A stretch of DNA of 64,000 bases from NCBI RefSeq assembly GCF_030268685.1, contig NZ_BSRQ01000023.1, forward strand, positions 85,622 through 149,621. The letters are read 5' to 3'. The notes below the pieces were generated by a model. It was not told the DNA's origin. It was given only the letters and a program-made list of their open reading frames with translations, and did not search any database. The DNA comes from Microtetraspora sp. NBRC 13810 (GTDB lineage Bacteria > Actinomycetota > Actinomycetes > Streptosporangiales > Streptosporangiaceae). This document shows positions 1-64,000 of this stretch, piece after piece; position 1 is the stretch's first letter, and every line of letters starts with the position of its first letter. The position numbers were made by a program, and so were the translations under genes.

Positions 1-778
1 TGGTCTCCACCTTGACCTTGGGCAGGCCGCGCAACAGGCGGTCGTCGGCGGCGGCCGGCGGCAGCCGGGTGAGCGCGGGCGCGTGCCAGGCGCCGCAGAC
101 CACCGCGATCCGCTCGAACCCGTCCTTGATCGCGCGGCGCAGCGTCCTGCGCATGTAAGCCTCGCGGCGCGCCTCACGCTCGCCGGGCACGTACCCCTCG
201 CGGATCGCGGCCATCGCCTCCCCGACCGCCTCGAACGGCGCGGCGCCCCTGCGGTGCTCCACGACGTCCTCCCACCAGCGCTCGGGATCGTCGTATCCGG
301 CGGCCCCGGCGAGCACCCCCACCGGATCGGCGGGCGGCTCATCCCCCCGCCCCTCACCCCCTCGCTTCCCTTCCTCCTGCGCCCCGTCCCCCCGTGCCCC
401 GTCCCCGGGCGCCCCTTCCCCTCGTGCCCCGTCCCGTGGTGGCTCCTCGGCGAGGGTGAGAGCGGCGGGCAGGTCGCAGAAGCGCACCGGCACCCCCTCG
501 GCCACCGCGTGACGGATCGCCTGCCACTCCGGGGAGAACTCCGCGAACGGCCAGAACGCCGACCTCGACGGCTCACCCGGCACATGCGCCAGCAGGGCGA
601 CCGGCGGCTCCATGCCGGCGTCCCCGGCGAGCGCGACCAGCCCGTCGGCCTCCGGCGGACCCTCGACGAGCACGACGTCGGGCCGCAGCCGCGCCAGCTC
701 CTCACGCACCGCCCGCGCCGAACCCGGCCCGTGGTGCCGCACCCCCAGCACCGTGACGGCGGGGGTCTCAGTCGGCAT
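1..778 (-). CDS. DUF5682 family protein, TraB/ChaN/EreA-like (C-terminus outside window)
   Basis: The first 259 codons are visible and the gene runs off the left edge. The N-terminus (VLGVRHHGPGSAR, residues 10-22, then PDVVLVEG at 33-40) matches the opening strand-helix-strand of TraB/ChaN/EreA-like proteins, and residues near 225-245 (RIAVVCGAWHAPAL) look like the later conserved His strand. A Gly/Arg/Glu low-complexity insert sits at about 109-140. The ATG lies 11 bp inside the end of the upstream ATPase gene, so the two are translationally coupled. The family is known as a companion of MoxR ATPases and SWIM proteins; its reaction is not established. A VWA-domain gene would be expected next, outside the window. 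Confidence 0.75.
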   Translation of the reverse strand, partial: MPTETPAVTVLGVRHHGPGSARAVREELARLRPDVVLVEGPPEADGLVALAGDAGMEPPVALLAHVPGEPSRSAFWPFAEFSPEWQAIRHAVAEGVPVRFCDLPAALTLAEEPPRDGARGEGAPGDGARGDGAQEEGKRGGEGRGDEPPADPVGVLAGAAGYDDPERWWEDVVEHRRGAAPFEAVGEAMAAIREGYVPGEREARREAYMRRTLRRAIKDGFERIAVVCGAWHAPALTRLPPAAADDRLLRGLPKVKVET

Positions 779-1835
779 CGCGGCAGGCCCGGTAGAAGTC
801 ACGCCAGCCGTCACGCTCGCGGACGACGGTTTCGAGGTACTCCCGCCAGATGACCCGGTCCGACAGCGGATCCTGGATCACCGCGCCCTGGATGCCGGCC
901 GCGACGTCGGCGGGACGCAGCACGCCGTCGCCGAAGTGGGCGGCGAGCGCGATGCCGCCGGTCAGGACGGAGATCGCCTCGGCGGTGGACAGCGTGCCGC
1001 TGGGTGACTTGACCTTGGTGCGCCCGTCCTCGGTGACACCGGAGCGCAGCTCGCGGAAGACCGTGACCACCCGCCTGATCTCCTCCAGGCCGGTCACGGC
1101 GTCGGGCAGGTCGAGCGCCCGGCCGAGCTGCCCCACCCGCCGGGACACGATGTCGACCTCCTCCTCGGCGCTGGCCGGCACCGGGAGCACCACCGTGTTG
1201 AACCGCCGGCGCAGGGCGCTGGACAGCTCGTTGACGCCGCGGTCCCGGTCGTTGGCGGTGGCGATGACGTTGAAGCCGCGCTGCGCCTGGACCTCGTCGT
1301 TCAGCTCCGGGATCGGCAGCGTCTTCTCCGACAGCACGGTGATCAGCGCGTCCTGCACGTCGGAGGGCATGCGGGTCAGCTCCTCGACCCGGGCGACGCG
1401 GCCCTCGGCCATCGCGCGCATCACCGGGCTCGGCGTGAGCGCCGCGCGGGAGGGCCCCTCGGCGAGCAGCCGCGCGTAGTTCCAGCCGTACCGGATCGCC
1501 TCCTCGGCGGTGCCCGCGGTGCCCTGCACGAGCAGCGTCGAGTCGCCGCTCACCGCCGCCGCGAGGTGCTCCGACAGCCAGGTCTTCGCCGTGCCCGGCA
1601 CGCCGAGGAGCAGCAGGGCGCGGTCGGTGGCGAGGGTGGCCACCGCCACCTCGACGATCCTGCGCGGCCCGATGTACTTCGGGGTGACCTGGTCGCCGTC
1701 GCCCATGACGTACTCGGTGACCGCCCACGGGGACAGCCGCCAGCCGGGGGGCCTCGGCCGGTCGTCGGCCTTGGCGAGGATCGCCAGCTCCTCCGCGTAC
1801 TGGTCTTCCGCGTGAGGTCGCAGAACGCTGGTCAC
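768..1835 (-). CDS. MoxR-like AAA ATPase
   Basis: A 355-residue AAA ATPase. Walker A is GVPGTAKTW at residues 78-86; further on are an atypical Walker B region (VARVEELTRM), sensor-1-like VIATANDRDRG and an arginine-finger region ALRRRFN. This is the MoxR/dynein-like type with a C-terminal lid. MoxR proteins usually remodel or insert cofactors into partner complexes together with VWA-domain proteins. The start is GTG at 1835, overlapping the DUF5691 stop as GTGA; a longer upstream extension in the same frame has no sensible sequence. Second to third gene in the cassette, with overlaps on both sides. The target protein is unknown. Confidence 0.88.
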   Translation of the reverse strand: MTSVLRPHAEDQYAEELAILAKADDRPRPPGWRLSPWAVTEYVMGDGDQVTPKYIGPRRIVEVAVATLATDRALLLLGVPGTAKTWLSEHLAAAVSGDSTLLVQGTAGTAEEAIRYGWNYARLLAEGPSRAALTPSPVMRAMAEGRVARVEELTRMPSDVQDALITVLSEKTLPIPELNDEVQAQRGFNVIATANDRDRGVNELSSALRRRFNTVVLPVPASAEEEVDIVSRRVGQLGRALDLPDAVTGLEEIRRVVTVFRELRSGVTEDGRTKVKSPSGTLSTAEAISVLTGGIALAAHFGDGVLRPADVAAGIQGAVIQDPLSDRVIWREYLETVVRERDGWRDFYRACRDAD

Positions 1836-3307
1836 GAGAGCTCCTTCATCATGTCGTTGCGGAATCGCAGGACGGCGGCGACCGACTGGACGTAAGGCTC
1901 GGGCGACAGGCGCTCGGCCAGGTCGTGCAGCGCGGGATCGGCCCGCTCGCCGACCATGCGGCTCAGCTCGGCGATGTTCCACGGCTGGGACCGGGCGACG
2001 TCGAGGATCTTGGTCAGCACGGCCAGGGTCAGGTTGCGGCCCCACGGGGCCGCCACGCCGCCGAGCACCATGATGAGCTGGCTGTCCACCTGGTGACGCC
2101 GGACGAAGCCGGCCGCCGTCGCCTCCTGCTCGGCGGGCGGCAGGGCGGCCAGGAGCTCGGCCACCGGTTCCACGGCGAACAGCGCACGCGCCCAGCCGGG
2201 GTCGCGTTGCAGCACGGCGGCCCTGACCCAGCCCGCCCTGACCTCGCGCGCCCAGTCGACGATCTCCATGCCGACCACCTCGCCCGCGTCGGCGCCGAAC
2301 ACCTCGCTCCACAGCGACAACGGCGTCCGCGCCACGACCTGCTGCAGCCACCAGCTCTTCTCGCCGGTGCCCCGCGGCGCGTTCCCCCGCACGCCGTCCC
2401 GCTGCATGGCCCCGTCACACGCCTCCGGCGGCGCCACCAGGATGCGCCCCGGCCCCCTGCCGTCCGCCTCCGTGGCGCCTCGCGGGGGCTCGGGACGGAG
2501 GACGCGGCGGCCGCGCTCGCGCATCCGGCCGGCGAGCCGGGAGCCGGGCAGCCTGGTCAGCAGGTCGGCGGCGCACTGGCGCACCTCGCGCCGCCGGTCG
2601 TCCAGGGCCGCCTCGAGGAACGGCTCGTCCCGCGCGGCCAGGCCGTCGCCGAACGTCTCCAGGAAGGCCGCGCGGTCCTCGGGCGTCTCCTCCTCCCAGG
2701 TGCCTGCCAGCAACTCCCGCGCGCCGTCCGGGTCGCTCGCGCGCAGCGCGGCCAGCAGCGCCCGCCGGTCCCCCGCGGTGCCGAGCTGCCACGTGTCGCC
2801 GCCTCCGGTGGGCTCTTCGAGCAGGTAGGCCCACCCGGGGTGGCCCAGCGCGGCCAGCCAGCGTCCGCGCTGCCCGGCCAGCACGCCCGCGTGCGAGCGG
2901 ATCGACCGGTCCTTCGCCCCGTGGTCGAGCAGCTCGGGCAGCAGGTGCGCGGGCAGCCGCAGGCCGCGCGCGGCGGCGAGCGCGAGCCACTCGGGCAGCA
3001 GCCGGGGCAGCTCCCCGCCGAGGATGCGGGTCAGCCGCGCCGCCGCCGCGGGCGACACCACCGGCCGCTCCTCGGCGGGCGCCGCGGGGAGCGGCTCGCC
3101 CCTGCTGAGCCGCTGCCCCGCGCGCACCCGCACGACCTGCACCGCCGCCCGCTCCAGCAGCTCCCGCGCCGGATCGGCCCGCGCCCGTCCGTGCGGCGAC
3201 TCCGGCACGGCGCGGCGCTCCGTGCCCACCAGGGCCGTGGAGACCAGGTCCTGCCACACGTCGGCGTCCTGCCACACGTCGGCGCCCTCCCCCGTCGTCC
3301 CGCTCAC
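1832..3307 (-). CDS. DUF5691 family protein
   Basis: A 491-residue protein, mostly helical and rich in Leu/Ala/Arg, with blocks such as LVSTALVGTERRAVP near residue 20 and LPRLLPEWLALAA near 100. The middle looks like HEAT-type alpha-helical repeats (ALDDRRREVRQCAADLLTRLP). No catalytic motif is visible, so a scaffold role is plausible, but that is inference. It starts with GTG overlapping the SWIM gene stop (GTGA) and ends overlapping the ATPase start, so all four cassette proteins are probably made together. The family is known only from this gene neighbourhood and has no assigned function that I recall. Confidence 0.8.
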   Translation of the reverse strand: MSGTTGEGADVWQDADVWQDLVSTALVGTERRAVPESPHGRARADPARELLERAAVQVVRVRAGQRLSRGEPLPAAPAEERPVVSPAAAARLTRILGGELPRLLPEWLALAAARGLRLPAHLLPELLDHGAKDRSIRSHAGVLAGQRGRWLAALGHPGWAYLLEEPTGGGDTWQLGTAGDRRALLAALRASDPDGARELLAGTWEEETPEDRAAFLETFGDGLAARDEPFLEAALDDRRREVRQCAADLLTRLPGSRLAGRMRERGRRVLRPEPPRGATEADGRGPGRILVAPPEACDGAMQRDGVRGNAPRGTGEKSWWLQQVVARTPLSLWSEVFGADAGEVVGMEIVDWAREVRAGWVRAAVLQRDPGWARALFAVEPVAELLAALPPAEQEATAAGFVRRHQVDSQLIMVLGGVAAPWGRNLTLAVLTKILDVARSQPWNIAELSRMVGERADPALHDLAERLSPEPYVQSVAAVLRFRNDMMKELS

Positions 3308-4746
3308 AGCACGATCACCTCGCCGTCCTCACCCCAGGCGGTGAGCGGCACCAGCCCCTTGGGGGTCCACTCGGCGGCCACCGTCAGCGGCCTGCCGCCG
3401 GAGGCGGACACCAGCCGCCACGGCGCCCCGATCGCCGGGTCGATCCCCCACCCCGCCACCTCGGCCGGGCCTTCCGGGCCGGCGGCGGGGCAGCCGAGCA
3501 GCCAGCCGTCGCCCCTGACCGGCACGACACCGCCCAGCACCACCGGCCAGGAGTCCAGCCACGGGTCGCCGGCCAGGGCGGCGGCGACCTCGGACAGGGC
3601 GGCGTCGAGGGTGGCGGCGGGCGGCGGGAGACCGGCGCGCAGGCCGTGGCGGCCGGCGACGAGGGCGCGCAGCGGGCACGCGCCGGGGTAGAAGGCCAGG
3701 TCGGCGCGCACGGCGGTGCCGGTGACCAGCGAGGCGTCCAGGGGCTGGCCCGGCGGGGCGAAGGACAGCACCAGGGCGGCCCTGCCGGTCGCCGCTCCGC
3801 GCAGCCAGACGCGGCGGCTGACCAGCCGGTCCTGCATGTCGTCGCGGGCGCCGAGCACGTGCCACTCGTCCTGGACCCGCTCGCCCGCGAGCACCTCCTC
3901 GCGGGTGACGGGGAAGCCGATCCGCGACCTGATCGTCGCGCCCATGTGCCCGGACGGCGCGCGCCGGTGCCCCACGGCCAGCAGGTGCAGCAGCGCGTAC
4001 TGCTCAAGCACCCGGCTCGGCCACTCCTCCTGCGGCAGCAGCGAGGCCAGCCGGGAGACCCTGCCGGCGACGCCGGGGGCCTGGGCGTCGATCAGCCGCT
4101 TGGCCAGGCCGTCCCACTGGTCGAAGCCGGTGGTGCGGGTGGCCGCGATGCCCTGCCTGATCTGGTCGGCGAGCCATCGCTCCAGCTCCGACAGCCCGGC
4201 GGACACCCGCCGCTCCCGCTGCGCGGCCCGCCGCGCCGCCTCCCCGCTCCGCTGCGCCTCCCGCCCGGTCTCTCCTCGGGGCGGCCCGTCGTCCTGTCCC
4301 GCGGCCCCGCCGGGCTCCGCACCGGGCTCGCCGCCCTCCGCCGCAGGACCGGCCGCAGGGCCGGCCGCCGAGCCGGACGACGAGCCGGCGGGCGTGCCCG
4401 CCCGGCGGGCGGCGGCGCGGTCGCGGCGGGCGGCCAGCCACTCCTCGACCCATCCGGGCGGCGCCGCGGCCCGGACGCCCCCGGCCGACCACAGCAGGAG
4501 CAGGCCGAGGACGTGTTTGCAGGGGAACTTGCGGCTCGGGCAGCCGCACCGGTAGGCGGGGGCGGACAGGTCGGCGCACGCCTGGTAGGGGGTCGCGCCG
4601 CTGCCCTTGCACGCGCCCCACACCACGCCGCCGGACGCCCCCGCCTCCGGCCACCTCCCCGGCCCGGCGACCCCCTGGGCCGCCTTGCCCGAGGCGGCGT
4701 CGGGCGCGAGCGCCAGCACCTGGTCCCGGCTCCACCGTTCGATCAC
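3304..4746 (-). CDS. SWIM zinc-finger protein
   Basis: A 480-residue protein with a SWIM zinc finger near the N-terminus: Cys67, Cys69, Cys76 and His78 in CGCPSRKFPCKH, the CxCx(n)CxH pattern. SWIM fingers bind DNA or protein. An Ala/Gly/Glu-rich linker of low complexity spans about 105-165 and is followed by a long conserved-looking helical and beta region with no enzyme motif that I recognise. It is the first gene of the cassette and starts with ATG at 4746, 142 bp from the divergent cupin gene, so its promoter must lie between 4747 and 4888. Likely role: substrate- or nucleic-acid-recognition part of the MoxR system (inference). Confidence 0.85.
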   Translation of the reverse strand: MIERWSRDQVLALAPDAASGKAAQGVAGPGRWPEAGASGGVVWGACKGSGATPYQACADLSAPAYRCGCPSRKFPCKHVLGLLLLWSAGGVRAAAPPGWVEEWLAARRDRAAARRAGTPAGSSSGSAAGPAAGPAAEGGEPGAEPGGAAGQDDGPPRGETGREAQRSGEAARRAAQRERRVSAGLSELERWLADQIRQGIAATRTTGFDQWDGLAKRLIDAQAPGVAGRVSRLASLLPQEEWPSRVLEQYALLHLLAVGHRRAPSGHMGATIRSRIGFPVTREEVLAGERVQDEWHVLGARDDMQDRLVSRRVWLRGAATGRAALVLSFAPPGQPLDASLVTGTAVRADLAFYPGACPLRALVAGRHGLRAGLPPPAATLDAALSEVAAALAGDPWLDSWPVVLGGVVPVRGDGWLLGCPAAGPEGPAEVAGWGIDPAIGAPWRLVSASGGRPLTVAAEWTPKGLVPLTAWGEDGEVIVL

Positions 4747-4888
4747 GCGGCGACACTACCGACGGCCTCCGACAAAAACGCCCAGCCCAAACGATCTTGC
4801 CGCCACCACCGCCCATCAGGCCACATATCCGGACCGACCCCCCGAAGCACCACCCCTGACCGGGGATCGAGGTACTAGCATCGGAACA

Positions 4889-5476
4889 GTGCTGGTCAAG
4901 ATCTATCCCGACGGGACGCCGGTGAGCGTCGCCGATGACGATGAGGCGTTGCGGGTCGCGGGCGAGAGGTTCGGCGACGGCGGGCCCGTGGTGGCGGTGG
5001 ACGGCGAGCGGGTGCGGTTCCTGCGCCGCGACGTGCGCGGGACGTTCGTCTCGGTGGCGGAGCGGCCGGCCGTGGCCGAGGCGCTCGACCTGCTGCCGCA
5101 TCCCGAGGGCGGCTGGTTCCGCGAGACGTGGCGGAGCGGGGTGACCTTCGAGCCGCCCGGGTACGGCGGCCCGCGGTCCTCGGCGACCGCGATCCACTTC
5201 CTCCTCATGCCGGGCGAGGAGTCGGTCTGGCACGTGGTCCGCTCGGACGAGCTGTGGTTCTGGCACCGGGGCGGGCCGCTGACGCTGCTGATCGGCGACC
5301 CCGACGGCGAGTACGAGACCGTGGTCCTCGGCCCGGACGTCGAGCGCGGCGAGGTGCCCCAGGCGCTGGTCCCGGCCGGCACCTGGCAGGCCGCCCGGCC
5401 GGCCGGTCCGCGCGAGGCGCTGGTGAGCTGCGTCGTGTCCCCCGGCTTCGACTTCGCCGACTTCCAGGCCCGCTGA
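4889..5476 (+). CDS. Cupin-fold protein (DUF985 / cupin_5 type)
   Basis: 195 residues. The C-terminal two thirds contain the DUF985 cupin pattern: LLPHPEGGWFRETWRS, then AIHFLLMPGEESVWHVVRSDELWFWHRG with the His/Glu positions typical of cupin motif 1, and VPAGTWQAARP as motif 2. The first 70 residues are a separate short segment found in some actinobacterial homologues. GTG at 4889 was chosen because the open frame upstream is low-quality and the codons from here read as a protein. Cupins of this group bind a small polar ligand or metal; the substrate is unknown. It is divergent from the SWIM cassette and followed 112 bp later by the aldehyde dehydrogenase. Confidence 0.75.
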   Translation: MLVKIYPDGTPVSVADDDEALRVAGERFGDGGPVVAVDGERVRFLRRDVRGTFVSVAERPAVAEALDLLPHPEGGWFRETWRSGVTFEPPGYGGPRSSATAIHFLLMPGEESVWHVVRSDELWFWHRGGPLTLLIGDPDGEYETVVLGPDVERGEVPQALVPAGTWQAARPAGPREALVSCVVSPGFDFADFQAR

Positions 5477-5588
5477 GACCCGTGAGCAGACCCGTGGAGA
5501 GCCGCCCGCGCAACCTCGCCGCGTTTGGCCGCGGCGAGGAGGCGGGAGGGACAATGCGGACGGACAACCCACTACAAGGAGGTCAACG

Positions 5589-7124
5589 GTGACCCGACAG
5601 ATCGTCTCCGTCATCGGCGGCAAGGACGCCGCCTCCGCGCGGCCGTACGACTCGATCAACCCCGCCAGCACCGGCGAGGTGGTCGCCCGGGTGGGGCTGG
5701 CCGACGCCGAGACCTTCGCCACCGCGTGCCGTACGGCCAGGGACGCGCAGCGGGAGTGGGCGGCGGTGCCGGCGCCGGTGCGCGGACGGGTGATCGCCTC
5801 GATCGGCCGCCTGGTCGAGGAGAACGCCGAGACCCTCGCCGCGCTGGTCACCAGGGAGATCGGCAAGCCGTACGCGGAGGCGCTGGGCGAGGTCCGCGAG
5901 ATCGTCGACACCTGCGACTTCTTCCTCGGGGAGGGCAGGCGGCTGTACGGGCAGACGGTCCCGTCCGAGATGCCGGACAAGAGCCTGTTCACCTTCCGGG
6001 TGCCGGTGGGCGTCGCGGCGGTGATCACGGCGGGCAACTTCCCGGTCGCGGTGCCGTCGTGGTACCTGGTGCCCGCGCTGCTCTGCGGCAACGCGGTGGT
6101 GTGGAAGCCGGCCGAGTACGCCGCGGCGTCGGCGCACGCCCTATACCGGCTGTTCGCCGCCGCCGGGCTGCCCGACGGCGTGCTCAACATCGTCTTCGCC
6201 GACGGGCGGGACACCTTCGACGGCCTGTCCGCCGCGCTGGAGGAGGGCACGGTGCACAAGGTCGGGTTCACCGGGTCGAGCGCCGTCGGCCGGTCGATCG
6301 GCGAGCTGTGCGGGCGGCACCTCCAGTCGCCGTGCCTGGAGCTCGGCGGCAAGAACCCGATGGTGGTCACCGAGGACGCCGACCTGGACCTCGCGGTCGA
6401 GGGCGCGCTGTTCGCCGGGTTCGGCACGGCGGGACAGCGCTGCACGTCGCTGGGCACGGTGATCGCGCACGAGTCGGTGCACGACGAGTTCGTCCGCCGC
6501 TACGCGCGGGCGGTCGCGGACGCGGCGCTCGGCGACCCGGCCGGCGACGTGGTGCTCGGCCCGCTGCTCGACCACAAGTTCGCCGAGCGCTACGAGGAGT
6601 ACCTCACCTGGATCGAGCCGCACCACACGGTGGTGTCCGGGCCGACCGGCAGGATCACCCCCGGCAACCCGCGCGGCGGCTTCACCGGCGACGAGGGCCT
6701 CTACTACCACCCGGTCATCGTGGACGGCGTGCGCCGCGGCGACCGGCTCTTCCTGGAGGAGACGTTCGGCCCGATCGTGGGCGTCACCTCCTACGGGTCG
6801 CTGGACGAGGCGATCGAGCTGGCCAACCTGCCCGGTTACGGGCTGTCCTCCTCGATCTACACCACCGACCCCAAGGCCGCCTTCCGCTTCCGGGCGGGCA
6901 TCGGCGCGGGCATGGTGAGCGTCAACAACTCCACCTCCGGCGCCGAGGCCCACCTGCCGTTCGGCGGCAACGGCAAGTCCGGCAACGGCAGCCGCCAGTC
7001 CGGCATGTGGGTGCTGGACCAGTTCACCCGCTGGCAGGCGATGAACTGGGACTACAGCGGCCGGCTGCAGAAGGCCCAGATGGACGTCGCCGACATCACC
7101 CCGGACCTCGGCTTCCGCCTGTGA
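5589..7124 (+). CDS. NAD(P)-dependent aldehyde dehydrogenase
   Basis: 511 residues, the usual length for the aldehyde dehydrogenase superfamily. The cofactor segment ([16 protein letters not shown]), the Gly-rich [13 protein letters not shown] turn, the general-base Glu in [12 protein letters not shown] and the nucleophile Cys in [14 protein letters not shown] are all intact. The overall pattern is closest to the ALDH7 (aminoadipic or piperideine-6-carboxylate) and related soluble groups. Substrate cannot be read from sequence. A perfect AAGGAGG lies a few bases before the GTG start. A strong terminator follows directly, so it is transcribed alone or with the cupin gene. Confidence 0.9.
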
Positions 7125-7133
7125 CCGGGTGCC

Positions 7134-7165
7134 GTCGCCTCGCCGCCGGACGGCGGCGAGGCGAC
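7134..7165 (+). terminator. Intrinsic terminator after the aldehyde dehydrogenase gene
   Basis: A perfect 14-bp GC-rich stem (7134-7147 with 7152-7165) closes a GGAC loop 9 bp after the stop codon. There is no U-tract, as is usual in actinobacteria. Confidence 0.8.
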
Positions 7166-7218
7166 AAGACGCGCATGGAGCGGCACAATCAGTCCCCGTA
7201 ACCCAGGGGGAAGGCGGG

Positions 7219-9639
7219 ATGAGGATCGTGACGACCTCGATTCATCAGCGCATCGCCGAGGAGCTCGGCGTTCGCGAGCGGCAGGTACAGGCGGCCGTGG
7301 ACCTGCTCGACGGCGGTGCGACGGTGCCGTTCATCGCGCGCTACCGGAAGGAGGCGACCGGGACCCTCGACGACGCGCAGCTGCGCACGCTGGAAGAGCG
7401 GCTGCGCTATCTGCGCGAGATGGAGGAGCGGCGCGCGGCCATCCTGGAGTCGATCCGCTCCCAGGGCAAACTCGACGAGGCCCTCGAAGCGCAGATCATG
7501 GCGGCCGACTCCAAGGCCAGGCTGGAGGACATCTACCTCCCCTTCAAGCCGAAGCGGCGCACCAAGGCGCAGATCGCCAGGGAGGCCGGGCTGGAGCCGC
7601 TGGCCGACAAGCTGCTCGGCGACCCGGCGCTCGACCCGGCCCGGACGGCGGCGTCCTTCGTCGGCGAGGGCGTGCCCGACGAGGCGGCCGCCCTGGAAGG
7701 CGCGCGGGCGATCCTCGTCGAGCGGTTCGCCGAGGACGCCGACCTCATCGGCTCTCTGCGCGAGCGGGTCTGGTCGCGCGGGCGGCTCGTGTCCGCGGTG
7801 CGCGAGGGCAAGGAGGAGGAGGGCGCGAAGTTCTCCGACTACTTCTCCTTCGCGGAGCCGTTCACGAAGCTGCCCTCGCACCGGGTGCTCGCGATGTTCC
7901 GCGGCGAGAAGGAGGAGGTGCTGGCCCTCACCCTGGAGCCGGACGAGGACGGCGAGGGCGACTACGAGCAGCGCATCGCCCACCACTTCTCGATCGCCGA
8001 CCGGGGCAGGCCGGCCGACCGGTGGCTGCTGGACACGGTGCGCTGGGCGTGGCGGACGCGGGTGTTCGTGCACCTGGGCATCGACGTGCGGATGCGGCTG
8101 TGGCAGGCGGCGGAGGAGGAGGCGGTGCGGGTGTTCGCCGCCAACCTGCGCGACCTGCTGCTCGCCGCGCCCGCCGGCACCCGCGCGACGCTCGGCCTGG
8201 ACCCGGGCTTCCGCACCGGCGTGAAGGTCGCCGTGGTCGACGCCACCGGCAAGGTCGTCGAGACGGCCACGATCTACCCGCACGTCCCGCAGCAGCGCTG
8301 GGACGAGTCGATCGCGGTGCTCGCCCGGCTGTGCGCCGCGCACGGCGTCGAACTGGTCGCGATCGGCAACGGCACGGCGTCCCGGGAGACCGACAAGCTC
8401 GCCGCCGACCTGATCAAGCGGCATCCCGAGCTGAAGCTCACCAAGATCGTGGTGTCCGAGGCGGGCGCCTCCGTCTACTCCGCCTCGGCCTTCGCCAGCC
8501 AGGAGCTGCCCGGCCTGGACGTGTCGCTGCGCGGCGCGGTGTCCATCGCCCGCCGGCTCCAGGACCCGCTGGCCGAGCTGGTCAAGATCGACCCCAAGTC
8601 CATCGGGGTCGGGCAGTACCAGCACGACCTGGCCGAGACGAAGCTGTCGCGCTCGCTGGACGCGGTGGTGGAGGACTGCGTCAACGCCGTCGGCGTGGAC
8701 GTGAACACCGCCTCGGCCCCGCTGCTCACCCGGGTGTCGGGGATCGGCTCCGGCCTGGCCGAGAACATCGTGCTGCACCGCGACGCCAACGGGCCGTTCC
8801 GCTCCCGCAAGGCGCTCAAGGACGTGGCCCGGCTCGGCCCGAAGGCGTTCGAGCAGTGCGCGGGCTTCCTGCGCATCCCCGGCGGCGACGACCCGCTCGA
8901 CGCCTCCAGCGTGCACCCCGAGGCGTACCCAGTGGTACGGCGGATGCTCGCCCGGACCGGCGGCGACGTGAAGACGCTGATCGGCAACGACCAGATGCTG
9001 CGGACCCTGCGGCCCGAGGAGTTCGTCGACGACACCTTCGGCCTGCCGACCGTCACCGACATCATCAAGGAGCTGGAGAAGCCGGGACGCGACCCGCGGC
9101 CCGCGTTCAAGACCGCCGCCTTCGCCGACGGCGTCGAGAAGATCTCCGACCTCACCCCGGGCATGGTCCTGGAGGGTGTGGTCACCAACGTGGCGGCCTT
9201 CGGGGCGTTCGTCGACGTGGGCGTCCACCAGGACGGCCTGGTGCACGTCTCGGCCATGTCGCGGAACTTCGTCAAGGACCCGCGCGACGTGGTGAAGCCC
9301 GGCGACATCGTCCGGGTCAAGGTGCTGGAGGTGGACATCCCGCGCAAGCGCATCTCGCTGACCCTGCGGCTGGACGACGAGACGGCCAGGACCGGCGGAC
9401 GACGCGACTCCCAGGACGGCGCCGGCGACCGCGGCGGTGACAGGGGCGGCGACAGGGGCGGCGACCGGGGCGGCGACCGGGGCGGCGACCGGCGGGGCGG
9501 CGGCGGCGGACGCGGCAAGGGCAACGGCGGCGGGGGCGGCGGGAACCGGCAGCGGCAGGGCCGTCCCGAGCCCGCAGGGGGCGCGCTGGCCGAGGCGCTG
9601 CGCAAGGCCGGGCTGGACAAGAACCTCGGCGGGCGCTGA
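7219..9639 (+). CDS. tex: Transcription accessory protein Tex, S1 RNA-binding
   Basis: 806 residues with full Tex architecture: N-terminal helical domain ([16 protein letters not shown], then [15 protein letters not shown]), a YqgF/RNase H-like domain from about 324 ([17 protein letters not shown]), helix-hairpin-helix motifs near 505-560 and an S1 RNA-binding domain at about 647-718. Tex is a conserved nucleic-acid-binding protein affecting transcription fidelity or RNA turnover. The tail (about 736-790) is unusual: six GDRGG-type repeats and a Gly/Arg/Asn-rich stretch resembling eukaryotic RGG boxes. ATG at 7219 has GGGGGAAGG upstream; an earlier in-frame start at 7129 overlaps the terminator and is rejected. 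Confidence 0.95.
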
Positions 9640-9649
9640 GCCCGCGGGG

Positions 9650-9681
9650 CCGGGCGCCGGCGGGAACCCGCCGGCGCCCGG
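9650..9681. terminator. Bidirectional terminator between tex and the carboxypeptidase
   Basis: A 15-bp perfect inverted repeat (9650-9664 with 9667-9681), separated by AA, between two convergent genes. The innermost pairs must open to form the loop. Confidence 0.85.
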
Positions 9682-9690
9682 ACGGGCGGC

Positions 9691-11514
9691 TCAGGGAGTG
9701 CGGGTGATCCGGACGTCGTCGACGCCGGCCTCGACGAGGCTGGCGGCGGACGAGTCGTTGGCCTCGAACACCAGCCGGACCGTCTGACCGGCGAAGGAGG
9801 AGATGTTCGCGGTGGCCGTGCTCCACGCCGCGTCACGGTCGGACGCCGCGCCGAGCTGCTGGAACACCGTCGAGCCGGTGGCGCCGACCACCCGCGCCCG
9901 CAGGAAGTCGGCGCTGGAGGAGTTGGAACCGTGGCCCAGATACCAGGAGAACGCCAGCGACAGCGTGCCCGAGGCCGGCAGCGTGATCGGCGGTGACTGG
10001 ACGGAGGTCAGGCCGCCGTCCAGGTCGTAGTCGCCCGCCGCGGCCCCGGCCAGCCGCCCGGTGACCAGGTCGTTGACGCCGCTGACCGTGGTGCCGAGCT
10101 GCTTGGCGCCGCTGGAGCTCGTCGCCGCGGGGTCGCCGCGCTCCCACTGGCCGACGGTCGCGGTGTCGGTGCCTGCCGGGTTCACGGTCCAGCCGGTCGC
10201 GCTCTCGAAGGTGTCGGAGTAGACCGTCACCGGCGGGGTGGCGCCGCAGTACTGCACGTCCTTGCCGATGATCCGGTAGACGCAGTCGGCGTACTCCAGG
10301 AAGCGCAGCACGGCCTCCCGGTTGCGGCTGGTCTGCGGGCCGATCTGCTCGTCGGGCGGGTAGAAACCGGGCGAGCCCACCGGGTACATCTCGAACGTGT
10401 AGCTGAAGATCTTGTGGACGCCCCACAGCCAGTCGTCGATGCTGCCGTCGGTGATGTAGAGATCGCTGGCCTGCTGGGCGGTGTAGCCGTTCGTGGACGC
10501 CATGTTCTGGCCCAGGGCCGCGTGCGCGTCGCGGTCGTCCTGGGTGAGGCCGGGTCCGGTGTCGTTGGTGGTGTAGCCGTAGGGCCACAGGATCAGCTCG
10601 CCGTAGGTGTGCCAGTCGATGTGCGCCTTGATCTGCTGGACGCCGCCGACCACCCGGGAGCGGACGAAGTCCGCCACGGCCCGCACCTCGGTCGCGGACT
10701 CGGCGGCCGTGCCGCGGTAGGTCTCGCTGGACGTCGAGCCGGAGGAGCCGCCGCAGCAGCCCCAGTTGTAGTTCCAGTTGCGGTTCATGTCGGTGCCGAC
10801 GGAGGTGGATCCCGGGTTCGGCTGCCGGTTCTTCCGCCAGGAACGGTAGGAGCCGGTGGCGATGTCGTACTCGCCGCCGTCCGGGTTGAGGTCCGGCATG
10901 ATCCAGATCTCCCGGGAGTTCACCAGGCCCGAGATGCGGCTGTCGGAGCCGTAGCCGTCGGTGAGCAGGTTGAGCAGGTAGATCGCCATCTCGACGGTCA
11001 GATGCTCCCTGGCGTGCTGGTGGTGGGTGAACAGCACCTCGGGCTCGTTCTCGTCGGTGCCCACGTTGTCGCTGATCTTGATCGCCATGAGGTCGCGGCC
11101 CTCGTACGAGGTGCCGTAGCTGATCTTGCGGGCGATGGCCGGATGGTCGGCCACGACCTGGTTCACCACGGCGGTCAGCTCGGCGTAGTTGTGGAAGCCC
11201 GAGTCGGCCGGCGGGAAGTCCTGCGGCTGGGGCAGGGCCGGCGTGGACGGCTTCAGCAGCGGGGTGACCCGGTGGCCGAGCTTCTCGATCTCCGCCACCT
11301 CGCCCTCGGTCGCGGTCACCACGACGGAGTTCCCCGCCACCTCGTCGATCGCCGCGCCGGTCCGCGCCACCGCGCTACGCTGCTCGGCCGTGCTCGGCCC
11401 CTGGACCCGGTACTGCCTGTTGGGCGGCGGCTCGGCCGAGGCGCCCGCGCCCGTCACGCCGGACAGGCATAACAGGGCGAGCACCGTCAGCCCGGTGATC
11501 AGTCGGCGTATCAC
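9691..11514 (-). CDS. Secreted M14 zinc carboxypeptidase
   Basis: 607 residues. A signal peptide ([19 protein letters not shown]..., cleavage near 26-28) is followed by a pro-region, then the M14 catalytic domain: zinc ligands His167 and Glu170 in HHQHARE, His303 in IDWHTYGE and the catalytic Glu376 in [10 protein letters not shown] Cys-containing linker leads to a C-terminal beta-sandwich domain (about 430-607, [13 protein letters not shown] through [10 protein letters not shown]), likely for substrate or cell-wall binding. GTG at 11514 has GGAGGA six bases upstream. It probably removes C-terminal residues from peptides outside the cell for nutrition. It is transcribed alone. Confidence 0.93.
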
Positions 11515-11922
11515 TGACTCCTCCGTTTCAGGCGCGCTCGGGGGGTGTCGTCACACGCGCCTGAACCGAGAGTCAACCTCCCGAGCAGACCTGCAAAGAC
11601 CCAATCCCCCTCACTCTTGCCGCCTGCCGTTGTGAAGGCGTTTCCTGATGCCGGAGGGGCCGGAGTGGCACCTGAGCTGCGGGCACAGGGCCGGTACGGT
11701 GGGGGCCGGAGATCCCCGGTGTAACGCGCGACGGGGCTGGGCGCGAAGTCCTGGTACATGTCTGGACAACCAGTGCGAGAAATCCGCTATCAGTGCGCGA
11801 AGTGGCGAAAATGGGGAGGGCACGTTCCGCACGATCAGCAGCGCCGCACGCGTGCGTTCGGCACCGTGAGGCGTTTCCGCCCCCGTCCGACCGCGGGGGT
11901 CCGCACGCTTCAGGAGATTTCG
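11515..11922. other. Intergenic region between divergent carboxypeptidase and CMD genes
   Basis: About 400 bp with no credible gene. It must hold two promoters. A small hairpin (CCCCCG...CGGGGG, about 11880-11899) precedes the ribosome-binding site of the plus-strand gene. An open frame from 11758 runs into that gene but its codons look random. I see no riboswitch that I can name. Confidence 0.5.
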
Positions 11923-12306
11923 ATGAACCAAGGCGGAGACGGCACGACCCCGGATCGGCACGCCCGCGGATTGGAGATCATGAAGTCGGTTCACGGCTGG
12001 GACGAGATCGGCGACGATCCCGGCGACTTCTTCGCGATGACCGTCGAGCACCTGTTCGCGGACGTGTGGGGGCGAGACGTGCTCTCCGTCCGCGAACGCC
12101 GATTCCTCCTGCTCGGGCTGCTGGTCGGCCAGGGCCTGGACGACGCCGTCAGCCTGCAACTGGACGCCGCGCTGCGCACCGGCGAGCTGACCCCGCAGGA
12201 GCTGCGCGAGATCGTCATCTTCCTCACCCATTACGCCGGCTGGGCCCGCGGGGCCCGGCTGAACACCCAGGTGGAGGAGCTGATCGGACGCGCGCTGGGC
12301 GACTGA
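11923..12306 (+). CDS. Carboxymuconolactone decarboxylase-like protein
   Basis: 127 residues, a typical length for one CMD domain. Recognisable blocks are FFAMTVEHLFADVWGRDVLS, RERRFLLLGLLVGQGLDD, LTPQELREIVIFLTHYAGW and the closing LNTQVEEL. It has no cysteine at all, so it lacks the CxxC of AhpD-type peroxidase partners and belongs with the decarboxylase-type branch. These proteins often act on small lactones or are of unknown activity. The ATG is preceded by CAGGAGATTTCG, a good ribosome-binding site. It is followed 60 bp later by the SDR gene, which has its own promoter. Confidence 0.8.
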   Translation: MNQGGDGTTPDRHARGLEIMKSVHGWDEIGDDPGDFFAMTVEHLFADVWGRDVLSVRERRFLLLGLLVGQGLDDAVSLQLDAALRTGELTPQELREIVIFLTHYAGWARGARLNTQVEELIGRALGD

Positions 12307-12354
12307 CCGGCGACGCGGCGGACCCGCCGGGCGCGCGCGGCGCGCGCGTCCCGT

Positions 12355-12360
12355 TACCCT
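12355..12360 (+). promoter_or_regulatory. -10 element TACCCT of a leaderless promoter for the SDR gene
   Basis: TACCCT lies 6 nt before ATG 12367 and no Shine-Dalgarno sequence is present, so transcription probably begins at the start codon. Confidence 0.5.
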
Positions 12361-12366
12361 GCATGC

Positions 12367-13125
12367 ATGCCCACCGCACTGATCACGGGTCCGACCGCCG
12401 GCATCGGCGCCGCCTTCGCCCGCCGCCTGGCCGGCGACGGCTTCTCCCTCGTCCTCGCGGCCCGCGACGAGGAGCGGCTCGCCCAGACCGCCGCCCGGCT
12501 CAGACTCCGGTACGGCGTGGCCGTGGAGACGCTCCCCGCCGACCTGTCCACCGACGAGGGGATCGCCGCGGTGGAGAAGCGCGCGGCCGAGGGCGTCGAT
12601 CTGGTGGTGAACAACGCCGGCTTCGGCCACGGCGACCACTTCACCAAGGTGCCCGCCGCCGACGAGGTGCGGATGCTCAGGGTGCACTGCGAGGCCGTGC
12701 TGCGGGTGACCCTGGCCGCGGTGCCCGGCATGCGCACCCGCGGTCGCGGCGCGGTGGTCAACGTGTCGTCGATCTCCGCCTTCTTCACCAGGGGCACCTA
12801 CAGCGCGAGCAAGGCGTGGTCGGTGAACTTCAGCGAGTCGGTGGCGCAGGAGCTCGCCGGGACGGGTGTCCGGGTGATGGCCCTGTGCCCGGGTTTCGTG
12901 CGCACGGAGTTCCACCAGCGGGCCGGGATGGACACGACGGCCATCCCGGGCTTCCTGTGGCTCGACGCCGACCGGGTGGTCCGCGACGCCATGCGGGACC
13001 TCGCCCTGGGCAAGCCGGTCAGCGTGCCCTCGCTGCGCTACAAGGCGATCGTCGCCGCGGGCCGGCTCATCCCGCGCGCGGTGACCGGCCCGATCTTCAC
13101 CAGGACCGCCCGCCGCTTCCGCTGA
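12367..13125 (+). CDS. SDR family oxidoreductase
   Basis: 252 residues with the classical short-chain dehydrogenase layout: cofactor loop TGPTAGIG (7-14), NNAG (82-85), catalytic Ser135, Tyr145 and Lys149 (YSASK), then the CPGFVRTEF substrate loop. Arg33 after the second strand (LAARD) suggests NADP preference. The long-chain acyl or steroid type (YqjQ/DltE-like) is the closest resemblance, but the substrate is not readable. The gene converges on the nucleotide-sugar dehydrogenase gene with only 9 bp between stop codons. Confidence 0.92.
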   Translation: MPTALITGPTAGIGAAFARRLAGDGFSLVLAARDEERLAQTAARLRLRYGVAVETLPADLSTDEGIAAVEKRAAEGVDLVVNNAGFGHGDHFTKVPAADEVRMLRVHCEAVLRVTLAAVPGMRTRGRGAVVNVSSISAFFTRGTYSASKAWSVNFSESVAQELAGTGVRVMALCPGFVRTEFHQRAGMDTTAIPGFLWLDADRVVRDAMRDLALGKPVSVPSLRYKAIVAAGRLIPRAVTGPIFTRTARRFR

Positions 13126-13134
13126 GGGCGCCGG

Positions 13135-14382
13135 TCAGAGGCGTTCGACGTTCGGGCCCGAGCACCGGTCGCGGGCGTCGAAGACGTACCTGCCCGCCTG
13201 CCCGGCCATCTCGTAGTCGAAGCAGTCGTGGTCGGTCAGCACGGCCACCGCGTCCGCCTCGGCGAGTTCCTCGGGCGTCAGCCGTACCAGCTCGATGTGC
13301 CCGGGGACCCGGTCCGGGTCCGCGTACGGGTCGGCCGCGCGCACGTGCGCGCCGAGGCCGTGCAGGGAGTCGGCCACCGCGAGCGCGCCGGAGTCGCGCA
13401 GGTCGCCGCTGTTCGCGGCCCGGGACAGGCCGAGGAGCAGCACCCTGCTCCCGCGCAGCGGCAGCCGGCGGTGGTTCAGGCCGCGGGTGATCCGCCCGAC
13501 GACGTGCTCGGGCATGTACGTGTTGATCGCGTCGGCCAGTTCGATGAGACGTGAACCGCGTCCCACCGTGTTCTTGACCGGCCAGGTGATCTCGGCGCCG
13601 CCCGGGTGCCCGCCGGTACCGGGGCCGGGCCGGAACCCGATCCGGCCGAACGGCCCGGCGCAGGCCGCCTCGATCGCCTCCCACACGTCGACGCCCTGCT
13701 CGGCGGCCAGGACCGCCAGCTCGTTGACCAGCGCCATGTTGACGTGCCGGAAGGTGTCCTCCAGCAGCCCGGCCAGCTCGGCCACCCGGATGCCGGAGAC
13801 GGGCACGACCCGTTCGGTGAGGGAGACGTAGAACCGGCCGATCCGGTCCAGCGACGCCTCGTCCAGACCGGCGACGATCCTGGGCGTCGCGTCCTGCGGC
13901 CAGCGCCCGTCGCCCCAGCCGCTGCGCTCGGGGCTGTAGCCGAGGTGGAAGTCCTCCCCCGCGCGCAGCCCCGGCTCCTCCAGCAGGCCGCGCAGCACGT
14001 CGTCGGTGGTGCCGGGGTGGACGGTGGATTCGAGGATCACGGTGGCGCCCTGCCCGAGCAGCGGGGCGATCGCGCGGGCCGCCTCCGAGACGCCGCTCAG
14101 GTCCCGCGCGCCGGAGCGCAGCGGGGTGGGCACCGCTATGACGCACACGTCGAACCCGTCCGCCACGGCGACGTCGGTCGTCGCCCGGTACCGGTCGCCC
14201 TCAAGGGCGGCGGCGAGCCGCGCGTCCGGGACTCCCTCCACGAACGATCCGCCGTCGAGCAGGCGTTTGACGTGCTGCTCGTCGGCGTCCACGCCCACGA
14301 CCTCGTAGCCCGCCTCGACGGCGCGCATCGCCAGGGGCAACCCGACATGGCCCTGGCCGATCACGACAATCTTCTCTGCCAC
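13135..14382 (-). CDS. Nucleotide-sugar dehydrogenase homologue lacking the catalytic Cys
   Basis: 415 residues of the UDP-glucose/UDP-ManNAc dehydrogenase family: Rossmann GQGHVG (9-14), VPTPLR, ESTVHPGTTDDV, GYSPERSGWG and a WecC-like ENT/EDTFRHVNMALVNE helix, with the UDP-binding C-terminal domain closing in NVERL. The usual active-site motif GGHCIPVDP reads GGHPGGAEI here, so the thiohemiacetal Cys is Pro260. The gene is otherwise intact with normal codons. Either it is a non-oxidising epimerase-like or binding protein, or it uses different chemistry. GTG 14382 has no Shine-Dalgarno but a -10 element at the leaderless distance. There is no glycosyltransferase next to it. Confidence 0.85.
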   Translation of the reverse strand: MAEKIVVIGQGHVGLPLAMRAVEAGYEVVGVDADEQHVKRLLDGGSFVEGVPDARLAAALEGDRYRATTDVAVADGFDVCVIAVPTPLRSGARDLSGVSEAARAIAPLLGQGATVILESTVHPGTTDDVLRGLLEEPGLRAGEDFHLGYSPERSGWGDGRWPQDATPRIVAGLDEASLDRIGRFYVSLTERVVPVSGIRVAELAGLLEDTFRHVNMALVNELAVLAAEQGVDVWEAIEAACAGPFGRIGFRPGPGTGGHPGGAEITWPVKNTVGRGSRLIELADAINTYMPEHVVGRITRGLNHRRLPLRGSRVLLLGLSRAANSGDLRDSGALAVADSLHGLGAHVRAADPYADPDRVPGHIELVRLTPEELAEADAVAVLTDHDCFDYEMAGQAGRYVFDARDRCSGPNVERL

Positions 14383-14390
14383 GCTCGAAG

Positions 14391-14396
14391 ACTGTA
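14391..14396 (-). promoter_or_regulatory. -10 element TACAGT of a leaderless promoter
   Basis: On the minus strand TACAGT is 8 nt before GTG 14382; no ribosome-binding site lies between them. Confidence 0.5.
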
Positions 14397-14519
14397 TTGA
14401 CCGCGAACGCGGACAGCCCCGGTAGTCGCTGATCGACTTGCCCAACTTGCCGCAAAAAAAGTGCAGGCGATCCCCCCGGGCGATCCCCCGGGCGATCCCT
14501 CGCGGGCGATCCCCGCATG

Positions 14520-14560
14520 CGAGAGGCCCTCGCCGTGCGGGGCACGGCGAGGGCCTCTCG
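14520..14560 (-). terminator. Strong terminator after ugpC
   Basis: A perfect 18-bp stem (14520-14537 with 14543-14560) with a 5-nt loop, 12 bp after the ugpC stop. It is followed by three imperfect copies of CGGGCGATCCC at 14465-14512. Confidence 0.9.
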
Positions 14561-14571
14561 AAGGCCGGAGG

Positions 14572-15792
14572 TCAGCGGCCGACGTTGGCCGGGTGGCCGA
14601 TGGCGAGACCCGAGGAGGGGTCGAAGAAGTGCAGGTTGTGGGTGTCCACGACGAGCTCGACGTTCTGACCGGAGCGGACGTGGCTGCGGGCGTTGACCCG
14701 GGCGGTCCACAGCGACTTGTCGCCGGACAGCGGCAGGGCCGCCTCGTCCTCGTCGTTGTCCTGGGCGGCCACGGTGTCCTTGTGCTCGACCGGCGGGGCG
14801 TCGATCAGGAAGAGCACGTTGATCTCGGAGCCGAGCTCCTCGGTCACCTCCGCGCGGACGGGGAGGCGGGTCCAGCCGGCGCCGTTGCCGTCGGCCGCGG
14901 CTCGGGAGTCCTCGAAGTCCGAGGGGCGGATGCCGAGGATGACCTTCTTGCCGATGTAGCCGTCGAGGCCGGGCTTGGCGGCGAAGGTCGAGTCCGGCAC
15001 GGGCAGCTGGTGACCGGCGAAGGCGATCTGCGCGCCGCCGTCGGCGCGGACCAGCTCGGCTGTCACGAAGTTCATCGACGGGGAGCCCATGAAGCCGGCC
15101 ACGAACAGGTTGACCGGGCTGTCGAAGAGGTGCTGCGGCGTGTCGACCTGCTGGAGCAGGCCGTCGCGGAGCACGCAGACGCGGTTGCCCAGCGTCATGG
15201 CCTCGACCTGGTCGTGCGTGACGTAGACGGTGGTGACGCCCAGGCGCTCGTGCATCTGGTTCAGCGAGGCGCGCATCGAGACACGCAGCTTGGCGTCCAG
15301 GTTGGACAGCGGCTCGTCCATCAGGAACGCCTGCGGCTCACGGACGATCGCGCGGCCCATCGCGACACGCTGGCGCTGACCACCGGACAGCGCGGCCGGC
15401 TTGCGCTTGAGGTACTGCTCGAGGCCGAGCATCTTGGCCGCCTCGTTGACCCGCTTCTGGATGTCCGGCTTGGGCATCTTGCGGAGCTTGAGGCCGAAGG
15501 CGAGGTTCTCCTCGACCGTCATGTGCGGGTAGAGCGCGTAGTTCTGGAACACCATGGCGATGTCCCGGTCCTTCGGCGGCAGGTGGTTGACGACCTTATC
15601 GCCGATGGTGATCTCACCGCCGCTGATGTCCTCCAGGCCGGCGACCATCCGCAGCGCGGTCGACTTGCCGCAACCGGACGGGCCGACCAGCACCATGAAC
15701 TCCCCATCCTTGATCTCAAGGTTGAGGCCGTCCACGGCCTTGACGCCACCGGCGTAGATCTTGTCTACGTCTCTCAGAATGATCGATGCCAT
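14572..15792 (-). CDS. ugpC: Sugar ABC transporter ATP-binding protein (UgpC/MsiK type)
   Basis: 406 residues. Walker [10 protein letters not shown] (37-45), Q-loop FQNYALYPH (82-90), signature LSGGQ (135-139), Walker B AFLMDEP (155-161) and H-loop THDQ, followed by the MalK/UgpC regulatory OB-fold domain (about 240-406). It stands alone without permease genes, like the Streptomyces multiple-sugar ATPase MsiK that energises cellobiose, xylobiose and maltose importers encoded elsewhere. ATG 15792 has AAGGACTG upstream; the longer frame start at 15834 lies past this site. A LacI-type operator sits 58 bp upstream, and the divergent LacI gene is the likely regulator. Confidence 0.92.
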
Positions 15793-15849
15793 GACAGTCC
15801 TTCGCGCCCCGCGGGTCACCGCCCGCTTCTTCATGGATCACTACAGATG

Positions 15850-15863
15850 TGGATACGTTTTCA
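15850..15863. promoter_or_regulatory. Imperfect LacI-type operator in the ugpC promoter region
   Basis: TGGATACGTTTTCA pairs with itself at five of seven positions around a central CG, resembling the better site at 15957. It lies between ugpC and the divergent lacI gene. Confidence 0.5.
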
Positions 15864-15956
15864 TGAATTTCAGCGGATAGCGGCATCGGTGTCAAGACCC
15901 TGTAGGTCACCAGCGTCTACGACTTCGAGGCCGCTGGAACTCCGATGGAAAACATG

Positions 15957-15972
15957 ATGGAATCGTTTCCAT
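15957..15972. promoter_or_regulatory. LacI-type operator overlapping the lacI start codon
   Basis: ATGGAATCGTTTCCAT has 6-bp arms (ATGGAA/TTCCAT) around TCGT; its last two bases are the first two of the regulator's ATG. This points to autoregulation. Confidence 0.65.
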
Positions 15973-16957
15973 GAGGACGCGTACAACGATCAAGGACGTG
16001 GCCGAGGCGGCCGGCGTCGGGGTGGCGACCGTGTCGCGCGTGCTGTCGGGCGGCTCGGCCAGCCCGCAGACCAGGGAACGCGTGCTCGCCGCCGCCGCCC
16101 AGCTCGACTACCGGCCCAGCGCCCTCGGCCGGAACCTGCGCCGGCGCAGTACCGGCGGCATCGGGCTGCTGATCCCCGACGTCACCGACTCCTTCTACGG
16201 GCGGGTGGCCGACGGCGTGCTCGCCTGCGCCAGGGCGGCCGGCGAGCCGGTGATCGTGGGAGCCACCGGCGACGACCCCGAGGACGAGTCCGAGCTGATC
16301 GGCATGCTCCTGGAGCAGGGGGTCGAGCGGGTGGTGGCCGTGCCCTCGGGCGAGGCCGAGCCATGGCGTCCGGCGACCCGGGCGGGGCTCACGGTGGTGT
16401 TCGCCGGCCGCCGGGTCGCCGGGGTGGACGACGTGCCCGCCGTCCTCGCCGACGAACGTTCCGGGGTGCGCACCGCCGTCGAGTACCTCATCGGGCTCGG
16501 CCACCGGCGGGTCGCCTATCTCGGCGGGCACGGCCACGGCCAGCGGACCGCCGCCTTCCGTGACACGCTGACCGCCCTCGGGGTGACCGTCGACGAGGAG
16601 CTGATCGCCTTCGGCCGGGCGACCAGGGACTCCGCCTACGCCGCCGCCTCCGGTCTCTTCCAGCACCGGCCCGACCTGACCGCCCTGGTGGCAGCCGGCA
16701 ACCTGCTGGGCGAGGCCGCGGTGCTCGCGGCCCGCGAGCTGGACCTACGGGTGCCCAAGGACATCTCGCTGATCATGTTCGACGACGTGCCCTGGGCCGA
16801 GCTGTGCGCTCCCCCGCTCACGGTGATCGCCCCGCCCGCGCGGGACATCGGCTACCGTGCCGCCGAGCTGGTGCTGCGCGGCGCGAGCCCGCGCGGGCGC
16901 GCCGTCCGGCTGCCCACCGAGCTCATCGTCCGGGGCAGCTGCGGCCCGCGCCGCTGA
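15971..16957 (+). CDS. LacI family transcriptional regulator
   Basis: 328 residues. The N-terminal helix-turn-helix and hinge read TTIKDVAEAAGVGVATVSRVL (5-25) to YRPSALGRNLRRR, followed by a periplasmic-binding-protein-like effector domain with IGLLIPDVTDSFYGRVADG and the closing IMFDDVPWAELCAPPLTVI. It binds palindromic operators and is released by a sugar or sugar phosphate. Its own ATG is embedded in an operator and it is divergent from ugpC, whose upstream region carries a second site, so self-control and control of the shared sugar ATPase are likely. There is no Shine-Dalgarno before the ATG, so translation may be leaderless. Confidence 0.93.
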   Translation: MRTRTTIKDVAEAAGVGVATVSRVLSGGSASPQTRERVLAAAAQLDYRPSALGRNLRRRSTGGIGLLIPDVTDSFYGRVADGVLACARAAGEPVIVGATGDDPEDESELIGMLLEQGVERVVAVPSGEAEPWRPATRAGLTVVFAGRRVAGVDDVPAVLADERSGVRTAVEYLIGLGHRRVAYLGGHGHGQRTAAFRDTLTALGVTVDEELIAFGRATRDSAYAAASGLFQHRPDLTALVAAGNLLGEAAVLAARELDLRVPKDISLIMFDDVPWAELCAPPLTVIAPPARDIGYRAAELVLRGASPRGRAVRLPTELIVRGSCGPRR

Positions 16958-17297
16958 GGCCGCCCCGTACGGCCCCGCGCGGTCAACCCCGCGGCAACCC
17001 GATCCCATGATCGCGTCACCCCGGGCGGGGTCCGGGCATCGGTTCCCCCCACGGTCACGTGAAGATCCCGACGGGCGGGCAAACTTCCCCCCAATGCGTG
17101 TCGCAGGTGAGCGCCGAAGCGCGGGCCGCGTATTTCAATCCGCGTAGAGGACTCCGTCGCGGCGCCTGCCGGAACACCCGCCAGGGTGTCAAAGGACCGG
17201 CCAGGCCATGCGGGCCCTCCACGCCCGAGCCACGGGCGTGGGGCGGTAGCGCGCGCGGGCACTCACGGGTGCCGGCACGCCACTCGCACGCGACCTG
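16958..17297 (+). other. 340-bp structured leader before the transglycosylase gene
   Basis: No gene. Three short perfect hairpins occur in a row: ACACCC/GGGTGT at 17174-17189, ACGCCC/GGGCGT at 17221-17239 and GGCAC/GTGCC at 17258-17273. Cell-wall hydrolase genes of this type often sit behind c-di-AMP riboswitches in actinobacteria, but I cannot find that riboswitch's conserved sequence blocks here. Confidence 0.4.
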
Positions 17298-18035
17298 ATG
17301 AACAGGATCGATGTGTATACCTGCCGTGCCCTGCGCACCACCATGACGTCGATGATCACTGCCACCGTGTTGACGAGCGGCCCCGCTGCGGCCGCGGAGG
17401 TGGCCGGGGACTCCGAGTGGAGAGAGCCGAGTGCGCACGCCGGCACCCCACCGCCCGCTTACTACGACCCCCTCACGGCCGCCGGCTTCGGCGCGCCGTC
17501 CCCCGTCCAGGAGATCGCCCCGCAGACGGGGGACGTCTTCCACCACGACGCGGCGCCGTACGCCCAGGACGGCCTGAGCGCCGCGCCGTACGCGCGGGAC
17601 GCCGGACGCGCCGAGTCGGCGCCGGTCCCCGCCCAGGCCGCCGCACCGGTCTCCGCGCCGGCCGCCCCGCCGGTCGTCCGGGAGAAGACCTGGAGCACCA
17701 GCGCGAAGCGGAACGTCGTCGCCTTCCGCCCGGCCAACCGGAACAAGGCCATCGCCTACCGCCTCATGGTCCGGCGGTCGTGGACGATGCGCGAGTTCCG
17801 CTGCCTGGACAGCCTGTGGACCAGGGAGAGCAACTGGAACCACAAGGCGGTCAACCGCTCCTCGGGCGCCTACGGCATCCCGCAGGCGCTGCCCGCGACG
17901 AAGATGGCCGGAGCCGGCGGAGACTGGCGGTGGAATCCCACCACCCAGATCCGCTGGGGCCTGACGTACATCAAGAGCCGGTACGGCACGCCGTGCGGGG
18001 CCTGGGGGCACTTCCAGGCGCACAACTGGTACTGA
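17298..18035 (+). CDS. Exported lytic transglycosylase-like protein
   Basis: 245 residues. An N-terminal export signal (hydrophobic MITATVLTSGPAAAAEV, residues about 19-35) is followed by a Pro/Ala-rich linker (about 40-135) and a C-terminal lysozyme-like domain with ECLDSLWTRESNWNHKAVN-type motif: the catalytic Glu is Glu177, then SSGAYGIPQALPATKM and WGLTYIKSRYGTPCGAW. This is the short Rpf/SLT-like fold common in actinobacteria, cutting peptidoglycan during growth or germination. An inner start at 17342 would also leave a signal peptide. It is monocistronic, with a long leader and its own terminator. Confidence 0.88.
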   Translation: MNRIDVYTCRALRTTMTSMITATVLTSGPAAAAEVAGDSEWREPSAHAGTPPPAYYDPLTAAGFGAPSPVQEIAPQTGDVFHHDAAPYAQDGLSAAPYARDAGRAESAPVPAQAAAPVSAPAAPPVVREKTWSTSAKRNVVAFRPANRNKAIAYRLMVRRSWTMREFRCLDSLWTRESNWNHKAVNRSSGAYGIPQALPATKMAGAGGDWRWNPTTQIRWGLTYIKSRYGTPCGAWGHFQAHNWY

Positions 18036-18327
18036 TCGCGACGGAGTGCCCTGGGGAAGGGCGCACTCCACCGGCGCCCGGGGCTCTCAGCTCCGGGCGC
18101 CGCCCGCGTCCGGCCGCCTCGGCCACCCCGTCGAGGAGCGCCGCCTTGCTGGGCACATGGTTGTAGAGCGACATGACGCCGACCCTGAGCTCGCCGGCGA
18201 TCCTGCGCATCGACACCGCGTCCGCGCCCTCCCGCTCGATGAGTCCGACGGCGGCGTTGACGATGCGGCTACGGGACAGGGGCTCCGGGACAGGGGCTCC
18301 GCTGTCATGGCACCATTCTCCATACAC
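17971..18327 (-). pseudogene. Truncated TetR family regulator
   Basis: Residues 16-75 of this 118-codon frame are a clean TetR helix-turn-helix (SRIVNAAVGLIEREGADAV, SMRRIAGELRVGVMSLYNHV, SKAALLDGV). The reading frame then leaves the family: the rest is random sequence antisense to the transglycosylase and its terminator. TetR proteins are about 190-220 residues, so the ligand-binding domain is missing. It is probably a decayed regulator, although a short DNA-binding protein cannot be excluded. Confidence 0.65.
18073..18101 (+). terminator. Terminator after the transglycosylase gene
   Basis: GGCGCCCGG (18073-18081) pairs perfectly with CCGGGCGCC (18093-18101). It lies 38 bp after the stop codon and overlaps the end of the TetR relic. 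Confidence 0.7.
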
Positions 18328-18363
18328 CCGCGCCGGTGGAAGGCCGTGGCCGCCTCCCTCGCG

Positions 18364-18705
18364 CTAGAGGGTGAGCACGAAGACGACGGCCCCGGCCGCC
18401 ACGGCGAGCGCGCCGAGCCAGGCGAGCGTCACGTCGGCGCCGGGGTCCAGCGGCCTGCCCCCGTGCAGCGCGCCCTGCACCCGGGCGAACCGCACCCCGG
18501 TGCGCGCGAGCAGGATGCCGCCGAGCAGGGCGGCCAGCGCGAACGCCGCCGCGGACACCGGGGACACGCCCGCGCGCAGCGCCGAACCGGCGGCGACGAT
18601 CCCGCCGCCGGCCAGCGCGGTGGCGGTGCGCACCCAGGCCAGCCGGGTGCGCTCGCTCTGCAGGCCGTCGTCCCACGGCTCGCGGGTGTTCACCTCGGGC
18701 CTCAT
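18364..18705 (-). CDS. DUF202 family membrane protein (second of a pair)
   Basis: 113 residues. A hydrophilic start with ERTRLAWVRTATALAGGG is followed by three predicted membrane helices (about 30-48, 53-72, 92-112), the DUF202 layout. Its ATG overlaps the stop of the preceding DUF202 gene (ATGA at 18702-18705), so the two are co-translated and may form a hetero-oligomer. The family function is unknown. A longer frame upstream is only the shifted translation of its partner. Confidence 0.85.
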   Translation of the reverse strand: MRPEVNTREPWDDGLQSERTRLAWVRTATALAGGGIVAAGSALRAGVSPVSAAAFALAALLGGILLARTGVRFARVQGALHGGRPLDPGADVTLAWLGALAVAAGAVVFVLTL

Positions 18706-19043
18706 CTCGCGGTCAGCACGAGGACCAGGGCGAGCAGCGCCACCACGGCGATGCCGTACCCGAGGAGCGGGGCCAGCGCGGGCGGCGGCAGCGGGGCGTC
18801 GCGGCGCAGCGCCCGCTGGATGTGCCGCCAGCGCGGGTAGGCCATCGCGGCGGCCACGGTGGCCAGGCTGACCAGGACGACCGCCATCAGCGTGCGCAGC
18901 CAGGGCACGAACGTCTCGCCCGCCACGGCGGCCATCGCCACGCCCGCCGCGCTCAGCGCGAGCGAGGTGCTCAGCCAGGTGAGGAAGGTCCGCTCGTTGG
19001 CGAGGGTGAACCTGGGGTCGGGCTCCTTGCCCTCGGAATTCAT
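18702..19043 (-). CDS. YidH-like DUF202 family membrane protein (first of a pair)
   Basis: 113 residues with the family signature RFTLANERTFLTWLSTSLAL (11-30) and three membrane helices. It has exactly the same length as its partner downstream but low identity. ATG 19043 follows a short AT-richer stretch with a plausible -10 (TATTTC on the minus strand). YidH/DUF202 pairs are widespread in actinobacteria; no biochemical role is known. Confidence 0.88.
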   Translation of the reverse strand: MNSEGKEPDPRFTLANERTFLTWLSTSLALSAAGVAMAAVAGETFVPWLRTLMAVVLVSLATVAAAMAYPRWRHIQRALRRDAPLPPPALAPLLGYGIAVVALLALVLVLTAR

Positions 19044-19093
19044 ACTTTGAGGCTATTTCGACCACTATTCCCCTAGATAAGGCGGGATAGGGG

Positions 19094-19474
19094 TCACTGG
19101 GCGGCGCAGGACGCCGTGATCACCTGGAGGTACTTCGCGGTGCCGGCCGACGCCCGCCGAATCGTCTCGGCGCCGCCGGCGGGGTCGAGGGAGCGGTAGA
19201 GGTCGGCCAGGCCGTCCAGCGCGTCGCCCAGCGTCGGGTCGCCGGCACCGGCCCCGGCCTGGTCCAGCTCGTCGGCGGCGGTGCGGAGCGCCTTCTTCAG
19301 CTCCGCCGGGTTGTCCCGGACGTCCGGCATCCGGTCGGCGAGCCGGCCGGTCGCCGTGATCGCGTCCTGACACGCCTGGACCCGCACCACCGCGCCGCTG
19401 AGATCCCCGACCGCGCCGCATCCGCCGAGGAACAGCACGGCGCAGGCGGCGAGGACGATCGACCGGAACGGCAT
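19094..19474 (-). CDS. Small lipoprotein, paralogue of the next gene
   Basis: 126 residues. A lipobox FLGGC at about residues 18-22 ends a signal peptide, so it is predicted to be lipid-anchored on the outer face of the membrane. The mature part is helical and aligns end to end with the protein at 19497-19886: both have CG...(D/E)(L/I)SG, V.(K/R).QAC, RDNP.(E/Q)L..AL, GD.TL..AL(D/E)GLA and end in IT(A)(S/A)C. ATG 19474 is chosen because the signal peptide starts there. Function unknown. The 22-bp gap suggests one transcript. Confidence 0.8.
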   Translation of the reverse strand: MPFRSIVLAACAVLFLGGCGAVGDLSGAVVRVQACQDAITATGRLADRMPDVRDNPAELKKALRTAADELDQAGAGAGDPTLGDALDGLADLYRSLDPAGGAETIRRASAGTAKYLQVITASCAAQ

Positions 19475-19496
19475 GACGACAACGATATGACCTGGA

Positions 19497-19886
19497 TCAG
19501 GTGCAGGCCGCCGTGATGTCGGAAACGTATCTCGCGGTGTCGGTCGCCGCCTTCTGGGCCGCGTCGACCGCGCTGTTGACGTCGGTGATGTCGAGGTTCT
19601 GATAGGAGTTGGCGAGGCCCTCCAGCGCCTCCTGAAGGGTGGTGTCCCCGGCCTTGGCCGCGGCCCCTTCGAGCTTGGTCGCCGCCTCGTCGAGCGCCTG
19701 GTTGAGCTGCTCCGGATTGTCACGGAGGCTGGTCAGCTGGCCGACGATCTGGGTCGTCACCTGGGTGGCCTCCAGGCACGCCTGCGCTTTGTCGACGGTG
19801 CCGCTGATCTCCTGCAGCTCGCCGCACCCGGTGAGGGTGAGGGCGGCGGCGGACGTGGTGAGAAGGACACGCGGGAGCAGTCGCAT
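19497..19886 (-). CDS. Small lipoprotein, paralogue of the previous gene
   Basis: 129 residues: signal peptide with lipobox LTLTGC (about 16-21), then a helical domain with two further Cys (QAC near 37 and the penultimate Cys) that could form a disulphide joining the ends. The alignment with its neighbour shows an old tandem duplication with about one third identity by eye. No enzymatic motif. The pair might be envelope structural proteins or ligand binders; I cannot assign a function. Confidence 0.8.
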   Translation of the reverse strand: MRLLPRVLLTTSAAALTLTGCGELQEISGTVDKAQACLEATQVTTQIVGQLTSLRDNPEQLNQALDEAATKLEGAAAKAGDTTLQEALEGLANSYQNLDITDVNSAVDAAQKAATDTARYVSDITAACT

Positions 19887-20051
19887 GCCTAGACCCTACC
19901 CAAGCCCTCCTCTCCCCGCGTGAGATCGAACTTGACGGAACAAACCACCTCTGAGTCAGGAGCGGCCCTTTCGCTCCGGCACCGGCTGACAGGAGGGGGC
20001 CAGGGTTGCGTTAGTAGGATCTGGGGAGGTTTCGACCGAGAGGTGATGGTG

Positions 20052-20312
20052 ATGGGGATGTGCGAGCACATCGCGAAGGCCGCCGATCCGGCGCCGCGAA
20101 CACCGGAGGGCTGCGAGGAGTGCCTCATCAGCGGCGGCCGCTGGGTGCACCTGCGCCGGTGCCTGGAATGCGGGCACATCGGCTGCTGCGACTCCTCACC
20201 CCACCGGCACGCGACCGCCCACTTCCACGCCACGAGCCATCCCGTGATCCGCTCCTTCGAGCCCGGCGAGGACTGGAAGTGGTGTTTCGTGGACCAGACC
20301 CTGGTCCCCTGA
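20052..20312 (+). CDS. UBP-type zinc-finger protein
   Basis: 86 residues, essentially one ZnF-UBP domain: Cys4 and His6, CEEC, CLECGHIGCC, HRHATAHFHATSHP and a terminal WKWCFVD. In eukaryotes this finger binds the free C-terminus of ubiquitin; in bacteria its ligand is unknown. Three ATGs are close together (20046, 20052, 20058); 20052 is best spaced from GAGAGG. The gene converges on an Na+/H+ antiporter with a 16-bp gap, a neighbour combination that I recall from other actinobacteria. Confidence 0.88.
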   Translation: MGMCEHIAKAADPAPRTPEGCEECLISGGRWVHLRRCLECGHIGCCDSSPHRHATAHFHATSHPVIRSFEPGEDWKWCFVDQTLVP

Positions 20313-20328
20313 TCCCGCCGCGGAGCGC

Positions 20329-21915
20329 TCAGGGGCGTTCCAGGATGGCCTCTTCGAAGTCGAGCTCCTGCATCACGCGGCGGAGCACCTCGTCGTCGAT
20401 GCGCCGCTCGTTGCGCAGCCGTACGAAGACCTGGCGTTCGGCGTCCAGCATCTCGCGGCGCAGCCGGCGGTAGACGGCGCTCGGGGTCTCCTCGCCCTCG
20501 GGTCCGGTGCCGCCGCCGAGGCGTTCCCAGGCGTTGAGGGTGCGGCGCTCGGACTTGGAGCGGAGCTGGGCGACGATGTCGGCGTGCAGTTCGGCCACGC
20601 CGTCGGCGACGAGCTCTTCGAGGCGGGCCAGCCCCGCGCTCGCCGCCGCCTGCTGCGCGCCCGCCTCCGCGAGGTTGTCCGCGTAGATCTCCCGCTCGCT
20701 GGACACCTTCAGCCGCCTGAGCAGCATGGGGAAGGACAGCCCCTGCACCAGCAGGGTGCCGATCACCACCGAGAAGGTGAGGAAGAGCAGCAGGTTGCGG
20801 CCGGGCAGGTCGTCCGGGATGGCGAAGGCGGCGGCCAGCGACACCACGCCGCGCATGCCGGCCCAGGAGATGACGGCGACCTGCCTCCCGGGGGGCCGGG
20901 GCTCGCGTTCGCGGATCCTGCGGGACAGCCGGGGCAGGTAGGTGGCGGGGATCACCCACACGATCCGGGCCAGCACGGCCGTGACGAAGACCGCCGCCGC
21001 GTAGCCGGCCAGCGCCCACGGCTCCTCGGTACGCAGCCCGGCGACGACGATCGCGTGCAACTGGAGGCCGATCAGGGCGAAGACGATCGCCTCCAGGAGG
21101 AAGGACAGCACCCGCCAGACGGCGTCGGACAGCAACCTGGTGCCGAACCCGGTCCGGTACATGCGGTGACCGATGTACAGCCCGACGATCACCACCGAGA
21201 TCACCCCGGAGGCGTGCACGAGCTCGGCGAGCATGTAGCTGCCGAAGGGGATCAGCAGCATGATCGTGTTCTCGACCAGCGCGTCCCTGATCCGCTCCAG
21301 GATCCAGCCGAGCGCCCACGCCAGCGCGAGGCCGATCACCACGCCGCCGGCGGCGGAGTAGAGGAACTCCAGGGCGCCGCCGAACATGCTGACGCCCTGG
21401 CCGGTCGCGGCGGCGATCGCCACCCGGTAGGCGGTGAGCGCGGTGGCGTCGTTGAACAGGCTCTCCCCGACCAGGATCGTGATCACCCGCCGGGGCAGCC
21501 CCAGCCTGCGGGCCACCGCCACGGCCGCCACCGCGTCCGGCGGCGCGACGATCGCGCCCAGCGCGAAGGCGGCGGCCAGCGGCAGCCCCGGCACGATCAG
21601 GTGGGCCACCAGGCCGACCACCAGGGTGCTGAAGAGCACCAGCCCGACCGACAGCAGCCCCACCGCCCGGCGCACCTCGCGCAGCCGCATGTAGGAGCTG
21701 TCCAGCGCCGCCGCGTAGAGCAGCGGCGGCAGGAAGACCAGCAGCACGATCTCCGGGTCCAGCTCGTACTCGGGCACGCCCGGCACGAACGACAGCAGCA
21801 GCCCCACCGCGACCAGCACCAGCGGGACCGGCCAGCCCAGCCGCCTGGCCACCGCCGCGAGCGCGACCGCCCCGGCGGGCAGCGCGAGCAACTCGATCCC
21901 CATCAATGCGTTCAA
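20329..21915 (-). CDS. Na+/H+ antiporter, CPA1 (NhaP) family
   Basis: 528 residues, 12-13 membrane helices to about 400, followed by a 125-residue charged cytoplasmic tail. Conserved ion-site residues are present: PPDAVA (125-130) and FNDATAL with Asn155-Asp156, the electroneutral CPA1 signature. The tail is predicted helical (REIYADNLAEAGAQQ... VRLRNERRIDDEVLRR) and may sense pH or bind the adjacent zinc-finger protein (inference). It exchanges sodium or potassium for protons at the cell membrane. ATG at 21915; monocistronic. Confidence 0.92.
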   Translation of the reverse strand: MNALMGIELLALPAGAVALAAVARRLGWPVPLVLVAVGLLLSFVPGVPEYELDPEIVLLVFLPPLLYAAALDSSYMRLREVRRAVGLLSVGLVLFSTLVVGLVAHLIVPGLPLAAAFALGAIVAPPDAVAAVAVARRLGLPRRVITILVGESLFNDATALTAYRVAIAAATGQGVSMFGGALEFLYSAAGGVVIGLALAWALGWILERIRDALVENTIMLLIPFGSYMLAELVHASGVISVVIVGLYIGHRMYRTGFGTRLLSDAVWRVLSFLLEAIVFALIGLQLHAIVVAGLRTEEPWALAGYAAAVFVTAVLARIVWVIPATYLPRLSRRIREREPRPPGRQVAVISWAGMRGVVSLAAAFAIPDDLPGRNLLLFLTFSVVIGTLLVQGLSFPMLLRRLKVSSEREIYADNLAEAGAQQAAASAGLARLEELVADGVAELHADIVAQLRSKSERRTLNAWERLGGGTGPEGEETPSAVYRRLRREMLDAERQVFVRLRNERRIDDEVLRRVMQELDFEEAILERP

Positions 21916-22010
21916 GCCGCCCCCTCAACCGATGTCCGCGCGCCCTCAGCGTACGACCGGCCCGCCCGGACGGGCGACGGGGTCCCCCACCCGTGGATCA
22001 CGGGTACGGG

Positions 22011-23156
22011 TCACCAGTCGCGGCGGTCGTCCCTGTCGTCGCGTCCCTGCTCGGGGCGCAGCCGCTCGCCGGTGGCGTAGGGGATGATGTCGTCGCTGTA
22101 GGGGCGGTTCTGGTAGTACTCGTCGCCGGCCGCGCCCGGGCCGAGGCCGAGCGGGTCGGCGCGGTCCACCTGCGGGTGCCCCGCGTCGTAGGCCGGGGTG
22201 CCGTACGGGTCGGGGTGCGGGACCTGCCTGCCGTAGCCGGCGTCCTGCTCCAGGGATCCGTAGTTGTAGTCGGCGTAGTCGGTGCCCTGCTGCGCGGGCA
22301 CGGTGTACTGCGAGCCGTGCTCGTCCACCTCGCGGGCGGAGAAGCCGTAGGGGTCGGTGTCGGAGCCGCCGCCCTGCCTGCCGCGCGAGCCGGCCGGGGG
22401 CGCGGCGTACGGGTCGGCGTAGGGGTCGGGCGCCGGGTAGTCCAGGTCGGGGCGGGACGACCTGCCGTACTGGTCGTCGAGGAGGTTCTCGCGCGGGATC
22501 GGGTCGGCCGCGCGCTGGCCGGCGACGAGCTTGTCGGCGACCGGGCCGCCGCGCACCACGAGGACGTCGTTGGGGCCGAGCCCGCCGGCCGCGCGCTGCG
22601 CCTCCGGCGCGGGGTCGTCGGCGTAGTGGCCCTGGTAGTCGGCCTGGTAGCCGTCGTGGCCGCGGGCCGGGTCATACCCCTGGTAGTCGCCCTGGTAGTC
22701 GTCGCGGGCGGCCATGGGGTCGGGGTAGTAGTCGTCGCGGGCGCCGGTGTCGGCGTACTGGCCGGCGGGGTAGTCGTCGTGCCCCTGGGCGGCCTCCTGG
22801 TAGTGGCCGGCGGCGGGGTAGTCCTGCTGGGGCGGCCTCGCGTAGTGCCCGGTCGCGGGGAAGTCGCCCGCGGTCTCGGCCGTCTCCTCCGGGTAGTCGG
22901 CGGGCTGGGCCTGCGGTGCGTGCTGGCCCGACTGGACGAGCTCGTCGCCTCCCGCCTCCGCGTAGCCGTCGTCGAGGGTGTCGAGCAGGCGCCCGACGTC
23001 CTCCAGGGGCATGCGGAAGCTGGCGGTGCACATCTCGCCGCGCCAGAGGCTCAACACGAGTGTCCCCTCGTGCCACGTGACCCGGAGAACGCGGTCCTGA
23101 CCACGGGCATCGAAGAACACTTCACCGAACGACGGCAACGGGACAACTTCCGACAT
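22011..23156 (-). CDS. Protein with conserved N-terminal domain and Tyr-rich disordered tail
   Basis: 381 residues. The first 60 form a compact domain (VPLPSFGEVFFDARGQDRVLRVTWHE, then MPLEDVGRLLDTLDDG), common next to helicase genes in actinobacteria. The remaining ~315 residues are low complexity: I count 31 Tyr, with repeats such as DDYQGDYQGYD, ADPYAAP and EYYQNRPY, plus many Asp, Gln, Gly and Pro. No Cys-rich or membrane segment. Such tails can drive condensation or be tyrosine-modified, but no function is assigned. An alternative ATG lies three codons upstream at 23165. Confidence 0.72.
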   Translation of the reverse strand: MSEVVPLPSFGEVFFDARGQDRVLRVTWHEGTLVLSLWRGEMCTASFRMPLEDVGRLLDTLDDGYAEAGGDELVQSGQHAPQAQPADYPEETAETAGDFPATGHYARPPQQDYPAAGHYQEAAQGHDDYPAGQYADTGARDDYYPDPMAARDDYQGDYQGYDPARGHDGYQADYQGHYADDPAPEAQRAAGGLGPNDVLVVRGGPVADKLVAGQRAADPIPRENLLDDQYGRSSRPDLDYPAPDPYADPYAAPPAGSRGRQGGGSDTDPYGFSAREVDEHGSQYTVPAQQGTDYADYNYGSLEQDAGYGRQVPHPDPYGTPAYDAGHPQVDRADPLGLGPGAAGDEYYQNRPYSDDIIPYATGERLRPEQGRDDRDDRRDW

Positions 23157-23401
23157 GGCAGACATAGTGCTTTAACCAGCCTTTATTCGTCCACTCGACC
23201 TCGGAGAACCCTACCGAACCAGCCCTTTCGTCCCTTTCTCTGGCCCCAAGAGGCACAGCAGGTAGATCTCCTTCGACCTTCCTTGAGACCCCCGGGCTCC
23301 CGCTAGTCTGCCACGCGACATCCCTCTCGGCTCCTGGAATACCGGGATGCGTCCGGCCCTTCGTCGCGGCGCGAGCGGCACACGCCGCCCCCCGGAGCGG
23401 G

Positions 23402-23407
23402 TAGCGT
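23402..23407 (+). promoter_or_regulatory. -10 element TAGCGT of a leaderless promoter for the helicase
   Basis: TAGCGT ends 8 nt before GTG 23416 and no Shine-Dalgarno is present; this decides the start. Confidence 0.45.
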
Positions 23408-23415
23408 TGACTGCC

Positions 23416-25446
23416 GTGCCAGACGCGACGCCCGACACCAGCCAGAAGACCGCCGCGCCGGACCTGCCGCCGGTGGAGGAGTTGCTCGCCGCGGCGGTGC
23501 ACGCGCTCGGCGGGAGCGAGCGCCAGGGCCAGGTGGCGATGGCGAAGGCCGTGCAGGACGCGATCGACGCCCGCGAGCACGTCGCCGTGCAGGCCGGCAC
23601 CGGCACCGGCAAGTCGCTGGCCTACCTCGTCCCGTCCATCAGGCACGCGATGGCGTCCGAGGCGGCCGTGGTGGTCTCCACCGCGACCATCGCCCTGCAG
23701 CGCCAGCTCGTCGACCGCGACCTGCCCAGGCTGGCCGAGGCCCTCGCCGCCGAGCTGCCGCACGAGCCGACGTTCGCGATCCTCAAGGGCCGCCGCAACT
23801 ACCTGTGCCGGTACAAGCTGAGCGCCGCCTGGCCCGAGGAGGACGAGGCGGAGCAGCTCTTCGACGCCCGCGAGGTGAGCGCCACCGGGCGCATGGTCAA
23901 GCGGATCCAGGAGTGGGCCGAGGACACCGAGCTGGGCGACCGGGACGAGCTGGTGCCCGGCGTCAACGAGCAGGCGTGGCGGCAGTTCTCGGTCAGCGCC
24001 AAGGAGTGCCTCGGCGCGCAGAAGTGCCCGAGCGGCGCCGAGTGCTTCGCCGAGCTGGCCCGCGACCGGGCCGGGCAGGCCGACATCGTCGTCACCAACC
24101 ACTCACTGCTGGCCATCGACGCGATGGAGGACTTCGACCTGCTGCCCGAGCACGACGTCGTCGTGGTGGACGAGGCGCACGAGCTGGTCGACCGGGTCAC
24201 CTCGGTGGTGACCGGCGAGCTGTCGGAGTCCACCGTGGGCTTCGCCGTCCGCCGGGTGGGGCGGCTCATCGAGCAGGCCGTCGCCGACCGGCTGCTGGAG
24301 GCGGGCGAAGACCTCAAGGCGCTCCTCGCCGCCGCGCCCGCCGGCCGGATCGACGACCTGCCCGAGGTGCTCGGCATGACCCTGGCCCTGGTCAGGGACG
24401 CGGCGTTCGCCTGCATCACCGCGCTCGGCCCGCGTGGCGAGCGGCGCGGGGCCGGCGAGGACCCGGAGCAGGCGGGCATCCGCAAGGCCGCGTTCACCGC
24501 GCTGGACGAGGTGCACGACACCGCCCAGCGGATGCTCGACGCCTTCGGGCACGACTCCGAGGTGGACCGCGCCGACGTGGTCTGGCTGGACGAGGGCACC
24601 GGGCGGATGCCGCCCAGGCTGAACATCGCGCCGCTCAGCGTCGCGGGGATGCTCCGCGACAAGCTCTTCGGCTCGCGCACCGTGGTCCTCACCTCGGCCA
24701 CCCTCGCGCTCGGCGGCGCCTTCGACGGCCTGGCCCGGCAGTGGGGCCTCGCGGCGCCCGGCGACGGCAAGAAGGCCACGTGGCAGGGGCTGGACGTCGG
24801 CTCCCCCTTCGACCACCCGCGCAGCGGCATCCTCTACGTCGCCAAGCACCTGCCCTCCCCCGGCCGCGACGGCCTGAGCCCCGCCTATCTGGACGAGATC
24901 GCCGAGCTGATCGAGGCGGCGGGCGGGCGCACGCTCGGCCTGTTCTCCTCCATGCGGGCCGCCAAGGCGGCCACCGAGGCGCTGCGCGAGCGGCTGAGCG
25001 TGCCGCTGCTGTGCCAGGGCGACGACTCGACGATGCAACTCGTCAAGCAGTTCGCCCAGGACGAGCCCACCTGCCTGTTCGGCACCCTGTCGCTGTGGCA
25101 GGGCGTCGACGTGCCCGGCCCGTCGCTGCGCCTGGTGATCATCGACAGGATCCCGTTCCCGCGCCCCGACGACCCGCTGGCCTCGGCCCGCCAGCGGCAC
25201 GTGGCGGCCAAGGGCGGCAACGGCTTCATGGCCGTCGCCGCCACCCACGCCGCGCTGCTGCTGGCCCAGGGGGCGGGCCGGCTGCTGCGCTCGCAGTCGG
25301 ACAAGGGCGTGGTGGCGGTGCTCGACCCGCGCCTGGCCACCGCCCGCTACAGCTCGTTCCTGCGCGCCTCGCTGCCGCCGTTCTGGGAGACCAGCAATCC
25401 GGACATGGTCCGCGGCGCCCTCAAGCGCCTCGCCTCGGAGAGCTGA
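23416..25446 (+). CDS. DinG-like ATP-dependent DNA helicase
   Basis: 676 residues of the XPD/DinG superfamily 2 group. Walker A AGTGTGKS lies near residue 60 and the DEAH box at 252-255. Between them are four Cys (NYLCRYK, KECLGAQKCPSGAECF) arranged like an iron-sulphur cluster site. C-terminal motifs LFGTLSLWQGVDVPG and QGAGRLLRS are intact. It unwinds 5'-tailed or R-loop DNA during repair. GTG 23416 is preferred over upstream frame positions because of the leaderless promoter. It is divergent from the Tyr-rich protein gene and converges on the SGNH hydrolase. Confidence 0.92.
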   Translation: MPDATPDTSQKTAAPDLPPVEELLAAAVHALGGSERQGQVAMAKAVQDAIDAREHVAVQAGTGTGKSLAYLVPSIRHAMASEAAVVVSTATIALQRQLVDRDLPRLAEALAAELPHEPTFAILKGRRNYLCRYKLSAAWPEEDEAEQLFDAREVSATGRMVKRIQEWAEDTELGDRDELVPGVNEQAWRQFSVSAKECLGAQKCPSGAECFAELARDRAGQADIVVTNHSLLAIDAMEDFDLLPEHDVVVVDEAHELVDRVTSVVTGELSESTVGFAVRRVGRLIEQAVADRLLEAGEDLKALLAAAPAGRIDDLPEVLGMTLALVRDAAFACITALGPRGERRGAGEDPEQAGIRKAAFTALDEVHDTAQRMLDAFGHDSEVDRADVVWLDEGTGRMPPRLNIAPLSVAGMLRDKLFGSRTVVLTSATLALGGAFDGLARQWGLAAPGDGKKATWQGLDVGSPFDHPRSGILYVAKHLPSPGRDGLSPAYLDEIAELIEAAGGRTLGLFSSMRAAKAATEALRERLSVPLLCQGDDSTMQLVKQFAQDEPTCLFGTLSLWQGVDVPGPSLRLVIIDRIPFPRPDDPLASARQRHVAAKGGNGFMAVAATHAALLLAQGAGRLLRSQSDKGVVAVLDPRLATARYSSFLRASLPPFWETSNPDMVRGALKRLASES

Positions 25447-25458
25447 CCGGCGCCAGGC

Positions 25459-26217
25459 TCAGACGTACGGCGTCAGGCCCGGCCGTTTGGGGGCGACCTC
25501 GTCGCCGGACGACGTGCCCTGGATGCGGCGGCCGATCCACGGCAGCAGGTGGCGGCGCAGCCACTCCGCGTCCTCCTTGCGCCTGACCCGGGGGTCCACC
25601 GGGCCGCGGTCCGGCCACGCCTCCCGCCAGGAGTCCTCGCACGGCACGTCCAGCACGTCCAGCACCCGGGCCGCGACCAGCCGGTGGCCCGACTCGTTCA
25701 TGTGGATCCGGTCCTCGCTCCAGGCCCGCCAGTCGCGCAGGCTCTGCATGGACCACTGGTCGACGAGGCGGCAGCCGTACAGGTCGGCGATGGACCGCAG
25801 GTGCATGTAGAAGATCGCGAACCGGCCGCGGTAGCGGCGCAGCAGCGGCGTGTCACGCAGGTCCATGCCGGTGAAGACGAGGACGTCGGCGCCGGTGGCG
25901 CGCAGGTCGCGCACGGCGCGGGCGAAGGTCTTGGCCAGCAGGTCGGGGTCGGCGCCGGGGCGCAGCAGGTCGTTGCCGCCGGCGCAGAAGCTGATCAGGT
26001 CGGGCCTCATCCCGACCGCCAGGGGGACCTGCTCCTCGACGACCTCGGCCAGCAGCCGCCCCCGGACCGCCAGGTTGGCGTAACGGAAGTCCGGCTGCCG
26101 TACGGCGAGCCGCTCGGCCACCCGGTCCGCCCAGCCGCGGAACCGGCCGTCCGGACCCGGATCGTTGAGCCCTTCGGTGAAGCTGTCCCCGATGGCCGCG
26201 AAGGAGCGGTAGCTCAT
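25459..26217 (-). CDS. SGNH/GDSL-family esterase
   Basis: 252 residues. Block I is AIGDSFTEG with nucleophile Ser12, block III is GGNDLL, and block V is DRIHMNESGH with the catalytic Asp and His. No signal peptide, so it is cytoplasmic. The family hydrolyses lipid or carbohydrate esters; the C-terminal 50 basic residues (VDPRVRRKEDAEWLRRHLL) are typical of an actinobacterial subgroup. ATG 26217 follows GAGGTGTG; the preceding GTG at 26220 is also in frame. It lies 53 bp after aroQ in the same direction. Confidence 0.9.
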   Translation of the reverse strand: MSYRSFAAIGDSFTEGLNDPGPDGRFRGWADRVAERLAVRQPDFRYANLAVRGRLLAEVVEEQVPLAVGMRPDLISFCAGGNDLLRPGADPDLLAKTFARAVRDLRATGADVLVFTGMDLRDTPLLRRYRGRFAIFYMHLRSIADLYGCRLVDQWSMQSLRDWRAWSEDRIHMNESGHRLVAARVLDVLDVPCEDSWREAWPDRGPVDPRVRRKEDAEWLRRHLLPWIGRRIQGTSSGDEVAPKRPGLTPYV

Positions 26218-26270
26218 CACACCTCGATCTCACATCGTCGCACCGCCGCGCCGCACCCGCGCGGCGGCCC

Positions 26271-26705
26271 TCACTCGCCCTCTGCCGCGATCGCTTGTAA
26301 GGCGAGCACGTAGGAGCGCAGGCCGAAGCCGGCGATCGTGCCGGTGGCGACGGCGGCCACCACCGACGTGTGCCGGAACTCCTCGCGGGCGGCGGGGTTG
26401 GAGATGTGCACCTCGATGAGCGTCGCGGTGCGCTGGGCGATGGCGTCGCGCACGGCGTAGGAGTAATGCGTGAACGCCGCCGGGTTGAGCACGACGGGGA
26501 TCTTGGCGTCGGCGGCCTCGTGCAGCCAGCCGACCAGCTCCGCCTCGTCGTCGGTCTGCCGCACGTCGACGGACAGGCCCAGCTCCCTGCCGGTCTCCCG
26601 GCACAGGGCCGCGAGGTCGGCGAAGGTCTCCGCGCCGTACACGTCGGGCTCGCGGGTGCCGAGCCTGCTCAGGTTGGGCCCGTTGAGCACGTGGACCGGC
26701 CTCAT
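26271..26705 (-). CDS. aroQ: Type II 3-dehydroquinate dehydratase
   Basis: 144 residues, the standard length. It dehydrates 3-dehydroquinate to 3-dehydroshikimate, step three of the shikimate pathway. Conserved features: [18 protein letters not shown] with the catalytic Tyr23, [10 protein letters not shown] with Asn74 and His80, and EVHISNP with catalytic His100. Last gene of aroC-aroK-aroB-aroQ; its ATG overlaps the aroB stop as ATGA. Confidence 0.96.
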
Positions 26706-27778
26706 CGGGCCACCTCCTCGTAGGCGGCCGCCAGCAGTTCCTCCGCCGGGTCCTCCAGCCGGCCCACCCGGGCCAGGCCGTCCAGCACGACGAACCTGCG
26801 GGTGGCGCCGCGGTTCTTCTTGTCCAGGCGCATGTGGTCGCGCAGCTCCGGCCACGCCTCGCGCGGGTAGGCCGTGGGCAGGCCGACCGAGGTGAGGATG
26901 TCGCGGGTGCGCCGGACCAGGTCCGGGCCGATCCGGCCGGAGAGCCTGGACAGCTCGGCGGCGAAGACCATGCCGATCGCGACGGCCTCGCCGTGCCGGA
27001 TCCGGTAATCCTCGACCCGCTCGATCGCGTGGGCCAGCGTGTGGCCGTAGTTGAGGATCTCGCGCAGCCCCGACTCGCGCAGGTCGGCGCCCACGACGTC
27101 GGCCTTCACCCGGACCTTGCGCTCGATCAGCTCCCTGGTGTGGCCGCCCTCGGGCATCCGGGCGGCGGCCGGGTCGTCCTCGACGAGCCGCAGGATCTCC
27201 GGATCGGCGATGAAACCGCCCTTGATCACCTCGGCGAGGCCGGCGACGTAGTCGTCCCTGGGCACGGTGGCCAGGGTGTCCAGGTCGCACAGCACGCCGG
27301 CGGGCGGGTGGAAGGATCCCACGAGGTTCTTGCCCTCGGCGGTGTTGATGCCGGTCTTGCCGCCGACCGCCGCGTCGACCATGCCGAGCAGCGTGGTCGG
27401 CACCTGCACGACCTTGATGCCGCGCAGCCAGGTCGCCGCGGCGAAGCCGGCCAGGTCGGTGGTGGCGCCGCCGCCCACGCCGACCACGGCGTCGGAGCGG
27501 GTGACGCCGTGCCGGCCGAACGCCGCCCACAGCCCGGCCGCCACGGCCGCGGTCTTGGCCCGCTCGCCGTCGGGCACCGGCAGCGCGGCTACCTGGAACC
27601 CGGCCCCTTCGACGGCCTCGCGGACCGACCTGGCGATCTCCGGCAGGGTCTCCGGGTGCACCAGGGCGACGGTGCGCACGCCGTCGCCGAGCAGGCCGCC
27701 GAGCTCACCGAGCACGCCGCCGCCGACGACCACGTCGTAGGGCCGGTCGCCGGCGACCGTGATCCTGGTGGCGGTCAC
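26702..27778 (-). CDS. aroB: 3-dehydroquinate synthase
   Basis: 358 residues. It cyclises DAHP to 3-dehydroquinate with transient NAD oxidation and a zinc ion. [22 protein letters not shown] forms the NAD/substrate site, [19 protein letters not shown] is the family signature, and zinc ligands lie in [11 protein letters not shown] and [13 protein letters not shown] 27778 overlaps the aroK stop (GTGA). Length and motifs are complete. Confidence 0.97.
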
Positions 27779-28275
27779 GGCGCGAGCTCCTTGACGAGCT
27801 CGTCGACGATCTCCTCCGGCTCCCGGCCGTCGGTCGGCACCTTGCTCGTGGCGAGGCGCTCGTAGATCGGGCGGCGGGCCTCCAGCAGCATCTTGAGGCG
27901 GCTGCGCGGGTTGAGCACCAGCAGCGGGCGCGCCGAGGCGAGACCCACCCGCTGGACCGCCTGCGCGAGGCCGACCTCCAGGTAGACGACGGTGTGCCCG
28001 GCGAGCAGCCGCTGCGTCTCCTCGGCGAGGATCGCGCCACCGCCCAGTGACAGGACGCCGTCGTGCTCCTCCAGCGCGCCGCGCACGGCTTCGGCCTCCA
28101 GCGCGCGGAACCGCTCCTCGCCGTCCTCGACGAAGATGTCCCCGACCGGCTTGCCGGCCACGGCCTCCACGTCGTCGTCGGTGTCGCGGAACGCGACGCC
28201 CAGCCGCTCGGCGAGCAGTCGGCCGACGGTCGACTTGCCGGCTCCGGGCGGGCCGATGAGCACGGCGCGGGTCAC
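27775..28275 (-). CDS. aroK: Shikimate kinase
   Basis: 166 residues. Walker [10 protein letters not shown] (8-16), the shikimate-binding DTDDDVE near 31-37, GGG in LSLGGGAIL and the lid Arg near RPLL. It phosphorylates shikimate at O3. GTG 28275 overlaps the aroC stop (GTGA) and its own stop overlaps aroB, so the whole operon is chained by translational coupling. Confidence 0.96.
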
Positions 28276-29471
28276 TCGGTCACCGCCTGGGAGGGCGGCT
28301 TGAGCATCGAGGAGAGGTAGCCGGACAGGTTGCGCGCGACCTCCTCGACCGAGTCTCCGCCGAACTTCTCCACCACCGCGTCGGCGAGCACCAGGGCGAC
28401 CATCGCCTCGGCGACGACCGCGGCCGCGGGCACCGAGCACACGTCGGACCGCTGGTTGATCGCCTTGGCCGGCTCGCCGGTGATCACGTCGACCGTGCGC
28501 AGCGCCCGGGGGACCGTGGAGATCGGCTTCATCGCGGCGCGCACCCGCAGCGGCTCGCCGTTGGTCATGCCGCCCTCGATGCCGCCCGCGCGGTTGGTGA
28601 CCCGCCGGACGCCGTCGGCCTCGCCCACGATCTCGTCGTGCGCCCGGGAGCCCCTGCGCCTGGCGGTCTCGAAGCCGTCGCCCACCGCGACGCCCTTGAT
28701 CGCCTGGATGCCCATCAGCGCGCCGGCGAGCCGCGAGTCGAGGCGCCGGTCCCAGTGCACGTAGCTGCCCAGGCCCGGCGGCAGCCCGTAGGCGACCACC
28801 TCGACCACGCCGCCGAGGGTGTCGCCCTCCTTGCGGGCCGTCTCGATCTCGGCGACCATCGCGGCGCTCGCCTCCGGGTCGTGACAGCGCACCGGGTCCT
28901 CGTCCACGGCGGCGAGGTCGCCGGGGCCGGGCAGCACGCCGTCGGGCGCGGCGGCCGTGCCGATCTCGACGACGTGGCTGACGATCTCGACTCCGAGCGC
29001 CTGCCGGAGGAAGGCGACGGCGACCCGGCCGAGGGCCACCCTGGCGGCCGTCTCCCGGGCGCTGGCGCGGTCGAGGACCGGGCGGGCGTCGTCGAAGCCG
29101 TACTTCTGCATGCCGGACAGGTCGGCGTGGCCGGGACGCGGGCGGGAGAGCGGCGCGTTGCGCGCCTGGCCCTCCAGGATCTCCGGGTCGACCGGGTCGG
29201 CCGCCATCACGGTCTCCCACTTGGGCCACTCGCTGTTGCCGACCCGGATCGCGACCGGGCTGCCGAGCGTGCGCCCGTGGCGGACCCCGCCCACGATGTT
29301 CACCACGTCCTGCTCGAACTTCATCCGCGCGCCGCGGCCGTAACCGAGGCGGCGGCGCCGCAACGCCTCCTGGATGTCGGCGGTGGTCACCTCCACCCCG
29401 GCGGGCAGCCCTTCAAGGATCGCGACAAGCTCGGGGCCGTGTGACTCCCCTGCGGTCAACCAGCGCAACAT
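28272..29471 (-). CDS. aroC: Chorismate synthase
   Basis: 399 residues. It converts EPSP to chorismate and needs reduced FMN. Signatures GESHGPEL (8-15), [21 protein letters not shown] and [12 protein letters not shown] and the later [12 protein letters not shown] are intact. ATG 29471 begins [12 protein letters not shown] as in homologues; the open frame extends further upstream but without family sequence. It is the first gene of the operon, so the promoter should lie in 29472-29600; no Shine-Dalgarno precedes the ATG. Confidence 0.97.
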
Positions 29472-29527
29472 GGGGTCAAGTCTTCCATACCCTGTGATCC
29501 GTGCCCGCCACGCCTGACGGAACCCCA

Positions 29528-29556
29528 GGTGGGCGGGCATTCGCAGCCCGCCCACC
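29528..29556 (-). terminator. Terminator after the repeat-containing secreted protein
   Basis: An 11-bp perfect stem (29528-29538 with 29546-29556) with a 7-nt loop, 45 bp after the stop at 29601 and just before the aroC promoter region. Confidence 0.75.
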
Positions 29557-29600
29557 GGCACGGTCCGGCTCGCGCGGTCCCGGCCGCCCGCTTCGCCCCG

Positions 29601-30260
29601 CTAGTCCTCCGCCGCCAGCCGGCCTCCGGGTGCCGTGCCGTAGGGGAAGGTGTGGTTCGCCGGGCCCGCGCTGAGAGCGTTGCGCAGGTACCAGGTCAGG
29701 CTGCCGGAGTTCCGGAGGGTGTAGCCGGGGCCGTCCCCTCCGGCGCCGTCCCAGTCGCCGGCCACGGGGCAGTGCACGTCGGCGGGCCCGAAGTCGAAGG
29801 TGCGGTCGGCCTCCCCTCCGGCGAGCTGGTCGCGCAGATGCCAGGTCAGCCCGGAGGCGTTCGTGCGGGAGATGCCGACGGTGTCGCGGCCGTCGCCGTC
29901 CCAGTCGCCCACGGCCGGGAAGTCCCCGCTGCGGCCGTAGGCGAAGGTGTGGTCGGCGTCCCCGCCGCTGTTGTCGTCGCGGAGGTGCCACGTGAAGCCC
30001 GAGCCGTCGTCGAACGCGAAGCCGGGAGTGTCGTCGCCGTCACCGTCCCAGTCTCCGCTGAGGATGTACGTGCGCCGCTCGCCGGAGGCGTTCCACCTGC
30101 ATCCGGCCCAGTTCAGCACGCCCACCTCGCCGTCCGCCGCCGGACCGGGAGTGGGTTCCGCCGCGGCCGTACGGGCGCCGGCCGCGGGCGCGCCCATGCT
30201 CGCCACGGTCAGGCTGCTCAGCACGAGTACCGCGCCGGTGAACACGCGTCTGCTTTTCAT
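29601..30260 (-). CDS. Secreted protein with three FG-GAP/VCBS-like repeats
   Basis: 219 residues: signal peptide (MKSRRVFTGAVLVLSSLTV, cleavage near 29-35), a short spacer with one Cys, then three copies of a ~50-residue unit of the form SGDWDGDG.DT.G, G.TWHLRD, G.A..TF.YG. The DxDxDG loops could bind calcium as in integrin-type beta-propeller blades, but three blades alone do not make a closed propeller. Function unknown; many actinobacterial extracellular proteins carry this repeat as a fused domain, so it may be a detached ancillary module. Confidence 0.75.
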   Translation of the reverse strand: MKSRRVFTGAVLVLSSLTVASMGAPAAGARTAAAEPTPGPAADGEVGVLNWAGCRWNASGERRTYILSGDWDGDGDDTPGFAFDDGSGFTWHLRDDNSGGDADHTFAYGRSGDFPAVGDWDGDGRDTVGISRTNASGLTWHLRDQLAGGEADRTFDFGPADVHCPVAGDWDGAGGDGPGYTLRNSGSLTWYLRNALSAGPANHTFPYGTAPGGRLAAED

Positions 30261-30448
30261 GTGCCGCTACCCGCTGCAGAAGAGATGTCCCTCACATGAT
30301 CGTTCGCGGGGGAATGCGGACACAAAGTCCGGTTCGGTGCGGGGAAACACTCGGAAGGTATGGTTTGCCCGGCCCTTCGAGCCGACCGCGCTGCACATGC
30401 CGTCGCGCCGAAATCCACCCTGTCCGGCATCCGGTGGGAGACGGGGGT

Positions 30449-31111
30449 CTACCAGGGACCGCCTGTGAATATCGCGGCCAGGGTGCCGAGGATCATGAAG
30501 GGGCCGAAGGGGAGGTCCGACTTGCGGCTCCCCCGGCGGGTGACGATCATGGCGAGGCCGTACAGGCCGGCGGCCAGGTGGGCGGCGAAGACGCCCGCGA
30601 CCACGCTGGCCCAGCCGAGCCAGCCGAGCGCCGTGCCCAGCGCGGCCCCGAGCTTCACGTCCCCGAGGCCCATCCCGGCCGGGTTCACCAGGAAGAGCAC
30701 CAGGTAGAACGCGCTCACCGCGAGCCCGCCGAGCAGCGCCCCGGCCAGTTCGTCATGTCTTCGCTCGGCGACCGCGGTCACGGCCAGCAGCCCCAGCGTC
30801 CCCGCGTACGCCGCCGCGGTGAGCCGGTCGGGCAGCCGGAACACCGCCACGTCCACCAGCGCCAGCGGCACGGCGCACACCGCCAGCCAGCCGAACGCCG
30901 CCCACACCCCCGCAGACGGCACGGCCACCGCCAGCCCGGCCAGCAGCAGCCCGGTGACCACCTCGACGGAGAACCGCGCCGGCCGGTACGCGGGCGGCGC
31001 CCCCGGCGTGGTGTCGGGGACGACCCCGAGGAACAGGTGCGCCCGTTGCCACCCTCCGGCGGCCAGGGCGGCACCGGCCACCGCCAGCGTCCACATCAGC
31101 GGCGTCAGCAC
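30449..31111 (-). CDS. Prepilin peptidase (A24 family)
   Basis: 220 residues with six to seven membrane helices. The two catalytic aspartates are in LVDVAVFRLPD (near 87) and GMGLGDVKLG (near 153), the second being the family signature. It lacks the N-terminal Cys-rich methylase domain, as in short actinobacterial forms. It would cleave the leader of type IV pilin-like or Flp/Tad pseudopilins at the inner membrane face, but no pilus genes lie in this window. GTG start at 31111. Confidence 0.88.
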   Translation of the reverse strand: MLTPLMWTLAVAGAALAAGGWQRAHLFLGVVPDTTPGAPPAYRPARFSVEVVTGLLLAGLAVAVPSAGVWAAFGWLAVCAVPLALVDVAVFRLPDRLTAAAYAGTLGLLAVTAVAERRHDELAGALLGGLAVSAFYLVLFLVNPAGMGLGDVKLGAALGTALGWLGWASVVAGVFAAHLAAGLYGLAMIVTRRGSRKSDLPFGPFMILGTLAAIFTGGPW

Positions 31112-31168
31112 ACCCCGACCCTACGCCGCGCGGGTCGTCCGCACCGGCGAACGCCGGGGCCGCCCGGA

Positions 31169-31726
31169 TCAGCGGCGGCGGGACCAGGGGAAGCGGCGGC
31201 GCGGGGTTGCGGGGGGCGCGGGGTCGGGGGTGAGGGTGAGGCCCGCCCGGGCGAGGCGCTGTGGCAGGTGGGCCGGGGGGCCGTGCAGGGCGGCCAGAGC
31301 CTGGAGGGGGGTGCCCTCGATGACGAAGGGGGACGGTCCCGCCACGTCGATGACGACGGCGGCGGCGTTCTCCATCACGGCCGCGTGGCAGACCTGGGGG
31401 ACGGTGGCCTGGATCGGGCGGGCGTCGGGGCGCCAGCGGGTCAGCGGCTCGGTGCCGGTGAAGGCGAGCACGGCCTCCCTGCCGTCCGCGCCGACCAGTT
31501 TCGGCAGGGCCATCTCGCTCTCCTTCTCCTGCCTGAGCCCGTGCGCGCCCACCTCCGACTCGGTCAGCAGGGCCACCACCGGGACCAGCACGCGGGCCGC
31601 GCCGAGCGCGGAGAGCACCTGGGCGGCGTCGGCCGTGCCGGCGGCGAAGGCCGCGAGCGCGGCCGCCACCGCGGCGTCGGCGCTGCCGTCGTCGTCGGGA
31701 ACCAGTGGTCGCGGAATGCTCGGCAC
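31169..31726 (-). CDS. SseB family protein
   Basis: 185 residues. The SseB N-terminal domain pattern is visible in RVLVPVVALLTE, MALPKLVGADGREAVLAFTGTEPLTRW and AVVIDVAGPSPFVIEG. In enterobacteria SseB enhances serine sensitivity or acts near secretion systems; in actinobacteria the role is unknown. A basic Pro/Arg tail ends the protein. GTG 31726 is 8 nt after TAGGCT (minus strand 31740-31735), a leaderless arrangement that decides the start over the longer frame. Confidence 0.82.
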   Translation of the reverse strand: MPSIPRPLVPDDDGSADAAVAAALAAFAAGTADAAQVLSALGAARVLVPVVALLTESEVGAHGLRQEKESEMALPKLVGADGREAVLAFTGTEPLTRWRPDARPIQATVPQVCHAAVMENAAAVVIDVAGPSPFVIEGTPLQALAALHGPPAHLPQRLARAGLTLTPDPAPPATPRRRFPWSRRR

Positions 31727-31734
31727 GTTGCGTG

Positions 31735-31740
31735 AGCCTA
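31735..31740 (-). promoter_or_regulatory. -10 element TAGGCT of a leaderless promoter for the SseB-like gene
   Basis: Minus-strand TAGGCT lies 8 nt before GTG 31726, with no ribosome-binding site. Confidence 0.45.
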
Positions 31741-31903
31741 CTAGCGCCGCCGCCCCCGCCATCCACACCACCACCCGCACCCACCACCACGCCACGCGGG
31801 CCGTGCGCGCCGCCGTGCCGCGCGGCCGTGCACGCTCCCGCGCGGACGGCTGTGGACGGCGCGCCGGCGCGGGCGGGTGGGGGTGGGCTCGGTGGGGAGG
31901 GGC

Positions 31904-33010
31904 TCAGCCCAGGTCGGCGATGGCGGCGACGGTGCCGCCGCCGGAGGGGCCCTGGTGGACGGCGGCCACCGAGACGAAGACGGCGGGGTCTCCGGTGACG
32001 GACGCGGCGACCCCGCCGACGGCGGCCTTGATCTGGCGGTGCCAGTGGACGTCGGAGTCGTCGAGCATGATGTTGCGGCGCCCGCGGACCTTGCCCGACG
32101 GGTCGGCCTCGCACTTGATGAAGACGTTCACCAGGCGGTCGCCGAGGTCGTCGGGGTGCGGGCGGTCGGGCAGGTCGATGCCGCTGGAGCGGATCGCGTC
32201 CCACACGCCGTCGGCGTCGAGCGCGTCCCTCATGACGCCGTGCCCGGCGCGGTAGCGCCCGCCGATGCCGCGGACGTTGCCGACCACGACGATCTGGGCG
32301 CGGTCCAGCTCGACGCCGCTGGAGCAGGAGGCGACCGAGGAGTAGAGCGACAGGTCGCGGTGGATCTGGTCGGCGGTGGGCATCTCGATCTCGCCGAGGG
32401 CGACGGCGATGCCGAGCGCGGTGGTGGAGTTGGAGATGTCCATGGACGGGCCGGTGTCCTCGGTCACCACGTCGTGCCCGCGCGACTTGGCGTCGGTGAT
32501 GGTGGCCAGGGTCAGCAGCGGGGTCTTGGTCTGCACGTAGTGCACGTCGGCGGGGTCGTCGATGCCGGCGATCTTCATGGCCTCGCGTACCCCGGCGGCG
32601 ACCTTCTCCACCATCGCGGGCCGCCCGATGTCCTCGGGCAGGATCACGTCGCTCATCGCCACCCCGACCGACACCCGCGGCTCCTCACCGCGCGGCGCCG
32701 TGGCGGGGTCGACGGTGGCGAAGACGGTGGCGTGCGGGCTCAGCACGCCGTCGGTGCCGCCCGACCACACCAGCGGCACCTGGGCCACCTCCTCGGGCGT
32801 CCGCGTCCCCTTGGCGATCAGCACCTCACGGAAGGCACGGTCGGCCAGGATGCGGGTGTAGTCGTTCACGCCGCCGTTGCCCTCGGTCTTGCCGATCACG
32901 GCGAGCACCCGGTCGGCCTCGATCACCCCGTCGTCGATGAGCTGGACCAGCCCGGAGGCGTCGGTCACGCTCTCGATGGCGATCTTGCGCACCTCGATCG
33001 GATCCGGCAT
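31904..33010 (-). CDS. Ring-opening amidohydrolase (barbiturase/cyanuric acid hydrolase family)
   Basis: 368 residues, the family length. The three-fold internal symmetry of AtzD/barbiturase is clear, each unit supplying a Lys-Ser pair: Lys41 ([10 protein letters not shown]) and Ser83 (VWSGGTDG); Lys162 (YVQTKTPL) and Ser231 (SCSSGVEL); Lys299 (FIKCEAD) and Ser356 (HQGPSGGG). It opens six-membered amide rings such as barbiturate, cyanurate or related compounds; which one is not readable. ATG 33010 has AAAGGTG upstream and lies 1 nt after the stop of the carbamate kinase relic, implying former translational coupling. No transport or biuret genes are adjacent. Confidence 0.9.
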
Positions 33011-33011
33011 G

Positions 33012-33262
33012 TCAATCACCTTTCAGCAGGTTCCAGCAGGTTCCAGCAGGACAATTCTTACTCCGCATCACGGTCCACCCGGCTGCGGAGATCGCCGCTC
33101 CGAGCTCCTTCGGGGAGCCGATCACCGCCCGCGCCCCGCCGTACTCGACGAAGCGCGGCGCCGCCCGCACCGCCCGGCGCCGGCCGCCGGGGAGGCGGAC
33201 GCTCTGCCGTCGGGGGCGGCCATCGCGTTGCCGCCGGGCGCGATCAGGACGGGTTCCCCCAC
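33012..33262 (-). pseudogene. Carbamate kinase relic (internally deleted, frameshifted)
   Basis: Two parts of a carbamate kinase survive. A GTG-initiated N-terminus reads PVLIAPGGNAMA, like the family GGNAL phosphate loop. In another frame the C-terminus reads AAPRFVEYGGARAVIGSP, like the family KVEAA.RFVE..GG.AVIGSL ending. About 240 residues between them are gone, and the first frame stops at a TGA. The second frame continues through the 10-bp repeats and stops 1 nt before the amidohydrolase ATG. Carbamate kinase would use carbamoyl phosphate from a ureide or oxamate-type pathway, which fits its neighbour. Confidence 0.6.
33021..33050. repeat. Three tandem 10-bp repeats before the amidohydrolase
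   Basis: TTYCAGCAGG occurs three times in exact 10-bp register (one helical turn). The repeats lie within the end of the carbamate kinase relic. Confidence 0.7.
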
Positions 33263-33303
33263 AGCGCGAAGCTAACCAGCGGCGGCCCGCCGTTCATGGG
33301 CAA

Positions 33304-33316
33304 CTCTCGCCGAGAG
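33304..33316. promoter_or_regulatory. Palindrome CTCTCG-C-CGAGAG, candidate operator
   Basis: A perfect 6-bp inverted repeat around one base, upstream of the kinase relic and amidohydrolase and next to an AT-richer stretch (catattcttcggcaaatag) that may hold their promoter. Confidence 0.4.
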
Positions 33317-33425
33317 AAGGCATATTCTTCGGCAAATAGCCGGAACCGCACCCGCACCGGGACACGCTCCGGCGGCGCGTGACGGCGCGTGACGGCGCGC
33401 GGGCGGCCCAGGCCAGGCAGGTGGG

Positions 33426-33983
33426 TCAGGACAGGCAGGCGGTGAAGACGGCGGTCAGGCGTTCGACGACGATCTCGCGGTCGGCGGGGTGCATGACGTC
33501 CGGGCCGACGAGGTCGCGCAGGGTGCCGGTGCCGAGGATCAGGGCGGTCGCGATGCCGGCGCGCACCTGCGCGTCCGGGCCGGACAGGCGGGACTCCAGC
33601 GGGCCGAGGATCGCCGACATGATCCGGTCGCGGATCAGGCCGTGGATCTCCGGGCTGGCCGAGGACCGGCTCAGCGTCGCCACGACGGGACTGCCCGAGT
33701 CGGAGCTCAGCCGGTCGGCGACGTACTCGGCGAGGGCGCGGGGCAGCCCGGCCTCCTCGACGTCGATCACCCCGGGGAAACGCCCCTGCTGGGCCAGCAC
33801 CTCGGCGAACAGTTCCCGCTTCGCCCCGAAATAGCGATTGATGAGGGCGATGTTGGCATCCGCCTCGGCCGCGATGAGCCGCATGGTCACCTGCTCGTAA
33901 CCGAGCTCCGCGAACAGCCGCCTCGCCGCCTCCAGGATCCGCCTCCGGGTGCTCTCCCGGTCGCGCGGCCGTACCTCACCCAC
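33426..33983 (-). CDS. TetR family regulator of the adjacent MFS exporter
   Basis: 185 residues. The helix-turn-helix reads RRRILEAARRLFAELGYEQVTMRLIAAEADANIALINRYFGAKRELF (residues about 11-57), followed by a helical ligand domain of normal size. GTG 33983 sits after GGGCGG and the family start; the frame is open further upstream but reads into the divergent promoter. It is divergent from an MFS drug-type exporter with a palindrome over that gene's transcription start, the classic repressor/exporter arrangement. Confidence 0.88.
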   Translation of the reverse strand: MGEVRPRDRESTRRRILEAARRLFAELGYEQVTMRLIAAEADANIALINRYFGAKRELFAEVLAQQGRFPGVIDVEEAGLPRALAEYVADRLSSDSGSPVVATLSRSSASPEIHGLIRDRIMSAILGPLESRLSGPDAQVRAGIATALILGTGTLRDLVGPDVMHPADREIVVERLTAVFTACLS

Positions 33984-34080
33984 CCGCCCATCCTCGCAGA
34001 TGGACCGGCCGGCCCCGGTCCGCCGCGCACCGGCGGTCCCGGCGGCGGACCGGGGGGTGGTGACGCCCGCGTCGTCCGGA

Positions 34081-34109
34081 TTGACCGGTAAACAAGCGTC
34101 TACTAGATT
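34081..34109 (+). promoter_or_regulatory. Sigma-70-type promoter of the MFS exporter
   Basis: TTGACC (34081-34086), 17-bp spacer and TAGATT (34104-34109) are close to consensus. The predicted start of transcription is near 34116, giving a 25-nt leader with GGGGAGGG before the TTG codon. Confidence 0.7.
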
Positions 34110-34117
34110 TATATGCA

Positions 34118-34125
34118 CTGTACAG
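34118..34125. promoter_or_regulatory. CTGTACAG palindrome at the exporter transcription start
   Basis: A perfect 8-bp palindrome just downstream of the predicted transcription start; best candidate for the TetR operator core. Confidence 0.5.
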
Positions 34126-34141
34126 GTATCGGGGAGGGCCG

Positions 34142-35737
34142 TTGCGCGCGGACGAGGAAGAGAAGCAGGCGGCGGCGCCGCGCTTCACCCACCGGCAGGT
34201 GTTGCGGATCATGGCCGGGCTCATGCTGGCCATGCTGACGTCGATGATCTCGACCTCCGTGGTGAGCACGGCCTTACCCACGATCGTGGGCACGCTCGGC
34301 GGTCAGGACCAGCTCGCCTGGGTGGCCAGCGCGACCCTGCTGACCACGACGGCGTCCATGCCGCTGTGGGGCAAGCTCTCCGACCTGTACGGCAGGAAGT
34401 TCATGTTCCAGGCGGCCCTGGCCGTCTTCACCCTGGCCTCGGTCGGCGCCGGGTTCGCGCAGGACATGGCACAGCTGATCGCGTTGCGGGCGTTGCAGGG
34501 CGTCGGCATCGGGGGTCTCCAGGCCCTGCCGCAGATCATCCTCGGCGACGTGGTGGAGCCCCGCGAGCGCGGGCGCTACTCCGGCTTCGTCGGCGCCGTC
34601 TTCGGCGTGTCCACCGTGGCGGGGCCGCTGCTCGGCGGCTTCATCGTGGACAACCTGTCCTGGCGGTGGTGCTTCTGGATCAGCGTGCCGATCGCCGTGG
34701 TGGCCTTCGCCGTGATCCAGAAGGTGCTGCGGCTGCCGCTGGTCCGGAGGGACGCCAGGGTCGACTGGTGGGGGGCCGCGCTCATCACCGGCGGCACCAC
34801 GGTCCTGATGCTGCTGCTCTCCCTGGGCGGCGTCGAGTTCGCCTGGAACTCCGGGTGGACCTACGGACTGGCCGCGCTCAGCCTGGCGCTTCTCGCCGGG
34901 GCGGTGGTGGCCGAGCGCCGGGCCCCCGAGCCGATCCTGCCGCCGCGGCTGTTCGCCAACCGGACGTTCGTGCTCACCGCGCTGGCCTCGCTGCTGGTGG
35001 GCGCGGCGATGTTCGGCGCGCTGATGTTCCTGCCGCAGTACCTGCAGATCGTCAAGGGGCTCAGCCCCACCGCGTCCGGGCTCATGACACTGCCGATGGT
35101 GGTGGCGCTGCTCTTCTCCTCCATCACGGTCGGCCGCGTCGTCAGCAGGACCGGACGCTGGAAGATCTTCCCGGTGGTGGGCATGGTGCTCGTCGGGACC
35201 GGGCTGTTCCTGCTGTCCGGGCTGCGGGTGGACACCTCGCTGGCGCTCACCGGCGCGTATCTCGCCGTCCTCGGCGCCGGGCTGGGCGCCAGCATGCAGG
35301 TGCTGATCCTCGCCGCGCAGAACTCCGTGACCCGGCCGGACATGGCCGCCACCACGTCGGGGGTGGCCTTCTTCCGCTCGCTCGGCGGCGCGGTCGGCGT
35401 GGCCGCCTTCGGCGCGATCCTGACGTCCCGGCTCACCGCCGAGCTGACCGCGCTGCTCAGCGCGGCGCGCATCCCGCTCGCGGGCGGCGTGCCCGACCTC
35501 GGCGCGCCCGACGTCATCCGCGCGCTGCCCGCGCCGCTGCTCGCGGTCATCCTGGAGGCGTTCACCAGGGCGTTGCACATGGTGTTCCTGGTCGGCGTGC
35601 CCATCGCCGTACTGGGCGCGATCGCCGCGCTGCTGCTCAAGGAGCTGCCGCTCCGCTCCGCCGCCCCCTCCCCCGTGCCGCCGCCCGGCTCTCCCGGCCA
35701 GGCCGCGGAGGCGCCCGTGCCCGCGCGCTCCGAGTGA
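34142..35737 (+). CDS. MFS multidrug exporter, DHA2 (EmrB/QacA) family
   Basis: 531 residues with 14 predicted membrane helices, typical of DHA2 exporters. Motif A is GKLSDLYGRKFMF (about 78-90) and motif C GVFGVSTVAGPLLGG (about 157-171); the start LDxT-equivalent is MISTSVVSTALPTIV. Substrates are probably amphipathic drugs or the cell's own metabolites. TTG 34142 has a strong GGGGAGGG site. The C-terminal 25 residues are Pro/Ala-rich and cytoplasmic. Repression by the divergent TetR is likely. Confidence 0.93.
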   Translation: MRADEEEKQAAAPRFTHRQVLRIMAGLMLAMLTSMISTSVVSTALPTIVGTLGGQDQLAWVASATLLTTTASMPLWGKLSDLYGRKFMFQAALAVFTLASVGAGFAQDMAQLIALRALQGVGIGGLQALPQIILGDVVEPRERGRYSGFVGAVFGVSTVAGPLLGGFIVDNLSWRWCFWISVPIAVVAFAVIQKVLRLPLVRRDARVDWWGAALITGGTTVLMLLLSLGGVEFAWNSGWTYGLAALSLALLAGAVVAERRAPEPILPPRLFANRTFVLTALASLLVGAAMFGALMFLPQYLQIVKGLSPTASGLMTLPMVVALLFSSITVGRVVSRTGRWKIFPVVGMVLVGTGLFLLSGLRVDTSLALTGAYLAVLGAGLGASMQVLILAAQNSVTRPDMAATTSGVAFFRSLGGAVGVAAFGAILTSRLTAELTALLSAARIPLAGGVPDLGAPDVIRALPAPLLAVILEAFTRALHMVFLVGVPIAVLGAIAALLLKELPLRSAAPSPVPPPGSPGQAAEAPVPARSE

Positions 35738-35739
35738 CC

Positions 35740-35776
35740 CGGCCGGGCGGCGGCGGGGACCGCCGCCGCCCGGCCG
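35740..35776. terminator. Bidirectional terminator between the exporter and ahpC
   Basis: A perfect 16-bp stem (35740-35755 with 35761-35776) and 5-nt loop between convergent genes. Confidence 0.88.
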
Positions 35777-35807
35777 CGCGCACCGGGCCGGAGCCGGCCT
35801 TCGGCGC

Positions 35808-36359
35808 TCACACGGCGAGGAGCCGCTTCTCGTCGAGGACGGCCTCGCCCTTGTTCCAGTTGCACGGGCACAGCTCCGCCGACTGCAGGGCGTCGAGCAC
35901 CCGCAGCACCTCGCCGACGTTGCGGCCCACCGAACCGGCGGTGACCATGACGAACCGGATCTCGTTGTCCGGATCGACGACGAAGGTCGCCCGCTGGGAG
36001 ACGCCGTCCGGACCGAGGATGCCGCACGCCTCCGACAGGTCCCGCCGGATGTCGCTCAGCATCGGGAAGGGCAGGTCGCGCAGGTCCTCGTGGTTCTTGC
36101 GCCACGCGTGGTGGGCGTACTCGCTGTCGACGGAGGCGCCGAGCACCTGGGCGTCGCGGTCGGCGAACTCGCCGTTCAGGCGGCCGAACTCGGCGATCTC
36201 GGTGGGGCAGACGAAGGTGAAGTCCTTCGGCCAGAAGAAGATCACCCGCCACCGCCCGTCGTGGGTCCTGTGGTCGATCCGCTCGAAGGCCCCCTCCGGG
36301 TCGAGCGACACGCACGCGGTGAGATCGTACTCGGGGAACTGGTCACCGACGGTAAGCAA
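35808..36359 (-). CDS. ahpC: Alkyl hydroperoxide reductase, AhpC-type peroxiredoxin
   Basis: 183 residues. Peroxidatic Cys51 in FTFVCPTEI and resolving Cys164 or Cys166 in ELCPCNW, as in actinobacterial AhpC. It reduces hydrogen peroxide and organic peroxides in the cytoplasm. TTG 36359 is chosen from GAGGAGAT eight bases upstream and from the family start LTVGDQFPEYDL; the longer frame reads through the divergent promoter. It is divergent from oxyR. The usual reducing partner ahpD does not follow; a terminator does, so electrons must come from another system. Confidence 0.95.
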   Translation of the reverse strand: MLTVGDQFPEYDLTACVSLDPEGAFERIDHRTHDGRWRVIFFWPKDFTFVCPTEIAEFGRLNGEFADRDAQVLGASVDSEYAHHAWRKNHEDLRDLPFPMLSDIRRDLSEACGILGPDGVSQRATFVVDPDNEIRFVMVTAGSVGRNVGEVLRVLDALQSAELCPCNWNKGEAVLDEKRLLAV

Positions 36360-36459
36360 CTTCGGATCTCCTCTGTTCACGGACGTCTTCGTCGTTCGCG
36401 CCAAGCGTGCCCGATCTACCATCGGTACGAGAAATCGAGTGGCCGGACGAGTCTGAGAG

Positions 36460-37410
36460 GTGATCCCTATCAGTGAGCCCAGTCCCACCCTGTCCCAACT
36501 GCGGTCATTCCTGGCTGTAGCCGATCATCTCCACTTCCGGGAGGCGGCGGCGACGCTGCGGATGAGCCAGCCCGCGCTGTCCGGGGCGGTGGCCGCGCTG
36601 GAGGAGACCCTGCAGACCCGGCTGCTGGAGCGCACCACCAGGAAGGTGCTGCTGACTCCGGAGGGTGACCGGGTCGCGGTGCACGCCACCCGGGTGCTCC
36701 AGGCGCTGGACGACCTCATGGACGAGGTGGCGCGGAGCCGGGAGCCGTTCAGCGGGCGGGCGCACCTGGGGGTGATCCCGACCGTCGCGCCCTACCTGCT
36801 GCCGGTGCTGCTCCCCATGGTCGCCGGCCGGTTCCCGCGGCTGCGGCTGACCGTGCACGAGGACAAGACCGAGACGGTCCTCGCGGATCTGCGCGAGGGG
36901 CGGCTGGACCTCGCGCTGCTCGCGCTGCCCGCGGACGCGGCGGGCCTGGTGGAGGACCCGCTCTACGACGAGGACTTCCTGCTCGCCGTCCCGGCCGGCC
37001 ATCCCCTCGCCGGAGGCGCCGGGCCGCTCGGCCGCGAGGTGCTGAAAGGGCTCGACATCGTGCTGCTCAACCAGGGGCACTGCCTGCGCGAGCAGGTCAT
37101 CGACGTGTGCCGCGAGGTCGGCGCCCGGGCCACCGAGGCGACCTACGCGACCAGCCTGCCCACGCTGGTGCAGCTCGTCGCGGGCGGGCTCGGCGTCACG
37201 CTGCTCCCTGCGTCGGCGGTGCCGGCCGAGACCGGCAAGGGGGCCGGTCCGGCCATCCGCCGGTTCGGCCCGCCGGCTCCGCGCCGCACGATCGGCCTGG
37301 CCTACCGCGCCAGCTCCCCCCGGTCCGGCGAGTACGCCGTGCTGGCCGCGGCGGCGCGCTCCGCCGTCCGGGACAGGAGGCTGCCGGTGACGGTCGCCGG
37401 GCCGGAGTGA
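36460..37410 (+). CDS. oxyR: LysR-type peroxide sensor OxyR
   Basis: 316 residues. An N-terminal LysR helix-turn-helix (LSQLRSFLAVADHLHFREAAATLRMSQPALS) and two redox cysteines, Cys208 (LNQGHCLREQ) and Cys217 (IDVCREV), nine residues apart as in E. coli OxyR. Oxidation to a disulphide activates transcription of the divergent ahpC. The GTG at 36460 is the only upstream in-frame start, but its ribosome site is weak and the AGAGG lies over it, so the true start is uncertain by a few codons. Confidence 0.93.
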   Translation: MIPISEPSPTLSQLRSFLAVADHLHFREAAATLRMSQPALSGAVAALEETLQTRLLERTTRKVLLTPEGDRVAVHATRVLQALDDLMDEVARSREPFSGRAHLGVIPTVAPYLLPVLLPMVAGRFPRLRLTVHEDKTETVLADLREGRLDLALLALPADAAGLVEDPLYDEDFLLAVPAGHPLAGGAGPLGREVLKGLDIVLLNQGHCLREQVIDVCREVGARATEATYATSLPTLVQLVAGGLGVTLLPASAVPAETGKGAGPAIRRFGPPAPRRTIGLAYRASSPRSGEYAVLAAAARSAVRDRRLPVTVAGPE

Positions 37411-37413
37411 CCC

Positions 37414-38598
<1,185 letters not shown>

Positions 38599-38607
38599 CC
38601 CGCCAGC

Positions 38608-40002
38608 CTAGGACACCGCGTTCCGGCGGGGCTCGCGGATGTACTCCCGGAACCACCGGTAGCTGGCCTTGGGGGTGCGCTCCTGGGTGGCGTAGTCCAC
38701 GTGCACCAGCCCGAACCTCGCGTCGTAGCCGCGCGCCCATTCGAAGTTGTCCATCAGCGACCAGCAGAAGTAGCCGCGCACGTCCACCCCGTCCGCGAGA
38801 GCCCCGGCGGCGGCGGCGAGGTGGTCGCCGAGGTAGGCGATGCGGCCCTGGTCGTCGAGCTCCCCGCGGTCGCCGTAGCCGTTCTCGGTGACGTGCACCG
38901 GCGGCAGGCCGGGGTAGCGGGCGGCCAGGCCGGTGAGGGTGTCGCGCAGGCCCTGCGGCTCGACGACCCAGCCCAGCCCGCTGGTCCGCGCGCCGTCCGG
39001 GTCCACGGTGCGCACGCCGATGTCGCAGGCGGCGCGCCGCGCCGGATCCGGCTCCGCGTACGGCGCCGCCACCGCGTGCAGCCGGTAGTAGTAGTTCACC
39101 CCGAGGAAGTCGAGCGGGGCCGAGATGACCTCCAGGTCGCCGTCCCGGTGGAAGGACAGGTCGCTGATCGGGCCGAACACCTCGGCGAGGTCCTCCGGGT
39201 AGCGCCCGGCGAGCAGCGGTTCGGTGAACTGCCGGTTGACCAGCAGGTCCAGCCGGCGGGCCGCGGCGACGTCGGCCGGGCCGTCTCCGCCGGGCACGGC
39301 CGGGGACATGTTGAGGGTGATGCCGATCGGCTCCCGCGCGCTCCCCCGCTCGCGCAGCCGGGCGGCGGCCAGGCCGTGACCGAGCAGCAGGTGGTGGGCG
39401 GCGGCCAGCGCCCCGTGGCCCTCCCGGGCGCCGGGGGCGTGCCTGCCCTCGGCGTAGCCGACGATGGAGGAGCAGTAGGGCTCGTTGAGGGTGATCCAGT
39501 GCGGCTCGGTGTGCCCGATGGCCTCCTGCACGAGGGCGGCGTAGTCGGCGAAGTACAGGGCGGTGTCCCGGTCGCGCCAGCCGCCGGCGTCTTCCAGCGC
39601 CTGGGGCAGGTCCCAGTGGTAGAGCGTGACGAACGGGCTGATCCCCCGCTCGCGCAGCGCGTCGGCCAGCCGGCGGTAGAAGTCCAGGCCGCGCCGGTTG
39701 ACCCGGCCGCGCCCCTCGGGCAGCACCCTGGGCCAGGCCACGGAGAACCGGTAGGCGCCGACGCCGAGCCCGGTGAGCAGGTCGAGGTCCTGCGGCCAGC
39801 GGTGGTAGTGGTCGCAGGCGACGTCCCCGGACTCGCCGCGGGCTGTGGCGCCGGGGACGCGGCTGAAGGTGTCCCAGACGGACGGGCCCCTGCCGTCCTC
39901 GGCGGCGGCGCCCTCGATCTGGTAGGCGGCGGTGGCCACGCCCCAGACGAATCCGGGCGGGAACGCGGCCCGCCGTCCGGTGTCCTCGCGGGTGACGGTC
40001 AT
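38608..40002 (-). CDS. GH1 beta-glucosidase
   Basis: 464 residues, full-length and without signal peptide, so intracellular. Acid/base Glu174 in TLNEP and nucleophile Glu372 in VTENGYG; substrate Gln28, His129 and Trp near 424-432 (SLMDNFEWARGYDARFG) are present. It hydrolyses cellobiose and short beta-glucosides to glucose. It follows the GH5 gene by 107 bp in the same direction and is probably controlled from the same CebR-like/LacI region. Confidence 0.95.
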   Translation of the reverse strand: MTVTREDTGRRAAFPPGFVWGVATAAYQIEGAAAEDGRGPSVWDTFSRVPGATARGESGDVACDHYHRWPQDLDLLTGLGVGAYRFSVAWPRVLPEGRGRVNRRGLDFYRRLADALRERGISPFVTLYHWDLPQALEDAGGWRDRDTALYFADYAALVQEAIGHTEPHWITLNEPYCSSIVGYAEGRHAPGAREGHGALAAAHHLLLGHGLAAARLRERGSAREPIGITLNMSPAVPGGDGPADVAAARRLDLLVNRQFTEPLLAGRYPEDLAEVFGPISDLSFHRDGDLEVISAPLDFLGVNYYYRLHAVAAPYAEPDPARRAACDIGVRTVDPDGARTSGLGWVVEPQGLRDTLTGLAARYPGLPPVHVTENGYGDRGELDDQGRIAYLGDHLAAAAGALADGVDVRGYFCWSLMDNFEWARGYDARFGLVHVDYATQERTPKASYRWFREYIREPRRNAVS

Positions 40003-40109
40003 CTCGTGATCGCCCCTGACATGTCCCCTCCGATGATCTGGCGGCCCGGCGCGCGCGGCACGACCTTACGCCCCGCCGCTCCCCCCGGCGAGGCGTCCCG
40101 GACCGCGGG

Positions 40110-41495
40110 TCAGCCGCGCAGGCTGGCGGTGAGCAGATCGATGAGGGGTTCGCGGCGCACGCAGCCGCGCAGCGCGAAGGAGTCGGCCAGGGCGAGCAGC
40201 TCGTCGTCGCCGAGCCCGCGGAACAGCTCCGCGTACTCGGGCAGCAGGGCCTGCGCGATGAGGACGTGCCGGACCAGGTCGTCGATCTGGTAGCGGGCGC
40301 CCCACGGGTAGGGGTTCCAGCTGGGGAACTCCTCCTCCATCATCCGGTGCAGCGGCGCGAGCACGTCGGCGGACTCCTCCATGGTGGAGCCCCACCGGTC
40401 CGCGCCGAGCCGCTGCTTCTTCTCGATGAAGGACCCGAACCGGTCCATGTACGGCCCGGCGGCGTAGACCAGCCCCTGGAGGCCGACGTCCTTGTACGTC
40501 CACAGCGACCAGCCGGCCTCGTTGGCGTCGTAGATGTCGAGCTGGTCGCGGAGGATCTGGTAACGCTGCTCGTCGATCTTCGGGTCGCCGGTGTAGACCG
40601 GCCCGAACTCGCCCACCCACAACGGCGTCCCGGTCTCCCGCTGGAACCTCGTGCGCCGCTCGAACTCCCGCTCAAGCTGGTCCCGGTCGCACCACTCGCC
40701 CCTGGTGTACCCGGGGTAGGGCCCGCCGTGCGCGAACCCGGCCAGCGCGTAGTCGTGGCAGACGAAGACGGTGTTGGCGTAGACCTCGCGGAAGACGGAG
40801 AAGTCGGTGGAGTAGGTGTTGCCGTCCAGGAAGATCACATGCCCGGGGTCGGCCGTGCGCACCGCCTTCACCAGCCGGTCGTAGAACGGGCCGATGACCT
40901 TGCCCGACGGGTCGGCTGGCTCGTTGACCAGGTTGTACCCGGCCACCCAGGCGCGGTCGCGGTACCGGTCGGCGATCGCCTCCCACAGGTGCACGACCCG
41001 GTCCTGGAAGTGCCGGTGCCGCCAGAAGGACGCGACGTGGGTGGGGTTGTCGGAGTGCCAGTGCTGGTTCTGGGAGCCGGGCAGCGCGTGCAGGTCGAGC
41101 ACCGTGTAGATGCCGTGCGCGCCACACTGGTCGATCACCCGGTCCAGGTGGCGGAAGCCGTCCTCGATCAGCTCGAAGGGCCGCTCGTCGGACTCGAAGT
41201 GCCGGTAGTTGACCGGGACCCGCACGCAGTTGACGCCCATCCCGGCGAGCAGGGCCGCGTCCTCGTCCCCGAAGAAGGACGTGAGCATCCGGTCGAAGAA
41301 CATGGCGTGGCGTTCCTCGCCCAGCACCTCGCGCACGGCGGACCGCATCAGGTCCTCGCTGGCCGGGTAGCCGGTGATGAAGTTCTCCATGTTCATCCAG
41401 CCACCGAGGCCGACGCCGCGCAGCCGTACCGGCTCGCCCTTCCCGTCGGCGAGGCGGGATCCCGTGACGCGCAGGGCCACCTGGTTGTCGAGCAT
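40110..41495 (-). CDS. GH5-family glycoside hydrolase, intracellular
   Basis: 461 residues. The (beta/alpha)8 signatures are present: VRLRGVGLGGWMNMENFI, RVPVNYRHF, LDLHALPGSQNQ, the acid/base Glu192 in YNLVNEP and nucleophile Glu296 in WVGEFGPV. There is no signal peptide or carbohydrate-binding module, so it probably trims imported oligosaccharides (exo-beta-glucanase or glucosylceramidase-like subfamilies are alternatives) rather than digesting polymer. ATG 41495 has AAGGAGAG. It is divergent from a LacI gene with several operators between them. Confidence 0.88.
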   Translation of the reverse strand: MLDNQVALRVTGSRLADGKGEPVRLRGVGLGGWMNMENFITGYPASEDLMRSAVREVLGEERHAMFFDRMLTSFFGDEDAALLAGMGVNCVRVPVNYRHFESDERPFELIEDGFRHLDRVIDQCGAHGIYTVLDLHALPGSQNQHWHSDNPTHVASFWRHRHFQDRVVHLWEAIADRYRDRAWVAGYNLVNEPADPSGKVIGPFYDRLVKAVRTADPGHVIFLDGNTYSTDFSVFREVYANTVFVCHDYALAGFAHGGPYPGYTRGEWCDRDQLEREFERRTRFQRETGTPLWVGEFGPVYTGDPKIDEQRYQILRDQLDIYDANEAGWSLWTYKDVGLQGLVYAAGPYMDRFGSFIEKKQRLGADRWGSTMEESADVLAPLHRMMEEEFPSWNPYPWGARYQIDDLVRHVLIAQALLPEYAELFRGLGDDELLALADSFALRGCVRREPLIDLLTASLRG

Positions 41496-41558
41496 CAACT
41501 CTCCTTTTGTGGCGGGCCGCCGTACCGGGACCACCTGCCACGGATCCGCTTCGTTCTC

Positions 41559-41569
41559 TGAAAGTTTCG
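41559..41569. promoter_or_regulatory. CGAAA-N-TTTCG-type operator (one mismatch)
   Basis: TGAAAGTTTCG, in the GH5 promoter region, 64 bp from the GH5 start. Confidence 0.6.
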
Positions 41570-41578
41570 GATCGTCCC

Positions 41579-41589
41579 CGAATGTTTCG
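41579..41589. promoter_or_regulatory. CGAAA-N-TTTCG-type operator (one mismatch)
   Basis: CGAATGTTTCG, 20 bp (two helical turns) from the preceding site. Confidence 0.55.
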
Positions 41590-41637
41590 TGGATCGGAGC
41601 GTACGTACTGTTCTGGTCACGGTCAAGAGCTCTCGAA

Positions 41638-41651
41638 CGGGAGCGCTCCCA
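41638..41651. promoter_or_regulatory. CebR-like box
   Basis: CGGGAGCGCTCCCA matches 13 of 14 bases of TGGGAGCGCTCCCA, the cellobiose-responsive CebR/CelR operator of actinobacteria. Its 12-bp core GGGAGCGCTCCC is a perfect palindrome. Confidence 0.75.
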
Positions 41652-41691
41652 CGATGCGGACCCACAGGCCGGGAACCCCGCTGCGACATGC

Positions 41692-41703
41692 CGAAAGTTT
41701 TCG
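41692..41703. promoter_or_regulatory. Operator CGAAAGTTTTCG upstream of the lacI -10
   Basis: Arms CGAAA/TTTCG around GT. It abuts the likely -10 TAGACT (41706-41711) of the regulator gene, suggesting autorepression. Confidence 0.6.
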
Positions 41704-41761
41704 ACTAGACTTCGGACATGCCGTCGTGGAGGCGGTGCAACTCAGGAAAACGGGTGGGGCA

Positions 41762-42769
41762 TTGAAAAGGCGAGTGACGATCGCCCTGATCGCCGAGGAG
41801 GCCGGTGTCTCCGTCCCGACGGTGTCCAAGGTCATCAACGGCAGGCCGGAGGTGGCGCCGGAGACCCGGCAGCGGGTGGAGCGGCTGCTGCACAAGCACG
41901 GCTACCAGCGGCGCGGCGGCCAGGGTGACGGTCCCGTCGGGCTGATCGACCTGGTGTTCGCCGAGATCGAGAGCCCGTGGGCGATGGAGCTGATCCGCGG
42001 CGGCGAGACCGCCGCGCGGGAGATCGACGCCAGTGTGGTCATCTCCGTCATGCACACCCACTCGGGTCCGGGGCGCGACCTGCTCGACCGGATCGCGGCC
42101 CGCCGCACCGACGGCGTCGTCCTCGTCGGATCACGACTCTCCCCCGGCCAGCACGGGCAGCTCAGCGCCCGGATGATCCCCTTCGTGGTGGTCGATCCCG
42201 AGGGTGAGCCCAGCCCCGACGTCGCCTCCGTCGGCGCCACCAACTGGAACGGCGGCCTCGCCGCCACCCGCCACCTGCTGGAGCTCGGCCACCGCCGGGT
42301 CGCGGTGATCGGCGGCCCGCCCGACATGCTGTGCAGCCGCGCCCGCATAGACGGCTACCGCGCCGCCCTGGAGACCGCCGGCGTCAGCGTCGACCCCGCC
42401 CTGATCCGCTACGGCGACTTCCTCGTCGGCTCCGGGCACGACCAGGGCCACGCCCTCCTCGACCTGCCCGAGCCGCCGTCCGCCATCTTCGCCGGCAGCG
42501 ACCTGCAGGCGTTCGGCGTCTTCGAGGCCGCCCGCCAGCGCGGCCTGCGCGTCCCCGAGGACCTCAGCGTCGTCGGCTTCGACGACCTGCCCCTCGCCCG
42601 CTCGGCCTGGCCCCCGCTCACCACGGTCCGCCAGCCCCTCCAGGAGATGGCCGCCCTCGCCGCCCGCATGGTCTTCGCCATGTCCCGCGGCGAACAGCCG
42701 GAGACCCGCCGCGTCGAGCTCGCCACCGACCTCATAGTCCGCGACAGCACCATGCCCGCCACCTCCTGA
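41762..42769 (+). CDS. LacI family regulator of the glycoside hydrolase locus
   Basis: 335 residues. Helix-turn-helix VTIALIAEEAGVSVPTVSKVINGRPEV near the start, then an effector-binding domain (GLIDLVFAEIESPWAMELIRG, VVGFDDLPLARSAWPPLTTV). The start is uncertain: TTG 41762 is used, while GTG 41774 (after AAAAGGCGA) and GTG 41726 (close to the predicted transcription start) are alternatives. It is divergent from the GH5 gene. It probably binds the repeated CGAAA-N-TTTCG sites; the perfect CebR-like box may belong to a different LacI protein encoded elsewhere. Confidence 0.9.
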   Translation: MKRRVTIALIAEEAGVSVPTVSKVINGRPEVAPETRQRVERLLHKHGYQRRGGQGDGPVGLIDLVFAEIESPWAMELIRGGETAAREIDASVVISVMHTHSGPGRDLLDRIAARRTDGVVLVGSRLSPGQHGQLSARMIPFVVVDPEGEPSPDVASVGATNWNGGLAATRHLLELGHRRVAVIGGPPDMLCSRARIDGYRAALETAGVSVDPALIRYGDFLVGSGHDQGHALLDLPEPPSAIFAGSDLQAFGVFEAARQRGLRVPEDLSVVGFDDLPLARSAWPPLTTVRQPLQEMAALAARMVFAMSRGEQPETRRVELATDLIVRDSTMPATS

Positions 42770-42855
42770 GACACCCCACCGCGTCCGGACCGGCCGAGGA
42801 GGACGTCCGGGGGGCACCGCCGTGCAGTCCGGTCCAGGGGGTCCGGGGGTCCGGG

Positions 42856-43647
42856 TCAGTCTGGGCACAGGTTCAGTAGGGGGTCCAGGGCGGCGCGTAG
42901 GTCGCCGCAGGCTGCGCGGGCCGCGGCGGGGGCGGGGGGCGGGCCTGCGGTGGACGTCGCGGTCGGCTCCGGTTCCGGGTTCTGGGAGGGGACCGGCGGG
43001 GTGCCGCCTCCGGGGGGAGGCGGCTCGTTCTCCTCCGGGGGGACCTCTTCCGGTGGCGTCTCACGGGGCGGGGTCTCCTGGGGCGGCGTCTCCCGTGGTG
43101 GTGTCTCGCGCGGTGGTGTCTCGCGCGGTGGTGTCTCGCGGGACCGGGTCGGCTTCGCGCCCGGACGGGACGGCTTCGCGGTGGGGCGCGACGGTCTGGC
43201 GGTCGGGGTGCGGGCGGCCGGGGGGCCGGTGCGGCGGGCGGGTGGCGCGGCGACCGGCGGGGCCGCCGGGGCCCCGGCGCGTACGGCGGGCGGGGCGGTG
43301 GGCGTGCGCCAGGGTTTGGCGGAGCGGGAGGGGTCCGGCGTGGCCCGCGGGGTCACGGTGGCGGGCCCGGGGGTGACCGGAACGGCGGTGGGCGGCGCGG
43401 GGGTGAGCGGGACTGCGGGGGCCGGCGCCGCGGCGTTCTGCGCCACCTGGACCGGCGCCTCCTCGCCCATGGTGAGGAAGAGGCCCGCGACCAGGCCGAC
43501 TGCGACGGCGCTGCTCACCGCGGTGCTCAACGCCGGGCGGGAACGCGCCCGGCGCAGCGCTCCGTCGGCCCCGGCGAGCGATCGCGCCCGGACGGCGCCC
43601 GCCCATCGCCGGACGCGTGGCGAAAGCCGTGCTCGGAATGCGGCCAT
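42856..43647 (-). CDS. Membrane-anchored Pro/Thr-rich protein with ETPPR repeats
   Basis: 263 residues. A basic N-terminus, one membrane helix (about 38-61, LSTAVSSAVAVGLVAGLFLTMG), then an extracellular Pro/Ala/Thr-rich stalk including six consecutive ETPPR-type pentapeptides near 178-207. It closes with a small segment holding two Cys (ACGDLRAALDPLLNLCPD). The topology is cytoplasmic N-terminus, outside C-terminus. No catalytic domain; perhaps a cell-wall-spanning spacer. The biased composition makes the call less certain, but codon pattern and the sensible helix support coding. Confidence 0.6.
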   Translation of the reverse strand: MAAFRARLSPRVRRWAGAVRARSLAGADGALRRARSRPALSTAVSSAVAVGLVAGLFLTMGEEAPVQVAQNAAAPAPAVPLTPAPPTAVPVTPGPATVTPRATPDPSRSAKPWRTPTAPPAVRAGAPAAPPVAAPPARRTGPPAARTPTARPSRPTAKPSRPGAKPTRSRETPPRETPPRETPPRETPPQETPPRETPPEEVPPEENEPPPPGGGTPPVPSQNPEPEPTATSTAGPPPAPAAARAACGDLRAALDPLLNLCPD

Positions 43648-43744
43648 CTGGCCTTACCGCCCCTCGGCTACGAGACGTCACCGCCTTTCACTATGTTTGC
43701 GCCTCCCCCTTCTGGCAAGCGGGAACCGACAACCCAACGCGGCC

Positions 43745-43757
43745 CCGAAACTTTCGG
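43745..43757. promoter_or_regulatory. Perfect operator CCGAAACTTTCGG
   Basis: A 13-bp perfect palindrome around a central C, 32 bp upstream of the -35 box at 43789. Confidence 0.7.
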
Positions 43758-43788
43758 ATCCCCCCTGCAGGGGATTGGACGACGCCCA

Positions 43789-43818
43789 TTGACCACTCCT
43801 CGGTACACCGCATACGTT
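43789..43818 (+). promoter_or_regulatory. Promoter with no intact gene downstream
   Basis: TTGACC (43789-43794), 18-bp spacer and TACGTT (43813-43818). The predicted start near 43825 falls inside an operator. The first good ribosome site (GAGGAG at 43882) leads to an ATG at 43895 that stops after ten codons. Confidence 0.6.
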
Positions 43819-43825
43819 ACGGGAG

Positions 43826-43837
43826 CGAAAGTTCTCG
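43826..43837. promoter_or_regulatory. Imperfect operator CGAAAGTTCTCG at the transcription start
   Basis: Half-matching CGAAA-N-TTTCG site directly over the predicted transcription start, 21 bp from the next site. Confidence 0.5.
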
Positions 43838-43846
43838 CCAAACATC

Positions 43847-43857
43847 CGAAACTTTCG
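43847..43857. promoter_or_regulatory. Perfect operator CGAAACTTTCG
   Basis: An 11-bp perfect inverted repeat about 22 bp downstream of the predicted transcription start; exact match to the core of the site at 43745. Confidence 0.7.
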
Positions 43858-44269
43858 CCTGGCAGCCGCCCGCCAGGAGCCGAGGAGCACGCCCATGGGA
43901 CATCCGTTCCGTGTCCGGCATCCATGAGTCGGCACGGCGAGGCGCCACGCGGTGCACCGGGACTCCCCCACCGCCGCCCGGAACGCGCCGCCGTACGACG
44001 GAACCCGCCCTCAGCGAGAGCACCCGGACGGGCGAAAGAGACGGACGGGCGAGCGCCGGGCAGACGGGACGGCGGACGCGCAGGCGGCGAACAGGAGGCA
44101 GCGGACGAACGAGCGCCGGGCAGGCGGGACGGCGGACAGGGAAGCCGACTAGCAGGAGGCGGCGGACGAACGGGCGGCGGGTGGGCGGTGTCGGCGGCGT
44201 CGGCGGGTGGGCGGTGTGGGCGGTGTGGGCGGGCAAGGATCGGTTGGAATCGTGCGTAAGGGACTCCTC
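43858..44269. other. Non-coding stretch after the orphan promoter
   Basis: Over 400 bp without a credible gene. It opens with an AGGAGCCGAGGAG ribosome-type sequence and a 10-codon frame (43895-43927), then turns into degenerate G/A-rich repeats. It could be the remains of a deleted sugar-regulated gene or an unusually long leader of the cupin gene. Confidence 0.45.
44044..44190. repeat. Degenerate ~60-bp tandem repeats
   Basis: GAGCGCCGGGCAGRCGGGAC plus GGCGGAC recurs at 44051 and 44111, exactly 60 bp apart, and GACGAACGRGCG recurs again near 44165. It is followed by GGCGGTG(T) short repeats. Confidence 0.7.
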
Positions 44270-44950
44270 ATGATTTTTCCTGGTGGCGTGGGTGTGTCCG
44301 GCCTGCGCGTGTACGACTGGCCGACCGCCGACGGGCTGAGCGGCGGCACCCCGCACCTGCACCTCGCCTGCGCGGAGGCGTACGTGGTGGTGGCGGGGTC
44401 GGGGGCGGTGCAGACGCTGGCGCCGTCCGGGTACGCGGAGAACCCGCTGGAGGCGGGGGACGTCGTGTGGTTCCCGCCGGGGACCATCCACCGGCTGCTG
44501 AACTTCGACGGCGGGCTGCGGATCACGGTCATCATGCAGAACGGCGGGCTGCCCGAGGCGGGCGACGCCGTGTTCACCTTCCCGCCCGAGGTGATGGCCG
44601 ATCCGGAAGCTTACGCCAGGGCGGCCGTCGCCGCCGACCCGGCCGCCGCGCGGGCGCGGCGGGATCTCGCCATCGACGGCTTCCTGCGCCTGCGCCGGCA
44701 CGGCGCGCAGGCCCTCGCGGACTTCCTGGTGGCCGCCCACCGGCTTATCGCACCCCGGCTGGACGACTTCGAGAAGCGCTGGCGGGCGGGCGCCCTGGCC
44801 GCCGCCGGGGAGACCGGCGAACACCTGGAACGGCTGCGCAGGGGCGACCTGTCCCACCTGGCGCAGGCGCGGGTGCGCAAGGCCGAACCGGAGGACCGCC
44901 TCGGGATGTGCGGCCGGTTGCAGGTCTATCCCTTGCTGCCCGCCCCATGA
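44270..44950 (+). CDS. Cupin-domain protein, possible sugar-related sensor or isomerase
   Basis: 226 residues. Cupin motif 1 is PHLHLACAEAYVVVAGSG with metal ligands His29, His31 and Glu36; motif 2 is GDVVWFPPGTIHRLLN with His74. A helical C-terminal half follows (QALADFLVAAHRLIAPRLDDFEKRW). ATG 44270 has TAAGGGA at the right spacing. The family is metal-dependent; the ligand is unknown. Its nearest promoter appears to be the operator-controlled one at 43789, so it might belong to the same carbohydrate regulon (inference). Confidence 0.78.
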   Translation: MIFPGGVGVSGLRVYDWPTADGLSGGTPHLHLACAEAYVVVAGSGAVQTLAPSGYAENPLEAGDVVWFPPGTIHRLLNFDGGLRITVIMQNGGLPEAGDAVFTFPPEVMADPEAYARAAVAADPAAARARRDLAIDGFLRLRRHGAQALADFLVAAHRLIAPRLDDFEKRWRAGALAAAGETGEHLERLRRGDLSHLAQARVRKAEPEDRLGMCGRLQVYPLLPAP

Positions 44951-45082
44951 CCGCTTGCAGGTCTATCCCCTGCTGCCCGCCCCGTGAGACGTCCCACCCC
45001 GGCGCGGATCTTCCACACGATGCCCAACGCCCGGCCTGTCGCGACGAACCCGGATCTGCCCCGGTGTCCGGATCACCCTTGG

Positions 45083-45088
45083 TACATT
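45083..45088 (+). promoter_or_regulatory. -10 element TACATT for the YbaB-like gene
   Basis: TACATT in an AT-richer patch 20 bp before GTG 45109, with AAGGAT at 45103-45108 as a possible ribosome site. Confidence 0.4.
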
Positions 45089-45108
45089 GAAGATCGCCAC
45101 ATAAGGAT

Positions 45109-45498
45109 GTGAATGGACGGACCGTGGGACATCCAGGATGGAGCGACGATATCGACGATATGGACATCGACGCCGAGTTGACGCGCGTCGCCCGGGAGCT
45201 CGACGACGCGCAGGCACGACTGTCGGAGGTCGAGGCATGCGCCGAAGCGGCCAAAGGGCTGGTCGTCGTGCGTGTCGGCCCTGACTACCGGGTGCGCGGC
45301 ATGAAACTCGACCCGAGGGTGATGCGGTTCGGCTCCCATGAGCTGGCCGAGGCCATCACCCAGGCGGTGAACGACGCGATCGACGAGGTCACCGCTCAGA
45401 CGCAGAATATCGTCGCACCCCTCATGGACACCCCCTCCGCCATCCAGCACTCCACGCAAGAGCTCCTCAGAGACCTGGACCGTCGTTTCGGCCGGTGA
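45109..45498 (+). CDS. YbaB/EbfC-like protein of a WXG100-type locus
   Basis: About 129 codons (start uncertain: GTG 45109, GTG 45124 or ATG 45160). The pattern ELTRVARELDDAQARLSEVEACAEAAKGLVVVRVGPDYRVRGMKLDPRVMRFGSHELAEAITQAVNDAIDEV is the YbaB/EbfC nucleoid-protein fold: an N-terminal helix, three strands and a C-terminal helix. Actinobacteria use such proteins as chaperone-like or DNA-binding partners beside ESX-type secreted proteins. It is followed within 62 bp by a WXG100-like gene. Confidence 0.72.
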   Translation: MNGRTVGHPGWSDDIDDMDIDAELTRVARELDDAQARLSEVEACAEAAKGLVVVRVGPDYRVRGMKLDPRVMRFGSHELAEAITQAVNDAIDEVTAQTQNIVAPLMDTPSAIQHSTQELLRDLDRRFGR

Positions 45499-45559
45499 CC
45501 GTGCCGGACGCCAGGACCCGCGCAAACGCCATCGCAACCCGGCAAGAGATCTATCGAAG

Positions 45560-45880
45560 GTGTCGCACCCCCACATGTACATGGATTACAGCGGAGCGGA
45601 CTCCGCCTCCCGATCAATGGACGACGCGTCCTCGAACATGACGGCGAAGATCGAGCGGCTACGGGCCGATCTCGCGGGCGCCGGCCCCGTCGGCGGGGAG
45701 GATTCCGAACTGGCCGGGGCTTTCCGGGAGTTCACCGGACTGCTGGTGGAGACCGCGGGCCACACCATGACGACGTTCGACGCGACGGGCTCCGGCATGA
45801 CGGCTTCCCTGCGGAACACGCGTGGCGCCGACGACGCGACCACCACCGTGATGGCGGGAGGTGACAGCTCGTGGGCATAA
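45560..45880 (+). CDS. WXG100/EspC-like small secreted protein
   Basis: 106 residues, helix-turn-helix hairpin predicted: SMDDASSNMTAKIERLRADLAG and DSELAGAFREFTGLLVETAGHTMTTFDATG. The size, the gap in the middle and a C-terminal Gly/Asp tail resemble EspC-type type VII substrates rather than classical WXG, since no WxG triplet is present. The gene overlaps its successor by 10 bp. No type VII ATPase gene lies nearby, so export would depend on machinery elsewhere. Confidence 0.55.
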   Translation: MSHPHMYMDYSGADSASRSMDDASSNMTAKIERLRADLAGAGPVGGEDSELAGAFREFTGLLVETAGHTMTTFDATGSGMTASLRNTRGADDATTTVMAGGDSSWA

Positions 45881-46725
45881 CGATCCCCAGCGAGCTCGCG
45901 CAGGTCGCCTCGCTGGTCGGTGTGCCCGCCGGGCTGTTCGCCTGGGACGAGGACAATCTGCGCGCGGTCGCCGACAACGTGGCCGCGTTCGCCGGTGGGA
46001 CCATTCCCAGTGTGGCGGACGCCGAGTCCGCCGCCCAGCGGTTCATGGCCTCCACGTCGGGAGCCGACGCCGACGCGTTCGGCGGCCGATGGACCACCGT
46101 GGCGAGCGGCGGTGACGCCGGTGACTTCCTCCGTACCGCCCTGGGCGGGGCGGCCGTCATGGCCGTGGCCGCGGGCGCCATCAAGATCATAAAAGTCGGC
46201 GTGCTCAGCCGGCTGGCCTGGTGCGCCCGGCAACTCGCCGCCGCGGCCCTCCCGGGGGCCGGCACGCTGAGAGCCGCGCAGGCGGTCGGCGTGGTCCGGG
46301 TGTCGATCAAAGCGCTCGTCGACCGGCTGCTGAAGCATTTCCGGGAACGCGTCACCCCCGCCGTCCAGCGCGCCAACGACAACTTCCGCGACATCCTGCA
46401 GGGGCCTCGCCCCGCCTTCGCCGGTGTCCCCGTTTCCAGGCGCCCCCCTCTGCGCGCCGAATCCCCCAAGCCCCCGCAGGTCAACCAGGTGTTCAGGGGG
46501 AAGAAGGGCTCCGGAGGCGGATCGAGCTCGACGCCCACACCGGGAGAGGCCCACGTGGCGCAGCAGCAGGCGGGCCTTCTCGCCGACCAGTCGCTGGCCC
46601 AGAAGCGCGCGACGAACAGCGCCGAGAACAACGGAGCTCCCGCTCATCTCGTCAAAATCATGAGAGATCAGGAAGAAGAACTGCGCCGGCGGGCCCTGGA
46701 GGCGCAGAAGAAAAGCAAGTCCTAG
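45871..46725 (+). CDS. WXG-like N-domain protein, possible type VII effector
   Basis: 284 residues. The first ~90 residues (IPSELAQVASLVGVPAGLFAWDEDNLRAVADNVAAFAG) resemble the helical N-domain of WXG/PPE-type effectors. A hydrophobic segment (about 90-108, ALGGAAVMAVAAGAIKIIKVG) and a basic helical region (KALVDRLLKHFRER) follow, then a disordered Gly/Ser/Pro tail and a charged coiled-coil end. No toxin catalytic motif is recognised and no immunity gene is obvious. GTG 45871 overlaps the preceding gene, so the two are translationally coupled. Confidence 0.55.
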   Translation: MGITIPSELAQVASLVGVPAGLFAWDEDNLRAVADNVAAFAGGTIPSVADAESAAQRFMASTSGADADAFGGRWTTVASGGDAGDFLRTALGGAAVMAVAAGAIKIIKVGVLSRLAWCARQLAAAALPGAGTLRAAQAVGVVRVSIKALVDRLLKHFRERVTPAVQRANDNFRDILQGPRPAFAGVPVSRRPPLRAESPKPPQVNQVFRGKKGSGGGSSSTPTPGEAHVAQQQAGLLADQSLAQKRATNSAENNGAPAHLVKIMRDQEEELRRRALEAQKKSKS

Positions 46726-46829
46726 GCTTCGCCGGAGCCGCCGGCCGGACAAGGTCCTGGCGCGGCCGTCGAAGCCCCCCGCAAGGATGCCGACGTAAGG
46801 ATGGTCGTGCAGACGGCAGCGCCCCGCAT

Positions 46830-46865
46830 CTCACGAGAAGCGCACAACTCACGAGAAGCGCACAA
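46830..46865. repeat. Perfect 18-bp tandem duplication
   Basis: CTCACGAGAAGCGCACAA occurs twice head to tail (46830-46847, 46848-46865) in the gap between the type VII-like genes and the DUF418 gene. Confidence 0.95.
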
Positions 46866-46999
46866 CCGCCCCGGCGGCCACCGGAACAAGACCCGAGCCG
46901 GTCGCGTCCTCGCGGCTCGCCGGCACGGGGCACCGGGCGGCGACCGCGACCGGCCGCCGCCGCGGTGATATTCCTGGTCTGGTGGTTCGGGTGGTTCCT

Positions 47000-47938
47000 G
47001 TGACGAGGGAGAACGAGCGGACCCGCATCCACGAACTCGACGTGGTGCGCGGTTTCGCGCTGTGCGGGATCATGCTGGTCAACACCTGGCAGCACACCAC
47101 CGACAGGCTCGGCCCGCACCCGAAGCTCGCGGTCGACTGGGCGGTCGAGAACCTGTTGCAGAGCCGGTTCTACCCGATCTTCTCCTTCCTGTTCGGGATC
47201 AGCCTGGTGCTCTTCCTGCGCTCGGCGGGATCGGCCTGGCCGCTGGTGCGGCGGCTGGTGGTGCTGGCCGCCTTCGGTTTCCTGCACTCACGGATCAACC
47301 CGGGCGAGGTGCTGCTGCCGTACGCGGCCTTCGGGCTGGTGGTGCTGCTGCCCGCGTCCTACCTGCCCAGGGTCGTCGTGCTGGCGCTGGGTGTGGTGGG
47401 CACGGGGGTGGCGGTGTGGCTGGGGGGCGGCTTCGTCCTGGTGCCGGGGTTGTTCCTGCTCGGCATGGCGGCGATGGAGTACCGGCCCTCGCCCCGGCTG
47501 GCGGTGCCGGTGTTCGCTGTGAGCCTGGTGCTGGGGGCCGGCCTGACCGCCCTGTGGATCTACATGTGGCTGCATCCGCAGTACCTGTTCACCGCGGTCT
47601 ATCCCGCCGCCGGCCTGGCGAGCGCGCTGGCCTACGTCACCGGCCTGCTGCTGCTCCTGCGCACCCGGCTGCGTGGCGCCCTGCACGCGGTCCTCGCCCC
47701 GCTCGGCCGGATGGCGCTCACCAACTACCTGGTGAGCACGCCGGTCATCCTCGCCGCCCTCCCGCTGCTCACCGCCGACCCGACCCGCCTGTACGGCATC
47801 GCGCTCGGCGTGCTCACCCTGGCCGCGCAGATCGTGTTCTCCCACTGGTGGCTGAGCCGTTACCGGTACGGCCCGCTGGAATGGGTATGGCGATGCCTTA
47901 CCTGGGGAGCATTGATCCGGAATAAGGTAGAGACGTGA
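47000..47938 (+). CDS. DUF418 family membrane protein
   Basis: 312 residues with about 8 membrane helices. The family start RIHELDVVRGFALCGIMLVN (8-27) and closing GPLEWVWRCLTWG are clear. DUF418 proteins (YeiB-like) are related to acyltransferase-3 membrane enzymes, but their substrate is unknown. GTG 47000 is preferred; GTG 46982 is possible. Its stop overlaps the next gene's GTG by 4 bp. Confidence 0.88.
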   Translation: MTRENERTRIHELDVVRGFALCGIMLVNTWQHTTDRLGPHPKLAVDWAVENLLQSRFYPIFSFLFGISLVLFLRSAGSAWPLVRRLVVLAAFGFLHSRINPGEVLLPYAAFGLVVLLPASYLPRVVVLALGVVGTGVAVWLGGGFVLVPGLFLLGMAAMEYRPSPRLAVPVFAVSLVLGAGLTALWIYMWLHPQYLFTAVYPAAGLASALAYVTGLLLLLRTRLRGALHAVLAPLGRMALTNYLVSTPVILAALPLLTADPTRLYGIALGVLTLAAQIVFSHWWLSRYRYGPLEWVWRCLTWGALIRNKVET

Positions 47939-48729
47939 CGAGTATCGCTTTGTGTCAGCTTCCCGTCTCCCACGATCCCGCGGACAACCTGGACCAGGCG
48001 GTGAAGGCGCTCGCCCAGGCGGCCGAGCGCGGCGCCGAGCTGGCCGTCTTCCCGGAGGCGACCCTGACCAGGTTCGGCAGGCGGGTGGGCGAGATGGCCC
48101 AGCCGCTGGACGGGCCGTTCGTCACCGGGCTCGCCGCGGCGGCGCGGGCGCACGGCGTCGCGGTGATCGCCGGGGTGTTCGAGCCGGGTGCGGGCCGGGT
48201 GTTCAACACGGCGGTCGCGCTGGACGAGCGGGGCGAGCTGAAGGCCGCCTACCGGAAGATCCACCTGTTCGACTCCTTCGGCGCTCGCGAGTCCGACCTG
48301 GTGGCGCCGGGCGACACGCCCACCGTGGTCGAGCTGGCCGGGCTGCGGGTCGGGCTGATCACCTGCTACGACGTGCGCTTCCCCGAGCTGGCCAGGGCGC
48401 TGGTGGACCTGGGCGCGGAGCTCTTCGCGGTGATCGCCGCCTGGGGCTCCGGGCCGCTCAAGGAGGACCACTGGACCACGCTGGTCCGGGCCAGGGCGAT
48501 CGAGAACACGATGTGGACGGCGGCCGTCGGCCAGGCGCAGAACCCGCAGGCCAAGGACGGCTTCGGCGTGGGCCACAGCATGCTCGTCGATCCGCTCGGC
48601 GTGGTGCGCGGCGCGCTCGGCCCGACCGGCGAGATCCAGGTCTTCACGGTCGATCCGGCGGTGACAACCACCGCCCGGGCCACACTTCCCTGCCTGGAAC
48701 ACCGCGTGCTGGGGCCCGGCCGACCGTAA
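47935..48729 (+). CDS. Carbon-nitrogen hydrolase (nitrilase superfamily)
   Basis: 264 residues. The catalytic triad is Glu41 (AVFPEATLTRF), Lys108 (AAYRKIHLFD) and Cys144 (LITCYDVRFPEL). This is the Nit1/Nit2 or omega-amidase-like branch; deaminated glutathione or alpha-keto acid amides are likely substrates, without certainty. The GTG overlaps the DUF418 stop (GTGA). Confidence 0.93.
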   Translation: MTSIALCQLPVSHDPADNLDQAVKALAQAAERGAELAVFPEATLTRFGRRVGEMAQPLDGPFVTGLAAAARAHGVAVIAGVFEPGAGRVFNTAVALDERGELKAAYRKIHLFDSFGARESDLVAPGDTPTVVELAGLRVGLITCYDVRFPELARALVDLGAELFAVIAAWGSGPLKEDHWTTLVRARAIENTMWTAAVGQAQNPQAKDGFGVGHSMLVDPLGVVRGALGPTGEIQVFTVDPAVTTTARATLPCLEHRVLGPGRP

Positions 48730-48732
48730 ACT
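48727..48732 (+). promoter_or_regulatory. -10 element TAAACT of a leaderless promoter
   Basis: TAAACT ends 7 nt before GTG 48740; it overlaps the stop codon of the nitrilase gene. Confidence 0.55.
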
Positions 48733-48739
48733 TGTGGTC

Positions 48740-49222
48740 GTGAACGAGCCGGGCAGAAGAACACAGATGCTGAAGGTCATCCCCCCTCGGCTGCTGGTGC
48801 CCTATCTGTCCGGCCAGCGCACCGTCATCTCGGGCTATGTCTACCGCGCACAGGACTGCGCGCGGCTGAGCACGCCCACGCAGTACTACTGGGCGCTCGA
48901 CCTGGGCTTCGAGGGCTCCGAGCTGACCCCCGACGTGCCCGAGGTCTACGTGATGCGCTGGCTCGCCCGCGACGTCGACACCTACCTGGTGCCCTACGGC
49001 CCGCACATGGGCGGCGACTGGAGCGACACCGCCCCGTTCGCGGGCAACGGCTTCACCACCTCGCGCGAGCACGTCGTCCCGCAGTTCCACACGATGCCGA
49101 TGCCCATCCCGGCCGGGGCGGAGATCGTGCACATCACCCCCGGCGAGGAGCGCCTGTTCGGCGTCTACGACGGGCTCACCTGGCGTCCGGCCGCCGCCCC
49201 TACCGGCGGGAGGCCGCGATGA
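48740..49222 (+). CDS. Protein of unknown function
   Basis: 160 residues, compact and aromatic-rich (TQYYWALDLGFEG, EVYVMRWLARDVDTYLVPYGPHMGG, EHVVPQFHTMPMPIPAGAEIVHI). It looks like a single beta-rich globular domain without signal peptide. I do not recognise the family. The GTG start is set by the leaderless promoter. Its end overlaps the next gene by 4 bp (ATGA), so the two products probably work together. Confidence 0.7.
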   Translation: MNEPGRRTQMLKVIPPRLLVPYLSGQRTVISGYVYRAQDCARLSTPTQYYWALDLGFEGSELTPDVPEVYVMRWLARDVDTYLVPYGPHMGGDWSDTAPFAGNGFTTSREHVVPQFHTMPMPIPAGAEIVHITPGEERLFGVYDGLTWRPAAAPTGGRPR

Positions 49223-49638
49223 GCACCCAGATAGAGCCGATCGCCTCGGGTTTCGTCGCCCACCTCGGCGGCCGCACCTACGCGGCGGCGCTCGGCGCCG
49301 AGCCCGACGAGGTGGTGCTGTTCAGCGAGGAGGCCGCCGAGGGCTTCACCGCCGTGTCCGGCTACTGGCGGCGGGCGGTCTCCCGGGGCGAGCTGGCCTG
49401 GCTGGTCATGGTGCGCACCGTGGGCGCCTTCGGCGGCGAGCCGTGCGTCGTCCTCGACGAGGACGAGGACGGCCTGCACATCGCCTACACCGGGCACAGC
49501 GGCATGAAGGCGGAGGCGCTCGGCTACTGGATGGTCGACCACGGGGCCTACGAGGTGGTCGTCCCGCGCGAGGAGGTCTTCTCCATCCGCATCGAGCGCG
49601 TCCCCGTCCCGCTCACTCCGGCGAAGTCCGAGCCGTAA
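49219..49638 (+). CDS. Protein of unknown function, coupled to the previous gene
   Basis: 139 residues, acidic, alpha/beta. N-terminal half: IASGFVAHLGGRTYAAALGAEPDEVVLFSEEA; C-terminal half: EDGLHIAYTGHSGMKAEALGYWMVDHGAYEVVVPREEVF. No catalytic motif, membrane segment or signal peptide. I do not recognise it. Overlap with its partner suggests a two-protein complex; the pair lies between metabolic genes. Confidence 0.7.
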   Translation: MSTQIEPIASGFVAHLGGRTYAAALGAEPDEVVLFSEEAAEGFTAVSGYWRRAVSRGELAWLVMVRTVGAFGGEPCVVLDEDEDGLHIAYTGHSGMKAEALGYWMVDHGAYEVVVPREEVFSIRIERVPVPLTPAKSEP

Positions 49639-49690
49639 CCGGTCGACCGGGGGCGTCTCCAGGTGTCTCCGTGACGTGATCGACGTTTCC

Positions 49691-49705
49691 GGGGTCGGCG
49701 ACCCC
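49691..49705. terminator. Short hairpin between convergent genes
   Basis: GGGGTC (49691-49696) pairs with GACCCC (49700-49705) over a 3-nt loop; small, but placed between convergent stops. Confidence 0.4.
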
Positions 49706-49775
49706 GCCGGCGTGTCCGTTCGGCCGCCGCACTCCTTCGCCCGGGTCAGGACCGCATGTGCCTGTCCCGGGGCTG

Positions 49776-50621
49776 TTACCCACCCAGCTGTGGGTGCGCC
49801 GTGGGACGTACGGCATCGTCGAAGTCCAGGCCGGCCAGGAGCCGCAGGGCGTCCGCGGAGGGGCTGCCGGGGGCCGCCGAGAGCACCAGCAGCTCCATGC
49901 CTGCTTCATCCGGCGTCGCGAAGTTCTCCTGGTGCAGTTCCAGTTCCCCGACCAGGGGGTGCCGGTAGGCCTTGCGCCCGTAGGTCCGTGCCCGCACGTC
50001 CGCGCGGGCCCACAGGCGCCGGAAGCGCTCGCTGCCCATCGCCAGCTCCCCGATCAACGAGGCCAGGCGCGGATCCTCAGGATACTTGCCGGCCGCCAGG
50101 CGCAGGTGACCGACCACGTCGCGGGTGCACTGGTCCCAGTCGGCGTACAGGCCGCGCTCGGTCTCCTCCAGGAAGATGTGCCTGGCCGTGTTCAGGCCCT
50201 CCACGGGGCGGCCGAACAGCAGGTGGGCGAGGCGGTTGCCGGCAAGGGCGTCAAGGCGGTGGTCGACGATGAACGCGGGCGCGTCGGTGATCAGGTCCAG
50301 GACCCGCAGCAGTTCCGGGCGCAGCCGCCCGGTGGGCGACTTCGCCTTCCGGCGCCGCTGCCGGGCCAGCCGGTACAGGTGCCCGCGTTCGGTGTCGTCG
50401 AGCCCGAGGACCCGCGCGAGCGCGTCGAGCACCTGCTCCGAGGGTTGCGTGGCACGGCCCTGCTCAAGGCGTACGTAGTAGTCGACGCTCACCCCGGACA
50501 GGTGCGCGACCTCTTCGCGGCGCAGCCCCTGGACCCGGCGGCGGCTGTCGATCGGAATGCCCGCTCCGGCCGGGTCGACCCGGGAGCGGCGGGTGCGCAG
50601 GAAGCCCGCGAGATCGTCCAT
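49776..50621 (-). CDS. XRE/MmyB-type transcriptional regulator
   Basis: 281 residues. The N-terminal helix-turn-helix contains RRVQGLRREEVAHLSGVSVDYYVRLEQGRA (about 28-57). The C-terminal half is the MmyB-like ligand-binding domain (AFIVDHRLDALAGNRLAHLLFG, HQENFATPDEAGMELLVLSAAPGSPSADAL), related to PAS folds and in homologues binding fatty acids. This class usually controls the divergent oxidoreductase, here a quinone reductase starting 139 bp away. Confidence 0.92.
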   Translation of the reverse strand: MDDLAGFLRTRRSRVDPAGAGIPIDSRRRVQGLRREEVAHLSGVSVDYYVRLEQGRATQPSEQVLDALARVLGLDDTERGHLYRLARQRRRKAKSPTGRLRPELLRVLDLITDAPAFIVDHRLDALAGNRLAHLLFGRPVEGLNTARHIFLEETERGLYADWDQCTRDVVGHLRLAAGKYPEDPRLASLIGELAMGSERFRRLWARADVRARTYGRKAYRHPLVGELELHQENFATPDEAGMELLVLSAAPGSPSADALRLLAGLDFDDAVRPTAHPQLGG

Positions 50622-50759
50622 CGGTCAAGTATCTCGCGGGTGCCGGCGGGGAAGGTGGCCCTGCCGGTACCAGGAAGCCGGGTCCGACGGAAGTGGCGCC
50701 CCTGAACGGCGGCGCCCCGGGTGTGCAGGATCGGAGCCAGCCGATTCCAAGGAGTTCAC

Positions 50760-51539
50760 ATGAAGACGCTGATCGTCTACGCCCACCCGGAGCCGAGGTC
50801 GCTCAACGGCTCGCTGAAGGACCTGGCGGTGGCCACGCTGGAGAAGGCGGGGCACGAGGTGCGGGTCAGTGACCTGTACGCGATGCGCTGGAAGGCGGTC
50901 GTGGACGCCGGGGACTTCGGCCCGTCCGCTTCGAGCCCGCTGAAGGTCGCCGCGGACTCGGGGCGGGCCTTCGACACCGGAGCCCTCACCCCGGACGTCC
51001 GGGCCGAGCAGGAGAAGCTGCTGTGGGCTGACATGATCATTTTCCAGTTCCCGTTGTGGTGGTACGCGATGCCGGCGATCCTCAAAGGCTGGGTCGACCG
51101 GGTCTTCACGTACCACTTCGCGTACGGCGTCGGCGAGCACAGCGACGTCAAGTACGGGGAGCGTTTCGGCGAGGGGACCCTGGCGGGCAGGCGGGCGCTG
51201 CTGTCGGTGACCGCCGGCGGCCCGGAGTCGCACTACGCCGACCGCGGGATCAACGGCCCGATCGACGACCTGCTGTTCCCGATCCAGCACGGGATCCTGT
51301 ACTACCCGGGGATCGAGGTACTGCCGCCGTTCGTGCTGTACGGCACGGACCGGACCACCGACGAGGACTTCCCGGACATCGCCAAGGCCTGGGAGCAGCG
51401 GCTGCTGACCTTGGAGTCGACCGAACCGATCGCGTTCCGGCGGCAGAACTTCGGCGACTACGAGATCCCGTCGCTGCACCTGAAGGAAGGGCTGGAGCCC
51501 GCGGGCCGCTCGGGCTTCGGGCTGCACGTACGGCCCTAG
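50760..51539 (+). CDS. NAD(P)H oxidoreductase, NQO/MdaB flavodoxin-like
   Basis: 259 residues. KTLIVYAHPEPRSLNGSL (2-19) is the FMN/FAD pocket, LLWADMIIFQFPLWWYAMPAILKGWVDRV the family core, and TAGGPESHYADRGING the pyrophosphate loop. It performs two-electron reduction of quinones or electrophiles with NAD(P)H. ATG 50760 follows AAGGAG. It is divergent from the MmyB regulator and probably induced through it. Confidence 0.93.
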   Translation: MKTLIVYAHPEPRSLNGSLKDLAVATLEKAGHEVRVSDLYAMRWKAVVDAGDFGPSASSPLKVAADSGRAFDTGALTPDVRAEQEKLLWADMIIFQFPLWWYAMPAILKGWVDRVFTYHFAYGVGEHSDVKYGERFGEGTLAGRRALLSVTAGGPESHYADRGINGPIDDLLFPIQHGILYYPGIEVLPPFVLYGTDRTTDEDFPDIAKAWEQRLLTLESTEPIAFRRQNFGDYEIPSLHLKEGLEPAGRSGFGLHVRP

Positions 51540-51673
51540 CCTCCGGCCCGGCCGCCGTGGCACCGCACAGCCACAGCACGGGTACCGGCACGGAAACGGG
51601 TGCCGGTGCGACGCCCGGGACGGGGAGAGCCGGCGGGTGGACGAGCCGCCGCACCCGGCACGCCGGTGACCGG

Positions 51674-53173
51674 TCACCTCGCGCCCAGGTGGCGGTAGCG
51701 GGTCAGGCGGCCGGTCAGCCGATCCTCCGCCGGGGAGGCGAGCAGGACGGCGATCTCGTGTTCCAGGGTGCGGGCGACCCGGCGGCAGAACGCCTCGGGC
51801 TCGTAGGCGGCGTCGGGGAGTTCGGGGATGACGCGGTCCACGATGCCGTCGCGTTGCAGGTCGGCGGCCCGTACCCCCTGGGCGGCGGCGATCTCGGGGG
51901 CGAAGTCCACGCTCCGGTAGAGGATCGCGGACGCGCCCTCGGGCGGCAGCGGGGAGAGCCAGCCGTGCTGGGCCGCGAGCACCCGGTCGGCGGGCAGCAG
52001 CGCGAGCGCGGCGCCGCCCGCGCCCTGGCCGAGGATGAGGCACACGGTGGGCGCGTCCAGCATGACCATGTCGGCGAGCGACCTGGCGATCTCCCCGGCC
52101 AGGCCGCCCTCCTCGGCCGCCTTGGACATCGCGGCGCCGGAGGTGTCGATCACGGTGACCAGCGGCAGCCCCAGCTCGGACGCCAGCCGCATGCCCCGCC
52201 GCGCGACGCGCAGCCCCGCGGGGCCCAGCCGGGAGACGCCGCGCTGCATGCTGCGGTCCTGGCCGAGCACCACGGCGGGGGCCGCGCCGAACCTCGCCAG
52301 CGCGAGCAGCAGGCCCGGGTCGTTCTCGCCCGCGCCGGTGCCGTGCAGCGGCGTGACGTCGGCGGCGCCGAGCTTGAGCAGGGCGCGCACGCCGGGCCGG
52401 TCGTCGCGCCGGGAACGGCTGATCGCCTCCCACGCCTGGACCTGGTGCGCCGGGCCGATCGGCTCCGGACCGGGGTCGAGCCCCTCGCGGGGCGCGCAGA
52501 GCACGGCCAGCGCCCGGACGGCGATCTCCCTGGCCTCCCCGGCGGAGACCACCGCGTCCACCAGCCCGTGCGCGAAGAGGTTCTCCGCGACCTGCACGCC
52601 CTCGGGGAACGGGTAGCCGTGCAGCGACTCGAACACCCTGGGCCCGAGGAAGCCGATCAGCGCCTCCGGCTCCGCCGCGGTCACGTGCCCGAGCGACCCC
52701 CAGGAGGCGAACACCCCGCCGGTCGTCGGATGCCGCAGGTAGACGAGGTACGGCAGGCCGGCGGCCTTGTGCTCGGTCACCGCTGCGGTGATCTTGACCA
52801 TCTGGGCGAAGGCGAGCGCGCCCTCCTGCATCCGGGTGCCGCCCGAGGAGGGGGCGGCGAACAGCGGCAGCCGTTCCCGGGTGGCCCGTTCCACCGCGGC
52901 GGTCAGCCGCTCGGCCGCGGCCACCCCGATCGACCCGGCGAGGAAGGAGAACTCGCAGGCCACCACGGCGACCCTGCGCCCGCCGAGCAGGCCCTCACCG
53001 GTGACCACGGCCTCGTCGTAGCCGGACTTGGCCCGCGCGGCGGCGAGTTCCTCGGCGTAGGAGGAGCCGAGCGGCGCCGGGTCGTCCACCGGCGTGTCCC
53101 AGGACTTCCAGGAGCCCGGGTCGAGCACGACGTCGATGAGCGTGCGCGCGTCCGGGCGGAGCGGCGCTGTCAC
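51674..53173 (-). CDS. Acyl-CoA carboxyltransferase, fused beta/alpha subunits
   Basis: 499 residues, two crotonase-like halves. The N-half (YDEAVVTGEGLLGGRRVAVVACEFSFLAGS, SGGTRMQEGALAFAQM) matches AccD and the C-half (VTVIDTSGAAMSKAAEEGGLAGEIARSLADM, LGQGAGGAALALLPADRVLAA) matches AccA. There is no zinc finger. It would transfer carboxyl from biotin to acetyl-CoA or a similar acyl-CoA; no biotin carboxylase or carrier gene is adjacent. GTG 53173 overlaps the CoA-transferase stop. A GGTGACCGGTCACC palindrome covers the stop codon. Confidence 0.88.
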   Translation of the reverse strand: MTAPLRPDARTLIDVVLDPGSWKSWDTPVDDPAPLGSSYAEELAAARAKSGYDEAVVTGEGLLGGRRVAVVACEFSFLAGSIGVAAAERLTAAVERATRERLPLFAAPSSGGTRMQEGALAFAQMVKITAAVTEHKAAGLPYLVYLRHPTTGGVFASWGSLGHVTAAEPEALIGFLGPRVFESLHGYPFPEGVQVAENLFAHGLVDAVVSAGEAREIAVRALAVLCAPREGLDPGPEPIGPAHQVQAWEAISRSRRDDRPGVRALLKLGAADVTPLHGTGAGENDPGLLLALARFGAAPAVVLGQDRSMQRGVSRLGPAGLRVARRGMRLASELGLPLVTVIDTSGAAMSKAAEEGGLAGEIARSLADMVMLDAPTVCLILGQGAGGAALALLPADRVLAAQHGWLSPLPPEGASAILYRSVDFAPEIAAAQGVRAADLQRDGIVDRVIPELPDAAYEPEAFCRRVARTLEHEIAVLLASPAEDRLTGRLTRYRHLGAR

Positions 53174-54336
53174 CGCTCGGGTCCTTCGCGCTCCGCCAGC
53201 CAGGCGAGCACCGCCTGGTCGTGCTGGCCGAGGGCGGGCGGGGCGGTGTGGGTGGCCGGGGCCGCCCCGTCGAAGCGGAGCGGCGGCCCCGGCAGGGTGA
53301 CGCGGCCGAGGACGGGGTGGTCCACCTCGGCGAGCAGCCCCTGGGAGCGGGTCTGCTCCCAGGTGTACACCTCGTCCAGCGAGCGGATCGCACCGGCGGG
53401 CACGCCCAGCCGGTCGAACTCGGCGAGCCAGTGTGCGCGCTCGTGCGCCGCCAGTGCCTTCTCCATATCGGCGATCAGCTCATCCCGATGCGCAAATCGA
53501 TCCTTATTCGACGCATATTTCGGCATATCTGGATCAATGTCGAGAAGAGTGGCGACTTTTCGCCACAAAGTGTCGTTTGCGGCGGCGATCTGCAGCATCC
53601 CGTCGCCGCACCGGAACGCCCCGTAGGGCGCGATCGAGGCGTGGTGGTTGCCGCGGGCCCTGGGCACCTGGCCGCCCACGGTCCAGGCGGTGCCGTGGTA
53701 GGCGTGCACGCCGACGATCGCGGCGAGCAGCGAGGTGCGCACCACCGTGCCGCGCCCGGTCCGCGCCCGCTCGTGCAGCGCGACCACCACGCCGTACGCG
53801 CCGTACATGCCGGCGAGGACGTCGCCCACCGAGGCGCCCACCCGGTACGGCTCCTCGGGCGAGGGGCCGGTGAGGCTCATCAGGCCCGCCTCACCCTGGG
53901 CGATCTGGTCGTAACCGGCCCGGCCGCCCTCCGGGCCGTCGTGCCCGAAGCCGGTGATGGACAGGACGACCAGGCGGGGGTTGATCTCGTGCAGGCGGGC
54001 GACGGGGAAGCCGAGGCGGTCGAGGACGCCGGTGCGGAAGTTCTCGATCAGCACGTCGCTCTGGCGGGCCAGGCGTTCGATCAGCGCCCTGCCGTCCGGC
54101 GTCTTCATATCGACGGCGATCGATTCCTTGTTGCGGTTGACCGAAAGGAAATACGTGGAAATATCGTGATCCGGTCCGACGAAAGGCGGTCCCCAGTGCC
54201 GGGATTCGTCGCCGCCCCCGGGGTGCTCGACCTTGATCACTTTCGCCCCGAGGTCACCGAGCATCTGGGCCGCATGCGGCCCTGCCAGCGCCCGCGACAG
54301 ATCCAGTACAACGATGTCGCCTAGGGGTCCCTGCAA
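53170..54336 (-). CDS. CaiB/BaiF family III CoA-transferase
   Basis: 388 residues. Typical blocks: VLDLSRALAGPHAAQMLGDLGAKVIKVE, DVLIENFRTG, and AGYDQIAQG with the catalytic Asp143. It moves CoA between carboxylic acids. TTG 54336 is chosen because GGAGG lies 6 nt upstream; TTG 54342 overlaps that site. Two internal patches are strikingly AT-rich (53461-53580 is 59/120 G+C by my count; 54121-54180 is 30/60) compared with the rest, suggesting recombination with foreign DNA. Co-translated with the carboxyltransferase. Confidence 0.92.
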   Translation of the reverse strand: MQGPLGDIVVLDLSRALAGPHAAQMLGDLGAKVIKVEHPGGGDESRHWGPPFVGPDHDISTYFLSVNRNKESIAVDMKTPDGRALIERLARQSDVLIENFRTGVLDRLGFPVARLHEINPRLVVLSITGFGHDGPEGGRAGYDQIAQGEAGLMSLTGPSPEEPYRVGASVGDVLAGMYGAYGVVVALHERARTGRGTVVRTSLLAAIVGVHAYHGTAWTVGGQVPRARGNHHASIAPYGAFRCGDGMLQIAAANDTLWRKVATLLDIDPDMPKYASNKDRFAHRDELIADMEKALAAHERAHWLAEFDRLGVPAGAIRSLDEVYTWEQTRSQGLLAEVDHPVLGRVTLPGPPLRFDGAAPATHTAPPALGQHDQAVLAWLAEREGPER

Positions 54337-54691
54337 GATCAACCTCCTGTGGTGGACGCCGAGCCTAGCCCAATCGGAGCCGGAAACACACTGTGGTCGC
54401 CTTATGCCAGATTGCCAAGGGTGCCACGTCTCCCCGCACCCGGGTCCGCCACCCCCGTCCCGCCCCGCCGGGCCGGAGCACGCCTCCCGGGACGGCTCGG
54501 CCCCCTGGCCGTTCCTTCCCCGCGGCCAGGACTCGAACGCGCGACACCGACCGGCTCCGGACCCCCGGCCACCGAGCGATCACAGCCGATCACGGCCGAT
54601 CACGGTCGATCCGTACGAGGCCCGGCCGGCGTCACCGGGCGAAGGCAACCCCCGGTGCGGCACCGATCACAGGCGGCGAGACAATCAGGGC
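54337..54691. other. Intergenic region with 10-bp repeats
   Basis: About 355 bp between divergent genes. No convincing gene. CGATCACRGY is repeated three times plus a partial copy at 54577-54611 in exact 10-bp register. A tRNA T-loop-like string near 54530 does not fold. Confidence 0.5.
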
Positions 54692-55279
54692 GTGGCCGAC
54701 AAACTCTCCCACGCCGGGTTGGCCGATCTGATCCGTACCCTGGAGCCGTCCTGCGGCCCGGTGCGGCTCGTCGCGGTCGACGGCCCCGCCGGGTCGGGCA
54801 AGACCACCTTCGCCGGGCGGCTGGCCCGCGCGCTCGACGCCCAGGTGGTGCACAGCGACGACTTCCCGGTGCCCTGGGACCAGCCGCCCGAGGCGTGGTT
54901 CCGGCTGGTAGAGGAGCAGATCCTGCGGCGTCTCGCCCGCGGGCTGCCGGGCCGGTACCGCCGCTACGACTGGACGCACGACGACTACGCCGAATGGGTG
55001 GACGTGCCGGTCGCGCCCGCGCTCATCCTGGAGGGCGTGAGCACGGCCAGACGGGCGACGGCGGACCTCACCGCGTTCACCGTCTGGGTCGAGGCGCCCG
55101 CCGACCTGCGCCTGCGCCGCGTGCTGGCCAGGGACGGCGCCCACCTCGAACCCCGCTGGCGCACCTGGATGCGCCAGGAGGACGCGTGGTTCGCGGCCGA
55201 CTCCCCGCGCGAGCGCGCCGACCTGCTCGTGGACGGGGCGGCCACCTGCCCGGAGGAGGCCGTCCCCGTCCTCGGGTGA
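54692..55279 (+). CDS. P-loop nucleoside (uridine) kinase-like protein
   Basis: 195 residues. Walker A GPAGSGKTT (31-39), a DDFPVPWDQPPEAWF segment where uridine kinases bind the nucleoside, RYRRYDW, and a lid/Walker B-like ALILEGVSTARR. The phosphorylated substrate could be uridine or another small molecule. GTG 54692 lies 6 nt after GACAAT, a weak leaderless -10. It converges on the hydantoinase B gene. Confidence 0.8.
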   Translation: MADKLSHAGLADLIRTLEPSCGPVRLVAVDGPAGSGKTTFAGRLARALDAQVVHSDDFPVPWDQPPEAWFRLVEEQILRRLARGLPGRYRRYDWTHDDYAEWVDVPVAPALILEGVSTARRATADLTAFTVWVEAPADLRLRRVLARDGAHLEPRWRTWMRQEDAWFAADSPRERADLLVDGAATCPEEAVPVLG

Positions 55280-55299
55280 CCCGTGCGGGGGACGGCGGA

Positions 55300-57138
55300 T
55301 CAGGTCAGGTGGTCCACCTCGGCGCTCCGGCCGCCGCCGGACAGCTTGGGGAAGCCCGGCCCGCGGTCGAAGAAGGGCGCGTCGGCCGGCACCCCGGCGC
55401 GGAGCCGGTCGCGGAGCGCGGCCGTCGCCGCGAGGTCCGGCTCGGGGTCGCCGCCGGCGCCCGCGCGCAGGACCACGCCGTAGTCGTCCGCGGCGCCGCG
55501 CGCCGACACCTTGCCGTCGCGCACGTCGGCGGCGACCAGCGCGGGATCCCGCTCGTACGGCGAGCCCCACCCGCCGCCGCCGGTGGTCCTGATCCTGATC
55601 ACCTCGCCGGCCCGCACCGGCGAGTCGTCCACCAGCCCCTCCATCTCCCGCCCGTCGATCGTGACCAGGAACGGCCGCCCGGCCCGCCCGCCGTTCACGC
55701 CCCAGCAGGCGAGGATGGCCCGGTCGGCGATGGACATGAACGACGCGTCGCGCAGCATCCGCACGTGCTTGTCGTAGCCGAGCCCGCCGCGGTAGAGCCC
55801 GGGGCCGCCGCTGTCCACGGCCAGCCCGAGGCGTTCGACCCGGAACGGCCAGCGCGACTCCGCGAACTCCACCGGGATGTTCCGCGAGTCGGGCACGACG
55901 TGGATGGTGTCCTCGCCGTCGGCGTACCACCGCCCGCCCGATCCGCCGCCGAGGACCTCCCGCATCAGGTACGGCGAGCCGTCGGCGGCCGTGCCGTACA
56001 CGCCGGTGTAGCGGATCGTCTCCTGGTCGGCCGGCATCCGCCCGCCGGTGGCCTTGGCCAGGACGCCCGCGAGCACGCCGAGCAGGCGCAGGATGACGAA
56101 GGTGCGGGCGTTGGTCGGGGCGGGGAAGATCGGCGTGAGCAGGGTGCCCTTCTCAGGGAAGATCAGCTTCATCAGCGGCACGACGCCCTCGTTGACGTCG
56201 AGCTCGGCCATCCGTTCCGGGGTGTCGGCGAGGTTGCGCAGGACCGGCGCCAGCCACTTCTTCAGGAAGACGCCGTCGGCGTAGTCGCCCGCGTGGTTGA
56301 TCGGCCCCTTGGCCTGGGGCGAGGTGCCGGTGAAGTCGATCACCAGCGGCTCGGCCGCCGCGTGGTCCACGGTGAGCGTGATCCGCTGGGCGTGCAGCCG
56401 GGGCTCGTCCACCCCGTCGTGCTCCGCGTAGTCCTCCCAGACGTGCGTGCCCTCGGGGATCTTGGCGAGTAGTTCGCGGCGGAACGTCTCGGTCGTCTTG
56501 GCGATGATCGCGTCGAAGCACGCCTGCACGGCGGCCCGGCCGTACCGGTCGAAGAGCTCGCCGAGGCGGCGCGCGCCCATCAGGCAGGCCGAGCACTCCG
56601 CGTCGAGGTCGCCGGCGAGCGAGTCGGGCATCCGGGAGTTGCGGGTCATGATCGTCAGGGCGGCGCGGTTGGGCGTGCCGCGGTCCCACAGCTTGATCGG
56701 CGGGACCATCAGGCCCTCCTCGAACACGCTGGTGGCGTGCGAGGGCATGGAGCCGGGCACCGCGCCGCCGATGTCGTCGTGGTGCCCGAACGCCTGCACG
56801 AACGCGACCACGGCGCCGTCGTGGAAGACCGGGACCGTCACGCACAGGTCGGGCAGGTGGCCGATGCCGCCCTCGGACAGGTAGACGTCGTTGTGGAAGT
56901 AGACGTCGCCGGGGTTCATCTCCGCGATCGGGAAGTCCCGCACGACGGGCTGGACCAGCGCGGAGTAGGACCGGCCGGTGAGCTTGCGCAGCCGCGCGTC
57001 GTGGATGCCGGCCCGGAAGTCGTGCGCGTCGCGGATCATCGGCGAGCGGGCGGTGCGCGCGATCGCCGTCTCGACCTCCTTCTCCACCGAGGCGAGGGTG
57101 CCCTCGACGATCTCGACCAGGATCGGGTCCGCGGTCAC
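55300..57138 (-). CDS. Hydantoinase B/oxoprolinase family subunit
   Basis: 612 residues, normal for HyuB. Conserved blocks: ARTARSPMIRDAHDFRAGI, MNPGDVYFHNDVYLSEGGIGHLPD, GHHDDIGGAVPGSMPSHATSVFEEG and VIDFTGTSPQAKGPINH, ending TTGGGGWGSPYERD. With HyuA it forms an ATP-dependent amidohydrolase acting on 5-oxoproline, N-methylhydantoin or similar rings. GTG 57138 overlaps the HyuA stop. It lacks an adjacent gamma subunit, so acetone-carboxylase activity is unlikely. Confidence 0.92.
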   Translation of the reverse strand: MTADPILVEIVEGTLASVEKEVETAIARTARSPMIRDAHDFRAGIHDARLRKLTGRSYSALVQPVVRDFPIAEMNPGDVYFHNDVYLSEGGIGHLPDLCVTVPVFHDGAVVAFVQAFGHHDDIGGAVPGSMPSHATSVFEEGLMVPPIKLWDRGTPNRAALTIMTRNSRMPDSLAGDLDAECSACLMGARRLGELFDRYGRAAVQACFDAIIAKTTETFRRELLAKIPEGTHVWEDYAEHDGVDEPRLHAQRITLTVDHAAAEPLVIDFTGTSPQAKGPINHAGDYADGVFLKKWLAPVLRNLADTPERMAELDVNEGVVPLMKLIFPEKGTLLTPIFPAPTNARTFVILRLLGVLAGVLAKATGGRMPADQETIRYTGVYGTAADGSPYLMREVLGGGSGGRWYADGEDTIHVVPDSRNIPVEFAESRWPFRVERLGLAVDSGGPGLYRGGLGYDKHVRMLRDASFMSIADRAILACWGVNGGRAGRPFLVTIDGREMEGLVDDSPVRAGEVIRIRTTGGGGWGSPYERDPALVAADVRDGKVSARGAADDYGVVLRAGAGGDPEPDLAATAALRDRLRAGVPADAPFFDRGPGFPKLSGGGRSAEVDHLT

Positions 57139-59168
57139 GCGTCTGCCCCCTTCGCCGGGCGGATGATCAGGTTGCCGTGGTCGTCCACGGTGGCGGTGAA
57201 GCCGGGGTGCACCGGCACGGTCGAGCCGTACTCCTCGATGACGGCGGGACCGGGGACGGCCGCGCCCGCGGGCAGGTCGGTCCTGCGGTGGATCGGGGCC
57301 TCCCCCGGGCCGTCGAAGAACACCGGCCGGGACCGCGGCGCCACCGGGCCCGCCGGACCCGCGACCGGCCGCCGCGGAGCGGGACGGGTGATCGGGCCGA
57401 TGCCCGAGACGCGCAGGTTGACCCATTCGACGCCGTGCCGGGGGTCGTCGCGGTAGCCGTACCCGTAGAGCTTCTCGTGGGCGGTGTGGAAGGCGTCGAG
57501 GACCGTGTCACGCCAGGCCGCGCCGATCGGACCGGCCGGGGCCGGCACCCGCACCTCGTACGCCTGGCCGTAGTAGCGCAGGTCGGCGCCCCGGACGTGC
57601 ACGTGCTCCGTGAAGCCCTCCCGGTCCAGCGCGGCGGCGGCCTCCGCCTCCAGCTCGGCGTAGATCCGCGCGGCGGCGCCGAGGTCGAGGTCGCGGGTCA
57701 CGCAGGTGCGCACGTAGTCGTTCTTGACGTCCACGGTGAGCAGGCCGAACGCCGAGACGTTGCCCGGGTCCGGCGGCACGAGGACCGCGGGCAGGCCGAG
57801 GATGTCGATGAGCCGGCAGGCCAGCAGCGGCCCCGACCCGCCGAACGTCACCAGCGGGAAGTCACGCACGTCCAGGCCGCGCTGGACGGTGATCCGGCGG
57901 ATCGCGTTGCACTGGTTGAAGGCGCTGATCTCCAGGATGCCGGTCGCGGTCCGCTCCGGGGTCAGGCCGAGCTTCCCGGCCAGCGCCTCGACGCCCCGCG
58001 CGGCGGACGCCGGGTCCAGCGGGATCTCGCCGCCGAGCAGGTGCGGGGGGACGCGGCCGAGGAAGACGTGCGCGTCGGTGACGGTGACCTCGGTGCCGCC
58101 GCGGCCGTAGCACATGGGGCCGGGATCGGCGCCCGCCGACCTCGGGCCGACCTTCAGCGTGCCCTCCGGCGAGATCCAGGCGACCGAACCGCCGCCCGCG
58201 CCCACCGTCACGATGTCGATCATGGGGATCTTGCACGGGTAGCCGCCCACCGAGCCCTCCGTGGTCAGCGACGGCTCGCCGTCGACCACCACGGCCACGT
58301 CGGTGGAGGTGCCGCCGCCGTCCAGGGTGATCACGCTGGGGCGCCCGGCCTGCGAGGCGATCAGCGCCGCGCCGAGCGCGCCGGCCGCGGGGCCGGACAG
58401 CACGGTGGTGATCGGCTGGTGCACGACCTCGGCCGCCGACAGCACGCCGCCGTTGCTCTTCATCACCGAGAACGGCGCCTGGAGCCGCTCGGACAGGTTG
58501 GCGATGTAGCGGCGCATCGTCGGCTTGACCGCGGCGTCCACCAGCGTCGTCACCGACCGCTCGTACTCCCGGTACTCGCGCAGCACGTCGCTGGAGATCG
58601 ACACCACCGCACGGGGGTGCTCGCGTGCCAGCACGTCGCGCATCCGCCGCTCGTGCCCGGGGTTGGCGTAGGAGTGCAGGAAGCACACGCCGATCGCGTC
58701 GATCCCGCGTTCCCTGAACCAGCGCGCGGCCCGCACGGCCGCCGCCTCGTCGAACGGCCGGACCTCGCGGCCCAGGTGGTCCAGGCGCCCGCCGACGGTC
58801 CGCACCCGGTGCACCGGGACGATACGCGGCGGCTTGACCCAGAAGTAGGAGTTGCCGTACCCGTCGGGGACGCTCTGCCGGGCGATCTCCAGGATGAACT
58901 CGAACCCCTCGGTGGTGACGAATCCCAGGTCGGCGATGCGGTCTTCGAGGAGCTGGTTGGTCGCCACGGTGGTGCCGTGCACGATCCCGGTGACGTCGCG
59001 CGGGCCGGCGCCGCCGAGGATCTTCGCCACGCCCGCCATGAACCCCTCCGCGGGGTCGGCGGGGGTCGAGGGGGTCTTCGTCGTGGTGATCTCACCGGTC
59101 TGCTCGTCCACGAGGACCACGTCGGTGAAGGTGCCCCCGGTGTCGACGCCGATACGGATGCTGCGCAT
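57135..59168 (-). CDS. Hydantoinase A/oxoprolinase family subunit
   Basis: 677 residues. The actin-like ATP-binding start RIGVDTGGTFTDVVLVDE (5-22), GTTVATNQLLEDRIADLGFVTTEGFEF, and DGGGTSTDVAVVVDG with GAGGGSVAW in the middle are all present. ATP activates the ring amide for hydrolysis by HyuB. ATG 59168 starts MRSIRIGVDTGG; a further ATG at 59186 is in frame. It is 72 bp downstream of the MFS gene on the same strand, so importer and enzyme may be co-expressed. Confidence 0.93.
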   Translation of the reverse strand: MRSIRIGVDTGGTFTDVVLVDEQTGEITTTKTPSTPADPAEGFMAGVAKILGGAGPRDVTGIVHGTTVATNQLLEDRIADLGFVTTEGFEFILEIARQSVPDGYGNSYFWVKPPRIVPVHRVRTVGGRLDHLGREVRPFDEAAAVRAARWFRERGIDAIGVCFLHSYANPGHERRMRDVLAREHPRAVVSISSDVLREYREYERSVTTLVDAAVKPTMRRYIANLSERLQAPFSVMKSNGGVLSAAEVVHQPITTVLSGPAAGALGAALIASQAGRPSVITLDGGGTSTDVAVVVDGEPSLTTEGSVGGYPCKIPMIDIVTVGAGGGSVAWISPEGTLKVGPRSAGADPGPMCYGRGGTEVTVTDAHVFLGRVPPHLLGGEIPLDPASAARGVEALAGKLGLTPERTATGILEISAFNQCNAIRRITVQRGLDVRDFPLVTFGGSGPLLACRLIDILGLPAVLVPPDPGNVSAFGLLTVDVKNDYVRTCVTRDLDLGAAARIYAELEAEAAAALDREGFTEHVHVRGADLRYYGQAYEVRVPAPAGPIGAAWRDTVLDAFHTAHEKLYGYGYRDDPRHGVEWVNLRVSGIGPITRPAPRRPVAGPAGPVAPRSRPVFFDGPGEAPIHRRTDLPAGAAVPGPAVIEEYGSTVPVHPGFTATVDDHGNLIIRPAKGADA

Positions 59169-59240
59169 GCCCTCGTGTCTACCCATCCCGCGACGAACGC
59201 CGAATCGGCGGAGTGTGCCGAAGGCCGGGGCGGAACGTCG

Positions 59241-60422
59241 TCAGGTCTCTACCGTCCGCCGGGTGAGCGCCCACACCAGGAGCGCCAGGAGGCTGATCGC
59301 GGCGCCCAGCGCGCACACCGCGGTCCAGCCGGCCGCCGCGTAGAGCGCGGTCGCGGCGGCGGCGCCGCCGGCGCTGCCGATCGAGTAGAAGACCATGTAG
59401 CCGCCGATCAGCCGGCTGCCCGCGTCCGGCCGCAGCGGGTAGATCAGGCTCTGGCTGGTCACGTGCACCGCCTGCACGGCCAGGTCGAGGACGATCACGC
59501 CGCCGACCAGCGCCCACAGCGACTGCCGGGTGAGGGCCAGCGGCAGCCAGGAGGCGGCCAGCAGGGCCAGCGCCACGCCGGTGGTCCGCCGCGAGTGGCC
59601 GCGGTCGTTCAGCCGGCCCGCCACCGCGGCGGCCGCCGCGCCCGCCGCCCCGGCCAGCCCGAACGCGCCGATCGCGGTGTGTGACAGGGACAGCGGGGGC
59701 TCGCTCAGCGGCAGCGCGACACTGCTCCACAGGGTGCTGAAAGCCGCGAAGATGAGCAGCGCGAAGACCGCGCGGAGCCGCAGCAGGCGCTCCTGGGCGA
59801 AGAGCGTGACCGTGGAGCGCAGCAGCCGCCCGTAGGTCAGGCCCGGTGCGGGCGGCCCGCCCGGCGGCAGCGCGCGGCGCAGCGCCACGGCGACCGCGCA
59901 GGTCAGGGCCGCCGAGGCGAGGTAGACCGACCGCCACCCGGCGAAGTCGGCCAGCAGGCCGGACACGGTGCGCGCCAGCAGGATGCCGGCGACCACGCCG
60001 CTGGTCACCGTCCCGACGACCGCGCCCCGCCTCGCGGGTACGGCGAGCGACGCGGCGCAGGCCACCAGCGTCTGGGTCACCACGGCGAGGAGTCCCACGG
60101 CCGCCATCCCGGCCAGCAGGACCGCCGCGGACGCCGCCGTGCCGACCGCCACCAGCGCCGCGGCCAGCAGCAGGAGCTGGGTCACCACGAGGCGCCTGCG
60201 GTCGGCCAGGTCGCCCAGCGGCACGACGAGGAAGAGTCCCAGCCCGTAGCCGAGCTGGGTGAGGGTGACCATCGTGCCGAGCGCCGCCGGGCCGATCGCG
60301 AAGTCCGCGCCCAGAGTCACCAGGAGCGGCTGGGCGAAGTAGACGTTGGCCACCGAGGTCCCGGCGGCCAGGGCGAGCAGGAGGGTGGGCGGCTCGCCCA
60401 CTTTTTGGTTGCATCTTGCCAC
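59241..60422 (-). CDS. MFS transporter, DHA1-type
   Basis: 393 residues, 12 membrane helices. Motif A is PLGDLADRRRLVV (about 80-92). The opening ALAAGTSVANVYFAQPLLVTLGADF is typical of the YtbD/AraJ-like exporter group. GTG 60422 is exactly 7 nt after TACCGT (minus strand 60435-60430), a leaderless start; an alternative GTG lies at 60401. It is divergent from an HxlR regulator whose candidate operator covers this start. Upstream of hyuA, so it may move the hydantoinase substrate or an inducer. Confidence 0.9.
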   Translation of the reverse strand: MARCNQKVGEPPTLLLALAAGTSVANVYFAQPLLVTLGADFAIGPAALGTMVTLTQLGYGLGLFLVVPLGDLADRRRLVVTQLLLLAAALVAVGTAASAAVLLAGMAAVGLLAVVTQTLVACAASLAVPARRGAVVGTVTSGVVAGILLARTVSGLLADFAGWRSVYLASAALTCAVAVALRRALPPGGPPAPGLTYGRLLRSTVTLFAQERLLRLRAVFALLIFAAFSTLWSSVALPLSEPPLSLSHTAIGAFGLAGAAGAAAAAVAGRLNDRGHSRRTTGVALALLAASWLPLALTRQSLWALVGGVIVLDLAVQAVHVTSQSLIYPLRPDAGSRLIGGYMVFYSIGSAGGAAAATALYAAAGWTAVCALGAAISLLALLVWALTRRTVET

Positions 60423-60423
60423 C
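60407..60423 (-). promoter_or_regulatory. Candidate HxlR operator, copy 1
   Basis: On the minus strand GGTGGCAAGATGCAACC covers the leaderless start of the MFS gene; it shares GGTnGCAnGnTGCAAC with copy 2 in opposite orientation. Confidence 0.6.
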
Positions 60424-60443
60424 AGCAGGACGGTAGCCGGGCT

Positions 60444-60459
60444 GGTAGCATGTTGCAAC
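60444..60459 (+). promoter_or_regulatory. Candidate HxlR operator, copy 2
   Basis: GGTAGCATGTTGCAAC overlaps TAGCAT (60446-60451), the likely -10 of the hxlR gene. Confidence 0.6.
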
Positions 60460-60480
60460 TGGAGACGGTGGGAGGATGTC

Positions 60481-60933
60481 ATGGTCAGGCGGACCCGGTT
60501 CGACGACAGCGACTGCCCGGTCGCGCGGTCGGTCGACGCGATCGGCGACTGGTGGTCGCTGCTGATCGTGCGGGACGCCTTCGACGGCAGCCGGCGCTTC
60601 GGCGAGTTCCAGCGCAGCCTCGGAGTGGCGAAGAACATCCTCAGCGCGCGGCTGCGCACCCTGGTCGCCGGCGGCGTCCTGGAGACGGTCCCCGTTCCCG
60701 GCGGCCATCACGAATACGTCCTGACGCCGAAGGGCCGGGACCTCTTCCCGGTCATCGTGGCGCTGCGGCAGTGGGGCGAGGCCCACTTCTTCGACCCCGG
60801 CGAGCCGCATTCGGAGCTGACCGACCTCCGGCACGGCCGCCCGCTCCGCCCGCTGGAGGTGCGCGCCGCCGACGGCCGCCTCCTCACCCCCGGCGACACC
60901 GCGGTCGCCAAACTCGACCGCGCGGACGCCTGA
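60481..60933 (+). CDS. HxlR family transcriptional regulator
   Basis: 150 residues. The winged helix with the conserved near-N-terminal Cys12 (DDSDCPVARSVDAIGDWWSLLIVRDAF), FGEFQRSLGVAKNILSARLRTLVAGGVL and YVLTPKGRDLFPVIVALRQWGEAH. HxlR proteins often sense aldehydes or redox signals through that Cys. ATG 60481 has GGAGG. It likely represses itself and the divergent MFS gene through two inverted copies of one motif. Confidence 0.93.
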   Translation: MVRRTRFDDSDCPVARSVDAIGDWWSLLIVRDAFDGSRRFGEFQRSLGVAKNILSARLRTLVAGGVLETVPVPGGHHEYVLTPKGRDLFPVIVALRQWGEAHFFDPGEPHSELTDLRHGRPLRPLEVRAADGRLLTPGDTAVAKLDRADA

Positions 60934-61026
60934 CCTTCACGCCCTCCCGGCGGGGTGCCGCGGGCGGGACGCGGCGGACGTGGGACACTCTGGCCGACCG
61001 TTCCCTATCTGCTTCGGAGGATCACT

Positions 61027-61812
61027 TTGCGCCGCGTCGAACCTCAGGTCCGCCTCGTCGCCCGGCCGCGCCTGGACTACGACGAAGTCGCCGGCTACCT
61101 CGCCGAGGTCGGCGGGGAGAGCTGGCTGGAGCGGGTGGACCGCGGCGACCTGGACGACGCGCAGAACCTGGCGGAGTTCGCCGGCCGTACGTGCTACCGC
61201 TCCTGGGAGCCGGGGCTGAACCCCAACGTGAGCCGGATCCGTACCGACCAGGACGAATACCTGCGCAACATCCTGGCCAGCGCGCACGGCTCGGTGCTGG
61301 AGCACGTGAGCTTCTCCTTCGTCATCCACAACGTCAGCCGGGTGGCGACCCACGAACTCGTCCGGCACCGGGCCGGCACCGCCGTGTCCCAGGAGTCGCT
61401 GCGCTTCGTCCGGCTGGACGACCTGCCGTTCTGGTTCCCCGAGTGGGCCGAGCGCGACGAGGAGCTGATGGCCAGGGCCACGGAGCTGCTGGAGCGGATG
61501 GAGTCCTTCCAGCTCTGGATGGCCGGCCACTTCGGGCTGGACGAGGAGGGCGTGCCGTTCGCCGAGAAGAAGGCCAAGACGTCCTTCATGCGGCGGTTCG
61601 CCCCCGAGGGCGTGGCGACCGGGCTGGTGTGGACGGCCAATGTCCGCACGCTGCGGCACGTCATCGAGAGCCGGACCGCCCCCGGCGCGGAGGAGGAGAT
61701 CCGGCTCCTCTTCGGCAAGGTCGGAGAGCTGATGGCCAAGGAGGCCCCGGCGCTGTTCGGCGACTACACCGTCGAGGACGGCGCCTGGACCCCCGGCTGG
61801 CGCAAGGTCTGA
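61027..61812 (+). CDS. thyX: ThyX-family (FAD-dependent thymidylate synthase-like) protein
   Basis: 261 residues. ThyX landmarks: ARTCYRSW, HGSVLEHVSFSFVI (88-101) and the signature RHRAGTAVSQESLRF (113-127). The classical signature is RHRxxSxxxxS; here one extra residue separates RHR from the final Ser, and Gly-Thr replaces the usual aromatic/Ser pair. Canonical ThyX methylates dUMP using methylenetetrahydrofolate and FADH2. This longer-motif clade may do so or use a related substrate. TTG 61027 is chosen from GGAGGATCACT just upstream. Confidence 0.85.
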   Translation: MRRVEPQVRLVARPRLDYDEVAGYLAEVGGESWLERVDRGDLDDAQNLAEFAGRTCYRSWEPGLNPNVSRIRTDQDEYLRNILASAHGSVLEHVSFSFVIHNVSRVATHELVRHRAGTAVSQESLRFVRLDDLPFWFPEWAERDEELMARATELLERMESFQLWMAGHFGLDEEGVPFAEKKAKTSFMRRFAPEGVATGLVWTANVRTLRHVIESRTAPGAEEEIRLLFGKVGELMAKEAPALFGDYTVEDGAWTPGWRKV

Positions 61813-61871
61813 ACCCCCGCCCCCACCGAGCCCACCCGGCCCACGGCGCAGGCGCCGACCTCCCGCGCTTC

Positions 61872-61990
61872 GGACGTCGGTATAGATGCCGCCCCCACGC
61901 CTTGGACGTCGGCGTCGATGGCGACCGGCCTTGAGCTCGGGGGTCGGCGTCGATGCCGGTGGCCCTGGCTCAGGGTTCGGCGTCGATGTC
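61872..61990. repeat. Four degenerate copies of TCGGCGTCGATG
   Basis: Copies at about 61872, 61904, 61940 and 61972, roughly 32-36 bp apart. The last encodes the C-terminal DIDAEP of the minus-strand gene; the others lie just downstream of its stop. Confidence 0.7.
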
Positions 61991-62881
61991 GTCCATCCGG
62001 GCGGCTAGGCGGGCGCCGTCGCCGTCGGCGAGCGCCGCGACGGCCCGCCACCAGGCGAACCACTCGCCGCTGCGCCACATCCAGTCGACGCGCTCGATCG
62101 CGGCGATCACCTCGCCCCTGCGCCGCCACGGCGAACCCGTCTGCTCCAGGGTCGCGCCGTGGCGCAGCGCCCAGGAGCGGAGCGGGTCGGCGGCGCCGGA
62201 CTCCACCGGCGCCTCGTACGGGTCGGGGTGCTCGCCCTCCAGCGGATGCGGGCCGAGCCCGGCGGCGACCCCCCAGCTCCACAGGGCCTCGGCGGGACGC
62301 GAGTAGCGCAGCGACGCGAAGTCCAGGTTGGAACCGAGACCCCGGTCGGCCCGGCGCACGACCACCGCGTCCAGCCGGCCGCCCGCGTCGAAGGCGACCA
62401 CCAGCCGCTGTCCCGGCTCGGCCGCCTGGGGCAGCTTGATGCGGTCCTCGGACTGCCAGGAGTTCAGGTCGGCGGCGGCCACCGCGGGGCCCCAGCGCTC
62501 GTCGGCCGAGTCGTCGGCGATCCACGCGGAGAGCATCTCCAGCACGGTGAGGTCGGTCCACGGGTCGACCGCGGTCGCCGACGACAGCGCCTCGTCCGGC
62601 GGCGGCAGCTTGCCGCCCCTGCCCTGCTCCCACCAGCCGGCGCCCAGCTCACGGGTGCCGACGAGCAGCCCCGCGAGCGACGCCAGCTCGGTCGAACGCC
62701 GCGTCAGCGGAGCCCACCGGGCCAGCTCCAGACACCGCTCGGTCCGCGCCGGCCCGAGCACCGTCCTGGCCTCCCGCACCAGCGCCGAGGCGGTCGGCCG
62801 CTCCTCACCAAGAAGATCACGGATGAGCTCCCTGGCCTGTGTCCGGGCGTCCTCCGCTCGTGCCTCCCGCATACTCGCCAC
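61970..62881 (-). CDS. Protein of unknown function, Trp-rich
   Basis: 303 residues, soluble, helical N-half (EDARTQARELIRDLLGEERPTASALVREARTVLGPARTERCLELARWAP) and a mixed C-half with many Trp (VDWMWRSGEWFAWWRAVAALADGDG). GTG 62881 or ATG 62872 could be the start; neither has a clear ribosome site. I do not recognise the family. Orientation is away from thyX and towards it at the 3' side. Confidence 0.7.
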   Translation of the reverse strand: MASMREARAEDARTQARELIRDLLGEERPTASALVREARTVLGPARTERCLELARWAPLTRRSTELASLAGLLVGTRELGAGWWEQGRGGKLPPPDEALSSATAVDPWTDLTVLEMLSAWIADDSADERWGPAVAAADLNSWQSEDRIKLPQAAEPGQRLVVAFDAGGRLDAVVVRRADRGLGSNLDFASLRYSRPAEALWSWGVAAGLGPHPLEGEHPDPYEAPVESGAADPLRSWALRHGATLEQTGSPWRRRGEVIAAIERVDWMWRSGEWFAWWRAVAALADGDGARLAARMDDIDAEP

Positions 62882-62962
62882 GTTACGCCCAGAGATCCTC
62901 TACCGCGAGACTCCGTGACATTGCTTGATCCTTCCGGGCAGGGCCGCCACGGGAGCGGTGGG

Positions 62963-63757
62963 TCAGCGGCGGCGCGCGGTACGCCCGAGAACCCACCCGA
63001 TCACGGCGCTACCCAGCGCCACCCCCGCCCCCGCCCCGAACGCGGCAAGCATCGTCCACGGCGGCACCCCCGCCTTCACCGCCCCCGCAGGCCGCTCGTA
63101 CGTCGTCCCCGGCCGCATGGCGGGGTGGGCCTCCGTTGCGGGGTGGGCCTTCGTTGCGGCGGGGACGGCTACCGCCGCCGGGTGGGCTTCCGTACCGGCA
63201 GAGGTGGCCGCCGTGCCCAACCGGGACTCCGCGCCGGGGACCACCAGGTGGGGTTCCGTGCCGGGGGCCACCAGCTGAGATTCGGTACCGGGGGCCACCA
63301 GGTGGGGTTCTGGGAGGGCGGGGGTCGTCAGGTGGGTTTCGACGGCGGTGAAGAATTCGGCGGCGGTCTTCTTGGCGACCGTGCCGAGCATTCGCTGCCC
63401 GACGCCGCCGATCATGCCGCCGACGACCGCCTCGGCGTCGTAGTCGACCTGGGTGCCGCCGTCCGTCTCCGCCAGCCGTACGGTGACCGTCGCGTCCACG
63501 GTGCCCGGCGCCCCCTGCCCGCTGGCCTTGAGCACGAACGACGCGGGCTCGTCGAAGTCGGACAGCGCCACCTCGCCCTCGTACACCCCCTTGATCGAGG
63601 CGACCCCCGCGCTCACCGTCATCCGGTACGCGTCCCCGCCCAGCGCCTCCAGCCGCTCACACCCCGGAATCGTGCGCACCAGCACAGCCGGATCCCGCAA
63701 CGCCTGCCACAACCGCCCACGCTCGACCTCAAGCAGGGCACTCCCCACGACCTTCAT
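62963..63757 (-). CDS. CoxG/SRPBCC-family protein with C-terminal membrane helix
   Basis: 264 residues. The first ~150 are a START-like SRPBCC domain of the CoxG type: MKVVGSALLEVERGRLWQALRDPAVLVRTIPGCERLE, IKGVYEGEVAL and the closing MLGTVAKKTAAEFFTAVE. A linker with LVAPGTE-type heptapeptide repeats (about 155-185) leads to one membrane helix (about 234-256) and a basic end, so the domain is tethered inside the membrane. CoxG helps anchor or assemble molybdenum CO-dehydrogenases, but no cox genes are here. ATG 63757 has GGAGGTG. Confidence 0.85.
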   Translation of the reverse strand: MKVVGSALLEVERGRLWQALRDPAVLVRTIPGCERLEALGGDAYRMTVSAGVASIKGVYEGEVALSDFDEPASFVLKASGQGAPGTVDATVTVRLAETDGGTQVDYDAEAVVGGMIGGVGQRMLGTVAKKTAAEFFTAVETHLTTPALPEPHLVAPGTESQLVAPGTEPHLVVPGAESRLGTAATSAGTEAHPAAVAVPAATKAHPATEAHPAMRPGTTYERPAGAVKAGVPPWTMLAAFGAGAGVALGSAVIGWVLGRTARRR

Positions 63758-63901
63758 CCACACCTCCGAAAACCCGCACACTAGACAATCCCCACCCACC
63801 CCGATAGGGCAACATCCGCCCTCCCCACCCACCCCCCATCGTCTACTCCCCCACCCATCCCATAGTGACCTCCTCACCCACCCTCCACCTCCTTCCCCTA
63901 A

Positions 63902-64000
<99 letters not shown>

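Follow-up and report, generated by a model that had tools for sequence, protein, structure and literature searches.

The window analysed here, a stretch of 64,000 nucleotides from Microtetraspora sp. NBRC 13810 (contig C23, positions 85622-149621), begins within a five-gene cassette for a SWIM zinc-finger protein, a DUF5691 protein, a MoxR AAA+ ATPase, a DUF5682 protein and a VWA protein, the last three of which are homologous to YehL, YehM and YehP of E. coli K-12. We see about an even chance that the cassette products work together as a remodelling machine powered by ATP: DUF5682, predicted to be a hydrolase of the TIKI/TraB fold, would be the target of a MoxR-VWA ring, and SWIM-DUF5691 would serve as a substrate-binding arm. 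The four genes and the overlaps claimed in an earlier, sequence-only reading were all confirmed on the minus strand, with successive overlaps of 4, 4 and 11 bp. The features are as follows.

3304..4746, minus strand: SWIM zinc-finger protein gene, first of the cassette (480 aa; ORF and Pfam SWIM match)
4495..4551, minus strand: SWIM zinc-binding motif C-x-C-x6-C-x-H (CGCPSRKFPCKH), residues 66-84
1832..3307, minus strand: DUF5691 gene (491 aa; GTGA, 4 bp overlap with the SWIM gene; Pfam)
768..1835, minus strand: MoxR AAA+ ATPase gene of the YehL-like clade (355 aa; GTGA, 4 bp overlap with the DUF5691 gene; Pfam and tree)
1581..1604, minus strand: Walker A motif GVPGTAKT (pattern in 108/109 MoxR sequences; the one exception is truncated)
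1368..1403, minus strand: Walker B region GRVARVEELTRM, with Glu-Glu replacing Asp-Glu (from the sequence)
1..778, minus strand: DUF5682 gene, N-terminal 259 codons (ATG at 778; 11 bp overlap with the MoxR stop; Pfam)
731..736, minus strand: invariant His-His of GVRHH (residues 15-16 of P0121; 113/113 sequences)
662..664, minus strand: invariant Glu of VLVEGPP (residue 39 of P0121; 113/113 sequences)
83..94, minus strand: invariant GxxH motif GAWH (residues 229-232 of P0121; Gly and His in 113/113)

The DUF5682 gene, for which an in-frame GTG at 814 is an alternative start, runs past the left edge of the window, and the complete protein has 759 aa (P0121; locus L003). A VWA gene had been predicted left of position 1; it is present on the same contig, where it overlaps the DUF5682 gene by 8 bp, and the cassette therefore counts five genes. 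A promoter and terminator scan of 4600-5100 found neither, using a sigma-70 pattern that fits this 74% GC genome poorly. The family names given earlier are backed by Pfam: SWIM (PF04434, E 1.3e-4, 21.9 bits against a cut-off of 19.6), DUF5691 (PF18944, E 1.9e-139, full profile covered), AAA_5 for MoxR (PF07728, E 7.2e-39, with a weaker AAA_3 match) and DUF5682 (PF18934, E 2.9e-86 for the in-window part and E 2.5e-283 for the whole protein, 727/727 profile positions). The VWA protein matched VWA_CoxE (PF05762, E 3e-56) and also VWA_2. NCBIfam matches were all far below their cut-offs.

The gene neighbourhood is conserved in related genomes far beyond chance. All five genes occur in 68 of the best 80 of at least 517 relatives (the named loci, which favour type A, the window's own type, because the best-ranked relatives were taken), and these complete loci always have one of two arrangements: 46 lie on one strand and 22 are split, with SWIM-DUF5691 divergent from MoxR-DUF5682-VWA. 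Four named loci (L112, L117, L142 and L160) are without one cassette gene despite enough room. SWIM-DUF5691 is a single ORF in 8 of the best 80 named loci, and DUF5682-VWA is a single ORF in 6/6 loci of a sister type; two such gene fusions are classic signs of physical partnership. The earlier proposal of an NTP-driven complex thus gains support from a conserved gene set that suits it and from the natural fusions. The accompanying claim, that translational coupling fixes the proportions of the products, does not hold as a general feature, since transcription is divergent in 22/68 complete loci and strict co-production is weakened accordingly; the overlap count across loci took the start codon nearest the upstream stop, which favours overlaps. 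Short gene overlaps are common in compact operons, and the five genes could be an ordinary operon of unrelated members with no common machine. We find this scarcely credible: the five-gene set is conserved across phyla, is kept after operon splitting and shows two kinds of fusion, and the conserved neighbourhood refutes the ordinary-operon reading in substance.

The MoxR-DUF5682-VWA trio is found in Actinomycetota, Cyanobacteria, Chloroflexi, Planctomycetota and Gammaproteobacteria, including E. coli K-12, and this core recurs in four accessory settings; numerous actinobacteria carry all five genes, as do a small number of cyanobacteria and other bacteria. In E. coli the homologs YehL, YehM and YehP (41, 28 and 37% identical to MoxR, DUF5682 and VWA, respectively) are encoded in the same order, and yehM and yehP overlap by 8 bp, as do the window's DUF5682 and VWA genes. 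The identity to YehL extends over 355 aa. RavA-ViaA of E. coli is likewise a MoxR ATPase with a VWA partner; however, RavA gave no significant alignment with the window's MoxR (E 0.07 for the best-matching stretch, which lies at Walker A). In a MoxR tree with long outgroup branches and a midpoint root, YehL and the cassette MoxR proteins form one clade (support 98/97) apart from RavA and five other host AAA+ proteins; the nearest neighbours of YehL are types B and E, and type A, to which the window belongs, stands separate. By alignment, tree and gene context, the cassette MoxR belongs to the YehL subfamily of MoxR AAA+ ATPases. The Walker B Glu-Glu is found in 108/108 MoxR sequences with data, unlike the normal Asp-Glu of E. 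coli RavA (LDE), and may mean slow or regulated ATP hydrolysis; the host AAA+ outgroups give no evidence on this point because they were picked with a pattern demanding Asp-Glu.

Apart from this substitution, the sequence features expected of a MoxR-VWA pair are intact. Besides Walker A, the sensor 1 pattern is present in 108/109 MoxR sequences and the two Arg of the RRF motif (Arg finger) in 107 and 108 of 108; the VWA MIDAS has DxSxS in 108/108, its Asp in 107/108 and its Thr in 103/108. The E. coli type consists of yehL-yehM-yehP-yehQ (MoxR, DUF5682, VWA and SWIM) plus yehI (DUF4132), whereas the window has DUF5691, which the E. coli type is without, and its SWIM protein does not align with YehQ (E 0.49), so the SWIM arm is not common to E. 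coli; a YehQ-like SWIM partner is a trait of E. coli and is not known to define the YehL subfamily. The actinobacterial locus L080 has matches to all five E. coli-type genes. In the literature searched we found no functional study of the yehLMPQ operon and no catalytic activity or complex reported for any cassette member; the names DUF5682 and DUF5691 were absent from the open-access literature searched.

The case for a catalytic subunit centres on DUF5682. Its structure model (pLDDT 87.9, pTM 0.83) predicts an alpha/beta N-terminal domain followed by a mostly helical, solenoid-like part, and the invariant residues gather in the N-terminal domain in an active-site-like manner; the Gly of the first GxxH is present in 107/113 sequences and that of the second in 113/113. 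DUF5682 appears to carry the His ... Glu ... GxxH residues of the TIKI/TraB/EreA/ChaN active site, matched by motif and not by superposition, and may share with those proteins an alpha/beta N-terminal domain, which is predicted; it differs from them in its long helical part, and no significant sequence similarity to them was found. The TIKI active site is described as a 2His/2Glu set (PMC6254334), and EreC is described as using H50, E78 and H289 (PMC7979712). Compared with the TIKI set, the first Glu was not seen beside the first His of DUF5682, and the second catalytic Glu was not evident. The predicted N-terminal domain has a likeness, in fold only, to chain E of 7w5z, a complex that includes a TraB-family subunit. 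ChaN, EreA and other TIKI structures were not among the 50 VIA matches listed, which excludes nothing. Foldseek searches with the whole models of DUF5682 and of the SWIM-DUF5691 fusion gave no match at E <= 0.001, and the hits were mostly helical-repeat proteins. By hhalign, DUF5682 matched TraB/YbaP (a narrow profile of 8 sequences) with a non-significant probability of 0.6%; Pfam up to E 10 returned no TraB, EreA or ChaN and, besides DUF5682 itself, just chance families, with filters that drop most weak matches; and neither DUF5682 nor TraB queries yielded anything useful against PDB sequences. The earlier description of this protein as TraB/ChaN/EreA-like therefore stands for its motifs and one fold match and lacks support at the sequence level, and we rejected sequence kinship with TraB/EreA as something shown. 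In the phylum, a TraB-family gene was found in 1/119 genomes and an EreA-like family in 15/119.

The putative arm was modelled on a natural SWIM-DUF5691 fusion from L098 (pLDDT 93.1, pTM 0.80), in which DUF5691 is predicted to be a HEAT/ARM-like alpha-solenoid, in agreement with the helical scaffold suggested earlier; Rpn1, Integrator and importin were among its structure matches and were taken to mean alpha-solenoid and nothing more. The CxC...CxH pattern is present in 84/91 SWIM sequences (type A loci, the window's own counted), and in two of the seven misses (L064 and L134) the matched stretches start late in the profile. SWIM fingers often bind nucleic acid or protein, so the cassette might instead be a nucleic-acid quality-control or repair machine, in which SWIM binds DNA or RNA while MoxR-VWA-DUF5682 removes or cleaves stuck proteins. 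A DUF4132 gene (yehI family) is upregulated in Deinococcus when the DNA-damage repressor DdrO is depleted (as described in PMC8533742); however, a search of the host genome found no DUF4132, and the ten flank-cluster representatives scanned included no repair protein. We consider the repair reading highly improbable.

In the remodelling machine that we prefer, MoxR would assemble into an AAA+ hexamer, as its family suggests, and the VWA protein with its intact MIDAS would sit on the ring, as NorD does on NorQ, and bind DUF5682. By hydrolysing ATP, the ring would then pull on DUF5682 so as to load, open or switch the putative active site (His-His, Glu, GxxH), and the SWIM-DUF5691 arm, in which an alpha-solenoid carries a zinc finger, would deliver substrate or signal, so that DUF5682 would hydrolyse its substrate just when ATP and the adaptor arm permit. 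A stronger form, which we find possible but rather unlikely, would make this a novel class of hydrolase gated by an AAA+ ATPase, perhaps a protease, in which a YehL-type MoxR ring and a VWA clamp drive TIKI/TraB-fold DUF5682, SWIM-solenoid adaptors feed in substrate, and E. coli K-12 yehLMP is the same core. Since the fusions and invariant residues hint at a catalytic subunit, the yehLMPQ operon gains a concrete hypothesis, open to experiment in standard laboratory strains. Should DUF5682 prove to be a hydrolase gated by ATP, the driving of an enzyme would join chaperoning and metal insertion as a branch of MoxR-VWA function.

In CbbQ-CbbO, CoxD-CoxE and magnesium chelatase, an AAA+ ring with a VWA co-chaperone acts on a client, much as proposed here. 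NorQ-NorD likewise remodels its client with such a pair (PMC13036017). The cassette differs in that conserved DUF5682 and SWIM-DUF5691, encoded within it, stand where those systems have a respiratory, Rubisco or chelatase client. Its products could also be a metal- or cofactor-insertion chaperone, with MoxR-VWA maturing an enzyme encoded elsewhere in the manner of NorQD, CoxD-CoxE or magnesium chelatase, DUF5682 and DUF5691-SWIM as client scaffolds, and DUF5682 no working hydrolase. Consistent with this are the CoxE type of the VWA protein, the predicted, largely helical and solenoid-like build of DUF5682, the part that MoxR/VWA pairs are described as playing in metal insertion (PMC13036017; PMC4240915), and the adjacency of molR/yehI to the yeh operon in E. 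coli (genes as listed in PMC10652928; MolR is treated in PMC8533742). In one flank cluster, made up of 31 loci mostly from Streptomyces, DUF5691 has a gene for a B12-binding protein next to it (one representative scanned), and this neighbour could suit a cofactor role instead of a hydrolase machine. However, no single flank family recurs across most genera (ten flank clusters named, one representative each, of which MFS, ABC transporter and aldehyde dehydrogenase span several genera), and the invariant residues of DUF5682 are grouped in the N-terminal domain as those of an active site would be. The insertion chaperone seems to us rather unlikely.

The sequence-only reading had also likened the cassette to MoxR-VWA conflict systems. 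The ternary systems of this kind combine a MoxR-VWA core with further conserved proteins, as the cassette does, and are described with VMAP, iSTAND, FtsH or beta-propeller third components and a variable C-terminal effector on the vWA (PMC7159879). An immunity system of the VMAP/iSTAND kind would fit the shared core pair, the bpMoxR match of the MoxR protein (23.9 bits, below the Pfam cut-off of 27), an occurrence in actinobacteria, cyanobacteria, planctomycetes and chloroflexi much like the distribution given for VMAP systems (PMC7159879), and a report of related vWA-MoxR-VMAP sets near CRISPR loci (PMC10910872). However, the tail after the VWA family envelope is <=18 aa in 93/93 loci with a whole VWA gene, and the lack of any effector tail, variable or otherwise, counts against a conflict system. 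Gene content is constant, and the cassette is present with shared flanks in 8/8 sampled genomes of one genus. Pfam matches on the five proteins were SWIM, DUF5691, AAA_5 with the weaker AAA_3 and bpMoxR, DUF5682, VWA_CoxE and VWA_2, the four third components not being among them, and SWIM, Yeh, TraB, DUF5682 and DUF5691 do not appear in the main text of PMC7159879. None of the five cassette proteins matched a PADLOC-DB 2.0.0 family at E <= 0.001, and a pattern scan of IMG/VR viral contigs returned 24 stretches and no relative. The missing effector tails, the constant gene content, the presence throughout one genus and the PADLOC, viral-contig and literature results go against the conflict-system likeness, and we judge such a system quite unlikely.

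Similar in plan to the proposed remodelling machine is a jumbo-phage system in which a MoxR-vWA pair is joined to a predicted hydrolase, in that case a metallopeptidase fused to the vWA (PMC7824862); it differs in having the metallopeptidase at the vWA N-terminus, in residing in phages and in its proposed role in virion assembly (PMC7824862). The host genome has a second cassette, on contig C12, and it is on this one, not the window's, that weak PADLOC matches to TerY (3.3e-4) and mad8 (1.5e-5) fall.

The sequence-only reading had described four coupled genes at 1..4746 and inferred a complex of their products. Their successive overlaps (4, 4 and 11 bp, in the order SWIM/DUF5691/MoxR/DUF5682) agree with that description, and each gene was assigned to a Pfam family:

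4746-3304, minus strand, SWIM gene (Pfam SWIM, E = 1.3e-4, over cut-off)
3307-1832, minus strand, DUF5691 gene (Pfam, E = 1.9e-139)
1835-768, minus strand, MoxR gene (Pfam AAA_5, E = 7.2e-39)
ATG at 778 to past the left edge, minus strand, DUF5682 gene (Pfam, E = 2.9e-86, partial protein)

The reading had also proposed looking for a VWA gene to the left of position 1, and one is present. The window is G000:C23:85622-149621 of the host genome (9.0 Mb, 114 contigs), and position 1 falls at 15623 of a region fetched from the same contig (L003, C23:70000-89000), with identical overlapping sequence. This region contains:

L003:14121-16436, complete DUF5682 ORF
L003:12944-14128, VWA_CoxE gene, overlapping the DUF5682 ORF by 8 bp

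As the VWA gene adjoins DUF5682, the cassette is SWIM-DUF5691-MoxR-DUF5682-VWA. Host DUF5682 carries a Gly/Ala/Arg/Asp low-complexity stretch (window 340-430, minus strand; residues about 117-146; pLDDT under 50), which is short or absent in several aligned relatives. A DUF985 cupin gene (4607-5476, plus strand; PF06172, E = 1.5e-51) lies divergent from the SWIM gene; its listed ORF start overlaps SWIM, and translation probably begins further to the right. Beyond it, a long plus-strand ORF (7129-9639), which we take to be Tex-like, ends in a GDRGG repeat run (9430-9520).

E. coli K-12 has a counterpart in four annotated genes downstream of yehI (DUF4132): yehL (MoxR family ATPase), yehM (uncharacterized), yehP (VWA) and yehQ (SWIM). 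Strain DGF-298 has lost yehI to yehQ within a deletion of 29 kb (PMC10652928), so this strain can do without the set. YehL is 41% identical to the window MoxR (E = 3e-82), YehP is 37% identical to the cassette VWA (E = 3e-74), and YehM, which the DUF5682 profile matches (E = 2.4e-98), is 28% identical to the cassette DUF5682 (E = 1e-33). The YehM/YehP and host DUF5682/VWA pairs share the 8 bp overlap. In pairwise comparison, neither the window SWIM protein nor DUF5691 aligned with YehQ. RavA, the other MoxR of E. coli (PMC3893208), aligned with the window MoxR weakly and around Walker A only (E = 0.07).

A profile search covering 296 genomes from the phylum of the host put DUF5691 over cut-off in 18 and DUF5682 in 21, and all 18 genomes with DUF5691 also carry DUF5682. 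Regions were fetched for all 34 DUF5682 rows of this search except one fragment (G259:C302), and these sort into four types:

Type A (window type), host plus 18 loci: five genes in 17/18, the remaining locus being a 4.4 kb contig
Type B, 6 loci: MoxR plus a single ORF uniting DUF5682 and VWA
E. coli type (E), 2 loci: matches to YehI, YehL, YehM, YehP and YehQ in L080, and to the first four in L074
Type C, 5 loci, one of them the second host copy, on C12: unknown protein, VWA, MoxR and DUF5682-like protein

L080 is actinobacterial (G128:C1:3580000-3599999); its matches cover a full E. coli-type operon (YehI-YehL-YehM-YehP-YehQ), and its genome has a type A cassette elsewhere. The host's second cassette, outside the window (L004:4499-11188), has relatives in L081-L084; its 928-aa DUF5682-like protein gave zero Pfam matches in hmmscan and retains the HH, E and GxxH residues. 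A single MoxR clade (support 98/97, 33 rows) unites types A, B, C and E, separate from RavA and five other host AAA+ proteins, which are outgroups with long branches. With the long outgroup branches as a caveat, YehL clusters with types B and E, and type A MoxR falls outside a well-supported B, C, E group.

Scanning GTDB genomes for the pattern gave at least 593 stretches, at least 517 of them encoding a relative; the best 80 of 517 were kept, and 68 of these 80 have the complete five-gene set. Among the complete loci, 46 are one-stranded and 22, from Streptomyces and Streptantibioticus, have DUF5691-SWIM divergent from MoxR-DUF5682-VWA. Complete cassettes were also found in Thiofilum (L129), Leptolyngbya-type cyanobacteria (L130, L149), a Chloroflexaceae MAG (L141) and an Isosphaeraceae MAG (L148). 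The 24 pattern matches in viral contigs included zero relatives. Contig ends cut 8 of the 12 incomplete loci, and in 4 a gene is absent despite room:

L112: SWIM
L117: VWA
L142: VWA
L160: MoxR, SWIM, DUF5691

When each start was set at the codon closest to the stop of the gene before, a 4-bp overlap could be formed in 25/56 SWIM/DUF5691 pairs (plus 10 fused), 46/58 DUF5691/MoxR pairs, 44/86 MoxR/DUF5682 pairs and 54/82 DUF5682/VWA pairs. SWIM and DUF5691 form a single ORF in 8 of the best 80 loci and in two further loci, and DUF5682 and VWA do so in 6/6 type B loci:

SWIM-DUF5691 ORF, best 80: L098, L105, L118, L121, L123, L134, L148, L154
SWIM-DUF5691 ORF, further loci: L064, L072

By these two kinds of fusion, the cassette falls into two pairs, one of adaptor and one of enzyme and clamp. 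In an actinobacterial family (f30; L066, L067, L068, L069, L071), DUF5691 is much reduced in length (matches of 177-210 aa in the loci measured; detected by profile only in L069), and thus the solenoid is seemingly kept only in part.

Across 113 DUF5682 sequences of all types, the residues that never vary are the His-His, the Glu after it, S and E in FSPE, R-E..M, and G and H in a late GxxH; this suggests from sequence that DUF5682 is an enzyme. VWA retains DxSxS (108/108), Thr (103/108) and Asp (107/108), SWIM proteins have CxC...CxH in 84/91, and MoxR Walker B is Glu-Glu in 108/108 sequences with data, compared with LDE in RavA. NorQD offers a precedent, in which a MoxR ring with its VWA partner is believed to twist a client and so insert metal (PMC13036017). 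In the YehL family, DUF5682 may be the conserved client of MoxR-VWA, as it is the sole protein, MoxR and VWA aside, that all four types share, and is fused to VWA in type B. Considering this putative client role together with the enzyme-like residues, we propose an ATP-gated hydrolase carrying a SWIM-solenoid arm, in which link, catalysis and substrate are all inferred. Elsewhere in the host genome, contigs C2, C3 and C20 hold four hits to the Erythro_esteras family (EreA-like fold).

Neither the MoxR-VWA principle nor the YehL subfamily is new. The literature searched showed no sign of the SWIM-DUF5691 module, of the five-gene unit or of the hydrolase reading. Published MoxR-vWA ternary systems are distinguished by four other components (PMC7159879).

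Alternatively, MoxR-VWA could act as a metal- or cofactor-insertion chaperone maturing an enzyme encoded elsewhere. A lead for this alternative comes from the flanks, where 591 ORFs from 93 loci (codon-usage gene caller) were clustered and ten clusters were named by scanning a single representative each: a B12-binding neighbour occurs in 31 loci, including one Catenulispora (L136). This small gene adjoins DUF5691 in the Streptomyces group (e.g., L147:3797-4222), where the VWA side carries succinyl-CoA ligase genes. That group accounts for nearly all members of the eight largest clusters (18 to 33 loci); by their one representative per cluster, its flanks encode two succinyl-CoA ligase subunits, the B12-binding protein, an M23 peptidase, an alpha/beta hydrolase, a sigma-70 region 4 protein and DUF6350. 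Multi-genus flanks, likewise named from one representative per cluster, are an MFS transporter (15 loci), an ABC transporter (8) and an aldehyde dehydrogenase (8).
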